In this document: positions 1-34,287 of the stretch, piece by piece
How the letters are laid out: the number at the start of each line of letters is the position of its first letter
How positions within the stretch are numbered: position 1 is the stretch's first letter
The notes under the pieces: generated by a model
Databases searched by the model: none
What the model was told of the DNA's origin: nothing
The model's input: only the letters and a program-made list of their open reading frames with translations
Assembly: GCA_029008615.1 (NCBI GenBank)
Contig: JAQXJI010000029.1
Span: 1 to 34,287 of the forward strand
Source: Elusimicrobiota bacterium
Lineage (GTDB): Bacteria > Elusimicrobiota > Elusimicrobia > Elusimicrobiales > Elusimicrobiaceae
DNA length: 34,287 bases
Direction of reading: 5' to 3'
Made by a program: the position numbers and the translations under genes

Positions 1-125
1 GGCAAAGCAATCGCCGCCAATACGCCTATTACAAGAACCACAACCAAAAGTTCAGTAAGAGTAAAGCCTTTTTTAAAAGGTTTGGAATTGGCTAAAACGA
101 CAATTTTATCCAATAGTTTTCTCAT
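1..125 (-). CDS. Type IV prepilin-like protein, N-terminal part only (runs off the window start)
   Basis: The minus strand opens with ATG at 125 and stays open to base 1. It encodes a basic leader of about 19 residues and then GFTLTELLVVVLVIGVLAA, the class III prepilin signal: Gly at -1, Phe at +1 and Glu at +5 for the PilD-type peptidase, followed by the hydrophobic helix that packs in the pilus core. The leader is longer than in the next pilin gene. An SD-like AGAGGG lies just upstream and a sigma-70-like promoter at 169-196. The body of the protein lies outside the window, so pilin and pseudopilin (type II secretion) cannot be told apart. Confidence 0.85.
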   Translation of the reverse strand, partial: MRKLLDKIVVLANSKPFKKGFTLTELLVVVLVIGVLAAIAL

Positions 126-168
126 ACTAACACCCTCTTTAAAATAATAATTTAAACTTCTTAATTAT

Positions 169-196
169 ATTCTACAAAAAATATGCCTTTTATCAA
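169..196 (-). promoter_or_regulatory. Probable sigma-70 promoter of the truncated prepilin gene
   Basis: On the minus strand TTGATA (191-196) and TAGAAT (169-174) are 16 bp apart, about 40 bases upstream of the ATG at 125. Motif reading only. Confidence 0.5.
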
Positions 197-276
197 GCGA
201 AATTTAGCGTCTTTTTGCGCCTCCCCGAAACATACTTTAACCTTAGCGAGAATGGCAAAAACTTTTCCGCCCATAG

Positions 277-300
277 AAAAGCCCCGGCGAAAACCGGGGC
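277..300 (-). terminator. Rho-independent terminator of the 333-794 pilin gene
   Basis: GCCCCGG and CCGGGGC arms (281-300) form a GC-rich hairpin followed on the minus strand by TTTT. It lies 33 bases past the pilin stop codon, so this pilin is probably a single-gene transcript. Confidence 0.8.
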
Positions 301-332
301 TTTAAATCATTTACAACAATACAGGCTTCGTA

Positions 333-794
333 CTAATTACTGGTGCTGTTAGGCAAACCCATTGATTCGCAAATGCCGCTTCTGTCGCCGGTCGCGGAGC
401 ACGTAACTTTGCCGGTATAATAATATCTCTTAAGAGTATAGCCCGAGCTGGAACCGCCGTTTCTGCTGGCAGTAATAACGCCTGAGGAAGTATCAGTTCC
501 GCTTACTGAAATAGCAAAGTTATTTGTAGTCCAAGAACCGCCGGCTACGGCAGAACCGTTTACATCGGAGAACTCAATATCCAACGTACCTAAAGATTCC
601 GGATATGTATTGGTGGAAGAAACGAGTCTGGCTCTTTCCATAGCGGCAGCTACGGAACCCATAATGGACAAAGCTTCTGTCGCTCTGGATTTTTCCACCG
701 CTTTGAAGTATTGAGGCAACGCTACTGCGGCCAAAATACCGATGATCAATACGACGACTAACAACTCGATAAGGGTGAACCCTTTCTTATTCAT
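333..794 (-). CDS. Type IV prepilin (major-pilin-like)
   Basis: This 153-residue protein has the type III signal MNKK-G/FTLIELLVVVLIIGILAAVALP: a four-residue basic leader, cleavage after Gly5, Glu at +5 of the mature chain and then the hydrophobic assembly helix. The helix continues into QYFKAVEKSRATEAL. The globular part is Ser/Thr/Gly-rich, and two Cys about ten residues apart near the C-terminus (VTC...GIC) could form the disulfide loop typical of PilA/PilE proteins. An ideal SD (AGGAGGG, 7 nt spacing) precedes the ATG, with a consensus promoter further up and a terminator downstream. Assembly genes (pilB, pilC, pilD) are not in the window. A type II secretion pseudopilin is possible but less likely. 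Confidence 0.9.
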   Translation of the reverse strand: MNKKGFTLIELLVVVLIIGILAAVALPQYFKAVEKSRATEALSIMGSVAAAMERARLVSSTNTYPESLGTLDIEFSDVNGSAVAGGSWTTNNFAISVSGTDTSSGVITASRNGGSSSGYTLKRYYYTGKVTCSATGDRSGICESMGLPNSTSN

Positions 795-843
795 ATAATA
801 CCCTCCTAAGGTATATAATAATAGCCTTGCTGGCTACAAAAAT

Positions 844-872
844 AATATACGATTAATAATTATGTTTGTCAA
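844..872 (-). promoter_or_regulatory. Strong sigma-70 promoter of the pilin gene
   Basis: TTGACA (867-872, minus) and TATATT (844-849) with 17 bp spacing give a near-perfect promoter. The predicted start near 837 leaves an AT-rich leader of about 40 nt with a full SD, as expected for an abundant structural protein. Confidence 0.75.
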
Positions 873-946
873 CTGTTATTTAACGCCGATTATTTTTGTA
901 AAATAATTGTAACATATTCTTAAAAATATTAAGTTAAAGGAGTTTT

Positions 947-1534
947 ATGATAATCCCCACCATTATTGAAAAAAACGTAGGTTACGACATATTTTCCCGC
1001 CTGCTTAAAGACAGAATAATCTTTGTAGGCGGAAGAGAAGGCGAAGTCGATACTTCCAGCGCAAATATGATTATCGCCCAGCTGCTTTATTTGGACGCGG
1101 AAGATTCCTCCCGCGAAATTAACCTTTACATCAATTCCCCCGGCGGGCTTGTTACGGCCGGCCTCGCCATTTACGATACTATGCAATACATCAAAGCCCC
1201 TATTACCACCATTTGTATGGGCCAGGCGATGAGCTTCGGCGCGGTGCTTTTGGCCGCAGGTTCAAAAGGCAAAAGATATGCCCTGCCGCACGCAAGAATA
1301 ATGATACACCAACCTTTGATTTGGGGCGGCGGAATTTCCGGGCAGGTAACGGATATAGAAATCGAATCGCGCGAACTTAGGGAAAACAAAGAACATCTGC
1401 TTGATATTCTCGCCCACCATACCGGCCAGGATAAAGAAAAAATCCGCCTCGACAGCGAACGCAACTACTATATGTCCGCACAAGAAGCGAAAGAATACGG
1501 CATAATAGACAAAGTGCTTGAACTTAAAAAATAA
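947..1534 (+). CDS. clpP: ATP-dependent Clp protease proteolytic subunit with a Ser-His-Asn triad
   Basis: This is a 195-residue ClpP (family S14), the usual length, read over its whole length. ClpP forms the tetradecameric cytosolic chamber that degrades substrates fed by ClpX, ClpA or ClpC. The nucleophile is Ser96 (GQAMSFGA, where most ClpPs have GxASM) and the general base is His121 (RIMIHQP). The third triad residue, normally Asp in the ERD motif near the end, is Asn173 (SERNYYMSA; codon AAC at 1463-1465). Listeria ClpP1 is a known natural case of this Asp-to-Asn change. The start at 947 has an AAAGGAG site (936-942). There is no tig or clpX next to it, which fits a second clpP copy transcribed alone. 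Whether another clpP exists elsewhere cannot be seen. Confidence 0.95.
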
Positions 1535-1545
1535 TTTGCCGCTAT

Positions 1546-1583
1546 GGGAATTAGGGCCTATACGAATATAGGACTTAATTCCC
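1546..1583 (+). terminator. Stem-loop after clpP, possible terminator or mRNA end
   Basis: GGGAATTA (1546-1553) pairs with TAATTCCC (1576-1583), and inside it CCTATA pairs with TATAGG around a CGAA loop. The result is a stem of about 16 bp with one mismatch and one G-U pair. It ends 12 bases after the clpP stop but has no T-run, so its role as a terminator is uncertain. Confidence 0.45.
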
Positions 1584-1613
1584 TTGCATATATAATTGCA
1601 TATACCATATAAT
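1584..1613 (+). promoter_or_regulatory. Probable promoter for the 1650 secreted-protein gene
   Basis: TTGCAT (1584-1589) and TATAAT (1608-1613) are 18 bp apart, directly after the preceding stem-loop and about 36 bases before the ATG at 1650. Confidence 0.5.
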
Positions 1614-1649
1614 TAAGTTAAGGCAGTTTAAATTATCTCGGAGAAAACA

Positions 1650-2240
1650 ATGAAACATTTATTACTTGCAGTATTGATTTCTTTCGTATGCGCCAATGCA
1701 TACGCAGCTTCCGCGCCGAAGCCGGAAACGCTCAAATTGAATATGAAGATGACCGCCGCCACTCAGCCCAAACAAAAGGCTAAAACGGTGGAATTCCTAA
1801 GCTACGCTCAATTTACGACAGGCCCGATAAAAGTTCAGCCGAAGCTTAAATTTGCGGGTAAAAAAGCCGTCGTACACTTCTTTAAAATGGACGACGCCCT
1901 CGCTTTCGCCTATGAGGAAAACTCCAAATTCGACAAAATCGAAGTAAAGCTTTCCGCAAAAGACGAAGACCTTTTTAACGGAGATCCGCATCACGTCGTA
2001 CCCGTATACGCGGATATTACCGTATACAAAAACAATAAAATCGCGGAAAAAGGCAGTTTGGAAGTCTTCTCCGTGGAACTCTATGAAATTTGGTCCGCAA
2101 ACAGGCCCGTGGAAATTAACCGCGGCGAAAGTTCTTTCAGAGGAGATCCGCACGACCCTGAAAATTATGCTCCGGTCGAAAACAATAAAAAGAACGATAA
2201 ATCAAATCCCGACCCGTATCACCCGACTTTTTTTGATTAA
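1650..2240 (+). CDS. Secreted protein of unknown function with GDPH/DPYHP motifs
   Basis: I do not recognise this 196-residue protein. It starts with a clear Sec signal peptide (MKHLLLAVLISFVCANAYA, likely cut after AYA). The mature part is Lys-rich and probably beta-rich. A motif recurs: NGDPHH near residue 110, RGDPHDPENY near residue 168, and DPYHP near the C-terminus. The repeated acidic/His pairs could bind a divalent metal, but that is speculation. It has its own promoter, an SD (CGGAG) and a strong downstream terminator, so it is monocistronic. Probably a lineage-specific periplasmic or outer-membrane-associated protein. Confidence 0.8.
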   Translation: MKHLLLAVLISFVCANAYAASAPKPETLKLNMKMTAATQPKQKAKTVEFLSYAQFTTGPIKVQPKLKFAGKKAVVHFFKMDDALAFAYEENSKFDKIEVKLSAKDEDLFNGDPHHVVPVYADITVYKNNKIAEKGSLEVFSVELYEIWSANRPVEINRGESSFRGDPHDPENYAPVENNKKNDKSNPDPYHPTFFD

Positions 2241-2278
2241 TATGTTACTTTTTAATCTTTAATTGTTTTTAACTCAAA

Positions 2279-2304
2279 ATCCCCGGCCAAACCCGGGGAT
2301 TTTT
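2279..2304 (+). terminator. Rho-independent terminator after the 1650-2240 gene
   Basis: ATCCCCGG (2279-2286) pairs with CCGGGGAT (2293-2300) around a 6-nt loop and runs into TTTTT. Confidence 0.85.
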
Positions 2305-2338
2305 ATTTACGGCGAAAGCCCGCACTAAAGCCCACGCC

Positions 2339-2367
2339 TTTCAATAAAAAACAAAATTTGCTATATT
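2339..2367 (+). promoter_or_regulatory. Probable promoter of the portal-protease operon
   Basis: TTTCAA (2339-2344) and TATATT (2362-2367) are 17 bp apart. The predicted transcript starts near 2374, only a few bases before a hairpin that ends in a T-run. Confidence 0.5.
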
Positions 2368-2379
2368 GATTTTGGAGAG

Positions 2380-2405
2380 CCGCTCGTACATTACGGCGGT
2401 TTTTT
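2380..2405 (+). terminator. Promoter-proximal hairpin with T-run (possible attenuator) upstream of the portal gene
   Basis: CCGC-t-CGTA (2380-2388) pairs with TACG-GCGG (2392-2399) around a 3-nt CAT loop with one bulged T. TTTTTT follows at 2400-2405. This looks like an intrinsic terminator, but it sits after the predicted promoter and 24 bases before the portal start codon, not after a gene. It could limit readthrough into the phage genes or only protect the 5' end. Confidence 0.45.
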
Positions 2406-2429
2406 ATTGCCCGCCGCACAAGCGAAATA

Positions 2430-3638
2430 ATGAAAATAATACAAAAACTTATCAAAGGCCTTTCCGCAAAAAGCGGAACCGACGCAGGCGCGGCCCTGCC
2501 GTTGTTTATGGAATATTTCTCCCCCCGTTTGGAGGAAACGAAGCTTCCTTCCCCCTCGGGGCACAATTACGCGCCATACGTTGAAGCCTACGGCGAAAAA
2601 GCTTGGGTTTATGCTTGCGTTAACGTCATAGCGGAAACCGTTTCCGCCGCGGATTTCAACCTTAAGGACAAAAACGGACGCATTATTCCCGCCCATCCGG
2701 CCTTAGAGCTTATGTACCGCCCCAACCGTTTTATGAGCGGGCGTTTCTTAAGACAATGGATAACAGCCAGTTTGGAACTTACAGGCAACGCTTATATTTT
2801 GAAAGACTCCGTACGCGGCGACGGAACCCCGGCGGAACTTTTCCCGCTGCTGAGCCAGCTGGTTGAAGTCATCCCCGGGAAAAACCCTCAAAAACCCGTA
2901 CAAGGTTATAAGTACAGAGCAGGCTCCCAAACAGCTTATTACAGGGCGGAGGAAATTATCCACTTTAAATACTTTAATCCGTTTGATTTCTTTTACGGCC
3001 TTTCGCCGATTGCCGCCGCGCGCAAAGCCGTGGAAACTTTGGATAAAGCCGAAGCTTTCAACCGCGCTTTTTTCGACAATGCCGGCACACTTTCCGGCAT
3101 ATTGCAGACGGAAGGACGCTTGGATGATGCTTCCCGCGCAAGGATAATGAAAGCCTGGAACGACAAATACCAAGGCTCGGCAAAAGCGCATAAAGTGGCG
3201 CTTTTGGAAGGCGGACTTAAATGGCAAAACATATCTTTAAGCCAAAGGGATATGGATTTTATATCAGGCATTAAATTGAACAGAGAAACCATACTTTCAA
3301 TATTCCACGTGCCGCCGGCTTTAGTAGGCCTTTTTGATCACGCTCCGCAGTTCAACACCAAAGAACAGCAGCGCATTTTCTGGCAAACGTGCGTTCACCC
3401 GAAACAAACCTTGATATTGGAAACTTTTACAGAATTTCTTTTGCCGGATTTTGACAAAAGCCGCACGCTTTATTTTGACAAAGACGCCAGTTCCGTAGCC
3501 TGCCTGAAAGAGGATTTGCTGGAGCTTGCACAAGCCGCAAAAATTTACGCCGAAATCGGCTATGACAAAACGCAAATAGCCCAAGCTTTAAACCTGCCAT
3601 TTGCAACGGAAAGGGAAAACGCGGGAGGCAAAAAATGA
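2430..3638 (+). CDS. HK97-family phage portal protein
   Basis: This 402-residue protein matches the HK97-type portal family in length and content. Portals form the dodecameric ring at one capsid vertex through which DNA is packaged and which nucleates capsid assembly. Typical stretches are KAWVYACVNVIAETVSA near residues 55-71, an ELTGNAYI segment, the HFKYFNPFDFFYGLSPIAAA region near 185-200, and the conserved KLNRETILSIFHVPPALVGL followed by FNTKEQQRIFWQTC (about 280-320). The reading frame is complete. The start has no good SD. It overlaps the prohead protease by 4 bp (ATGA). No terminase, capsid, head-tail or tail gene lies on either side, so this is an orphan morphogenesis pair: a prophage remnant or a domesticated module. 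Confidence 0.9.
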   Translation: MKIIQKLIKGLSAKSGTDAGAALPLFMEYFSPRLEETKLPSPSGHNYAPYVEAYGEKAWVYACVNVIAETVSAADFNLKDKNGRIIPAHPALELMYRPNRFMSGRFLRQWITASLELTGNAYILKDSVRGDGTPAELFPLLSQLVEVIPGKNPQKPVQGYKYRAGSQTAYYRAEEIIHFKYFNPFDFFYGLSPIAAARKAVETLDKAEAFNRAFFDNAGTLSGILQTEGRLDDASRARIMKAWNDKYQGSAKAHKVALLEGGLKWQNISLSQRDMDFISGIKLNRETILSIFHVPPALVGLFDHAPQFNTKEQQRIFWQTCVHPKQTLILETFTEFLLPDFDKSRTLYFDKDASSVACLKEDLLELAQAAKIYAEIGYDKTQIAQALNLPFATERENAGGKK

Positions 3639-4228
3639 ACGGCATAAAAATCAAAGGTAACATAAAAAACCCGGCTTTTAAAATAGCCTCTCTTGAGCAA
3701 AGCTCGGTAAAAGAGGAAAACGGACTAATTTTTATAGAAGGCTACGCAAATACGAAAAATTCCGCCGACAGATACGGGGATATCCCCTCCGTACTTATCG
3801 GCAAACGGGACTTTGTATATGAACTGTCTGAGTTTAAAAAGAACCCGGTTCTGCTTATAGACCACGTCAACCGTTTGGATCATTTGGCAGGATCGGTAAC
3901 GGAAATTTTTGAGGACAAAAAAGGCCTTTACTTTAAGGCTTTGTTTTCCTCCTCTTCACACCCCACGGTGGCACACGCCAGGAAACTCTATCAGGAAGGT
4001 CACGCAAAAGGAATAAGTATAGCGGGCAGATTCCATTACGAAGACCCTTCCGCCCCCAATAAACTTACTCTTGCGGAAATATACGAAATCAGCCTGGTCG
4101 CCATACCGGCCGATCCCAACAGTTTGGCCGCACTCAGCCCGGAAAATCCCCCGGACGATGAGGCGGAAAACCGCGAAAAATTGATTAACGCCGAAATCAA
4201 CTCTTGGCTTAAAGACCTTAAAAATTAA
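3635..4228 (+). CDS. HK97-family prohead (capsid maturation) protease
   Basis: This 197-residue protein resembles the U35/S78 prohead proteases that clear scaffold and trim the capsid protein after prohead assembly. It shows the family's early segment IEGYANTKNSADRYGDI, a histidine in LLIDHVNRLDHLAG (His77 is the candidate catalytic His), and GISIAGRF, with Ser128 as candidate nucleophile (families usually read LSIGF here), then LAEIYEISLVAIPADPNSLA. It starts inside the end of the portal gene and is closed by a strong terminator, so nothing else belongs to the operon. The expected partner, a major capsid protein, would normally come next but is missing; a secreted-protein gene follows. Confidence 0.88.
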   Translation: MNGIKIKGNIKNPAFKIASLEQSSVKEENGLIFIEGYANTKNSADRYGDIPSVLIGKRDFVYELSEFKKNPVLLIDHVNRLDHLAGSVTEIFEDKKGLYFKALFSSSSHPTVAHARKLYQEGHAKGISIAGRFHYEDPSAPNKLTLAEIYEISLVAIPADPNSLAALSPENPPDDEAENREKLINAEINSWLKDLKN

Positions 4229-4235
4229 CCCCCTC

Positions 4236-4261
4236 CCCCGGCCCAAAAGCCGGGGCTTTTT
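4236..4261 (+). terminator. Rho-independent terminator of the portal-protease operon
   Basis: CCCCGGC (4236-4242) pairs with GCCGGGG (4249-4255) and is followed by CTTTTT. Confidence 0.85.
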
Positions 4262-4281
4262 ATAATTTCCGAAAACAATAT

Positions 4282-4310
4282 TTGATATTTTAAAGCAATT
4301 CACCTATAAT
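4282..4310 (+). promoter_or_regulatory. Strong sigma-70 promoter for the 4368 secreted-protein gene
   Basis: TTGATA (4282-4287) and TATAAT (4305-4310) with 17 bp spacing. The predicted leader of about 50 nt contains a small GCGC-CTT-GCGC hairpin. Confidence 0.7.
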
Positions 4311-4367
4311 ATTTATGTACGCTTTACGCGCCTTGCGCGCTTAAATTAAAAACGGGAAATGATTTTT

Positions 4368-4913
4368 ATGAAAAATATAATATATGTATTGTCTTTTGCG
4401 GTCTTGGCTTCTTTTTTTGCCCCCGCGCTTAATGCCCAAAGCATTGAGGAAATATCTTATATCCCCGTAAAAAGGGGTAATTACCTTCAGCTTATGGTTA
4501 AGAGAAAAGCCATATTCAGCGGTAATTTGACTGTTACCAACACATTGACGTCAAATTCGACATTCCTAAACTTAAAAACTTCCGGCGATTTGCTCTTAAA
4601 CAATAACCCGCAAATAAACGTGAATCAAAATGTTTTTCTTTCGGGTACAAATCTGAAAATAACCGGCGACGCAAAGGTCTACGGGGATAATATACTTACT
4701 ATGCGCGGCGGAACTTCAACAACGATAAACAGAATAAGCAACAACGGCAATGTAAATGTATACGCCCAAGATATAACCGGCGGCAGCCAGCAAATAACGA
4801 TAAACAACATTTATATAGACGGTATAAATTATCCCAGTAACTGCAATTATACTTGGCTCAGCAATGTTGAAACGGTAGGCGGCGGAAAATATACCGTCTT
4901 GAAATGCAATTAG
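4368..4913 (+). CDS. Secreted Asn/Thr-rich repeat protein of unknown function (possible beta-solenoid)
   Basis: I do not recognise this protein. I prefer the ATG at 4368 (181 residues) to the in-frame ATG at 4359, because the GGGA at 4354-4357 is at usable distance only for the later start and the protein then begins directly with a good signal peptide (MKNIIYVLSFAVLASFFAPALNA). The mature part is rich in Asn, Thr, Ser and Gly with short alternating strands (FSGNLTVTNTLTSNSTFLNL, GNVNVYAQDITGG), which suggests a beta-solenoid or adhesin-like fold. Two Cys near the C-terminus (SNCNYTW and LKCN) could form a closing disulfide. It is monocistronic with its own promoter and terminator. Confidence 0.75.
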   Translation: MKNIIYVLSFAVLASFFAPALNAQSIEEISYIPVKRGNYLQLMVKRKAIFSGNLTVTNTLTSNSTFLNLKTSGDLLLNNNPQINVNQNVFLSGTNLKITGDAKVYGDNILTMRGGTSTTINRISNNGNVNVYAQDITGGSQQITINNIYIDGINYPSNCNYTWLSNVETVGGGKYTVLKCN

Positions 4914-4930
4914 TTTTTTACAATTACCAA

Positions 4931-4958
4931 ACCGGCGGCGAAAACCGCCGGTTTTTTT
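4931..4958 (+). terminator. Rho-independent terminator after the 4368-4913 gene
   Basis: ACCGGCGG (4931-4938) pairs with CCGCCGGT (4945-4952) and ends in a run of seven T. Confidence 0.9.
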
Positions 4959-4984
4959 GCGCCCTATAAGAAAAACCTTAAAGA

Positions 4985-5014
4985 TTGGCTTTAAAAAATC
5001 TAATTTAGTAGAAT
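4985..5014 (+). promoter_or_regulatory. Probable promoter of the accB-ftsK-tol operon
   Basis: TTGGCT (4985-4990) and TAGAAT (5009-5014) are 18 bp apart, with the accB ATG 29 bases further on. It is the only promoter-like site I found in front of the 12-gene operon. Confidence 0.5.
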
Positions 5015-5043
5015 ATATTTACAGTATTTTAAGTGAGGTCAAT

Positions 5044-5547
5044 ATGCCAAAAACTACAAAGAAAGTATCTGCGGCAAAAACCGTTAAACAAACCGCCAAA
5101 GCGACGGCAAAAGATACTCCGGCTTTATCTGAAGTAAAACAGATTTATAAATTTATGCAGGATAACAATTTGGGCACCGTGGACTATGAAGAAAGCGGAA
5201 CCCGCATCAGGCTTGTGCGTATGCCGCCGGCCCAAGTGGCCGTACCGGTAGCCGCCGGAGCTTCCGGCACTTTGGAACAGGAGCAGCCTTCCGCCCAACC
5301 GCAATATTCACAAACGATTAAATCCCCGCTGATGGGCATATTCTTCAGGGGATCCTCCCCTTCCGCGCCTCCGTTTGTAAAAGAAGGAGAAAAAGTTAAA
5401 GCCGGCACGCCGATATGCCTTATTGAGGCTATGAAAGTTTTTAACGAAGTCAAAGCCTCAAACGATTGCGTAATCAAAAAAGTTCTGGTGGAAAACGGTC
5501 AGCCGGTAAAACCCGGGGATTTGCTTTTCGCTATTGAAAAAATTTAA
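5044..5547 (+). CDS. accB: Biotin carboxyl carrier protein of acetyl-CoA carboxylase
   Basis: The protein carries the covalently bound biotin that moves CO2 from biotin carboxylase (AccC) to the carboxyltransferase in the first step of fatty-acid synthesis. I start it at ATG 5044 (167 residues), which has a GTGAGG site just upstream. The upstream in-frame ATG at 4957 would translate the terminator and promoter. The N-terminus is a Lys/Ala/Thr-rich stretch, then an IYKFMQDNNLGTVDYEE helix region, a Pro/Ala linker, and a biotinyl domain of about 75 residues with LIEAMKVFNEV; Lys121 in EAMK is the biotinylation site. The usual partner accC does not follow. The next gene starts 12 bases on, making this the first gene of a long envelope operon. 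Confidence 0.95.
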   Translation: MPKTTKKVSAAKTVKQTAKATAKDTPALSEVKQIYKFMQDNNLGTVDYEESGTRIRLVRMPPAQVAVPVAAGASGTLEQEQPSAQPQYSQTIKSPLMGIFFRGSSPSAPPFVKEGEKVKAGTPICLIEAMKVFNEVKASNDCVIKKVLVENGQPVKPGDLLFAIEKI

Positions 5548-5559
5548 CGGGATAAATTT

Positions 5560-5775
5560 ATGCCTTTTAAAGAAAATATTGACAATATTTCCGCGCGCAT
5601 TTACGACTTTCTTAAAGACAAGCCGGAAGTTACCTCTTGGCAGATAAAACTTTCGCTTAATATATCAAGCTCGGCTATGTATTTGGCTTTGGGCGCGCTT
5701 ATGCAAAGCGGAAAAATAACGGTAGAACCTGACGGTATTAACTATAAAATAGCTAAAACCCCTCAGCAAAACTAA
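5560..5775 (+). CDS. Small winged-helix protein (DUF2582-like)
   Basis: This 71-residue protein resembles the small DUF2582 winged helix-turn-helix proteins. It has a first helix (ISARIYDFLKDK), a helix-turn-helix-like segment (TSWQIKLSLNISSSAMYLALGALMQSG) and a short wing (KITVEPDGINYKI). These are presumed DNA- or partner-binding proteins of unknown function. It sits 12 bases after accB and 9 bases before ftsK, so it is cotranscribed with both and could regulate the operon; that is inference. Confidence 0.8.
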   Translation: MPFKENIDNISARIYDFLKDKPEVTSWQIKLSLNISSSAMYLALGALMQSGKITVEPDGINYKIAKTPQQN

Positions 5776-5784
5776 GGGGCGCGC

Positions 5785-8055
5785 GTGGCTTACAGGACTA
5801 TTCACAAAAAATCTAAAAATAAAAAACCCGCCCGCAAACAAGCCGATGGACTGGGACTGTTGGCGGTGTGGGTTTTTTCTTTGGCTTTTTGTATGTGGCT
5901 TACGTGGGTTCTGTGGATAGGCGGGCAAAACGGCGCGGCGGGCAAAGCCGTGCACGATTCTCTGTTAAACGGTTTCGGCCAAGCCGCAATGCTTCTGCCG
6001 CTTTTTTTGATGTACTGGCTGGCAAGAACGATAAAAAGCAAAAAGATGTCGGTGTTTACGTCGTTGGCGGGTTTCCTTTTCGCTATGGGCGGGCTTTGCA
6101 GCGTAATGCACTTTTTGGGAAGTCTTTTTGAAAAAAGTTCCGTTTCCGGCGGTGCTTTCGGCAAAACCGTCTTTACTTCAATAGCATCAATAGCGGGCGG
6201 GGCGGGCGCGCTGATAGCGGCATTGGCTTTTATCTTTATAGGCCTGCATATTCTTTTTGCGATACCTTGGCTGGCCACTTTAAGAAAAACCAAAGAACTT
6301 TTAACAGAGGATTTTAATTCTTGGATGCAGGCGCGCGCGGAATTTAAGGAAAAGGTTGAGCAAGCCAAAGAAGAAGAAAAACAAAATCAGCCAAGACGCG
6401 CCGCGGAAGAAGAAAATCACGAAAACGTCCAAGAAGAAAAACCGAAACTCCCCCCTAAAATAAGCCGCCCTGTGGCGGAAATGGTAAAAATGCCGCCTAG
6501 GGAAAACAAACCCTTGCCGCATATTTCTGACGGCGAACATAAAGAAAAGAAGCCCGCCGGGGAATTTATTTTGCCGCCGCTTGACTTGCTTAAGGAACCG
6601 GCTTCAACAAATATAATCGGCCCTACGGACGAGGAAATCGCCGCTGCAACAAAAAGGCTTGAAGACACTCTTAAAAGTTTCGACATCGCCGCTTCCGTAA
6701 CCGGCGTAGCCCCCGGCCCTGTGGTAACCAGATATGAAATCAAACCCGAACCGGGCGTAAAAATAAGCTCGATAGTATCAATTTCCAACGATATCGCCTT
6801 GGCTATGAAAGCCCGCGGGATACGCGTGGAAGCCCCCATTCCCGGTAAAGACGCCATAGGCTTTGAAATCCCCAACGATAAGCCGGTAATGGTAACTATG
6901 CGTGAGATTCTGCAAGACGCAAGTTTTGTAAACTCTAAATATAAAACCGCCGTTGCGCTTGGCCGTTACGCCGACGGTTTGCCTGCCACTTCGGTATTGG
7001 AAAAAATGCCGCACCTCTTAATAGCCGGCGCAACAAACAGCGGCAAAAGCATTTGCGTACATTCCATAATAATTTCTCTGCTTTACAGGGCCAAACCAGA
7101 CGAAATAAAATTCCTTTTGGTTGACCCGAAACGCGTTGAACTTACTTTGTATGAAGGTATCCCGCACCTTTACGACCCTAAAACCGACTGCGAGGACGTC
7201 AGCGTCGTCAAAGACGCCAACGGTGCCGTAAAATCATTGCAGGCCCTTGTAAAGGTTATGGAAAAACGTATGAAGATTTTTGAGTTGGCGAAAGTAAAAA
7301 ATATAGAAGGCTATAACGCCTGGGCCGAAAAAAATAAGGAAGAAAAAGCTTTCTACATCGTTGTAATCATAGACGAAATGGCCGACCTTATGCTGCAAAC
7401 CAAAGCCGCGATAGAAGATTCCGTACAAAGGCTTACGCAAATGGGGAGAGCATTGGGCATACATCTTATTTTGTGTACGCAAAGGCCTTCGACAAACGTC
7501 ATTACCGGCGTAATTAAGGCGAATTTGCCCTCCAGAATAGCTTTACAGGTAACTTCAAAAATAGATTCCCGTGTAGTGCTTGACGCAAACGGCGCGGACG
7601 CTTTGCTCGGCAAGGGCGATATGCTTTATTTGGGCATTTCCGACCCTAAACCCAATCGCATACAAGGCTGTTATATTTCTGAAGAAGAAATCACCAAAGT
7701 GGCTGACTTTTTAAGAGCGCAGGGCGGCCCTGACTATCCAGTTCAGGTTCAGCCGGAACAAAACGCGCCCGGCGGAAGACCCGGCGAAGGATTGGGGACG
7801 TCCCCCGAAGAACTTTTATCCGCGCTTAATCTTATAAAAACCAGACGCAGAGTGTCCCAAGATTTGCTTAAAGCCAATTTCGGCTCAAGTGCGCGCGCGA
7901 CTAATATATTAAGCGTGCTTGAAATGAAAGGCTTTATAACAAAGCCCGAAGGCTCAAACCGTTGGGAAATTCACTTTGACGCCATTGACGCGCAGATTGA
8001 AGAATTGCAAAAAATGCAGTCGGGGCAAACTCAATACGATACGGTGTACAAATGA
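5785..8055 (+). CDS. ftsK: DNA translocase FtsK
   Basis: FtsK is a septum-anchored hexameric ATPase that pumps DNA during division and helps resolve chromosome dimers. The GTG start at 5785 has AAGGGG upstream. The 756-residue protein has four membrane segments in the first about 165 residues, a charged Lys/Glu/Pro linker (about 185-270) that is short for the family, and the alpha/beta motor with Walker A GATNSGKS (415-422) and Walker B VVIIDEMADLM (Asp530, Glu531). The CTQRPSTNVITGVIKANLPSRIALQV stretch follows. A gamma winged-helix domain (about 675-735, RRRVSQDLLKANFGSSARATNIL) would read the orienting DNA motifs. It overlaps lolA by 4 bp. Confidence 0.97.
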   Translation: MAYRTIHKKSKNKKPARKQADGLGLLAVWVFSLAFCMWLTWVLWIGGQNGAAGKAVHDSLLNGFGQAAMLLPLFLMYWLARTIKSKKMSVFTSLAGFLFAMGGLCSVMHFLGSLFEKSSVSGGAFGKTVFTSIASIAGGAGALIAALAFIFIGLHILFAIPWLATLRKTKELLTEDFNSWMQARAEFKEKVEQAKEEEKQNQPRRAAEEENHENVQEEKPKLPPKISRPVAEMVKMPPRENKPLPHISDGEHKEKKPAGEFILPPLDLLKEPASTNIIGPTDEEIAAATKRLEDTLKSFDIAASVTGVAPGPVVTRYEIKPEPGVKISSIVSISNDIALAMKARGIRVEAPIPGKDAIGFEIPNDKPVMVTMREILQDASFVNSKYKTAVALGRYADGLPATSVLEKMPHLLIAGATNSGKSICVHSIIISLLYRAKPDEIKFLLVDPKRVELTLYEGIPHLYDPKTDCEDVSVVKDANGAVKSLQALVKVMEKRMKIFELAKVKNIEGYNAWAEKNKEEKAFYIVVIIDEMADLMLQTKAAIEDSVQRLTQMGRALGIHLILCTQRPSTNVITGVIKANLPSRIALQVTSKIDSRVVLDANGADALLGKGDMLYLGISDPKPNRIQGCYISEEEITKVADFLRAQGGPDYPVQVQPEQNAPGGRPGEGLGTSPEELLSALNLIKTRRRVSQDLLKANFGSSARATNILSVLEMKGFITKPEGSNRWEIHFDAIDAQIEELQKMQSGQTQYDTVYK

Positions 8056-8735
8056 AATTAAATATCGCGTTTATGATTTTATTATTTTCTTCCGCCGCAT
8101 TATTTGCGCAGGAAGTTCCCTTGCCCGCAAAGCCAAAACAAAAAACAAAAGCGGCAGATACCGTCGGCACAAAAAATCCCGAAGCCACAAAGATAACCGC
8201 AAATCAGGCTCTTGACGGGCTTATCTCTTGGGATAAAAAACTTAAAACTTTGCAGGCGGATTTTACGCAGACGACCGATTTTGAGGGTACGCCGATATCT
8301 TCCTCCGAAGGCAGAATATATAAACAAGATAATAATATCCGCTTGGATACTTTTGAAGAAGGCCTCTTGGCGCAGAGCGCGGTTACGGATAAGAAAAGGA
8401 TAAAAATCAAAGACGGGCAGGGCGCTTTAATAACAACTATGGCTTGGGACGACTGGCAGGAAGGCCAGACCAACAAAGCTTTGTTTGACTTCGGCAATTA
8501 CGGCAAAGTCGTAAAAGAACACAAACTTAAAAGTTTTGCCTGCGACGGACAATTTTACAAGTTGGTTTTAGTTCCTTTAAAAGAAGGGCCGGAAAGCTAT
8601 GAGCTTTCTTTCAAATTGAATACCGAAGATTTTTTTATAGAAGAAATATCGCTTGAGAACCAAGGGGTAAGAACTAAAACGACGCTCAAAAACGTCAAGA
8701 AAAATATAAAATTTAAAGAGAGCATATTAAAATGA
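8052..8735 (+). CDS. lolA: Outer-membrane lipoprotein carrier protein LolA
   Basis: LolA takes lipoproteins from the LolCDE transporter and carries them through the periplasm to the outer membrane. The 227-residue protein has a signal peptide (MKLNIAFMILLFSSAALFAQ), a Lys/Pro-rich spacer to about residue 45, and then the LolA fold: KLKTLQADFTQTT, SSEGRIYKQDNNIRLDTFEEG and the later SFKLNTEDFFIEEISLENQG with strongly charged ends. It overlaps ftsK and pgsA by 4 bp each (ATGA), so translation is coupled. The ftsK-lolA order is seen in many diderms. It supports the presence of an outer membrane. LolB is not seen. Confidence 0.88.
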   Translation: MKLNIAFMILLFSSAALFAQEVPLPAKPKQKTKAADTVGTKNPEATKITANQALDGLISWDKKLKTLQADFTQTTDFEGTPISSSEGRIYKQDNNIRLDTFEEGLLAQSAVTDKKRIKIKDGQGALITTMAWDDWQEGQTNKALFDFGNYGKVVKEHKLKSFACDGQFYKLVLVPLKEGPESYELSFKLNTEDFFIEEISLENQGVRTKTTLKNVKKNIKFKESILK

Positions 8736-9361
8736 AACTTAAAATGACGCTTGCCAATAAAATAACTTTGATAAGGGCCGCTATGGCCATAGTGATGTTT
8801 TTGCTTATGGTAGCGGAAAATAAATGGGCGGTTATAGCCTCGTCCCTGCTGTTCGGCGTGGCCGCCAGCACCGATTGGATTGACGGACGTATCGCCAGAA
8901 GCACAAACACCGCAACACCTTTTGGGGCGATTGTGGATCCTTTCGTAGATAAAGTATTGGTAGGGGCGGCGTTTTTCGCTTTTACGGAGCTTTCCATAAT
9001 AGATGTGCCGGTATGGGCCGTATTTATAATAATTTTAAGGGAACTTATGGTTTCCACCTTAAGAGTGCTGGCCGCTTTGGATAATTACGTAATGGCCGCC
9101 GAACGCTGGGGCAAATTTAAAACCACCGTTCAGCTTATAGCTTTAGGGCTTATATTCTTTATCGTAGACGTAAAATTCTTAATTCCGATAACGGGCGGTT
9201 GTTTAAAAACGGTTTTGACCTTCTTGGATAATCTGCTCGGCTGCCTGCCTTACAGCATAACAGTAATAACCGCGGTGGTAACGGCTTTAAGCGGAGTTTC
9301 TTATCTGAAAAACAACTGGAATATGCTTAAAAAATCTTGGAGCCTGCCCGTAAATGACTAA
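8732..9361 (+). CDS. pgsA: CDP-diacylglycerol-glycerol-3-phosphate 3-phosphatidyltransferase
   Basis: This inner-membrane enzyme makes phosphatidylglycerol phosphate from CDP-diacylglycerol and glycerol-3-phosphate. The complete CDP-alcohol phosphatidyltransferase signature is present: Asp48, Asp51-Gly52, Ala55-Arg56, Gly65, Asp69 and Asp73 (STDWIDGRIAR and PFGAIVDPFVDK), with exact family spacing. Several hydrophobic segments give the usual multi-pass protein, and 209 residues is slightly long. The next gene, overlapping by 8 bp, encodes the phosphatase for the following step, which fixes the PgsA assignment over other members of the family. Confidence 0.95.
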   Translation: MKLKMTLANKITLIRAAMAIVMFLLMVAENKWAVIASSLLFGVAASTDWIDGRIARSTNTATPFGAIVDPFVDKVLVGAAFFAFTELSIIDVPVWAVFIIILRELMVSTLRVLAALDNYVMAAERWGKFKTTVQLIALGLIFFIVDVKFLIPITGGCLKTVLTFLDNLLGCLPYSITVITAVVTALSGVSYLKNNWNMLKKSWSLPVND

Positions 9362-9875
9362 TTTTTGGTTAAAATTCTTCGCCACGGGCGCATTTATCAG
9401 CTATATACCCACGGCAATTTTAAGAAATAAAAAGAACAGCGGCGCAGGCCTTTTGGGCACTTTTGAAGCTTTTGTTCTTTTCCTGTTTTTTATGCCGGGC
9501 GACAGCCTTTATCAGGCGATGACGACTTTGGGCGTAATACTGATTGCGGTTTACGTTTCGGACAAAGTAAAATTCAAAGACGATAAAAAGGACAACCCCA
9601 AAATCGTCATTGACGAAATAGCCGGTTATTTTACGGCGATGTTCTTTCTGCCGCACGATTTTTTGGTTATGATTTTGGCTTTTGTGCTTTTCAGAGTGTT
9701 TGACACCACAAAACTGGCCTTTATAAAAAAGGCGGAAAACTTCGGGCAGAACCTTCCGGAAAAGACAAAAAGCAAGTTTTACGTAAACGGTGCGGCCGTC
9801 GTTTTGGACGACGTACTGGCGGGCGTTATATCAAATTTGATAATATGGTTTTTAATATATCTTAAGTTAATATAA
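9354..9875 (+). CDS. pgpA: Phosphatidylglycerophosphatase A
   Basis: PgpA removes the phosphate from phosphatidylglycerol phosphate, the product of the preceding PgsA, to give phosphatidylglycerol. The 173-residue protein has the family blocks GAGLLGTFEAF, NPKIVIDEIAGYFTAMF, AFVLFRVFDTTKLAFI and GAAVVLDDVLAGVISNL, with the acidic residues thought to hold the metal. Three or four membrane segments are visible. Its start lies inside the end of pgsA, so the two are translationally coupled. Confidence 0.95.
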   Translation: MTNFWLKFFATGAFISYIPTAILRNKKNSGAGLLGTFEAFVLFLFFMPGDSLYQAMTTLGVILIAVYVSDKVKFKDDKKDNPKIVIDEIAGYFTAMFFLPHDFLVMILAFVLFRVFDTTKLAFIKKAENFGQNLPEKTKSKFYVNGAAVVLDDVLAGVISNLIIWFLIYLKLI

Positions 9876-9888
9876 AGAGGTTTACTTT

Positions 9889-10593
9889 ATGGAATTTTCA
9901 AGTATGGGAAGTATGAAAGAACTTATAAGAGCCGGCGGACCGGTGCTGTTTCTTTTGATTGGGCTGTCAATTTATTCTATATCTATAATGATAGACAGGT
10001 TTTTTAAGTACAGAAGCAATATCAATAAGTCAAGAAGACTTATGGAATACGTGCGCTACCAGCTGCCGGCAAGGAACTTCAACAAAATTACCGATGCCTG
10101 CCGCAAAAACGGTTATTCAAATACCGCGGCGGCTAAACTGGTGCTTAATTTGATTAAATCAGACAAAACCGACATCGCCGATTTAAACGATTTGGCCGAT
10201 TCCATAATAAATTGGGAAACGGCCCAGCTTTCACGCAAACTCTCGGTGTTGGCCACCTTGGCGAGCACAACTCCGTTTATAGGGCTTTTCGGCACGGTAT
10301 TGGGGGTTATGAGGGCATTTTCCGATTTATCTTCCATAAGCGGCGCTTCCGCAGGGCCTTCAGTAGTGGCAAAAGGTATAGCCGAAGCTTTGGTCAATAC
10401 GGCGGCGGGCCTTTTTGTAGCCGTTCCGGCCTTAATCGCATACAACTATTTTTTAAGCAAAGTAAATTTCTTTGCTCAGAATATGCAGTATTTGGCGCAG
10501 GAAATCATCTCCGCCAAGCTTTATAAAGAACCGCAGCGCCCGGAAAATACTTTCGCCGCGGTGGAAGATCTTATTTCGGCGGGCAAATTATGA
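9889..10593 (+). CDS. tolQ: TolQ-type proton channel protein (MotA/TolQ/ExbB family)
   Basis: This inner-membrane stator protein forms a proton channel with TolR and energises TolA to pull on the outer membrane at the septum. The 234-residue protein has three membrane segments (about 17-38, 117-140 and 163-188), a cytoplasmic domain between the first two, and the family motifs TTPFIGLFGTVLGVMRAF and GIAEALVNTAAGLFVAVPALIAYNYF. It overlaps the tolR-like gene by 4 bp. TolQ is preferred over ExbB because of the long TolA-like third gene and the division/envelope setting, though no tolB or pal is present here. Confidence 0.9.
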   Translation: MEFSSMGSMKELIRAGGPVLFLLIGLSIYSISIMIDRFFKYRSNINKSRRLMEYVRYQLPARNFNKITDACRKNGYSNTAAAKLVLNLIKSDKTDIADLNDLADSIINWETAQLSRKLSVLATLASTTPFIGLFGTVLGVMRAFSDLSSISGASAGPSVVAKGIAEALVNTAAGLFVAVPALIAYNYFLSKVNFFAQNMQYLAQEIISAKLYKEPQRPENTFAAVEDLISAGKL

Positions 10594-10997
10594 AAAACCG
10601 TATGCAGACGCGCGGCATAATGGGCGAAATCAATATGGTGCCTTTCATAGACATCACTTTGATTTTGCTGATAATTTTTATGGTGATGACGCCTTTTATA
10701 GTGCAGTCGCAAATCAGTGTAGATTTACCTTCTTCCACAGCCGTCAACACCATTACCGAAGATAATGTAATACGCGTGGAAATAACAAAAAAAGGGCAAA
10801 TAAAAGTTATGGATAAGGAAATACCATTATCCGGCTTACAGGAAGAACTTACCCTTCTTTTGGGCCGCGCGCACGAAAAAACTATCTTGGTTCAAGCCGA
10901 TAAGGAAGTGCCCGTACAGCAAGTGGTAACCGTGTTCGATACTGCAAAAAAGCTGGGCGCTGCAAAGCTCGGCATAGGCGTAGTCGAAACCAGATAA
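10590..10997 (+). CDS. tolR: TolR/ExbD-type protein
   Basis: The partner of TolQ: a short N-terminal tail, one membrane helix (NMVPFIDITLILLIIFMVMTPF) with Asp21 as the proton-carrying residue, and a periplasmic domain (DLPSSTA...ILVQADKEVPVQQVVTVFDTAKKLG). The 135 residues are typical. It starts inside the tolQ stop (ATGA). Sequence alone does not separate TolR from ExbD; context favours TolR. Confidence 0.9.
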   Translation: MKNRMQTRGIMGEINMVPFIDITLILLIIFMVMTPFIVQSQISVDLPSSTAVNTITEDNVIRVEITKKGQIKVMDKEIPLSGLQEELTLLLGRAHEKTILVQADKEVPVQQVVTVFDTAKKLGAAKLGIGVVETR

Positions 10998-11023
10998 AAA
11001 ACTTATTAAGGTTTTAATTTTTT

Positions 11024-11833
11024 ATGAATTTATCATTAGTATATTCAGCCGCTTTGCACTTTTTACTATTCCTGGCGATGTTCGCTATGATGCAAAGCGG
11101 TGCGCCCGCAAAAAAAGTTAAAGCCGTTTATACAATAGATTTTATAGGTTCGGCTTCCCAACCTTTAAGATACGGAGCGCAGGAAGAAAAACCCGCCCCC
11201 GCGCCGGCCGCCGAGCAAAAAAACGAAGCTGCAATAAAAGCCCCCCCGGCCCCGCAGGCTCCCTCGGAAATAAAAGAACCCAAAAAAGAAGAACCTAAAA
11301 AAACGACTAAAAAGGAATATAATTCCAAAGAGCAAATTTCAAAAAAACCGAAAAAAAACAATAAAACAACCGCTAAAAAAGAAGAGCCCAAACCACAGCC
11401 CAAGGCTGAAGAGGAAAAGAAGGTTACGCTTTCCAAACCAAGCATTTTGGGCGAAGTGGAATCCACCAATATAGATCCGGCCTCTTTGCATAACCTTACG
11501 TCCGGCGGCGGGGAAGACGGCCCCAAAGCCGTAAGGGCAAGCTTTACAAATTTCCCTTACCCGTGGTATATAACGCAAGTAAGGAACTCCCTTTGGGAAC
11601 AATGGCAAAAACGTATGCCCAAAAAGAGCGCGGGGCTTTCCACTTTGGTATCTTTCAATATTGATAAGTACGGTGCGGTTTACAGCGTACAGATAGAAAA
11701 AAGTTCCGGCAATGATTCTTATGACTACGCGGCCACTTCCGCCGCGGAAAATTCGGCGCCTTATCCGCCGCTGCCGAAGGACTTTCCCAAAAATTTGCTT
11801 ACGGTTACCGTAGAATTTAAAAATGAGGAGTAA
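11024..11833 (+). CDS. tolA: TolA/TonB-like energy-transducing protein
   Basis: This 269-residue protein has the layout of a TolA/TonB bridge: a short N-terminal membrane anchor (LVYSAALHFLLFLAMFAMM, residues 5-23), a long Lys/Glu/Pro/Ala-rich periplasm-spanning stretch (about 45-145), and a C-terminal TonB_C-like domain (about 180-269, WYITQVRNSLWEQWQKRM then TLVSFNIDKYGAVYSVQIEKSSGN). It couples the TolQ-TolR motor to outer-membrane or periplasmic partners. It follows tolR by 26 bases. Whether it works as TolA (Pal system) or TonB (receptors) is not decided by sequence. Confidence 0.82.
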   Translation: MNLSLVYSAALHFLLFLAMFAMMQSGAPAKKVKAVYTIDFIGSASQPLRYGAQEEKPAPAPAAEQKNEAAIKAPPAPQAPSEIKEPKKEEPKKTTKKEYNSKEQISKKPKKNNKTTAKKEEPKPQPKAEEEKKVTLSKPSILGEVESTNIDPASLHNLTSGGGEDGPKAVRASFTNFPYPWYITQVRNSLWEQWQKRMPKKSAGLSTLVSFNIDKYGAVYSVQIEKSSGNDSYDYAATSAAENSAPYPPLPKDFPKNLLTVTVEFKNEE

Positions 11834-11836
11834 TTT

Positions 11837-12277
11837 ATGTTAATGATATGGCGTTTTATTTTGCTTGTACTTATTTTCCTGGGCGCTATGGTTTGTTTCC
11901 CGGATTATCCCAACACCACCCCGATAACGATATTTATTATGTTTATAATATCTTTCATATCGGTACTTGTTCTGACTTTTGTATTTTCGCTTTTGTTCTT
12001 GGGACGTTCCCACGTTTTCAACTGTCTGTTTGATTTGATTATCATCTTGGTTGTGGGCTATTTTCTTTTAAATATAATGCCGCAAACTGACGGAGTTTCC
12101 CCTTACGATAAAATAATGAACGGCAAATATCCCGATAAGCAACAAGTGGAACGCGGACTAAAAAAACTTGATTTTACTTCCAACGGAATTAAAGAAGACG
12201 TTAAAAAAACCAAGGAAGATCTTGACCGCGGCATAGGTGAGATACAAAAAGTAATCAGCAAAGAGGTACAAAACTAA
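11837..12277 (+). CDS. Small membrane protein of unknown function with C-terminal coiled-coil-like tail
   Basis: I do not recognise this 146-residue protein. It has three closely spaced hydrophobic segments (about 4-22, 29-52 and 60-79) followed by a soluble charged tail of about 65 residues (QQVERGLKKLDFTSNGIKEDVKKTKEDLDRGIGEIQKVI) that looks like an amphipathic or coiled-coil helix. It starts 3 bases after the tolA-like gene and shares one base with the next gene (TAATG), so it is firmly in the operon and may serve the Tol machine or division. Confidence 0.8.
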   Translation: MLMIWRFILLVLIFLGAMVCFPDYPNTTPITIFIMFIISFISVLVLTFVFSLLFLGRSHVFNCLFDLIIILVVGYFLLNIMPQTDGVSPYDKIMNGKYPDKQQVERGLKKLDFTSNGIKEDVKKTKEDLDRGIGEIQKVISKEVQN

Positions 12278-13230
12278 TGAAAACAGCGGTAATAACCGGC
12301 GGGAAAGGATTTGTAGGCGGAAGGCTGTCCGCCCTCTTGCTTAAAGAGGGATACCGCGTTAAACTATTAACGAGGGGCCGCGGCGGCAAAACCGACAATC
12401 CGATGCTTGAAAGCGTCGGCGTTGATTATAATGACGTCAACGACTTGAAAGCCGCTCTTAAAGGCGCAGACTGCGTGTTTCACTTGGCGGCGGCGATATT
12501 CGCTTTTAACAAAGAAGAATTTTATAAAGCGAATGTCGAAGTAACAAAAAATATATGCGCGGCCGCAGCGCAAACGCCCGGGATAGAAAGTTTTGTTTAT
12601 TTATCCAGCCAAGCGGCAGCGGGGCCGAGTGAGTATAAAAACAACCCTATTGACGAACGCGCGACGCCCGCGCCCGTTTCCGACTACGGGGAAACAAAAC
12701 TTGAAGCGGAAAAGTATGTAATGCAATTACCGCAAACCATACGCAAAACCGTTTTAAGAGCCCCGGTTGTATACGGCAAAAACGATTCGGGCGTATCAAA
12801 AATAGCGGCCTGGGTGGCAAGAGGAATAATGGTAAACACATCCTCTTCCGAAATGTTCTTTAATTTCATTTACGTGGAAGATTTAGTGTCAGCTTTATAT
12901 AAAGCTTCCCTGCTGCAAGAAGCCGACGGGCAGGTTTTCTTCGTCTGCGAACCCGCCGGATACAGCTGGAAATACTTTATAAATTCTATGGCCGACGCTA
13001 TGGGCAAACCGCGGCCCCTTATGTTTAATATGCCGTATTTTCTCTTGGAGGCGGCGGCCTTTGTCTATGAAAGCGCGGCCCGTGTCTTTTCCATAACTCC
13101 GGCTTTGAATTATGACAAAATAAAAGAAGCCGCCATAAAAGGACATTGGGTCTGCAGCTCTCAGAAATGGGTTTCCCTGACGGGTCAGCAATTTACCCCT
13201 CTTGCGGAAGGCCTTAAAAAGAGTTTTTAA
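12277..13230 (+). CDS. NAD(P)-dependent epimerase/dehydratase (extended SDR family)
   Basis: This 317-residue protein is an extended short-chain dehydrogenase/reductase. The N-terminal TGGKGFVGG (about 7-15) is the nucleotide-binding Rossmann motif, CVFHLAA follows, SSQAAAG carries the active-site Ser region, and DYGETKLEAEKY contains the catalytic Tyr-x-x-x-Lys. Such enzymes act on nucleotide sugars, sterol- or flavonoid-like substrates; the real substrate is not clear. It starts on the stop of the previous gene and its stop overlaps the next start (TAATG both times), so it belongs to the envelope operon and may act on a cell-surface precursor. Confidence 0.88.
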   Translation: MKTAVITGGKGFVGGRLSALLLKEGYRVKLLTRGRGGKTDNPMLESVGVDYNDVNDLKAALKGADCVFHLAAAIFAFNKEEFYKANVEVTKNICAAAAQTPGIESFVYLSSQAAAGPSEYKNNPIDERATPAPVSDYGETKLEAEKYVMQLPQTIRKTVLRAPVVYGKNDSGVSKIAAWVARGIMVNTSSSEMFFNFIYVEDLVSALYKASLLQEADGQVFFVCEPAGYSWKYFINSMADAMGKPRPLMFNMPYFLLEAAAFVYESAARVFSITPALNYDKIKEAAIKGHWVCSSQKWVSLTGQQFTPLAEGLKKSF

Positions 13231-14102
13231 TGACAAACAAAACAAAATATGCAGGGGCGGACGTTTTCTTTTCCGCGAAATATATTTTCGCACAGATAAT
13301 AACTTTGATTATTTTCTTGCTCGGATTCAAATGGACGCTTTTCGGCCTTTACTGGATACCGCCTCTTCTGAACCCGGTGCTTTACGTTTGCGTAGTTTTG
13401 TTTTGGCTGTATTATAATTTTTTATGGATAAGAACGGCCCTTTATCTGCCGAGCACCTACCTGGCGGTAAAAAGCCTATACAACGATTTAGGCGTAGAAT
13501 TAAGCGTTTTCAAGTGTTTTTACATAGCTTTGTGCAAATTAAACCGCGCAAGAAAAGCGGAAGTCAAAATGCGCAGAGAAACCAAATTTATCCGTATGGC
13601 CGCGCTTAGCTTCGTCAAAGCGGGGATACTTGCAAATATGCGCCGCCCGGAAGCGAAAGAACTTTCAAAAGCCGTTTTCATACATACAAAAAAACAGGTT
13701 ATAGATATTTTTAAATTCGTTTTACCGTACTTCGCGCCGACTTTCGCCATACTGCTGATTTTGACGCCGCTGACGGTGTTTTTATCCTCGCATAATTACA
13801 GATATCTTATAGAGCATTTTACCGGCGCGCCGGTAATGATTTCTTTTTGGATTTATATAATAATACTTCCTTTTAAACTTATTTGGGTGTTTATGACGCT
13901 TTCCTCCCTTGCGTCAAATATAATTTCCCCCCTGTTGGTTTTGCCTTTAAACAAGCTTTTCGCCACATACGTTAAGGAAAACGACACCCAAATTAACTTG
14001 GATAAAAAACATTCTCTTCCCTTTGAAGGTTTTGCGGCTTTATTTATGATTTTAACGGCTTTGATGTTTTATATTTCTATTTTGTTAAATATTTTGTTAT
14101 AA
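13230..14102 (+). CDS. Multi-pass membrane protein of unknown function
   Basis: I do not recognise this 290-residue protein. Hydrophobic segments lie at about 17-38, 43-70, 160-185, 200-240 and 270-290, with a basic cytoplasmic-looking stretch (about 100-155, KLNRARKAEVKMRRETKF) in the middle. It is the last gene of the operon and starts on the stop of the epimerase gene. No clear terminator lies between it and the tRNA-Ser gene 50 bases on. Confidence 0.8.
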   Translation: MTNKTKYAGADVFFSAKYIFAQIITLIIFLLGFKWTLFGLYWIPPLLNPVLYVCVVLFWLYYNFLWIRTALYLPSTYLAVKSLYNDLGVELSVFKCFYIALCKLNRARKAEVKMRRETKFIRMAALSFVKAGILANMRRPEAKELSKAVFIHTKKQVIDIFKFVLPYFAPTFAILLILTPLTVFLSSHNYRYLIEHFTGAPVMISFWIYIIILPFKLIWVFMTLSSLASNIISPLLVLPLNKLFATYVKENDTQINLDKKHSLPFEGFAALFMILTALMFYISILLNILL

Positions 14103-14152
14103 TTAATATACACGTTGGGAATTGCAGCTTATACTGCGATTTCAAAATAAAT

Positions 14153-14246
14153 GGAGAGGTGGCCGAGAGGCTGAAGGCAACGGTTTGCTAAACCGTCATA
14201 CGGGGGATTTCCCGTATCGAGGGTTCGAATCCCTCCCTCTCCGCCA
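14153..14246 (+). tRNA. tRNA-Ser (anticodon GCU)
   Basis: Acceptor GGAGAGG (14153-14159) pairs with CCTCTCC (14236-14242), with discriminator G and an encoded CCA (14244-14246). The anticodon loop is TTGCTAA (anticodon GCT, reads AGC/AGU). A long variable arm (CATACGGGGGATTTCCCGTATC region) is the mark of tRNA-Ser, and GGTTCGAATCC is the T arm. All elements are intact. Confidence 0.97.
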
Positions 14247-14256
14247 GTTTTATTAC

Positions 14257-14360
14257 TAAAAAGTCCTACTTCTTTGTTGTTTGCTCAGTCGGATACCTCC
14301 GCCTTCGGCGCGTTTACTCGGTATTCCTTCCTCGCAAACGCCTTGAATTAGGACTTTTTA
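14257..14360 (+). repeat. Nested palindromic element directly after tRNA-Ser
   Basis: The outer arms TAAAAAGTCCTA (14257-14268) and TAGGACTTTTTA (14349-14360) are a perfect 12-bp inverted repeat. Inside it GTTTGC (14279-14284) pairs with GCAAAC (14334-14339), GGATACC with GGTATtCC (one extra base), and CGCC-TTC-GGCG forms the tip. The whole 104 bases thus folds into one long interrupted hairpin ending in a T-run. It can terminate the tRNA transcript, but it is much larger than a normal terminator and may be a mobile or dispersed palindromic repeat. Confidence 0.7.
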
Positions 14361-14449
14361 TTTTGAAAACTCCTGAGATTTAGTTCGGGGTATTTTGATT
14401 TATTAGGGAAACACCGCGAAATTAACACCTTACGGGGAAACAACAATAA

Positions 14450-15397
14450 ATGATAATCAATACCGGCGGAAGAACGGATACCGTTCAATATTACAGCCAA
14501 TGGCTGCTAAACAGATTTAAAGAGGGTTTTGTTTATACAAGAAATCCTCTGTTTCCGTCTAAAGTTACCCGCTATGAATTAACACCCGATAAAATTGACT
14601 GCATAGTTTTTTGCTCGAAAAACTATGAGCCTGTTTTAGAAAGATTACACGAGATAACAGATAAATTTAACACATATTTCCACTATACGATAACCGCTTA
14701 CGGAACCGATATCGAACCGAGAGTCCCATCCATTGAAAAAAGCATAGAAACTCTTTTAAAGTTGGAAAATATCGTCGGCAAAAACAGAATTGCGTGGCGC
14801 TATGACCCGGTTTTATTGACAGGCAAATATACTATTGATTACCATTTAAAAACTTTTGAAAATATGGCAAAACAATTATCAGGGCACATTGACCGCTGTA
14901 TTTTTAGTTTTGTTGAAATGTATAAAAAACTTTCCGTCAATATGCCGGAATTAAAAGCCATAACGGACGAGCAAAAAACGGCTCTTGCCCGCGGTATGGG
15001 CAAAATCGCTCAAGAATATAATATTCATCTTCAAACCTGTGCAACAAACGGAGATTATACAAGCTTCGGCATTTATCCATCCGGCTGTATGACGCTTGAT
15101 ATTTTAGGTAATGCGAATAATATAAAATTTAAAAAATTAAAACACAAAGGAATGAGGAAACATTGCCATTGTATAGAAGCAAGGGATATCGGAGCCTATG
15201 ACACCTGCCCGAACGGCTGCCGATACTGCTACGCAAATTCAACCCCTAAAAAAGCGATAGAAAACTTTAAGCTGCACAACCCCAATTCCCCGATTTTACT
15301 GGGAAAAATTAAAGAACCCGACATTATTCAGCAAGGCAATCAGAAGAGTTTTCTTGCCGAAGATAAAGATATTTGTCCCGCTTCGGAATTATTTTAG
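14450..15397 (+). CDS. DUF1848 family protein with radical-SAM-like Cys motif
   Basis: This 315-residue protein matches the DUF1848 family in overall content, from VIFNT-like start (MIINTGGRTDTVQYYSQW) through RYDPVLL and the Cys-rich C-terminal part. It has CHCIEARDIGAYDTCPNGCRYCYAN, in which Cys253, Cys257 and Cys260 form CxxxCxxC, the spacing used by radical-SAM enzymes for their 4Fe-4S cluster; Cys239 and Cys241 are additional. The cluster lies near the C-terminus, opposite to classic radical-SAM proteins. The reaction is unknown. The gene follows the tRNA-Ser element, is more AT-rich by eye than its left neighbours, and has only a weak SD (GGGGAAA). Confidence 0.85.
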   Translation: MIINTGGRTDTVQYYSQWLLNRFKEGFVYTRNPLFPSKVTRYELTPDKIDCIVFCSKNYEPVLERLHEITDKFNTYFHYTITAYGTDIEPRVPSIEKSIETLLKLENIVGKNRIAWRYDPVLLTGKYTIDYHLKTFENMAKQLSGHIDRCIFSFVEMYKKLSVNMPELKAITDEQKTALARGMGKIAQEYNIHLQTCATNGDYTSFGIYPSGCMTLDILGNANNIKFKKLKHKGMRKHCHCIEARDIGAYDTCPNGCRYCYANSTPKKAIENFKLHNPNSPILLGKIKEPDIIQQGNQKSFLAEDKDICPASELF

Positions 15398-15474
15398 CTT
15401 ATATAATAATCCGACATATATAATGTGTATTTTAATAAGACAACACTATTTTATAACCCTTTCTTGATTATGTA

Positions 15475-15504
15475 TTTACATTTTCAAAATCCATATTATA
15501 TAAT
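15475..15504 (+). promoter_or_regulatory. Promoter giving a predicted leaderless transcript for the 15511 gene
   Basis: TTTACA (15475-15480) and TATAAT (15499-15504) are 18 bp apart. The ATG at 15511 follows the -10 box after exactly 6 bases, so transcription should start on the A of the start codon. No SD is present. Confidence 0.55.
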
Positions 15505-15510
15505 TAAATT

Positions 15511-16143
15511 ATGAACGAGAAAGCAAACTGCCCCAAAGAAAAGAACCGCTGGGGCGGCAAACGCGAGTGCGCCGGCCGGAAAAAAACCTGCAAGCGGAAA
15601 GTGCCCTTCAACAGGCGTGTTAATGAAGATATTTTAAAAATTTTGCGGAACTATTCGGCAAAGTACGGCATTACGGAAACCGAAGCTTTGGAGAGCGCAA
15701 TTATTTTACAAAGCAATATCGACAAATTAAAAGGAGAAAAAATTATGAAAATTGTAATTCCTTCAAGCAACAATAAATTATGCGGACATTTCGGAAATTG
15801 CGAATATTTTTCTTTCGTGGAAGTAAACAAAGAAACTAAAACCATAATAAATATTGAAAAAAGGATTCCCGAAGAAGGTATTTCCTGCCAAAGTGCAAAC
15901 TGGATAGCTTCCCAAGGGGCAAATATCGTCCTTGCGGGCGGTATGGGGAACAGACCTTTGCAAATTTTTCAGCAAAACGGCGTACAAGTGATAGCGGGCT
16001 GCCCCGAAGTTGAAATAGAAGAAATCGTCCGTCAATATTTGGACGGAAGCATTGTAGCCGGCGAAAACCTTTGCGGCGGAGAACACCATCATTGCCACGG
16101 ACACCACGGCGAAGGCCACCATCAATGCCATAATAACAAATAA
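15511..16143 (+). CDS. Ribbon-helix-helix-like domain fused to NifX/NifB-type (dinitrogenase Fe-Mo cofactor family) domain with His/Cys tail
   Basis: The 210-residue reading frame has three parts. Residues 12-30 are a basic arm (WGGKRECAGRKKTCKRK) and 31-66 fit a ribbon-helix-helix DNA-binding fold (strand, then NEDILKILRNYSAKYG and TETEALESAIIL helices). Residues 79-185 are a NifX/NifB-C-type domain (MKIVIPSSNNKLCGHFGNCEYF...LAGGMGNRPLQIF). Residues 187-210 are a His/Cys-rich metal-binding tail. A second start, Met79 at 15745, has an AAGGAG site 8 bases upstream and would make the stand-alone 132-residue form usual for the family. So either the long form is a fusion sensor-regulator, the internal start gives a second product, or only the short form is real. 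No nif genes are nearby; such proteins in anaerobes often have non-nitrogenase roles. Confidence 0.75.
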   Translation: MNEKANCPKEKNRWGGKRECAGRKKTCKRKVPFNRRVNEDILKILRNYSAKYGITETEALESAIILQSNIDKLKGEKIMKIVIPSSNNKLCGHFGNCEYFSFVEVNKETKTIINIEKRIPEEGISCQSANWIASQGANIVLAGGMGNRPLQIFQQNGVQVIAGCPEVEIEEIVRQYLDGSIVAGENLCGGEHHHCHGHHGEGHHQCHNNK

Positions 16144-16177
16144 CGTAAATTTTAAATCAAACTAAAAATTATGCAGA

Positions 16178-16207
16178 AAATCCCCCCTGTTATTCCGGGG
16201 GATTTTT
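16178..16207 (+). terminator. Rho-independent terminator after the RHH/NifX-like gene
   Basis: AAATCCCCC (16178-16186) pairs with GGGGGATTT (16197-16205) across a 10-nt loop, followed by further T. Confidence 0.8.
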
Positions 16208-16244
16208 ACTACTTGAATATTATAAAAAGCGGCAGGATACGGCA

Positions 16245-16273
16245 TTTAAAAAATAATATAAATTTACTATACT
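16245..16273 (+). promoter_or_regulatory. Promoter-like site 6 bases before the nuclease ATG (leaderless type)
   Basis: TATACT (16268-16273) is followed after exactly 6 bases by the ATG at 16280. A weak -35 (TTTAAA, 16245-16250) is 17 bp upstream. There is no SD. Confidence 0.45.
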
Positions 16274-16279
16274 TATTTT

Positions 16280-16705
16280 ATGAGGAATAGTAATTTTATA
16301 TTACTTTTATCGGTATTATTGTTTTTGAGTGCGAATTTAAACGCCGGCAAGGTTTATTCCGCCTTTGCAGATGTCAAACTCTCCCGTATTATAGACGGAG
16401 ATACCTTTACCGTCGATTTGCCTTGCCGAGACGAAGTTTTCTGCAAAGATATTTCCGTTCGCGTGCGCGGCGTTGATACTCCCGAAATGAAAAGTAAAAA
16501 TATATACAAACGCCAGTCGGCCCTAAAAGCCAAGGAATTTACAAAAAACTTCCTTGAAGCCGGCCAAGTAGATCTTTTAAAATGCGGGCGCGATAAATAC
16601 TTCCGCCTGCTCTGCGATGTTACCTCCGACGGGGAAGACTTGGCCTCAGCCCTCCTTAAAGCCGGCTTGGCGCGCCCATATTTCGGCGGTAAAAAACAGC
16701 AATAA
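16280..16705 (+). CDS. Secreted thermonuclease-like protein (staphylococcal nuclease fold)
   Basis: This 141-residue protein has a signal peptide (NFILLLSVLLFLSANLNA) and one SNase domain. The calcium and catalytic motifs are present: IDGDTF (38-43), the Arg61...Asp66-Thr-Pro-Glu69 block that matches Arg35, Asp40 and Glu43 of the staphylococcal enzyme, and Arg109 in DKYFRLL, matching Arg87. The last helix is short, so the domain is near the lower size limit. It should cut DNA or RNA outside the cytoplasm, for nutrient use or DNA turnover. The gene stands alone after a terminator and converges with the broken DUF3737 gene. Confidence 0.88.
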   Translation: MRNSNFILLLSVLLFLSANLNAGKVYSAFADVKLSRIIDGDTFTVDLPCRDEVFCKDISVRVRGVDTPEMKSKNIYKRQSALKAKEFTKNFLEAGQVDLLKCGRDKYFRLLCDVTSDGEDLASALLKAGLARPYFGGKKQQ

Positions 16706-16767
16706 CGCGCTAACGCACTCTAAACATCTCACAACTTTATTGACGTTCAGGCAAGATGCCGCACCGT

Positions 16768-17622
16768 CTAAACGGCGCGCTCGGCACACATTATTTTGCA
16801 GGCGGCTCCGGAAAATTTGTTTTCGTCCAAAATAATTTCCCCTATATTGTCCGCTTTGATAAAACCGCCCGCCGGGTTCTTAATGCTTAAGATATCGCCT
16901 TTAATTACGGCCTGTACTTCGCTGTACTCAAAGGAAAGATCCGTATCCTGCATTTCACAGTTCTCCAGAACCAAGCCTTTGGCGTATCAAAGCGGCTGAG
17001 TGCCGATAATTTTACAGTTTATAAGTTTTAAACCCTCGGAATACCAAGCCAAATATTCGCCTTTAATAACGCTGTTCTTTACCGTAACGCCGCGGCTGTG
17101 CCAAAAAGCGTCTTTCGTATCCAAAAAAGAATCTTCTATTACGGCGTTTTCAAGATATTGGAAAGAATATTTAGCCTTCATATTTAAACCTTCTACGCGC
17201 ATATTTCCGCATTTTAGGAAAGGATATTCCGAAACAAGTTCTCCGCCCTTTATTTCTACGCCACGGCAGAACCAGCCAAACTCTCGGGAGTCAATGTTGC
17301 ATCCGCTCAACTTTATATTATCACATTCCCTTAAAGCTTTTATGCAGCCCAAAACGCTGTTTTTTATTTCGACGCCGTCATCATACCATAAAGCCGCACG
17401 GCAGTTTTCCGTCATTTTGCAATTTTCAATAAGGCCGCCTTTTAAATGCCATAAAGGATAGCGAAGTTCAAAAACGCTGTTTTTGACTTTTATGTTTCTG
17501 CACTCTTTTAAAGCCGATTCTCCGTCTTCCGCCCCGGCGAAAGAGCAATTTTCAACCTCGGCGTTTTTTATAGCGTACAAGGCCCTTTCGGAACCCAAAG
17601 AAAGATTTTTATATACCGTCAT
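16768..17622 (-). pseudogene. DUF3737 family protein interrupted by one in-frame UGA
   Basis: Read on the minus strand from ATG 17622 (AGAGGAAG upstream), the frame encodes 211 residues of a DUF3737-type right-handed beta-helix protein (SLGSERALYAIKNAEVENCSF, GESALKECRNIKVKNSVF, AALWYDDGVEIKNS). It ends at UGA (16987-16989) after IIGTQPL. Without any shift the same frame continues YAKGLVLENCEMQDTDLSFEYSEVQAVIKGDILSIKNPAGGFI to TAG at 16768, which is clearly the family's C-terminal part. The full frame of 284 codons has the expected length. From memory, relatives read QPLCYA here, so UGA replaces a Cys codon by one base. A recent nonsense mutation is the simplest explanation; selenocysteine or readthrough is possible but I see no convincing SECIS. 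Confidence 0.8.
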
Positions 17623-17703
17623 AGCGTACTTCCTCTTTACAATTAAATCTGCGGCGCAAAACGCGCCAATTAAAAAGCCCAGTAAATATTATAAACCATA
17701 GAG

Positions 17704-17718
17704 TTGACTCCAAGTCAA
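17704..17718. promoter_or_regulatory. Perfect 15-bp palindrome in the divergent DUF3737/MGMT promoter region
   Basis: TTGACT-CCA-AGTCAA is a perfect inverted repeat. The right arm read on the minus strand is a good -35 (TTGACT) for a TATAAT at 17688-17693 (19 bp spacing) in front of DUF3737. The plus-strand gene has an extended -10 (TGTTATAAT, 17742-17750). The palindrome could be an operator or chance. Confidence 0.35.
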
Positions 17719-17794
17719 TGATTAAACACTCAACAATGTTTTGTTATAATTTATTTTAAATCCTTTAATATTTTCAGATAAAAGAGGCTTAATT

Positions 17795-18091
17795 TTGGAC
17801 GAAGATTTAATTTATCAAATTCTTTCCGCAGTGGAGGAAATCCCCCCCGGACGTGTATCCACTTACGGGCAAATAGCACGCCTTATCGGCCGAGAGCGCA
17901 ATGCCCGGTTAGTCGGCAAAGTTTTAAGTCTGTCGGATTATTACGGCAAATATCCCTGCCACAGGGTGGTAAACCACGCAGGGCGATTGGCCCCCGGTTG
18001 GCCGGAACAAGGCCGGCTTTTGGCGGAAGAAGGCGTAAAAGTGCAAAACGGAAAAGTGCTTAACCTTAAAGAGTACCTTTGGGATTGCTGA
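17795..18091 (+). CDS. Small MGMT-type (alkyltransferase DNA-binding domain) protein with intact Cys
   Basis: This 98-residue protein consists only of the C-terminal DNA-binding domain of O6-alkylguanine-DNA alkyltransferases. The helix-turn-helix region IPPGRVSTYGQIARLIG (16-32) and YPCHRVV (Cys55, His56) are present. Proteins of this size are often alkyltransferase-like proteins that have lost the Cys (PWHRV), bind alkylated bases and recruit excision repair. Here the Cys remains, so direct dealkylation is possible. The family's following block is altered (GRLAPGWPEQGRLLAEEGV). The TTG start at 17795 is supported by AAGAGG 7 bases upstream; no ATG or GTG gives the full domain. Confidence 0.85.
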   Translation: MDEDLIYQILSAVEEIPPGRVSTYGQIARLIGRERNARLVGKVLSLSDYYGKYPCHRVVNHAGRLAPGWPEQGRLLAEEGVKVQNGKVLNLKEYLWDC

Positions 18092-18102
18092 ACTTGGAAA
18101 GT

Positions 18103-18128
18103 AAAAAAGCCCGCCTTAAGCGGGCTTT
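18103..18128 (-). terminator. Bidirectional terminator between the MGMT-type gene and ppa
   Basis: AAAGCCCGC (18106-18114) pairs with GCGGGCTTT (18120-18128). On the minus strand it ends in TTTTTT (ppa side); on the plus strand in TTTAAA, so it serves both converging genes but fits ppa best. Confidence 0.85.
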
Positions 18129-18145
18129 AAAGCAAAAAACAAACT

Positions 18146-18721
18146 TTATTTATCGCAGCATTTGGAAAAATTACTGTAATTTACGAATTTTTCCTCATAA
18201 GCGATAAAAGCCTCCTGAAGAATCTTCACTGCGGTGTTCTTATCAAATATTTTTTCAACAACCACGGTTTTATTTTCCAGTTTTTTGTAGTCTTCAAAAA
18301 AACTCATCGTTTCCGACACCAAATGATCCGGCAGCTCGGAAATATTGGTATAGTGGCTGACGTTAGGGTCGCCTTTTGCCACGGCGATGATTTTATCGTC
18401 GGCTTCGCCGTTGTCAAGCATACGCATAACGCCTATAATGCGTGCAGGCACTATGCACATCGGCACCACTTCCGCCTGGGAAAGTATCAAAATATCCAAA
18501 GGGTCTTTGTCGGCGCCGTAAGTCCTGGGAATAAAGCCGTAGTTGGCGGGATAATAGACGGAAGAATACAGAACCCTGTCCAGCCTAAGCATACCGCTTT
18601 CTTTGTCAAGCTCATATTTGGCGCGGGTTCCTTTAGGGATTTCAATTACGCCGTTGACGATATCGGGCAGAGTTGCCTTATCTCCCGGGGAAACGTGATG
18701 CCAAGGATTAAAATTATACAT
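18146..18721 (-). CDS. ppa: Family I inorganic pyrophosphatase
   Basis: This cytosolic enzyme hydrolyses pyrophosphate from biosynthesis to two phosphates. The 191-residue protein has the family I signatures: [11 protein letters not shown] (27-37), [14 protein letters not shown] (56-69) and the metal-binding DKDPLDIL (Asp71, Asp73, Asp76), then [24 protein letters not shown] and the C-terminal helices. The C-terminus ends in an unusual KCCDK. Start at 18721 has GGAGATGG upstream and its own promoter; the gene is monocistronic. Confidence 0.97.
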
Positions 18722-18750
18722 TATGCCATCTCCATATATTGTTTATTATG

Positions 18751-18778
18751 ATTATAGCAATTTAAAAGATAATGCAAA
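18751..18778 (-). promoter_or_regulatory. Promoter of ppa
   Basis: On the minus strand TTTGCA (18773-18778) and TATAAT (18751-18756) are 16 bp apart, about 30 bases before the ATG at 18721. Confidence 0.6.
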
Positions 18779-18991
18779 ATTTATCCCGACGGGCTTAAAA
18801 ACGGCCAGGCCTCATAAGTGCGGTTTTATACCTTTGACTAATAATTTATTTATTTTTTAGTTCATTTTAAGGGCTATATCTGATTTAAAAAATAAAAAGC
18901 ATTTCAAAAAGGTTTTGTTTTTTTGATAGAATATTTATGCAAAAAAAGTACGGCTGAAATTAATATAAATCTATTAAAAAGGTAGCAGTTT

Positions 18992-19771
18992 ATGCAATAC
19001 AAAAACGTGTATGTCGTTTATTTCAGCCCGGCCGGCGGGGCAAAACTCTACGCCCGCACCGCCGCAAAAATCTTCAGCGAAAATTTTAAAGAAACCGATA
19101 TCACCGATTTTGACAGAAGGGTAAACAAGTTATCCTTTGATAAAGACGATTTGGTTATTATAAGCGCGCCGGCATATTTCGGACGTTTGGTTAACATTGA
19201 AAACGGGCTTTTGAACAATCTTTCCGGCAACGGGGCCAGAGCGATGCTCTTAATAGCATACGGGAACAGAAGCTATGAAGATTCTCTTTTGGAACTTAAA
19301 AAAATGGCGGAGGAAAGAGGTTTTAAACCTTTTGCTGCCGCCGCGCTTTTGGCTACACCCGGTTATTTGCCGAAGGTCTCGAAATGCAGACCAAACGAAA
19401 ACGACCTCGCTTTGCTGAGCGATTTCGCGGAAAAATCCAAAGCCAAACTGGAAGACGAAACGGCTATGGCGAAGGACTTATCCGTCAAAGGGAATTATCC
19501 CTTCAGGCCTTACGAAAAGGCCCCGTACCACCCGGAAGGCGACGAAAAATGTAACAAATGCAGAATGTGTTTTCAAATCTGCCCGATGGGCGCGATAGAC
19601 GCGGAATCACCGAAAGCGACCGACGCGTCGAAATGTATTTCTTGTATGACCTGCGTACAGTCTTGCCCGCGGCATTCCAGAGGTTTGCATTCCATTAAAG
19701 CAAAAATAATGCTTAAAATGTTGGAAAGGACTTTGGACAATCCATCCAGCCGTCCGGAATTCTTTTTATAA
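18992..19771 (+). CDS. Flavodoxin/ferredoxin fusion protein (EFR1 type)
   Basis: This 259-residue protein has an N-terminal flavodoxin-like domain (VYVVYFSPAGGAKLYARTAAKIF, then APAYFGRLVN and LIAYGNRSYEDSL) that should hold FMN, and a C-terminal bacterial ferredoxin domain with two 4Fe-4S motifs: Cys187-190-193-197 (CNKCRMCFQICP) and Cys215-218-221-225 (CISCMTCVQSCP). Such EFR1-family proteins are common in anaerobes and are presumed electron carriers or small-molecule reductases; the partner is unknown. A GGTAG site precedes the ATG. It probably shares a transcript with the PLP lyase 30 bases downstream. Confidence 0.92.
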   Translation: MQYKNVYVVYFSPAGGAKLYARTAAKIFSENFKETDITDFDRRVNKLSFDKDDLVIISAPAYFGRLVNIENGLLNNLSGNGARAMLLIAYGNRSYEDSLLELKKMAEERGFKPFAAAALLATPGYLPKVSKCRPNENDLALLSDFAEKSKAKLEDETAMAKDLSVKGNYPFRPYEKAPYHPEGDEKCNKCRMCFQICPMGAIDAESPKATDASKCISCMTCVQSCPRHSRGLHSIKAKIMLKMLERTLDNPSSRPEFFL

Positions 19772-19801
19772 TTTTTTAATTCAATCAAACAGGAGTTTCC
19801 C

Positions 19802-20965
19802 GTGAAATACGATTTTGACGAAATAATACAAAGACGCTCAACCGCATCGGTTAAGTGGGATTTTACTTCCGACGACAGCATAATCCCCCTTTGGGTTGCC
19901 GATATGGATTTTAAAGCCGCACCGCCGATAATTAACGCCTTAAAAAAACGTGCGGAACACGGAGTTTTCGGATATGCTTTGCCGCCGGCGGGCTATTATG
20001 AAGCCGTCTGCCGTTGGTTCAAGAACAAACACGGGCTGCAAATCCGTCCCGGCTGGATATTGCCTACGACGGGTGTAGTAGCCGCGCTCTCGACGATAAT
20101 AAAAGCCCTTTGCGGGCCGGAAGACAAAGTTATCATACAAACGCCGGTATATAATTGTTTTTTCTCCGTAATTGAAAATAATTCCTGCCAAATACTGAAA
20201 AACCCTTTAATTTACGAAAGCGCCTCTTACCGCATAGACTTTGAAGATCTACGCAAAAAAGCCGCAGATCCGCACGCAAAAGTTATGATTTTATGCAATC
20301 CGCACAATCCGGCCGGCAGAGTGTGGAGCAAAAGCGAACTTGAACAAATAGGCGAAATTTGCCGCAAAAACAAAGTAACCGTCTTGGCGGACGAAATCCA
20401 TTGCGAACTTACCCGGCCGGGTTTTAAATACACCCCTTTTGCTTCTTTAAATGAAGATTTTTTACTTAATTCCGTAACCTGCACCTCCCCCAGCAAAGCT
20501 TTTAATTTGGCGGGCCTGCAAACGGCCAATATTTTTTGCGCGGACAAAGAAATGCGCAGTAAAATCGAAAGGGCTTTACATATCAACGAAACCGCTTCAG
20601 TCGGCCCTTTCGGCATAGACGCGCTTATCACCGCTTACGATGAATGCGCCGACTGGCTGGAAGAATTAAATTCTTATCTTGACGGGAACTATTTAACGTT
20701 AAAATCTTTTTTTGAAAAGGAAATGCCGGATTTCCCCCTAACTCCGCTTGAAGGAACTTATTTGGCTTGGGTAAATTGCCGAAAGCTTAAAAAGAGTTCT
20801 CTAGAAATTGCGGAAACTTTGCTAAAGCACGGCGTACGCATAAATCCTGGGTATATTTACGGTGAGGACGGAGAAGGCTTTATCAGAATAAACACGGCTT
20901 GCCCGAGGGCTTTACTGATAGAAGGCCTTAAAAGAATTAAAAAAGCTTTCAGAGAAAGTTTCTGA
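19802..20965 (+). CDS. PLP-dependent C-S lyase/aminotransferase, MalY/PatB family
   Basis: This 387-residue fold-type I PLP enzyme belongs to the MalY/PatB group (cystathionine beta-lyase or aminotransferase). It starts at GTG 19802 with AGGAG 6 bases upstream. The family's N-terminal VKWDF...IPLWVADMDFKAAPPI, the substrate-loop TTGVVAALSTIIKAL, CNPHNPAGRVWS (PLP ring contact), LADEIHCEL and the Schiff-base Lys232 in TSPSKAFNLAGLQ are all present, as is the carboxylate-binding FIRINTACPR near the end. It likely releases homocysteine or sulfide from cystathionine or cysteine. The preceding redox protein may be functionally linked. Confidence 0.92.
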   Translation: MKYDFDEIIQRRSTASVKWDFTSDDSIIPLWVADMDFKAAPPIINALKKRAEHGVFGYALPPAGYYEAVCRWFKNKHGLQIRPGWILPTTGVVAALSTIIKALCGPEDKVIIQTPVYNCFFSVIENNSCQILKNPLIYESASYRIDFEDLRKKAADPHAKVMILCNPHNPAGRVWSKSELEQIGEICRKNKVTVLADEIHCELTRPGFKYTPFASLNEDFLLNSVTCTSPSKAFNLAGLQTANIFCADKEMRSKIERALHINETASVGPFGIDALITAYDECADWLEELNSYLDGNYLTLKSFFEKEMPDFPLTPLEGTYLAWVNCRKLKKSSLEIAETLLKHGVRINPGYIYGEDGEGFIRINTACPRALLIEGLKRIKKAFRESF

Positions 20966-20968
20966 GCG

Positions 20969-21517
20969 TTACATCAAAAAAGCTCTTTTGACGAGCAAAT
21001 ATCCCGCAAAAGCGCCGAAAGCCCCTATCAGGAACCAAATGGTATTTGTAACGGAAAACAACCAACTGTTAAAAGCCATTCCTTTTGGTTTTGACATAAA
21101 ATCCTCGGCGTTGTCGGCTATGGTTTTAATTTTTTCGGCTGACGGAGAACAGAACGGGAAGACTTCCGCATTTTCGCCGTTTCGCTTAATCATTTCCAAA
21201 TTATAGCAAAGGCCGCCTTGCGGAACAAAAAGACTTTTTTGATAAACCGGCTTCACTTTAAAAGTACGGACTTCGCTCAGACGCGCAATTTTTTCTTTGC
21301 CGAAAGCCCCTCCTGCGTAAACGGCGTTTTCGGGACGGTGCAAAGTTATGCGCGAAAAGCACCATCCGCGGTTAATCGTATAAATCATCAGAACCGCACC
21401 CGCGGCAAGAAGAAGCGCACCTGCTATAATTTTTTCAACTTTTTTATCGGCCATAGTAATTTTATACAAAAATATCCCCGGCGGAATCAATAAAAATACG
21501 GAAAGCCCCGCAGCCAA
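20969..21517 (-). CDS. Membrane protein of unknown function (start uncertain)
   Basis: The open frame runs up to 21730, but its upstream part overlaps the start of the divergent SpoIID gene and has no hydrophobic or family-like character. I place the start at TTG 21517 (182 residues), just after a minus-strand TATAAT (21528-21533); it has no SD. The protein then has two N-terminal membrane segments (LSVFLLIPPGIFLYKIT and IIAGALLLAAGAVLMIYTI), a soluble middle part with CFSRITLHRPENAVYAGGAF, and a C-terminal membrane helix (TIWFLIGAFGAFAGYLLV). ATG 21454 is the alternative and would lose the first helix. I do not recognise the family. It converges with the lyase gene with only 3 bases between them. 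Confidence 0.6.
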   Translation of the reverse strand: MAAGLSVFLLIPPGIFLYKITMADKKVEKIIAGALLLAAGAVLMIYTINRGWCFSRITLHRPENAVYAGGAFGKEKIARLSEVRTFKVKPVYQKSLFVPQGGLCYNLEMIKRNGENAEVFPFCSPSAEKIKTIADNAEDFMSKPKGMAFNSWLFSVTNTIWFLIGAFGAFAGYLLVKRAFLM

Positions 21518-21520
21518 AGT

Positions 21521-21533
21521 TGCTATAATTATA
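21521..21533. promoter_or_regulatory. Overlapping divergent -10 boxes
   Basis: On the plus strand TGCTATAAT (21521-21529) is an extended -10 whose TATAAT ends 6 bases before ATG 21536 (leaderless type). On the minus strand TATAAT occupies 21528-21533. The two -10 boxes overlap by two bases, so the two promoters probably exclude each other. Confidence 0.45.
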
Positions 21534-21535
21534 TT

Positions 21536-23761
21536 ATGAGAATCATTTTGAATATAATCCTTTCCGCGGCCTTGGCTTCGGCATCGATTTTTTGTGCCGC
21601 GCAAAGCCTTAAAGACTATATGGCCGGCAATACCGCTTTGACGGCCAAAACCGCGGCTGAAGAAAAAGACCAAACGCAAGAAGCACAGGCGGAACAAAAC
21701 CCGGGCGGAAATGTAATGGCGGTAAAGCACCTGCCCGACGTGAAACTAAACAACGCCATAATAAGAAAAAGCGTTTTAACCTACTTTGACGCGCCCGAAC
21801 TTAAAGAAGCCCAAACACTTTATCAATCCGGCCAACAAAACAAAGCTTTGGGAGTTTACGAAAACATTTCCATTAACGAAGATTTTTCATCGCAAGTCAG
21901 ATTGCAGGCGGCTTTAAACGCGGCCGTTATAAACTTGCAGCGCTCGGAATATAAAAACGCTTTAAAAAACGCGGACGCGGCTTTAAAAATAAACCCGAAC
22001 AATCCTTTTTCGCAGCTGCTGAAAATTTGGATATACTCGGCTTGGGGCAAAATAAAAGAAACAAAAAAAGAAGCCGACAATTTGCTCTTTCTGACGGCAG
22101 ATTTTGAATATTTGGCATCTTCCAAACTTGCTTTGGCGCAGGCGTATTTCAATGCCGGCAAAGGAATTCAGGCTATGGACATACTGCAAAACCTTTACGG
22201 AACGGACCCATATTTAATATCCCATTCGGCTTACCTTATGGGCCGCCTGTCCGTAAAAGACAAACCCGCCGCGCAAGCCCTTTTCGAACAGGCTTTGGCC
22301 CACGACGGCAGCAACTGCGCCGCCCAAAAATATCAGGCCGAAATGCAATATAAACTTAAGCAGTATATACCCGCTTGGCAAAGTTACGCCAGCTTATTTA
22401 TACTGGACAAAACCGACAAAAAAAGTGCAAAAAGGCTTAAAAAACTTTCAAAACGCCTTAAAGGCTCGCCGGAAGATTATCTGTTTTACACAAAACTTTC
22501 CGAAATCTATACAAAAAAGCCGGAGCCGAACCAATCCCAAACCGTACGCGTGGGGTTGTTCTCCGATTATAAAGCCAATTTAACCCCTCTGCAAAGTTTT
22601 AATTTTATGCCCGGGACGGATTTCGTCATTAAAGCTGAATCTTTGGGTACGGTCATTACCGGGGAAGCATATACGCCGAAAAATATTTCTTTTGACAAAG
22701 AACACAAAGGCGTACATATACAAAACAAATGGGGCGCGGCTGATTTCTCCACGAAGCGGCCTTTCGTGATAACTTTAAACAAAGAGGGATATTCATTCCT
22801 CGTAAAAGACGCTAAAGCGGAAGATGCATTTTCCGCCAATTTGGGCGATAAAGAACTTAAAGGCTCTCTGTTGGTAATACCTGCGGAAAACGGAATGATT
22901 TTGATAAATCATACTTCTTTGGACGATGTTCTGCCCGCACTTTTAATGTCTTTGACGCGCGGTATAAAAACGCCGGCCGCACTTGAAGCCGCCGCCACTG
23001 TTTTAAGGACCGCACTGGTCCGCAGGCTCTCTTCCTCTAAGGACGCTATTTTTGACGTTCCGGATAATACCCCCCGGATAAATTACGGCGGGGTTAATAT
23101 GGAATCCCAATTCGTAAGGAACGCTTCAAAAAATACAGCGGGAAAAATCTTGGCGGAAGCTTCCTATGAAGGAGATTTGCCCGCTCCGGCGCAAACAGAA
23201 ATATACCGTTCCTGCTCAAGCGCAAGCGAAGACGGGCCGAGAAACACCCAAGATAAAACGAATTATTCTTTCTCCCCGGTAAATCTGTTTAAATTTATGA
23301 TATCAAATCCCCCAAAAGATTTATATTCCGCACCGGAAGACCCCACTTTATGGTCCTCAGTAAAATGGGCATATCTTATGCCGCTTAAGGAAATACAAAA
23401 ACGCTTAAATTCACTTTATAAAATAGGCTCTCTTAAATATTTTGAACCGGCGAAGACAACCCCCTATGGACGCATTGAAACGATGCGATTTACAGGAAGC
23501 AAAAAAACGGTCGAAATCCCCTTTGAGGAAGCCAATTTCATCTTGGCCGCAGGGACGCTTAAATCCCCCTTCTTCACGTTTATACCGTTTAAAAAAAACG
23601 TGCTTATTTTGGGTTCCGACACCGGCGCGGGCAAAGGCCTTTGCATAGACGGAGCATACGGTTTGGCAAAACAAGGCAAAACTGCCGAGGAAATTTTAAA
23701 ATATTATTATCCGGATTTAGAGATTACCGAAAAATGGCAAATAAAAAAATCGCTTTTATAA
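21536..23761 (+). CDS. Secreted TPR protein with C-terminal SpoIID/LytB-like domain
   Basis: This 741-residue protein has a signal peptide (MRIILNIILSAALASASIFCAAQ), tetratricopeptide-like repeats from about 75 to 330 (for example AKLALAQAYFNAGKGIQAMDIL and ALKNADAALKINPNNPFSQL), a beta-rich middle, and a SpoIID-type domain from about 360 to 735. The last has the TRGIKTPAALEAAATVLRTALVRRL helix and the closing GSDTGAGKGLCIDGAYGLAKQGKTAEEILKYYYPDLEI, matching the family's GxGxGxG...GA...A..G....IL..YYP. SpoIID proteins act on peptidoglycan stripped of peptides; in non-spore-formers they are presumed cell-wall remodelling or amidase-enhancer proteins. No SD; the -10 box is 6 bases before the ATG. 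The GT4 gene starts 28 bases inside its end. Confidence 0.82.
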   Translation: MRIILNIILSAALASASIFCAAQSLKDYMAGNTALTAKTAAEEKDQTQEAQAEQNPGGNVMAVKHLPDVKLNNAIIRKSVLTYFDAPELKEAQTLYQSGQQNKALGVYENISINEDFSSQVRLQAALNAAVINLQRSEYKNALKNADAALKINPNNPFSQLLKIWIYSAWGKIKETKKEADNLLFLTADFEYLASSKLALAQAYFNAGKGIQAMDILQNLYGTDPYLISHSAYLMGRLSVKDKPAAQALFEQALAHDGSNCAAQKYQAEMQYKLKQYIPAWQSYASLFILDKTDKKSAKRLKKLSKRLKGSPEDYLFYTKLSEIYTKKPEPNQSQTVRVGLFSDYKANLTPLQSFNFMPGTDFVIKAESLGTVITGEAYTPKNISFDKEHKGVHIQNKWGAADFSTKRPFVITLNKEGYSFLVKDAKAEDAFSANLGDKELKGSLLVIPAENGMILINHTSLDDVLPALLMSLTRGIKTPAALEAAATVLRTALVRRLSSSKDAIFDVPDNTPRINYGGVNMESQFVRNASKNTAGKILAEASYEGDLPAPAQTEIYRSCSSASEDGPRNTQDKTNYSFSPVNLFKFMISNPPKDLYSAPEDPTLWSSVKWAYLMPLKEIQKRLNSLYKIGSLKYFEPAKTTPYGRIETMRFTGSKKTVEIPFEEANFILAAGTLKSPFFTFIPFKKNVLILGSDTGAGKGLCIDGAYGLAKQGKTAEEILKYYYPDLEITEKWQIKKSLL

Positions 23762-24870
23762 TAACGAAGTTGGAGCTCGGCGGCGCGCAAAAAAGCGTAC
23801 TTTACAGCGTAAAAAATCTTAACAGACCGCCTATAAAAACTTATCTTCTCTGCGGAAAGGGCGGATATTTGGATAAAGAAGCAAAAAAGAACATAAAGGG
23901 TTTATTTTTTATTCCCGATTTGGTAAGGGAAATTTCCCCCCTAAAAGATTTAAAAGCCTTCCTGCAAATAAGAAAAAGGCTTAAAAACTTAAGGCCAGAT
24001 ATTGTGCATACCAATTCTTCCAAAGCGGGCATTTTGGGGCGTTTGGCCGCCGCAAGCATAATAAAAGGCCCGAAAATTATCCATACGGTGCACGGATTTT
24101 CTTTTTACGAAGGCCAGAAACCGCTTAGAAAATATTTTTACGTTACGGCGGAGAAACTGCTTTCCAAAGTTACGGACAAACTTATTTTTGTTTCTCACGA
24201 AGATATGGATACGGCCCTGAAATTTAAAATAGCCAAGGCCTCGCAATGTACGCTTATAAGGGCAGGCGTGGAAGCGCACAAGAAAGAAGACTTCAAAGAT
24301 TTTGACAAGGCCGCAAAACTAAGGAAACTAGGCCTTAAAGAAAACACAAAAATAGTCCTCTGCACCGCAAATTTAAAACCGCAGAAGAATCCTTTGGATA
24401 TGATAAAAGCCGCCGCGATTGTTTGCAAAAAAGAACCCGATTGCGTTTATCTTTATACGGGTACCGGGCCGCTTAAACAGGCCGCGCAAAAGCTGATAGC
24501 GCGCCATAAACTTAAAAAGAATTTCAAACTTTTGGGGCATCGCAAAGATATTACCGAACTTTTGGCCGCGGCGGATCTTTTTTCTTTAAGTTCCTTATGG
24601 GAAGGCCTGCCGATGGCTTTGGTTGAAGCTTTGTTTATGTCCGTCCCAAGCGTTTGTTACGACAGCGGCGGCGTAAAAGAAGTTTTAAAAAGCGGCAAAA
24701 ACGGATTTTTAACGCCGCGCGGCAATTACAGGAAACTGGCGGAAAACCAACTCCGCGCTTTAAAGAAAAAGGACTTTATTTTTAATGCGGAAGATTTGGA
24801 AGATTTCGACATCAAAAATATGATTAAAAGACAGCGGGAACTTTATTTGAGTTTTGGAGGAAAGAAATGA
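23734..24870 (+). CDS. GT4-family glycosyltransferase (GT-B fold)
   Basis: I start this at ATG 23734 (378 residues; MANKKIAFIITKLELGGAQKSVL), because the family begins there; the in-frame ATG at 23641 would add 31 unrelated residues inside the SpoIID gene. It has the GT4 layout: the N-terminal GGAQ loop, VHTNSSKAGILGRLAA and HTVHGFSFYEG in the acceptor domain, and in the nucleotide-sugar domain LVLCTANLKPQKNPLDMIKAA, LLGHRKDITELLAAADLFSLSSLWEGLPMALVEAL with the E-x7-E motif region. The donor and acceptor are not evident; it probably builds a surface polysaccharide or glycolipid. It overlaps both neighbours (28 bp and 4 bp). Confidence 0.92.
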   Translation: MANKKIAFIITKLELGGAQKSVLYSVKNLNRPPIKTYLLCGKGGYLDKEAKKNIKGLFFIPDLVREISPLKDLKAFLQIRKRLKNLRPDIVHTNSSKAGILGRLAAASIIKGPKIIHTVHGFSFYEGQKPLRKYFYVTAEKLLSKVTDKLIFVSHEDMDTALKFKIAKASQCTLIRAGVEAHKKEDFKDFDKAAKLRKLGLKENTKIVLCTANLKPQKNPLDMIKAAAIVCKKEPDCVYLYTGTGPLKQAAQKLIARHKLKKNFKLLGHRKDITELLAAADLFSLSSLWEGLPMALVEALFMSVPSVCYDSGGVKEVLKSGKNGFLTPRGNYRKLAENQLRALKKKDFIFNAEDLEDFDIKNMIKRQRELYLSFGGKK

Positions 24871-26081
24871 ACTATTTTAACAATGACGCCGAACGCGAAG
24901 CCGTAGAACGCGCCAAGAAAATCGCTTTGGAAGTTTTTAAACCTCTAAGGGCCAAGTATGACGAAAAAGAAGAATTCTGCCCCGAAGCCGTACAAGCTAT
25001 GATTGAACAAAGGCTTTTCGGCCTTTGGCTTCCCAAAGAATACGGCGGCGAAGGCCTGGGGGTAAACGCTTTGGCTTTGGTTCTGGAAGAGCTTTCAAAA
25101 GTCTGTATGGGTTTGGCTTTACCGGCCGGTACCAGCGCGCTGGGCGGTATGCCGATGTTCTTTTGGGCCACGCCGGAACAAAGGGCCAAATGGGTTCCCG
25201 ATTTGGCGAGCGGCAAAAAATTGTGGACTTTCGCCCTTTCCGAAGCGCAGGCCGGTTCCGACGCGACTTCAATAAAAACCACCGCTTTAAAAGAAGGAGA
25301 CTATTACGTTTTAAACGGTTCCAAACATTATATTTCCACCGGCGAAGCCGCCGATTTTTACGTCGTAGCCGTATCGACCAACCCCGCAAGGGGCGCAAGG
25401 GGCATATCCCTTTTGGTGGTTAAAAAGGGCACCCCCGGCTTTACATTCGGCAAAAAAGAACGCAAAATGGGCCTTAAAACAAATCCCACTTATGATTTAA
25501 TCTTCCGCGACTGCAAAGTGCCCGCCGCAAATCTTTTGGGCAGCGAGGGAAAAGGGCTTTTGATAGTGCAGGAAACTTTTGATTATTCCCGCCCCGGCAT
25601 AGCGGCACAGGCTTTGGGCCTGGCCCAAGGCGCGATGGCGGAAGCGGTCAAATATCTTAAAATAAGAAAACAATTCGACCAACCCGTAATATCCTTCCAA
25701 AGTATCGGCCACGAACTGGCCGAACTTACGGCAAAAGTTGAAGCGGGCAGAGCGCTTGTCTATAAAATAACCTCGTTAATGGATAAAGATTTTATCGCCG
25801 CTTCCCAAAACGCCGTTAAAAACAACACCACCGTACACGACGAGCTTAAGGCCCTTAAGGGCCCGCGTTGGACTAAATACAGCGCTATGGCAAAGCTGTT
25901 CTGCTCCGATACGGCTATGCAAGTGGCCGACAGGTGCATAAATCTCTGCGGCGGCATAGCATATACGCGGGATTTCCCGTTGGAGAAATACGCCCGCGAC
26001 GCCAAAGTAACGCAAATTTACGAAGGCACGAACCATATTCAGAAGAACGAGATTATGGCTTCCCTAATAAAAGAAAATTAA
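24867..26081 (+). CDS. Acyl-CoA dehydrogenase
   Basis: This 404-residue flavoprotein has the full acyl-CoA dehydrogenase fold: the N-terminal helical domain (LWLPKEYGGEGLG), the FAD and substrate region FALSEAQAGSDATSIKTTA and NGSKHYISTGEAADFYVVAV, and the C-terminal domain with RKQFDQPVISFQSIGHELAEL and GGIAYTRDFPLEKYARDAKVTQIYEGTN, in which Glu386 is the catalytic base. An extra stretch (about 318-340, KNNTTVHDELKALKGPRWTKY) stands between helices. It should oxidise a short- or medium-chain acyl-CoA or work in reverse as a reductase. No etfAB or thiolase genes are near. It overlaps the glycosyltransferase gene by 4 bp and ends at a strong terminator. Confidence 0.95.
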   Translation: MNYFNNDAEREAVERAKKIALEVFKPLRAKYDEKEEFCPEAVQAMIEQRLFGLWLPKEYGGEGLGVNALALVLEELSKVCMGLALPAGTSALGGMPMFFWATPEQRAKWVPDLASGKKLWTFALSEAQAGSDATSIKTTALKEGDYYVLNGSKHYISTGEAADFYVVAVSTNPARGARGISLLVVKKGTPGFTFGKKERKMGLKTNPTYDLIFRDCKVPAANLLGSEGKGLLIVQETFDYSRPGIAAQALGLAQGAMAEAVKYLKIRKQFDQPVISFQSIGHELAELTAKVEAGRALVYKITSLMDKDFIAASQNAVKNNTTVHDELKALKGPRWTKYSAMAKLFCSDTAMQVADRCINLCGGIAYTRDFPLEKYARDAKVTQIYEGTNHIQKNEIMASLIKEN

Positions 26082-26100
26082 CACAATTTTCAAGCAAAGC

Positions 26101-26132
26101 AAAACCCCCGGCCTTAAAACCGGGGGTTTTTA
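26101..26132 (+). terminator. Bidirectional terminator after the acyl-CoA dehydrogenase
   Basis: AAAACCCCCGG (26101-26111) pairs with CCGGGGGTTTT (26120-26130), with T and A runs on both sides. It can also serve the converging small membrane gene. Confidence 0.88.
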
Positions 26133-26149
26133 AATATTTTAAATTTTTA

Positions 26150-26401
26150 TTATTCTCTGTCCCAAACGGCCTCGTAAGCCAAAGCCGTTACGGTTACAAA
26201 CATCAACAGGGAATAAACGCACCACCAAATCGTTTCCGAAAATACGGGCTCTAAAAACAGAGCTTCATAAACGAATGAAAACAAAAGCTTGACCGTAGCC
26301 AGCCATAAAAACAGAGCGCCAAGCCTTAAAACGATATCCAACAGACCAAAAATAATGCCTTTTCTGAAGGAAGCTTTAAAAGAATTTTTTATCTTTTCCA
26401 T
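26150..26401 (-). CDS. Small two-helix membrane protein of unknown function
   Basis: I do not recognise this 83-residue protein. It has a basic, amphipathic N-terminus (MEKIKNSFKASFRKG) and two long hydrophobic stretches (IIFGLLDIVLRLGALFLWLATVKLLFSF and TIWWCVYSLLMFVTVTALAYEAV). Evidence that it is real: a consensus promoter (TTGACA, 17 bp, TAAAAT) lies upstream and a shared terminator downstream. It has no SD, and the -10 box ends exactly 6 bases before the ATG, so the message is predicted to be leaderless. Confidence 0.72.
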   Translation of the reverse strand: MEKIKNSFKASFRKGIIFGLLDIVLRLGALFLWLATVKLLFSFVYEALFLEPVFSETIWWCVYSLLMFVTVTALAYEAVWDRE

Positions 26402-26407
26402 ATTAAG

Positions 26408-26436
26408 ATTTTATCTATGTATGAGGAATTTGTCAA
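26408..26436 (-). promoter_or_regulatory. Consensus promoter giving a predicted leaderless mRNA
   Basis: On the minus strand TTGACA (26431-26436) and TAAAAT (26408-26413) are 17 bp apart, and the ATG at 26401 follows after exactly 6 bases. The -10 to +1 distance puts the transcription start on the A of ATG. This is the cleanest of the leaderless candidates in the window. Confidence 0.7.
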
Positions 26437-26441
26437 TATTT

Positions 26442-26561
26442 TTAAGCCCCGCCGCTCAGCTTCAAGCCGACAACGCCTATTATTATAAGCAAAGTGGAAA
26501 TTATTTTAAGCGCGCTGAAACTTTCGGAGAAAAACACCGCCCCTATAATAAAAATCCCTTT
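26442..26561 (-). pseudogene. 3' remnant of an SMR-family multidrug efflux gene
   Basis: About 39 codons (KGIFIIGAVFFSESFSALKI then ISTLLIIIGVVGLKLSGGA and a stop) match the last membrane helix and C-terminus of small multidrug resistance proteins (SugE/EmrE type). Full members have about 105-110 residues with four helices; here the first three are missing. The frame upstream runs straight into the terminator and tRNA-Met gene, which is not SMR sequence, so the gene was cut at this point. A non-functional remnant. Confidence 0.7.
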
Positions 26562-26564
26562 AAT

Positions 26565-26591
26565 AAAATAGCCCCGCCTTAAAGCGGGGCT
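26565..26591 (-). terminator. Terminator of tRNA-Met
   Basis: AGCCCCGC (26570-26577) pairs with GCGGGGCT (26584-26591). On the minus strand it is followed by ATTTTATT, 6 bases after the encoded CCA of the tRNA. Confidence 0.8.
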
Positions 26592-26597
26592 GAAATC

Positions 26598-26674
26598 TGG
26601 TGTCACCGGGTGGGCTCGAACCACCGACCTGGCGCTTATGAAACGCCCGCTCTAACCAGCTGAGCTACGGTGAC
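26598..26674 (-). tRNA. tRNA-Met (anticodon CAU), elongator type
   Basis: On the minus strand GTCACCG (26668-26674) pairs with CGGTGAC (26602-26608), discriminator A and encoded CCA at 26598-26600. The D arm is GCTC...GAGC, the anticodon loop TTCATAA (CAT), and the T arm GGTGG-TTCGAGC-CCACC. The Watson-Crick first pair G-C argues against initiator tRNA. A tRNA-Ile2 with lysidine-modified CAU cannot be fully excluded. Confidence 0.93.
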
Positions 26675-26772
26675 GACTTAAATATTATAACAAATCAAAA
26701 AAAACTTGTAAATAGTTTCAATAATTTTATCCGGCGATTTTAAACATACCTCGGCTAAAGCCAAGCGCGCCT

Positions 26773-27645
26773 CTATTTAAGTAATTTATAGGCTAAAATG
26801 GAATCGCGGTTGATTTGCTGGGTAAGTTCCCCCAATGTAGAAAATTTCTTTTCCGAACGAATTTTAGCCACGAACTCCGCCGTCATCATACGTCCGTAAA
26901 TATCGCGGTTAAAATCAAGGAGATGAACCTCGCAAGTAGGCAGACCGCCTTCTTCCACCGTGGGACGGCAGCCGATATTGCAAACGCCCATATATTCTTT
27001 GCGGCCCAATTTCACCCTTACCGCATAAACGCCGCGCGGCAATATTTTAAGTTTGTCAAAATCTATATTCGCCGTGGGAAAACCTATTTTGCGGCCCATT
27101 TGACGGCCTTTCACAATTTCCCCGCTTACCTGATAATCAGAGCCCAACATACCGTTTACGGCTTCAATATCGCCTGATTTTAAAGCTTTTCTTATCAAAG
27201 AGGAAGATATTTTGGTTCCGCCCGTTTCAAGGAAATCCGCACACTTAAATATAACGCCGTTATCGGCGCAGGCGTGCTTTAAAAAATCCGCTTTTCCGCC
27301 ACGCTCTTTGCCGAAAGCGAAATCCTTTCCACATAATATCCCGCCCATATTATATTTTTTGAGCAGTATATTAAAAAATTCTTCTTTTGATAAATTGCGG
27401 ACTTTTTTAAAATCCAAAAATTCAATACGGCGCATACCGGCTTTTTTAAGCAAAGCGGCTTTTTCCTCAGGCGTTGTCAAAAGTCCGTGGGCCGGCTCCA
27501 TAACCACCTTCGGCGGCACTTTAAAAACAAGAAGCATCGGCGTCATTTTATATTCGGCGGCAAGAGTTTTAAGATTTTCAAACAAATGTCTGTGCCCCAA
27601 GTGAACACCGTCAAAGCTGCCTATCGCTATAAAATTTTTACGCAT
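26773..27645 (-). CDS. ribF: Bifunctional riboflavin kinase / FAD synthetase
   Basis: RibF turns riboflavin into FMN and then FAD in the cytosol. The 290-residue protein has the N-terminal adenylyltransferase domain with GSFDGVHLGHRHLF (9-22) and TKISSSLIRKAL (144-155), and the C-terminal flavokinase domain with GRKIGFPTANIDFD (184-197), the conserved GVYAVRVKLG, and GCRPTVEEGG. Its start lies 19 bases inside truB. It is the last gene of the rbfA-nrnA-truB-ribF operon, a common bacterial arrangement. Confidence 0.96.
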   Translation of the reverse strand: MRKNFIAIGSFDGVHLGHRHLFENLKTLAAEYKMTPMLLVFKVPPKVVMEPAHGLLTTPEEKAALLKKAGMRRIEFLDFKKVRNLSKEEFFNILLKKYNMGGILCGKDFAFGKERGGKADFLKHACADNGVIFKCADFLETGGTKISSSLIRKALKSGDIEAVNGMLGSDYQVSGEIVKGRQMGRKIGFPTANIDFDKLKILPRGVYAVRVKLGRKEYMGVCNIGCRPTVEEGGLPTCEVHLLDFNRDIYGRMMTAEFVAKIRSEKKFSTLGELTQQINRDSILAYKLLK

Positions 27646-28310
27646 TTTAAAATGTCCTCCGCCGTCATTTTTTTAACGGCTTCTATCGGCGTAGCGTCTT
27701 TAACGTCAAAAGAGCCTATCGCCGTACGTCTTAATTTGCTTAAATGCGCACAGGTTCCAAGCCTGCGCCCTATCATATAAGCCAAAGAGCGGATATAAGT
27801 GCCGCTTGAACAGGAAACGTCAAAACGGATTTTATTCCCTTCCAAAACTACATTATCCCAACCGTATATTGTTACTTCGGCTTCGCGGTCAATATTTTCC
27901 CCCATTCGCGCCATTTTGTACATAGCCTGACCGTTAACTTTTTTTGCGCTGTAAAAAGGTATGGGGTGTTTTATCGGGCCGGTAAGTTCTTTAAGAGTTT
28001 TGGATAAAATTTCTTCCGTAATCGGCGGTACTGGCATTGTAAGAGTTACACTGCCCTCCGCGTCCCAAGTATCCGTTTCCGCGCCTAGGCTGACTTCCGC
28101 GGAATATTTTTTAGGCAGGCCTAAATATTCGCTCTGCGATTTGGTGGCTTTGCCGAGAAGCAAAATCAACAGCCCGCTTGCCATAGGGTCAAGCGTGCCG
28201 CTGTGTCCGGCTTTTTTTATTTTAAGTACGCCGCGCACATAGGCGATAACGTCGTGCGACGTCCACCCGGGCGCTTTATCTATAAGCAGTAATGCGCTTT
28301 CTACGCTCAT
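27627..28310 (-). CDS. truB: tRNA pseudouridine-55 synthase
   Basis: TruB makes the universal pseudouridine 55 in the T loop of tRNAs. The 227-residue protein has LLIDKAPGWTSHDVI at the start, the catalytic motif AGHSGTLDPMASGLL with Asp41, the later PFYSAKKVNGQAMYKMAR and the SSGTYIRSLAYMIGRRLG block. It lacks a C-terminal PUA-type extension, so it is the short bacterial form. It overlaps nrnA by 4 bp and ribF by 19 bp. Confidence 0.96.
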   Translation of the reverse strand: MSVESALLLIDKAPGWTSHDVIAYVRGVLKIKKAGHSGTLDPMASGLLILLLGKATKSQSEYLGLPKKYSAEVSLGAETDTWDAEGSVTLTMPVPPITEEILSKTLKELTGPIKHPIPFYSAKKVNGQAMYKMARMGENIDREAEVTIYGWDNVVLEGNKIRFDVSCSSGTYIRSLAYMIGRRLGTCAHLSKLRRTAIGSFDVKDATPIEAVKKMTAEDILKCVKIL

Positions 28311-29296
28311 TGCAGTTTTGAAATTTCCTTTATTACGGAGGCCGTAAGCCTGGTTTTAATTTCTTCCAGCTTTGCGCCCTCAACCTTAAAACCGGCCGCG
28401 CGGGCGTGTCCGCCGCCGCCGAACAAGACGGCTATTTTGCTTACGTCAATTCTGCCTTTTGAGCGCAAATTGACGGCTATTCTGCCGGGTTCTTCCCTTA
28501 AAAGAACGGAAACTTCAACGGAAGGTATCATTATTGGCTGGCTTACTATCCCCTGAGTATGGCGGGGATCTACGCCCAAAAGTTCAAAATCGCGGGCGGC
28601 CAAAGTTATTTCCGCAAAAGTGCCGCTGTTTAAAAGGTTAAGTTTTTCCAACGCACGGCCCAAAAGTTTAAGTTCTTTATAAGGTTTGGTATTGTATATT
28701 ACCGTATTTACCTTCTGTATATCCGCGCCGTGCGCCAAAAGCACCGCGCCGACTCTTAAGCTTTCCGCCCCTGTGTTGGAATGCAAGAAACGGCCGGTAT
28801 CGGTAACCAAACCCGTATAGAGGCAGGTGGCTTCGTCCGGGGTAATATCGGTTTTAACGTATTCAAAAAACTCGGTAATAATTTCCGCCGTGCTGGAAGC
28901 TTTGGCGTTTATATAATTTACAGTGCCGTAATTTTCCCCGGTGATGTGGTGGTCTATATTGATTACGGTTTTTACGGTGTTAAACAAAGGCTCAAGATTT
29001 CCGCCGCGGTTCTTGTCGGAACATTCAAGCAGAATCATAGTGTCAAAATCAAACTCGTCTGGCAAAACGGAAAAGTTGACGGTATCAATCCCGGGCATAA
29101 AAAACAAGTCTTCCCCGGGGCGGTCGGAACTGAAAGGGTAAACTTCCTTGCCCATACGCCTTAAATAACTGCATACGGCAAGGGTGGACCCCAAGCTGTC
29201 GCCGTCGGGGTTCTGATGCCCGGCCACAAAAAATTTGCGGCCTTTTTTTATAGCTTTGGCTATGGCCTTAAAAGCCGGATTATTTTTCTGCCTCAT
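28307..29296 (-). CDS. nrnA: DHH-family phosphoesterase, NrnA type (nanoRNase / pAp phosphatase)
   Basis: NrnA degrades 2-5 nt RNA and in many species dephosphorylates pAp. The 329-residue protein has the DHH motifs: AGHQNPDGDSLGS (His27, Asp31, Asp33), LLECSDKNRGG (Glu91 and Asp94 region; many relatives have Asp in the first place), INIDHHITGENYG (Asp115-His116-His117), the VTDTGRFLHSNT block and the C-terminal DHHA1 glycine motif FGGGGHARAAGF. It lies between rbfA and truB, its usual place, overlapping them by 17 and 4 bp. Confidence 0.93.
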   Translation of the reverse strand: MRQKNNPAFKAIAKAIKKGRKFFVAGHQNPDGDSLGSTLAVCSYLRRMGKEVYPFSSDRPGEDLFFMPGIDTVNFSVLPDEFDFDTMILLECSDKNRGGNLEPLFNTVKTVINIDHHITGENYGTVNYINAKASSTAEIITEFFEYVKTDITPDEATCLYTGLVTDTGRFLHSNTGAESLRVGAVLLAHGADIQKVNTVIYNTKPYKELKLLGRALEKLNLLNSGTFAEITLAARDFELLGVDPRHTQGIVSQPIMIPSVEVSVLLREEPGRIAVNLRSKGRIDVSKIAVLFGGGGHARAAGFKVEGAKLEEIKTRLTASVIKEISKLQ

Positions 29297-29639
29297 GGGA
29301 TTTCTCTATCTTAGAAAATATCTTTTCCACCCTGGAAGCGCGCTCCGGGGTATCGTCAATCTCAAAGGAAAAAGACGGTATCCTTTTAATGTGTACTCTC
29401 TTCCTCAGGAGTGCGCCGATTTCCCCCCGCAAAACGGAAAGATTATGCGCCGCTCTTTTTTTGTCTTCGTCACTGCCGAAAACGGAGTAAAACACTTTGG
29501 CCGAAGCCAAATCCTTGGATATCCTTACGCCCGTAACCGTTATAAACCCGCTGAAACTGCCGCTGGCTATCATACGGCTGATAATCGTATTGATTTCTTC
29601 CAAAAACAGAGTTTCCAATCTTTTAGTTCTCTCTATCAT
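29280..29639 (-). CDS. rbfA: Ribosome-binding factor A
   Basis: RbfA binds the 30S subunit late in maturation near the 5' end of 16S rRNA and is needed for cold growth in many bacteria. The 119-residue protein has ERTKRLETLFLEEINTIISRM, the KH-like TVTGVRISKDLASAKVFYSVFG and RKRVHIKRIPSFSFEIDDTPERASRVEKIF. It is the first gene of the operon; infB and nusA, often upstream, are absent here. There is no SD. An extended -10 (TGGTAAAAT) ends 6 bases before the ATG, so the operon mRNA is predicted to be leaderless. Confidence 0.93.
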   Translation of the reverse strand: MIERTKRLETLFLEEINTIISRMIASGSFSGFITVTGVRISKDLASAKVFYSVFGSDEDKKRAAHNLSVLRGEIGALLRKRVHIKRIPSFSFEIDDTPERASRVEKIFSKIEKSHEAEK

Positions 29640-29645
29640 AATTAT

Positions 29646-29654
29646 ATTTTACCA
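29646..29654 (-). promoter_or_regulatory. Extended -10 promoter of the rbfA operon (leaderless type)
   Basis: On the minus strand TGGTAAAAT (29646-29654) has the TGn extension and lies 6 bases before ATG 29639. The -35 region is weak, as is allowed with an extended -10. Confidence 0.45.
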
Positions 29655-29678
29655 AATTAGAAATGTATAATCATTTGC

Positions 29679-29711
29679 AAAAACCCCGCCTTTGCTTGCG
29701 TTTAGGCGGGG
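29679..29711 (-). terminator. Terminator of the Cys-rich secreted-protein gene
   Basis: CCCCGCCT (29684-29691) pairs with AGGCGGGG (29704-29711). The minus strand then reads TTTTTGC. It separates the 29786-30478 gene from the rbfA operon, whose promoter follows at once. Confidence 0.75.
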
Positions 29712-29785
29712 CGGTTAGTTGAGAGGCGGCATCTATAGTTTATAGCCTCATCAAGAACTTTGTATATTTATGTTAAGCATATTGC

Positions 29786-30478
29786 TTAATACGGTAAAGT
29801 TTGTACTTCACAAGTAATAACATCTATATCAAAAGACGAGCCACTAATCCAGTTATAGACTTCAGCCTGTGTAGAACTTCTTCCACCGCTTGTACCGCTA
29901 TTATCGCCAACACTTCCATCGGCACACTCTATAACAGTGTTATAAGTTACATCAATGACTTCAATGCCACATCCTTCTGTAGGATTATATCTCTGAATAT
30001 TATTCCCCTGCCTTATGTAATTATCTAATAAAGTTGCCATGTCTGCTGGTTTAGGACTATAGCTTTGATAACATTTATATCCCTCAGTCTTATCTTTACA
30101 AATATTAATCTCTGAACATGGCGGATATGGCAATGTTACTGTAGGACGACCACCATAACAAAAGTTAATGCCCTGCTTAAAACCACCATACCGACCACTA
30201 CACCTAAGATTTAACCTTTCTTTACTATACCTAGGAGCTAAAGGACACCTCTCCCCCCACTCGCTCCATAATCCATTTGGACAGCACACTCTTGTAGTAA
30301 TTTGATAGCTACAACCTTCATCAGCTGTATATCTCTCTTCTATCTCTCCTACAGCTAAGCATTTTGTAGAGTTTGCACTACCGCCTGAAGTATCAGCTGC
30401 TGCATGAAGAGCAGAGAGAAAAACAAAACAACATAAACTGCCCAATAGCGCATTGATAACTATTTTTCTTTTTGACAT
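29786..30478 (-). CDS. Secreted Cys-rich protein of unknown function
   Basis: I do not recognise this protein. I start it at ATG 30478 (230 residues), which has an excellent AAGGAGGG site; the in-frame ATG at 30541 lies within a leader hairpin. The signal peptide is SKRKIVINALLGSLCCFVFLSALHAA. The mature chain has about 13 Cys in pairs and small loops (TRVCCPNGLWSEWGERCP, LRCSG, INICKDKTEGYKCY, TEGCG, IECADG, ITCEV), suggesting a disulfide-stabilised extracytoplasmic fold. The coding sequence is AT-richer and uses more A/T-ending codons than the neighbouring rbfA operon, which may point to later acquisition. It is monocistronic with a structured leader. Confidence 0.8.
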   Translation of the reverse strand: MSKRKIVINALLGSLCCFVFLSALHAAADTSGGSANSTKCLAVGEIEERYTADEGCSYQITTRVCCPNGLWSEWGERCPLAPRYSKERLNLRCSGRYGGFKQGINFCYGGRPTVTLPYPPCSEINICKDKTEGYKCYQSYSPKPADMATLLDNYIRQGNNIQRYNPTEGCGIEVIDVTYNTVIECADGSVGDNSGTSGGRSSTQAEVYNWISGSSFDIDVITCEVQTLPY

Positions 30479-30500
30479 CTTTTTTCCCTCCTTTAGAGTT

Positions 30501-30562
30501 AATCGGCCCGTCTGAACTAACCTTAGCCAAAACAAAGACATCTCACGTTTGGCGGGCCGATT
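30501..30562 (-). promoter_or_regulatory. Structured 5' leader of the Cys-rich secreted-protein gene
   Basis: The perfect arms AATCGGCCCG (30501-30510) and CGGGCCGATT (30553-30562) enclose 42 bases, in which CCAAA and TTTGG form a second stem (minus strand). The structure ends just before the SD of the gene at 30478. It does not match a riboswitch class that I know by sequence. A TTGACT (-35-like, 30593-30598) lies upstream. Confidence 0.5.
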
Positions 30563-30667
30563 TATGAGGAAAATTTATCAAAAAAAAAAACAAGTCAACT
30601 GTTTTGTTTTTTCGCCTTACATAAAGCGCATTAATTAATAGGAATTTCTTTATTTTACAGTCATATT

Positions 30668-30713
30668 CCGGCCTGACGGGCCGGCTTACTTTTCTCATCG
30701 CTGAAAAGTAAGC
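30668..30713. repeat. Two adjacent perfect hairpins
   Basis: CCGGCC (30668-30673) pairs with GGCCGG (30679-30684) around TGACG. Immediately next, GCTTACTTTTC (30684-30694) pairs with GAAAAGTAAGC (30703-30713) around an 8-nt loop. They share one G. The compact pair looks like a dispersed palindromic repeat unit and borders the larger element that follows. Confidence 0.6.
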
Positions 30714-30721
30714 AAAACGCT

Positions 30722-30878
30722 AGCCCCCTACGTCGCATAAAGCTTGATTTTTATCACACAGGCACAACTCATAAAAAAGAGTCAACAACGCTATGTAACA
30801 GCCGACTCTTTTTTATTCGAACAAATACCCGTGATTTACGATAAAAATCAAGCTTTATAGACGCTCCTGATGGGGGCT
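30722..30878. repeat. Large nested inverted-repeat element (MITE-like or structured RNA)
   Basis: AGCCCCC (30722-30728) pairs with GGGGGCT (30872-30878), CGTC pairs with GACG further in, and the 19-base arms 30737-30755 and 30840-30858 (ATAAAGCTTGATTTTTATC and its complement) are perfect. Inside is a second hairpin, AAAAAAGAGTC (30773-30783) with GACTCTTTTTT (30804-30814), which by itself is a strong bidirectional terminator. The element encodes nothing. Confidence 0.65.
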
Positions 30879-31041
30879 GCTTTAACTGATTGAAAATAGT
30901 TCAAATAAATGTAGCTCAGGCTTTAAAAAGTTGTGGAAGCATTTTATGACCGGGTACATAGAGTGATTGAGAGATAAGAAAGCAGATGTTTTAAGAAAAA
31001 AGGAATAAAAACTCCGGGAAGCGTAAAAACGGCGAAGTGTT

Positions 31042-31285
31042 AGCAACGAGGACGAAACTTAGACCGATTTAAAACCGTGAGAGCGTTTAACTGGCGTGAT
31101 TTTTAAGATTTGGAGGAAATTGTAATTTTATTTGTAGTGAGCTATACTAAGCGTGATGCGCCTGGAGGGCGCGCAGTATGCGAAACGGCAAAAAAATGAA
31201 AATTTACCCAAATATGGAAAACTGTCAGCAATGAAGCCGCAACTTAGGCCGAGTAATAAAAGGCGATCGCACAACTTAGACCGAT
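31042..31285 (+). repeat. Degenerate direct repeats
   Basis: Copy A (31042-31068) and copy B (31227-31253) are 27 bases long and match at 21 positions by eye (AGCAAyGArG...AACTTAGrCCGA). A third partial copy at 31273-31285 repeats the last 13 bases of copy A exactly (AACTTAGACCGAT). Confidence 0.5.
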
Positions 31286-31314
31286 AAAAAAGCCCTCTTT
31301 GCAGAGGGCTTTTT
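31286..31314 (-). terminator. Terminator of the GGGtGRT/NifU-like operon
   Basis: AGCCCTCT (31291-31298) pairs with AGAGGGCT (31303-31310) around TTGC, with A and T runs on both sides. It lies 18 bases past the stop of the minus-strand gene. Confidence 0.88.
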
Positions 31315-31331
31315 ATCTTTAAACTCAAAAA

Positions 31332-32330
31332 CTACTTTGTAGCTTCTTCAATCGCGACCGCGACCGCAACGCTGGCGCCTACCATAGGGTTGTTGCCCAT
31401 ACCGATAAGGCCCATCATTTCGACGTGGGCGGGAACCGATGAAGAACCCGCAAACTGAGCGTCGCCGTGCATACGGCCCATAGTATCGGTCATACCGTAA
31501 GAAGCGGGACCTGCGGCCATATTGTCCGGGTGAAGAGTTCTGCCGGTACCGCCGCCGGAAGCCACGGAGAAGTATTTTTTACCGTGTTCGGTGGCCCATT
31601 TCTTATAAGTGCCGGCTACCGGGTGCTGGAAGCGGGTGGGGTTGGTGGAGTTGCCGGTAATGGAAACGTCCACATCTTCGTGCCTCATAATCGCTACGCC
31701 TTCGTTTACGTCATCAGCGCCGTAGCATTTTACTTTGGCTTTATCGCCTTCGGAGAAAGCTCTTTCGCTTACAATCGTAAGTTTGCCGGTATAGTAATCG
31801 TAAGAGGTTTCAACAAAAGTAAAACCGTTGATGCGGGATATGATATAAGCCGCGTCTTTACCAAGGCCGTTAAGGATTACTTTAAGCGGTTCTTTTCTTA
31901 CTTTATTGGCGGTTCTGGCGATACCGATTGCGCCTTCAGCGGCGGCAAAAGATTCGTGCCCGGCCAAGAAGCAGAAACATTTGGTGTTTTCGCGCAAAAG
32001 CATAGCGGCCAAATTACCGTGGCCCAAACCGACTTCGCGCTGATCGGCGACGGAGCCGGGTATGCAGAAGCTCTGCAAGCCTACGCCGATTTTTTCGGCG
32101 GCTTCGGCGGCGGTTTTTACTCCGCTTTTAATGGCGATAGCCGCGCCGACGGTATAAGCCCAGACGGCGTTTTCAAAAGCGATGGGCTGAATGCCTTTTA
32201 CGATTTTTTCTACGTCAATGCCCTTGTCGTCGCAAATCTTTTTGGCTTCTTCCAAAGAGGCAATGCCGTTCTCTTTTAAAGCGGCGTTTATTTTATCAAT
32301 TCTTCTTTCATAACCTTCAAATGTAATCAT
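31332..32330 (-). CDS. GGGtGRT protein
   Basis: This 332-residue protein belongs to the family named for its GGGtGRT motif, here SVASGGGTGRTLHPDNMA with Gly259 to Thr265, followed by GMTDTMGRMHGDAQFAGSSSVPAHVEMMGLIGMGNNPMVGASVAVAVAIEEA. The function is not known. Other conserved-looking parts are AGHESFAAAEGAIGIART (about 123-140) and NSTNPTRFQHPVAGTYKKW. It lies 20 bases after the gene for a NifU-like protein, an arrangement I know from clostridia and other anaerobes, so the two probably act together in an Fe-S-linked process. SD GGAGG is present. Confidence 0.85.
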   Translation of the reverse strand: MITFEGYERRIDKINAALKENGIASLEEAKKICDDKGIDVEKIVKGIQPIAFENAVWAYTVGAAIAIKSGVKTAAEAAEKIGVGLQSFCIPGSVADQREVGLGHGNLAAMLLRENTKCFCFLAGHESFAAAEGAIGIARTANKVRKEPLKVILNGLGKDAAYIISRINGFTFVETSYDYYTGKLTIVSERAFSEGDKAKVKCYGADDVNEGVAIMRHEDVDVSITGNSTNPTRFQHPVAGTYKKWATEHGKKYFSVASGGGTGRTLHPDNMAAGPASYGMTDTMGRMHGDAQFAGSSSVPAHVEMMGLIGMGNNPMVGASVAVAVAIEEATK

Positions 32331-32350
32331 ATTATCAATATCCTCCGTGG

Positions 32351-33052
32351 TTACTCTTTGCGCGGGTCAATGGTTTTGACGGCTTCATTGAAGCGGCCGT
32401 AAGAATTGACGTTCTTTTCGAAGGCGGTCTTCGGATCTTCGCCTTTCTTGATGGCTTCCATCATTTTGCCCAAATTTACAAATTTGTAGCCGATGACTTC
32501 ATTGTTTTTATCAAGGCCGATTTCAAGGACGTACCCTTCCGCCATTTCCAAATAGCGGGGGCCTTTGGCTTCGGTGCTGTACATCGTGCCGACTTGGGAG
32601 CGTAAACCTTTGCCCAAATCTTCCATACCGGCGCCGACGGGCAAGCCGTCTTCGGAAAACGCGCTCTGCGTTCTGCCGTAAACGATTTGAAGGAAAAGTT
32701 CCCTCATAGCGGTATTGATAGCGTCGCAGACCAAGTCTGAATTTAACGCTTCAAGAATGGTTTTGCCCGGTAAAATTTCCGCAGCCATAGCGGCGGAATG
32801 CGTCATACCGGAGCAGCCTAAAGTTTCTACCAAAGCTTCTTTGATTACGCCGTTCTTTACGTTAAGCGTAAGTTTGCACGCGCCCTGCTGGGGTGCGCAC
32901 CAGCCCACGCCGTGCGTGAGGCCGCTGATATCTGTAATTTGTTTTGAGTTGACCCATTTTCCTTCTTCAGGGATAGGGGCCGGATTATGTTTTGCGCCTT
33001 TGCAAACGCAGCACATATTATCAACGTGAGGGGTGCATTTTTCGCAGCTCAT
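32351..33052 (-). CDS. NifU-like iron-sulfur cluster scaffold-type protein
   Basis: This 233-residue protein has a NifU-N/IscU-like core with Cys52, Cys59 and Cys80 (GWCAPQQGACKLTLNV...ETLGCSGMTHSAAMAAEIL), preceded by an extra Cys-rich N-terminus (Cys3, 6, 14, 15 and 17; CEKCTPH...MCCVCKGAKHNPAP) that may bind another cluster or metal. The C-terminal half (GPRYLEMAEGYVLEIGLDKNNEVIGYKFVNL) is specific to this subfamily. The Cys spacing differs from that of classic IscU, so a specialised role next to the GGGtGRT protein is more likely than general Fe-S assembly. No iscS/sufS is adjacent. SD GGAG; first gene of the pair. Confidence 0.85.
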   Translation of the reverse strand: MSCEKCTPHVDNMCCVCKGAKHNPAPIPEEGKWVNSKQITDISGLTHGVGWCAPQQGACKLTLNVKNGVIKEALVETLGCSGMTHSAAMAAEILPGKTILEALNSDLVCDAINTAMRELFLQIVYGRTQSAFSEDGLPVGAGMEDLGKGLRSQVGTMYSTEAKGPRYLEMAEGYVLEIGLDKNNEVIGYKFVNLGKMMEAIKKGEDPKTAFEKNVNSYGRFNEAVKTIDPRKE

Positions 33053-33163
33053 TGTTATCTCCGTATAAAAAAATTCTATTGCATATATATTTTACAATAA
33101 ATAAACTTGCTTTATCTAATTTTGAAACTAATTTATCTATTAAGCTACGGCCAAAATTAAAAA

Positions 33164-34287
33164 CTAAATTTTAACGCTAAATTCTTCTATTTTTTCTCTG
33201 ACAGCTTTTACTTCTTCTATATTTATATCCTTCTTTTGGGCCAGTTTAATAGACATTTCTAAATTTTTTATCATATATTCTTTCAACTTTTCTATATTGG
33301 GGGCTTTAGGATTAAAATTTACCTTTCCCCCTTTGAAATCAGCATAGTTATAAATCTTTAAAATACCTTTTAGAAAATCAAATCTGGTATTTTGGGGTTC
33401 ATCGTTAATCAGTACGACAGGTATGCCCATAGCGGTACAAGGGCTGGCGCAATGTAAAGCCGCAGTTATAATCAATTCAGCTTCTTTCTTATATTTATTT
33501 AGCAATGTTTCCGTTTGGGAAAGATAAAAATCCCTATTATAAACATCAAGTCTGTTATTTATGGGGATACATCTTTGATTAACAAAAACACCCTTCTTTA
33601 AAATATCTTTAGGAATATACTTTAAATACTTTTTAGGGACATTAACAATAAAAACCTTTGTTTGGCTTTCTTGCTTTTCACGCAGAGGAAAGGTTAAAGT
33701 TAAACAGCGGCTTAAATAGGCTTTCACCCCTATTTTGCTTAAGAAGTCCCTAGTAAAAGTATCTCGGCAGCCGATTTCTTGATTAGAAAAATAATCAGGA
33801 TTAAATTTTAAAAATCTTACAATACATTCTTGACTGCTTTTGGCAAAATGCGTACCGACCCATATGGGATATATTCTGTTATTAGGCAAAAAGGTTGCCC
33901 CATGAGCAAAAAATCCTTGCATAACACTAAAAGCCAACCGACCGCTATAATTTGAAAGACTGTCCCGGTCTGCAAAAGAATACGCCTTTTGAGGCAGAAT
34001 TTGCTTTAATACCCTTTGCGTCGCCAAAGTTTGGACATAATCGCCAAGATTTATATTTAAATCTTTTTTAGTCAAATCCAGATATTTATAATCAAACAAC
34101 AGATATCGTTCAAAATATCCTTTTAGTTCTGCCGGTTCGGCCATACGCATATTAAAAAGAGCAAATAAAACATCATTTTGTCCGTCAATAAATTTTAAGT
34201 AAGCCCTATCTCTTAAAAAATAGAATTTTTTACCCAGCAGCGTAATTATTTTAAAGTTTTCTTCATTTTTAATATTAAAAATTTTCT
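33164..34287 (-). CDS. Polysaccharide pyruvyl transferase family protein, 5' end outside the window
   Basis: The frame is open from the stop at 33164 to the window end. The first in-frame ATG in the window is at 34150, but the frame upstream (NFKIITLLGKKFYFLRDRAYLKFIDG) reads like the start of a cell-surface-sugar transferase domain, so the gene is truncated. The recognised part resembles CsaB-type pyruvyl transferases: LNINLGDYVQTLATQRVL, GCRDTFTRDFLSKIGVKAYLSRCLTLTFP and ELIITAALHCASPCTAMGIPVVLINDE. These add ketal pyruvate to surface sugars; some relatives have other roles. It is clearly more AT-rich than the rest of the window, as is common for surface polysaccharide genes that move between strains. 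Confidence 0.78.
   Translation of the reverse strand, partial: KIFNIKNEENFKIITLLGKKFYFLRDRAYLKFIDGQNDVLFALFNMRMAEPAELKGYFERYLLFDYKYLDLTKKDLNINLGDYVQTLATQRVLKQILPQKAYSFADRDSLSNYSGRLAFSVMQGFFAHGATFLPNNRIYPIWVGTHFAKSSQECIVRFLKFNPDYFSNQEIGCRDTFTRDFLSKIGVKAYLSRCLTLTFPLREKQESQTKVFIVNVPKKYLKYIPKDILKKGVFVNQRCIPINNRLDVYNRDFYLSQTETLLNKYKKEAELIITAALHCASPCTAMGIPVVLINDEPQNTRFDFLKGILKIYNYADFKGGKVNFNPKAPNIEKLKEYMIKNLEMSIKLAQKKDINIEEVKAVREKIEEFSVKI

What the first reader, a model, noticed from the sequence alone, without database searches (positions are those of the whole stretch)
2430..4228. Orphan two-gene phage module: portal plus prohead protease without capsid or terminase
Both frames are intact, coupled by an ATGA overlap, and bounded by a promoter and a strong terminator, with host-type secreted-protein genes on either side. 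A decaying prophage would rarely keep exactly these two genes clean. It may be part of a split gene-transfer-agent-like or domesticated particle system, a satellite helper function, or a recent deletion product.
Basis: partly seen in the sequence, partly recalled or inferred. Interest (0 to 1): 0.6.

Follow-up and report, generated by a model that had tools for sequence, protein, structure and literature searches.

The report
Dispersed gene transfer agent in Elusimicrobiaceae
The two "orphan" phage genes belong to a virus-like particle that these gut bacteria have kept intact while spreading its parts over at least five places in the chromosome, all sharing one control element, which fits a domesticated DNA-carrying particle (gene transfer agent) in a phylum where I found none reported.

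Summary
In detail: an HK97-type portal gene and a prohead protease gene, intact and overlapping by ATGA, sit alone among host genes. They are not orphans in the genome: terS-terL, a capsid-to-holin head-tail operon, an endolysin and a fibre module lie elsewhere in it. Orthologues occur throughout Elusimicrobiaceae, including a closed 1,643,562-bp genome, presumably Elusimicrobium minutum; one genus and a few incomplete genomes lack them.

dN/dS is mostly 0.04-0.2. Portal, terL and capsid trees follow rpoB. Basal members keep one phage-like cluster; derived members split it into two to five loci. The unlinked loci share a leader (extended -10, then GGGAGAGCCG opening a hairpin, often with a T-run). 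A strict leader pattern gave 21 hits in 24 genomes, 20 at these loci; a relaxed one gave three hits in the closed genome, all at these loci. A leader model also led to the fibre module without using homology.

Best reading: a gene transfer agent, or at least a domesticated DNA-packaging particle, controlled as one regulon. DNA transfer and leader function are inferred, not shown.

The parts
2357..2367 (+). Extended -10 promoter element TTTGCTATATT
   Evidence: Sequence. The same element precedes terS, and a variant (TTTGATACATT) precedes capsid, in unlinked loci of the same and related genomes.
2374..2405 (+). Leader: GGAGAGCCG element opening a hairpin that ends in a T-run (terminator-like 5' leader)
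   Evidence: Folds at -15.6 kcal/mol, z = -6.0. Pattern hit 2357-2382 and model R1 hit 2355-2384, E = 3.2e-5 (this sequence was in the R1 training set). No Rfam family reaches its gathering score here.
2430..3638 (+). HK97-type portal protein, 402 aa
   Evidence: Pfam PF04860 E=1.5e-72, PHROG 12. Orthologues in 18 other family members. Best solved-structure match is the R. capsulatus GTA portal, E=6.7e-30. dN/dS 0.04-0.07.
3635..4228 (+). Prohead (head maturation) protease, S78 type, 197 aa, ATGA overlap with portal
   Evidence: Pfam PF04586 E=1.6e-8, PHROG 80 E=2.5e-18. dN/dS 0.04-0.08.
4236..4260 (+). Intrinsic terminator closing the two-gene operon
   Evidence: 7 G-C pair stem followed by CTTTTT.

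Best explanation
The two genes are the portal and head-maturation protease of a domesticated siphovirus-like particle of Elusimicrobiaceae, most likely a gene transfer agent. Its genes lie at five unlinked loci in the window's genome: (I) terS-terL; (II) portal-protease (this window); (III) capsid, head-tail adaptor, head completion protein, gp10-like neck protein, tail terminator, major tail protein, tail chaperone, short tape measure, a 234-aa tail protein, a 786-aa tail hub, a 95-aa membrane protein and a holin; (IV) M15 endolysin plus a 192-aa membrane protein; (V) a 101-aa protein, a 370-aa LRR-like fibre and a 62-aa protein. SHOWN: gene content, intactness, vertical inheritance, purifying selection, dispersal and a common leader at the five loci. 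INFERRED: one host signal or trans-acting factor switches on all loci together through this leader, possibly by letting RNA polymerase pass the leader terminator; the proteins assemble a short-tailed particle; the terminase fills heads with fragments of the host chromosome, because no head could hold loci spread over hundreds of kilobases; holin and endolysin lyse the producer; the fibre and hub deliver the DNA to kin, which may import it with their ComEC-type uptake genes. The dispersal arose by stepwise splitting of one phage-like operon.
For: Capsid, terminase and tail genes exist at other loci in the same genome. A 16-gene set is present as open frames across the family wherever assemblies allow. 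dN/dS is 0.04-0.08 for portal and protease, 0.05 for capsid and about 0.06-0.2 for most of the rest, against 0.03 for rpoB. Portal, terL and capsid trees share 7-9 of 11 bipartitions with rpoB and with each other; random label shuffles average 0.3, maximum 4. In the closed 1,643,562-bp genome portal, terL and capsid lie at 771, 937 and 1178 kb. In G001 all five loci lie on one 647-kb contig at about 171, 205, 362, 428 and 635 kb. Basal genera keep one cluster in the order of free phages. The strict leader pattern hits 20 sites at these loci and one chance site in 24 genomes; a relaxed pattern gives three hits in the closed genome, all at these loci. The leader model led to module V, then found in 11 of the 14 g1 genomes that have the portal. 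Tape measure is 218-282 aa against 716 aa in the genome's own prophage, and about 216 residues in RcGTA. Portal, capsid and TerL orthologues are absent together in G022 (98% complete), G009 and G016.
Against: No particle, packaged DNA or transfer has been observed by anyone as far as I could find. [quoted passage not shown] No trans-acting regulator was identified. The leader's function is unproven: the hairpin is weak at one terS leader and at endolysin, and the capsid leaders showed no two-sided compensatory changes. Head capacity is unknown. Most genomes are metagenome assemblies, although one is a closed single contig.
Confidence: 0.77

Rival explanations
1. A domesticated particle that packages DNA or lyses cells but serves to kill competitors (PBSX-like) rather than to transfer genes.
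For: PBSX-type gene content (TerL, HK97 head, siphovirus-like tail, holin, M15 endolysin) and a fast-evolving fibre module would fit. No transfer has been shown.
Against: PBSX-like elements, as I know them, are contiguous prophage-like clusters; here genes are scattered and each is under purifying selection. The short tape measure and host-tracking inheritance resemble GTAs. ComEC is present, but also in relatives without the system, so it does not discriminate.
Confidence: 0.12
2. A split but still selfish prophage, or remnants kept by repeated phage infection rather than by the host.
For: Related free phages and prophages exist.
Against: The closest free-phage portal is 45% identical with a 694-aa frame, against 59-87% identity and about 400 aa within the family. 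The window locus keeps 13-16 shared flanking host genes among four species. Trees follow rpoB. No head could package all loci together.
Confidence: 0.03
3. Recent prophage debris or deletion product, as in the first reader's refuter.
For: The locus alone has two phage genes.
Against: dN/dS 0.04-0.08, intact in nearly all relatives of five genera, same neighbours in four species.
Confidence: 0.01
4. Some structural genes have been recruited for a non-particle function (for example a tail-only device or a compartment).
For: Loci are separate and could serve separate roles.
Against: Terminase, portal, protease, capsid, neck and tail genes are all retained together, share a leader and are missing together.
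Confidence: 0.05

Closest known systems
RcGTA, gene transfer agent of Rhodobacter capsulatus (alphaproteobacterial type I GTA)
   Same: HK97-type portal and capsid (best solved-structure matches of both proteins here), short tape measure (about 216 residues in RcGTA, 218-282 aa here), multi-locus, vertical inheritance, small peptidase.
   Different: Only distant HK97-family similarity, not shown to be orthologous as a system. To my knowledge the RcGTA head-tail genes form one cluster; here the packaging and head genes themselves are split over three loci. A shared hairpin leader, a fibre module in its own locus, another phylum.
CcGTA of Caulobacter crescentus (GafYZ control)
   Same: Co-activation of unlinked GTA genes; anti-termination past terminators is an experimentally shown control principle there (PMC11150451).
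   Different: No GafYZ homologue was sought or identified here. The terminator-like hairpin is in the 5' leader of most loci rather than after the first gene; mechanism here is inferred.
FpGTA of Faecalibacterium (PMC12946183)
   Same: Gut anaerobe; operons about 125 kb apart with head and packaging genes in one, fibre and lysis genes in the other.
   Different: Podovirus-like, two operons, Bacillota; particles and packaged DNA shown experimentally there, not here.
Siphovirus-like phage contigs IMGVR_UViG_3300022868_000068 and relatives (loci L130-L133)
   Same: Same order terS-terL-portal-protease-capsid-adaptor-neck-tail; portal 45% identical.
   Different: Contiguous, with DNA-metabolism and methylase genes upstream, portal 694 aa, longer major tail and tape measure proteins.

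Membership tests
Gene transfer agent (definition of Kogay et al. 2022, PMC9662315) | Uses caudoviricete-derived proteins to form tailed particles | tested here: met
   Significant similarity of TerL, portal, protease, capsid, adaptor, major tail and tape measure proteins to tailed-phage families. Particle formation itself not tested.
Gene transfer agent (definition of Kogay et al. 2022, PMC9662315) | Genome fully endogenised in the host, often across multiple loci | tested here: met
   Three loci in a closed genome, five on one contig of G001, among conserved host genes.
Gene transfer agent (definition of Kogay et al. 2022, PMC9662315) | GTA genome cannot be fully packaged | tested here: inconclusive
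   Loci span over 400 kb in G001 and in the closed genome, far beyond a usual head; head capacity itself was not measured.
Gene transfer agent (definition of Kogay et al. 2022, PMC9662315) | Mostly vertical inheritance, co-diversification with host | tested here: met
   7-9 of 11 bipartitions shared with rpoB and among loci, against a random maximum of 4.
Gene transfer agent (definition of Kogay et al. 2022, PMC9662315) | Packages mostly random host DNA | not testable with these tools
   Needs particles.
Gene transfer agent (definition of Kogay et al. 2022, PMC9662315) | Delivers the DNA to other cells | not testable with these tools
   Needs a transfer assay.
Known GTAs (trait noted in PMC11841831, not part of the definition) | TerS lacks a detectable DNA-binding domain | tested here: inconclusive
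   No Pfam domain is detected, but none is detected in the phage TerS either, and the structure model keeps an HTH-like three-helix head; the best, non-significant, fold matches are phage small terminases.
Functional prophage | Contiguous genome with integration and replication genes | tested here: not met
   The fetched loci show structural, packaging, fibre and lysis genes only, among host genes. The genome's prophage-like region on C39 is separate and contiguous.

The most novel reading that the evidence does not exclude
A gene transfer agent in Elusimicrobiota whose packaging-and-head operon has been taken apart into five unlinked loci held together by one RNA-leader regulon. It would give a phylogenetic series from an intact phage-like cluster to full dispersal, with a new leader or anti-termination-type switch shared by all modules.
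Probability: 0.6. Interest if true: 0.85.

Novelty: new variant of a known kind. Interest (0 to 1): 0.77.

Why it matters
GTAs with known genes come from few lineages, and how a phage turns into one is mostly guessed. Here one bacterial family preserves intermediate stages: one cluster, then two, three and more loci. The control element is short enough to test and specific enough to lead to new parts by itself. A closed-genome member with the three core loci exists, so particle production and DNA transfer can be tested directly. If true, gut Elusimicrobiaceae have a host-owned route of gene exchange, and one genus (g6) that appears to have lost it offers a natural comparison.

Tried and rejected
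Debris or recent deletion: rejected by dN/dS, conserved neighbours and trees. Rfam family for the leader: nothing above gathering score. First leader patterns had wrong spacing or were too strict and gave no hits. A loose leader regex was not enriched over shuffled sequence (104 against 137), so only the strict patterns and the profile are used as evidence. A mixed alignment of leaders gave no useful consensus structure; capsid leaders alone gave a consensus hairpin without compensatory double changes. The extra strict-pattern hit in G000 (C6:222983) is inside a coding frame of another prophage-like region and is taken as chance. Other low-scoring R1 hits were not followed; one (G002:C11) lies in what looks like a non-coding RNA gene. 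The AlphaFold model of the 786-aa hub was poor (mean pLDDT 49, four sequences) and was not searched; its profile found no solved relative. ComEC occurs in all 25 genomes searched, including ones without the system, so it is not evidence. Literature searches in the held library found no report of a GTA in Elusimicrobiota; subscription papers and preprints were not searchable.

Full report
WHAT IS THERE. The window is contig C29 (34,287 bp) of a 1.66-Mb genome (99.6% complete, 42 contigs). Its relatives are Elusimicrobiaceae assemblies, many from gut and rumen. At 2430-3638 and 3635-4228 lie an intact HK97-type portal gene and an S78 prohead protease gene overlapping by ATGA. They are preceded by an extended -10 element and a hairpin leader and followed by an intrinsic terminator. 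Host genes flank them.

THE MISSING GENES ARE ELSEWHERE. The same genome has an HK97 capsid gene on C22, followed by adaptor, head-completion, gp10-like neck, tail-terminator, major-tail, tail-chaperone, short tape-measure, 234-aa and 786-aa tail proteins, a 95-aa membrane protein and a holin-like protein (the tail-terminator, hub and holin labels rest mainly on position). TerS-TerL lie on C40. An M15 endolysin with a 192-aa membrane protein lies on C3 near 120 kb. A fibre module lies on C3 near 49 kb. A separate contiguous siphovirus-like prophage region sits on C39. It is a distant homologue with a 698-aa portal and a 716-aa tape measure, so it is not the source of these genes.

CONSERVATION. 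Orthologous portal genes (59-87% identity) occur in 18 other Elusimicrobiaceae genomes. Portal hits outside the family, and the prophage-type second copies in some members, are at most 38% identical. Capsid and TerL orthologues match this pattern. Sixteen genes are present as open frames wherever assemblies allow. Pairwise Nei-Gojobori dN/dS within close groups is 0.04-0.07 for portal, 0.04-0.08 for protease, 0.05 for capsid, 0.06-0.13 for TerL and about 0.06-0.2 for most tail, terS and lysis genes; one divergent pair (G018-G023) reaches 0.16-0.29 in the four small genes that could be measured. rpoB gives 0.03-0.05. Portal, terL and capsid trees recover the same clades as rpoB (7-9 of 11 bipartitions, random maximum 4). 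No genome of genus g6 listed in the phylum search has the orthologous portal, and G022, its member tested for all three, also lacks the orthologous capsid and TerL. G009 and G013, one clade in the rpoB tree, lack portal and capsid, and G009 has only a weak TerL match. Both groups are nested inside the family in the rpoB tree, so this looks like joint loss of unlinked loci. G013 is only 69% complete; the best single cases are G022 (98%), G009 (83%) and G016 (86%).

DISPERSAL SERIES. Basal genera g3 and g5 keep terL-portal-protease-capsid in phage order (in g5 the rest of the cluster starts at the very end of another contig, so continuity is inferred). Free phage contigs with a 45%-identical portal have the same order, with DNA-metabolism genes upstream. 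In g4 and part of g1, portal-protease-terS-terL form one locus and capsid-tail another. In the G000 clade, the G002 clade and genus g2, terS-terL have separated as well. In G010 the unit PilE-ClpP-portal-protease-terS-terL-TPR-glycosyltransferase joins what in the G000 clade are the left flank of the portal locus and one flank of the terS-terL locus. This points to a rearrangement between protease and terS. Within clades the loci keep their neighbours: 13-16 shared flanking genes for the window locus among four species, and none or few between clades. The closed genome places the three core loci at 771, 937 and 1178 kb, and G001 carries all five on one contig, so binning error cannot explain the scatter.

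A COMMON LEADER. Upstream regions of portal, terS, capsid and endolysin share an extended -10 (TTTGCTATATT; TTTGATACATT with the palindrome TGATACA-TT-TGTATCA at capsid), then GGGAGAGCCG and a hairpin. The hairpin is followed by a T-run at portal and capsid, or directly by the start codon at terS. Hairpins fold better than shuffles at portal, capsid and the fibre module (z -2.7 to -6.2) and variably at terS (-1.5 to -4.4), but not convincingly at endolysin (-1.0). The strict pattern TTTGMTAYATT-N4-20-GAGYCG occurs 21 times in 24 whole genomes, 20 times before these genes and once inside a prophage-like coding frame. The reversed pattern occurs once, and the nine outgroup genomes have no hit. 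A relaxed pattern occurs three times in the 1.64-Mb closed genome, exactly at portal, terS and capsid. These patterns were written after seeing the leaders, so their sensitivity is fitted; their whole-genome specificity is not.

AN INDEPENDENT TEST. A sequence-only profile of the leader core (R1), built without any fibre sequence, gave new hits in G006, G007 and G010. All three precede the same two-gene module, a ~100-aa and a ~395-aa protein. Homology search then found that module in 11 of the 14 g1 genomes that carry the portal, including the window's own; in four further genomes checked (G000, G002, G012, G015) the leader stands in front of it. The fibre has a variable, LRR-like middle (Pfam LRR_5, E = 0.0055, below its cut-off), and its C-terminal part resembles a protein in a prophage-like region of G022. 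This is the strongest evidence that the leader marks a functional regulon.

HOW IT MOST LIKELY WORKS. Shown: one conserved, selected, dispersed and leader-marked gene set covering packaging, head, neck, tail, fibre and lysis. Inferred: coordinated induction; assembly of a particle with a short tail, since the tape measure is 218-282 aa in g1, g2 and g4 against 716 aa in the prophage and about 216 residues in RcGTA; packaging of chromosomal fragments; lysis; delivery. The leader terminator suggests conditional read-through. Anti-termination is an experimentally established layer of Caulobacter GTA control (PMC11150451), but no such factor was identified here, and I put this step at about 0.4.

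COMPARISON. Of the six features in the formal GTA definition (PMC9662315), three are met, one is inconclusive by measurement though strongly suggested by locus spacing, and two need experiments. Portal and capsid find the RcGTA proteins as their best solved-structure matches, but these are distant HK97-family matches, not orthology. TerS differs from the usual GTA picture: its model keeps an HTH-like head and most resembles phage small terminases, so some packaging preference is possible. FpGTA of Faecalibacterium is a recent two-locus parallel in the gut (PMC12946183). I found no report of a GTA in Elusimicrobiota in the held literature.

VERDICT. Real, conserved and not debris. A new GTA-like system in a phylum with none reported in the library searched, with an unusually complete dispersal of its morphogenesis genes and a shared leader. 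Gene transfer itself remains to be shown.

Noticed in passing
G000:C39 about 22-50 kb (L069, L070): A contiguous siphovirus-like prophage region in the same genome, with terS-to-hub genes homologous in order to the dispersed system (portal 698 aa, tape measure 716 aa).
   Followed up: partly
L068:2451-3167 and L074:7977-8528: A small exported protein with a GREG-x-MM-x-GE type motif lies next to capsid in G000, G001, G008 and G017, but next to the protease in the closed genome (G018). It may be an accessory part of the system.
   Followed up: no
L068 about 3261-3279 and orthologous capsid promoters: A conserved palindrome TGATACA-TT-TGTATCA overlaps the capsid promoter in genus g1, a likely operator not seen at the other loci.
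   Followed up: no
G000:C6 about 213-229 kb (L233): Another prophage-like region with a 2838-aa protein, apparently unrelated to the dispersed system.
   Followed up: no
G022:C10 (L087): Podovirus-like prophage region in a g6 genome that lacks the dispersed system; one of its proteins shares its C-terminal part with the fibre of module V.
   Followed up: partly
window 1650-2240 and 4359-4913: The exported-protein genes flanking the portal-protease operon; the left one was found only in the G000 clade, the right one also gave partial matches in a few other genomes of the genus.
   Followed up: partly
G005:C1:59297-60046: The ComEC-like competence gene appears broken by several stops in G005, while the other genomes searched have an open frame at their best match.
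   Followed up: no

Follow-up and report, generated by a model that had tools for sequence, protein, structure and literature searches.

What is known of genes that join a DNA-binding domain to a metal-cluster domain of the NifX type? Proteins of the Nitro_FeMo-Co type are common in anaerobes, and their role is mostly obscure. Those that carry a DUF134 domain in front of it are annotated as 'DUF134 domain-containing protein' or as 'NifB/NifX family molybdenum-iron cluster-binding protein', and our search of the literature, which was thin on subscription journals, found no work tying either DUF134 or the ribbon-helix-helix (RHH) domain to a domain of the Nitro_FeMo-Co type. A related principle is familiar from NikR, in which an RHH repressor ends in a nickel-binding domain. 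For MrpORP, whose C-terminal domain is of the same kind as that of the gene considered here, both domains are reported to bind Fe-S (PMC6345978), which supports the ligand class only. Finally, bacterial genes with a functional internal start are known, such as HrcQ/SctQ of type III secretion (PMC8553256), where one frame gives a long and a C-terminal short product.

Here, we consider a gene in a contig of 34,287 nucleotides from an Elusimicrobiota bacterium (JAQXJI010000029.1), the whole of which is referred to as the window. In it, an RHH-like region is followed in frame by a NifX-type domain, with a second start codon between the two.

Layout of the fused frame

The gene is a single open frame of 210 codons in the open-reading-frame analysis of the window (Table 1), and its order of parts, a basic arm with an RHH-like region, a dinitrogenase-cofactor-type domain and a His/Cys tail, all in frame, is the one read by the first-pass annotation of this DNA. 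The C-terminal domain matches Pfam family PF02579 over residues 87-177 with 68.7 bits (cut-off 26.3), and its solved relatives in the PDB are 1o13, 1t3v, PH0822 (2yx6), the orange protein (2wfb) and MTH1175 (1eo1). The sole NCBIfam match at E up to 1 is MrpORP (NF041136; residues 60-180, E 1.7e-26), which stays below its cut-off, and no equivalog-level match assigns the protein to the nitrogenase cofactor carriers NifX or NafY in the strict sense.

Table 1. Features of the RHH-like/NifX gene and its flanks in the window
Feature	Position	Strand	Basis
Promoter-like TTTACA-18-TATAAT	15475..15504	+	11 of 12 consensus positions; consensus match alone
Frame for the 210-residue product (RHH-like region, NifX-type domain and His/Cys tail), with a start of the leaderless type	15511..16143	+	Translation, Pfam
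RHH-like region, residues ~30-74	15598..15732	+	Sub-threshold RHH_3; helices 35-52 and 56-74; PHROG repressor family, E 0.0042
Internal Shine-Dalgarno AAAGGAG	15730..15736	+	Sequence, duplex energy; P 0.17 given amino acids
Proposed 132-residue product starting at Met79 (predicted)	15745..16143	+	Sequence; analogy with DUF134-NifX fusions and pairs
Nitro_FeMo-Co (NifX/ORP-type) domain, residues 87-177	15769..16041	+	PF02579, E 5.4e-19; PDB relatives
Cys/His-rich tail	16072..16140	+	Sequence; DUF134-NifX fusions with similar tails
Terminator-like stem-loop with T run	16184..16201	+	3 in region against 1.1 in shuffles

The N-terminal part is more elusive. Residues 1-29 make up the basic arm. Beyond it, the first-pass annotation had seen an RHH domain and proposed structure prediction of residues 1-78; an AlphaFold2 model from the single sequence yields two helices (35-52 and 56-74), with a mean pLDDT of 93-96 over residues 41-70, which is what the helical part of an RHH domain would give. 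The strand of such a domain pairs in the dimer only. A PHROG 'transcriptional repressor' family also matches this part, at E 0.0042. The domain assignment as such stood less well, the RHH_3 match to residues 30-65 remaining under its Pfam cut-off of 21.6 both with residues 1-78 as the query (15.4 bits, E 0.019) and with the whole protein (13 bits, E 0.1). Fold matches of residues 1-78 are weak, with nothing below E 4 in Foldseek (best E 4.1) and a best Z of 3.7; several are RHH proteins, as we take the Rv0298 antitoxin, SvtR, CopG, TacA2 and Arc to be. As no RHH test exceeded its threshold, we name the region RHH-like and not RHH. DUF134 (PF02001) gave no Pfam match at E up to 1, either with residues 1-78 or with the whole protein. 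A model of the full-length protein was set aside for its mean pLDDT of 48.9.

Residues 1-78 are coding-like, and in frame 0 alone. Their codon-usage score is 0.190 in this frame against -0.126 and -0.127 in the other two; the 177 windows of each wrong frame all score lower, and the value corresponds to the 20th percentile of real genes, which average 0.248. An open stretch of 78 codons is expected by chance in 2.4% of cases under a first-order model of that sequence.

Two starts can be discerned. Six bases separate the -10 hexamer from the first ATG, so that a transcript would begin at or beside this codon, which has no Shine-Dalgarno (SD) sequence (duplex energy +1.8). Among the 32 likely genes of the window, those starting at 16280 and 21536 have the same layout, with TATACT or TATAAT six bases upstream of the ATG and no SD; leaderless starts thus seem usual here. 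The second start is Met79, where eight bases separate AAAGGAG from the ATG at 15745, with the AGGAG core beginning at -13 and a duplex energy of -8.7. Both the leaderless full-length start and the strong internal start of the first-pass annotation are supported by this anatomy. At none of 69 other in-frame ATGs, from 12 window genes, does AGGAG or GGAGG occur at SD distance, and folding of the RNA near the internal start is not strong (z 0.77). Given the linker amino acids DKLKGEKI, the chance of such an SD is 0.17, and judged by this gene by itself the internal SD is suggestive only. As to an operator, the region 15398-15520 contains AT-rich inverted repeats, which we judged not meaningful, and no clear candidate.

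Relatives and surroundings of the gene

Does the fusion recur elsewhere? The window gene has no match in 17 genus mates, nor in the other 89 genomes of the family. At the level of the order, matches occur in 44 of 149 genomes, its own included, and among the matches listed all but its own gene begin at residue 67 or later. Over the 340 genomes of the phylum, residues 1 to about 78 find no good match besides their own gene, the three others being partial (E 0.006-0.009); the same residues retrieve just four phage records (archaeal viruses, E 0.1-0.9) and none from plasmids. Protein searches for RHH-NifX relatives gave none in phages and none in viral contigs, and of four plasmid records that matched, those read showed fusion to DUF134, fusion to Mrp or no fusion. 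In a sample of 394 genomes of a Spirochaete class, 167 match the window protein; among the matches listed, the candidates reaching residues 1-60 that were read are DUF134 fusions, carry stops or are spurious extensions. The first-pass annotation had suggested a search for other proteins of this domain order, and among the matches listed or read from family, order, phylum, Spirochaete class, phages, plasmids and viral contigs there is no RHH-NifX relative. The absence from kin genomes marks the window gene as a local acquisition or invention; it also means that conservation of the fusion or of its SD cannot be demonstrated. In a further group, the NifX-type domain stands at the end of long frames (L093, L039 and frames of 415-426 residues in G310, G312, G314-G316, G319 and G320); the two that were read carry an Mrp ATPase and so have the MrpORP layout.

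Immediately upstream lies a gene for a DUF1848 protein (14450-15397) with a C-terminal cysteine motif like that of radical-SAM enzymes, itself preceded by a tRNA-Ser gene (14153-14246). It, too, is without a match in the 17 genus mates, and the two genes may be an acquired pair; direct repeats marking an inserted island were sought near the tRNA-Ser gene, and none was convincing. Elsewhere in the window, a run of phage head genes at 947-4228 (head maturation protease-like, portal and head protein-like) is probably a prophage or its remnant, and at 31332-33052 a GGGtGRT protein (PF14057) adjoins a NifU-like protein (a weak PHROG match), a possible Fe-S gene pair.

Boundary start codons in DUF134-NifX genes

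Since DUF134-NifX analogues are common and no RHH-NifX relative was found, the idea of two starts was tested on these analogues. Fusions of a DUF134 HTH-type domain with a NifX-type domain and a His/Cys tail are found in a Spirochaete (L002), in Bacteroidales, in Clostridia and in Selenomonas, and both Pfam domains (PF02001 and PF02579) were present in all six that were scanned. Of the 394 genomes of L002's class, 118 matched in a profile search at E up to 1e-30. From 57 frames with both domains, 41 remained once identical cores were dropped, and in 40 of these the domain boundary holds a start codon (ATG in 37, GTG in two, TTG in one); L161, which has none there, was excluded. We scored AGGAG or GGAGG at -17 to -5 of this codon, and for the null the linker was recoded at random with synonymous codons, following the codon usage of the gene concerned. 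In genes with more than one eligible ATG, we used that with the stronger SD, a choice answered by the subset with a single eligible ATG.

The internal SD at the DUF134-NifX boundary exceeds the synonymous expectation, at the nucleotide level. It is present in 29 of the 40 distinct fusions against 11.3 expected (P 6e-13), and in 25 of the 32 with one eligible ATG against 8.8; among 148 further in-frame ATGs of these fusions, 11 have it, with 12.2 expected (P 0.74). Related fusions are not independent, which is answered in part by 25 representatives of less than 60% identity, 18 with the core against 6.7 expected (P 3.5e-8). In these, GGA accounts for 19 of the 22 glycine codons in the linker (8.6 expected), and the core is found in all three codon frames, so that conservation at the protein level is no explanation. 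As the criterion had been set after 17 fusions were viewed, the other 23 served as a held-out test, in which 15 have the core against 4.5 expected (P 3.1e-8). The modal position of the core is -13, that of the window gene. In terms of duplex energy, three of the 40 fusions are individually significant and the whole set reaches a z of -5.1; the SD of the internal start is stronger than that of the first start in 28 of 39 scorable fusions, with first starts assigned roughly. The core is missing from 11 fusions, both Bacteroidales ones included, and three of these (L106, L138 and L127) have weaker, AAGGAA-like sites.

The same two domains also occur apart. In the order of the window and in some deeper lineages of the phylum, DUF134 and NifX are adjacent genes. 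Twenty adjacent loci were picked by hand and fetched, one of them proving to be fused and 19 to be pairs, and the counts describe pairs and not genomes: an overlap of four bases is seen in 16 of the 19, and in every one of the 19 the NifX start is preceded by a predicted SD of -5.6 or stronger. In two pairs on enterobacterial plasmids, the overlap is 26 bases and AAGGAG stands ahead of the NifX start. To judge from these sequences, a free NifX-type protein beside a DNA-binding protein is a normal state, and the fused DUF134-NifX genes look like the pair with its frames merged and the internal start retained. The first-pass annotation had counted it against a fused, two-product gene if relatives had their two parts separated by a stop or frameshift. 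Relatives of the NifX part are indeed often two overlapping genes, but these carry DUF134, another DNA-binding domain; moreover, separate genes that have this SD and this start speak in favour of two products and not the reverse.

The DUF134-NifX genes share a further element. RCATATGY occurs within 150 bases upstream of 19 of the 40 fusions, against 0.5 expected, mostly inside palindromes resembling TTATTGRCATATGYCAATAA. The latter is located at L122:1446-1483 and upstream of the fusions in L100, L106, L107, L123, L127, L133, L140 and others, and RCATATGY is found twice before the Klebsiella (enterobacterial) pair. The exact sites TTGACATATGTCAA and TTGGCATATGCCAA, among the sites listed, are at the fusion's own promoter (G706, G631, G664 and G420). 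A wider regulon is not apparent, as counts with one mismatch were no higher than those of a reversed-pattern control in many of 17 genomes. The TTATTGRCATATGYCAATAA palindrome is a likely operator of the DUF134-NifX family. We found no relevant literature on a CATATG operator; a paper on iron in B. thetaiotaomicron names DUF134 once, with no tie to a DUF134-NifX gene in the passage concerned (PMC10434189). The window gene has no CATATG site upstream, the only one in the window being at 33861, as would be expected if its RHH-like domain reads another site.

Possible products and known counterparts

What do these comparisons suggest for the window gene? With moderate confidence, we favour a self-contained regulatory unit for a metal or Fe-S cluster which would also make a free carrier from its internal start. 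The long product, initiated at the leaderless ATG at 15511, would dimerize and act as a repressor, in all probability on its own promoter. Uptake of a metal or cluster by the NifX-type domain and the His/Cys tail would alter the DNA binding of this long form, while AAAGGAG would drive a further initiation at Met79 that frees the same cluster-binding domain as a carrier. The carrier could compete for the cluster, dilute the regulator through mixed dimers or hand clusters on. The gene would in this way work as a DUF134-NifX unit with its DNA-binding part swapped. Both products, DNA binding, autoregulation, metal sensing and the ligand are what we infer for it; pointing to a combination of sensing and carrying are the DNA-binding-type domain in frame, the operator-like site of the analogues and the excess of internal starts. 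If so, annotation gives one product where two may exist.

As no RHH-NifX relatives were found, the main rival is that only the long fused regulator matters, the internal SD being a relic of an absorbed free NifX-type gene and initiation at Met79 minor and functionless. The confinement of the gene to one species among 90 family genomes, by which the fusion may be young, fits this reading, as do an SD that is not significant given its amino acids (P 0.17) and the 11 of 40 DUF134-NifX fusions without a core. In that class, however, the SD has been kept beyond synonymous expectation in 25 diverged representatives, which is not the behaviour of a decaying relic, and free NifX is made in the two-gene state; we regard the relic as rather unlikely. 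The idea of one gene with two proteins, put forward in the first-pass annotation, gains real support from the boundary SD excess in the fusions, the window gene's own SD being suggestive; a regulator and a free carrier are its two probable products.

Less likely still, and in our view improbable, is a short carrier only, with Met79 as the true start and residues 1-78 as an extension that is hardly translated, or a leader that is not translated at all. The contrast between the SD energies of the two starts would suit this, and the N-terminal part is without good relatives. Yet this part is coding-like in one frame alone, is predicted with two confident helices and has weak matches to RHH and phage repressor families, and the promoter is placed exactly for a leaderless start. 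That the SD-like stretch merely slows elongation to let the first domain fold, with no role in initiation, we consider very improbable: it does fall at the junction of two domains, in the window gene as in the fusions, but in the latter it keeps a fixed distance to a start codon (core modal at -13, ATG in 37 of 40), and in the two-gene pairs this SD belongs to a true gene start.

A broader scenario can also be put forward, to which we give somewhat less than even credence. Fusions of DNA-binding domains with NifX/ORP-type domains would have arisen convergently in different bacterial phyla as a class of genes with two products each. In this class, two or more unrelated DNA-binding domains (the DUF134 HTH and the RHH-like one of the window gene) would have been used, and a single frame would encode an autoregulated, cluster-sensing repressor and, from a selected boundary start, a free cluster carrier by which the repressor is titrated or served.

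How, then, does the gene relate to the described systems? HrcQ/SctQ shares with it an internal start, and differs in that its proteins and function are unrelated. NikR offers an analogy in how the protein may work, an RHH region being joined to a metal-binding domain; the window protein is not NikR, as no NikR C-terminal domain appears among the Pfam matches at E up to 1. The MrpORP/ORP/MTH1175-TM1290 family (1o13, 1eo1, 2wfb) resembles the C-terminal domain of the window protein, which is no MrpORP itself, scoring 93.4 bits against the NF041136 cut-off of 450 in its C-terminal part only and having no Mrp ATPase domain. The closest likeness is with the DUF134-NifX fusions: an N-terminal DNA-binding-type domain, a C-terminal NifX-type domain, a His/Cys tail and a start codon with an SD at the boundary. 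From these, the window gene differs in its RHH-like region in place of DUF134, in having no CATATG operator and in the leaderless type of its first start, and what is new here is this replacement of DUF134 by an RHH-like domain.
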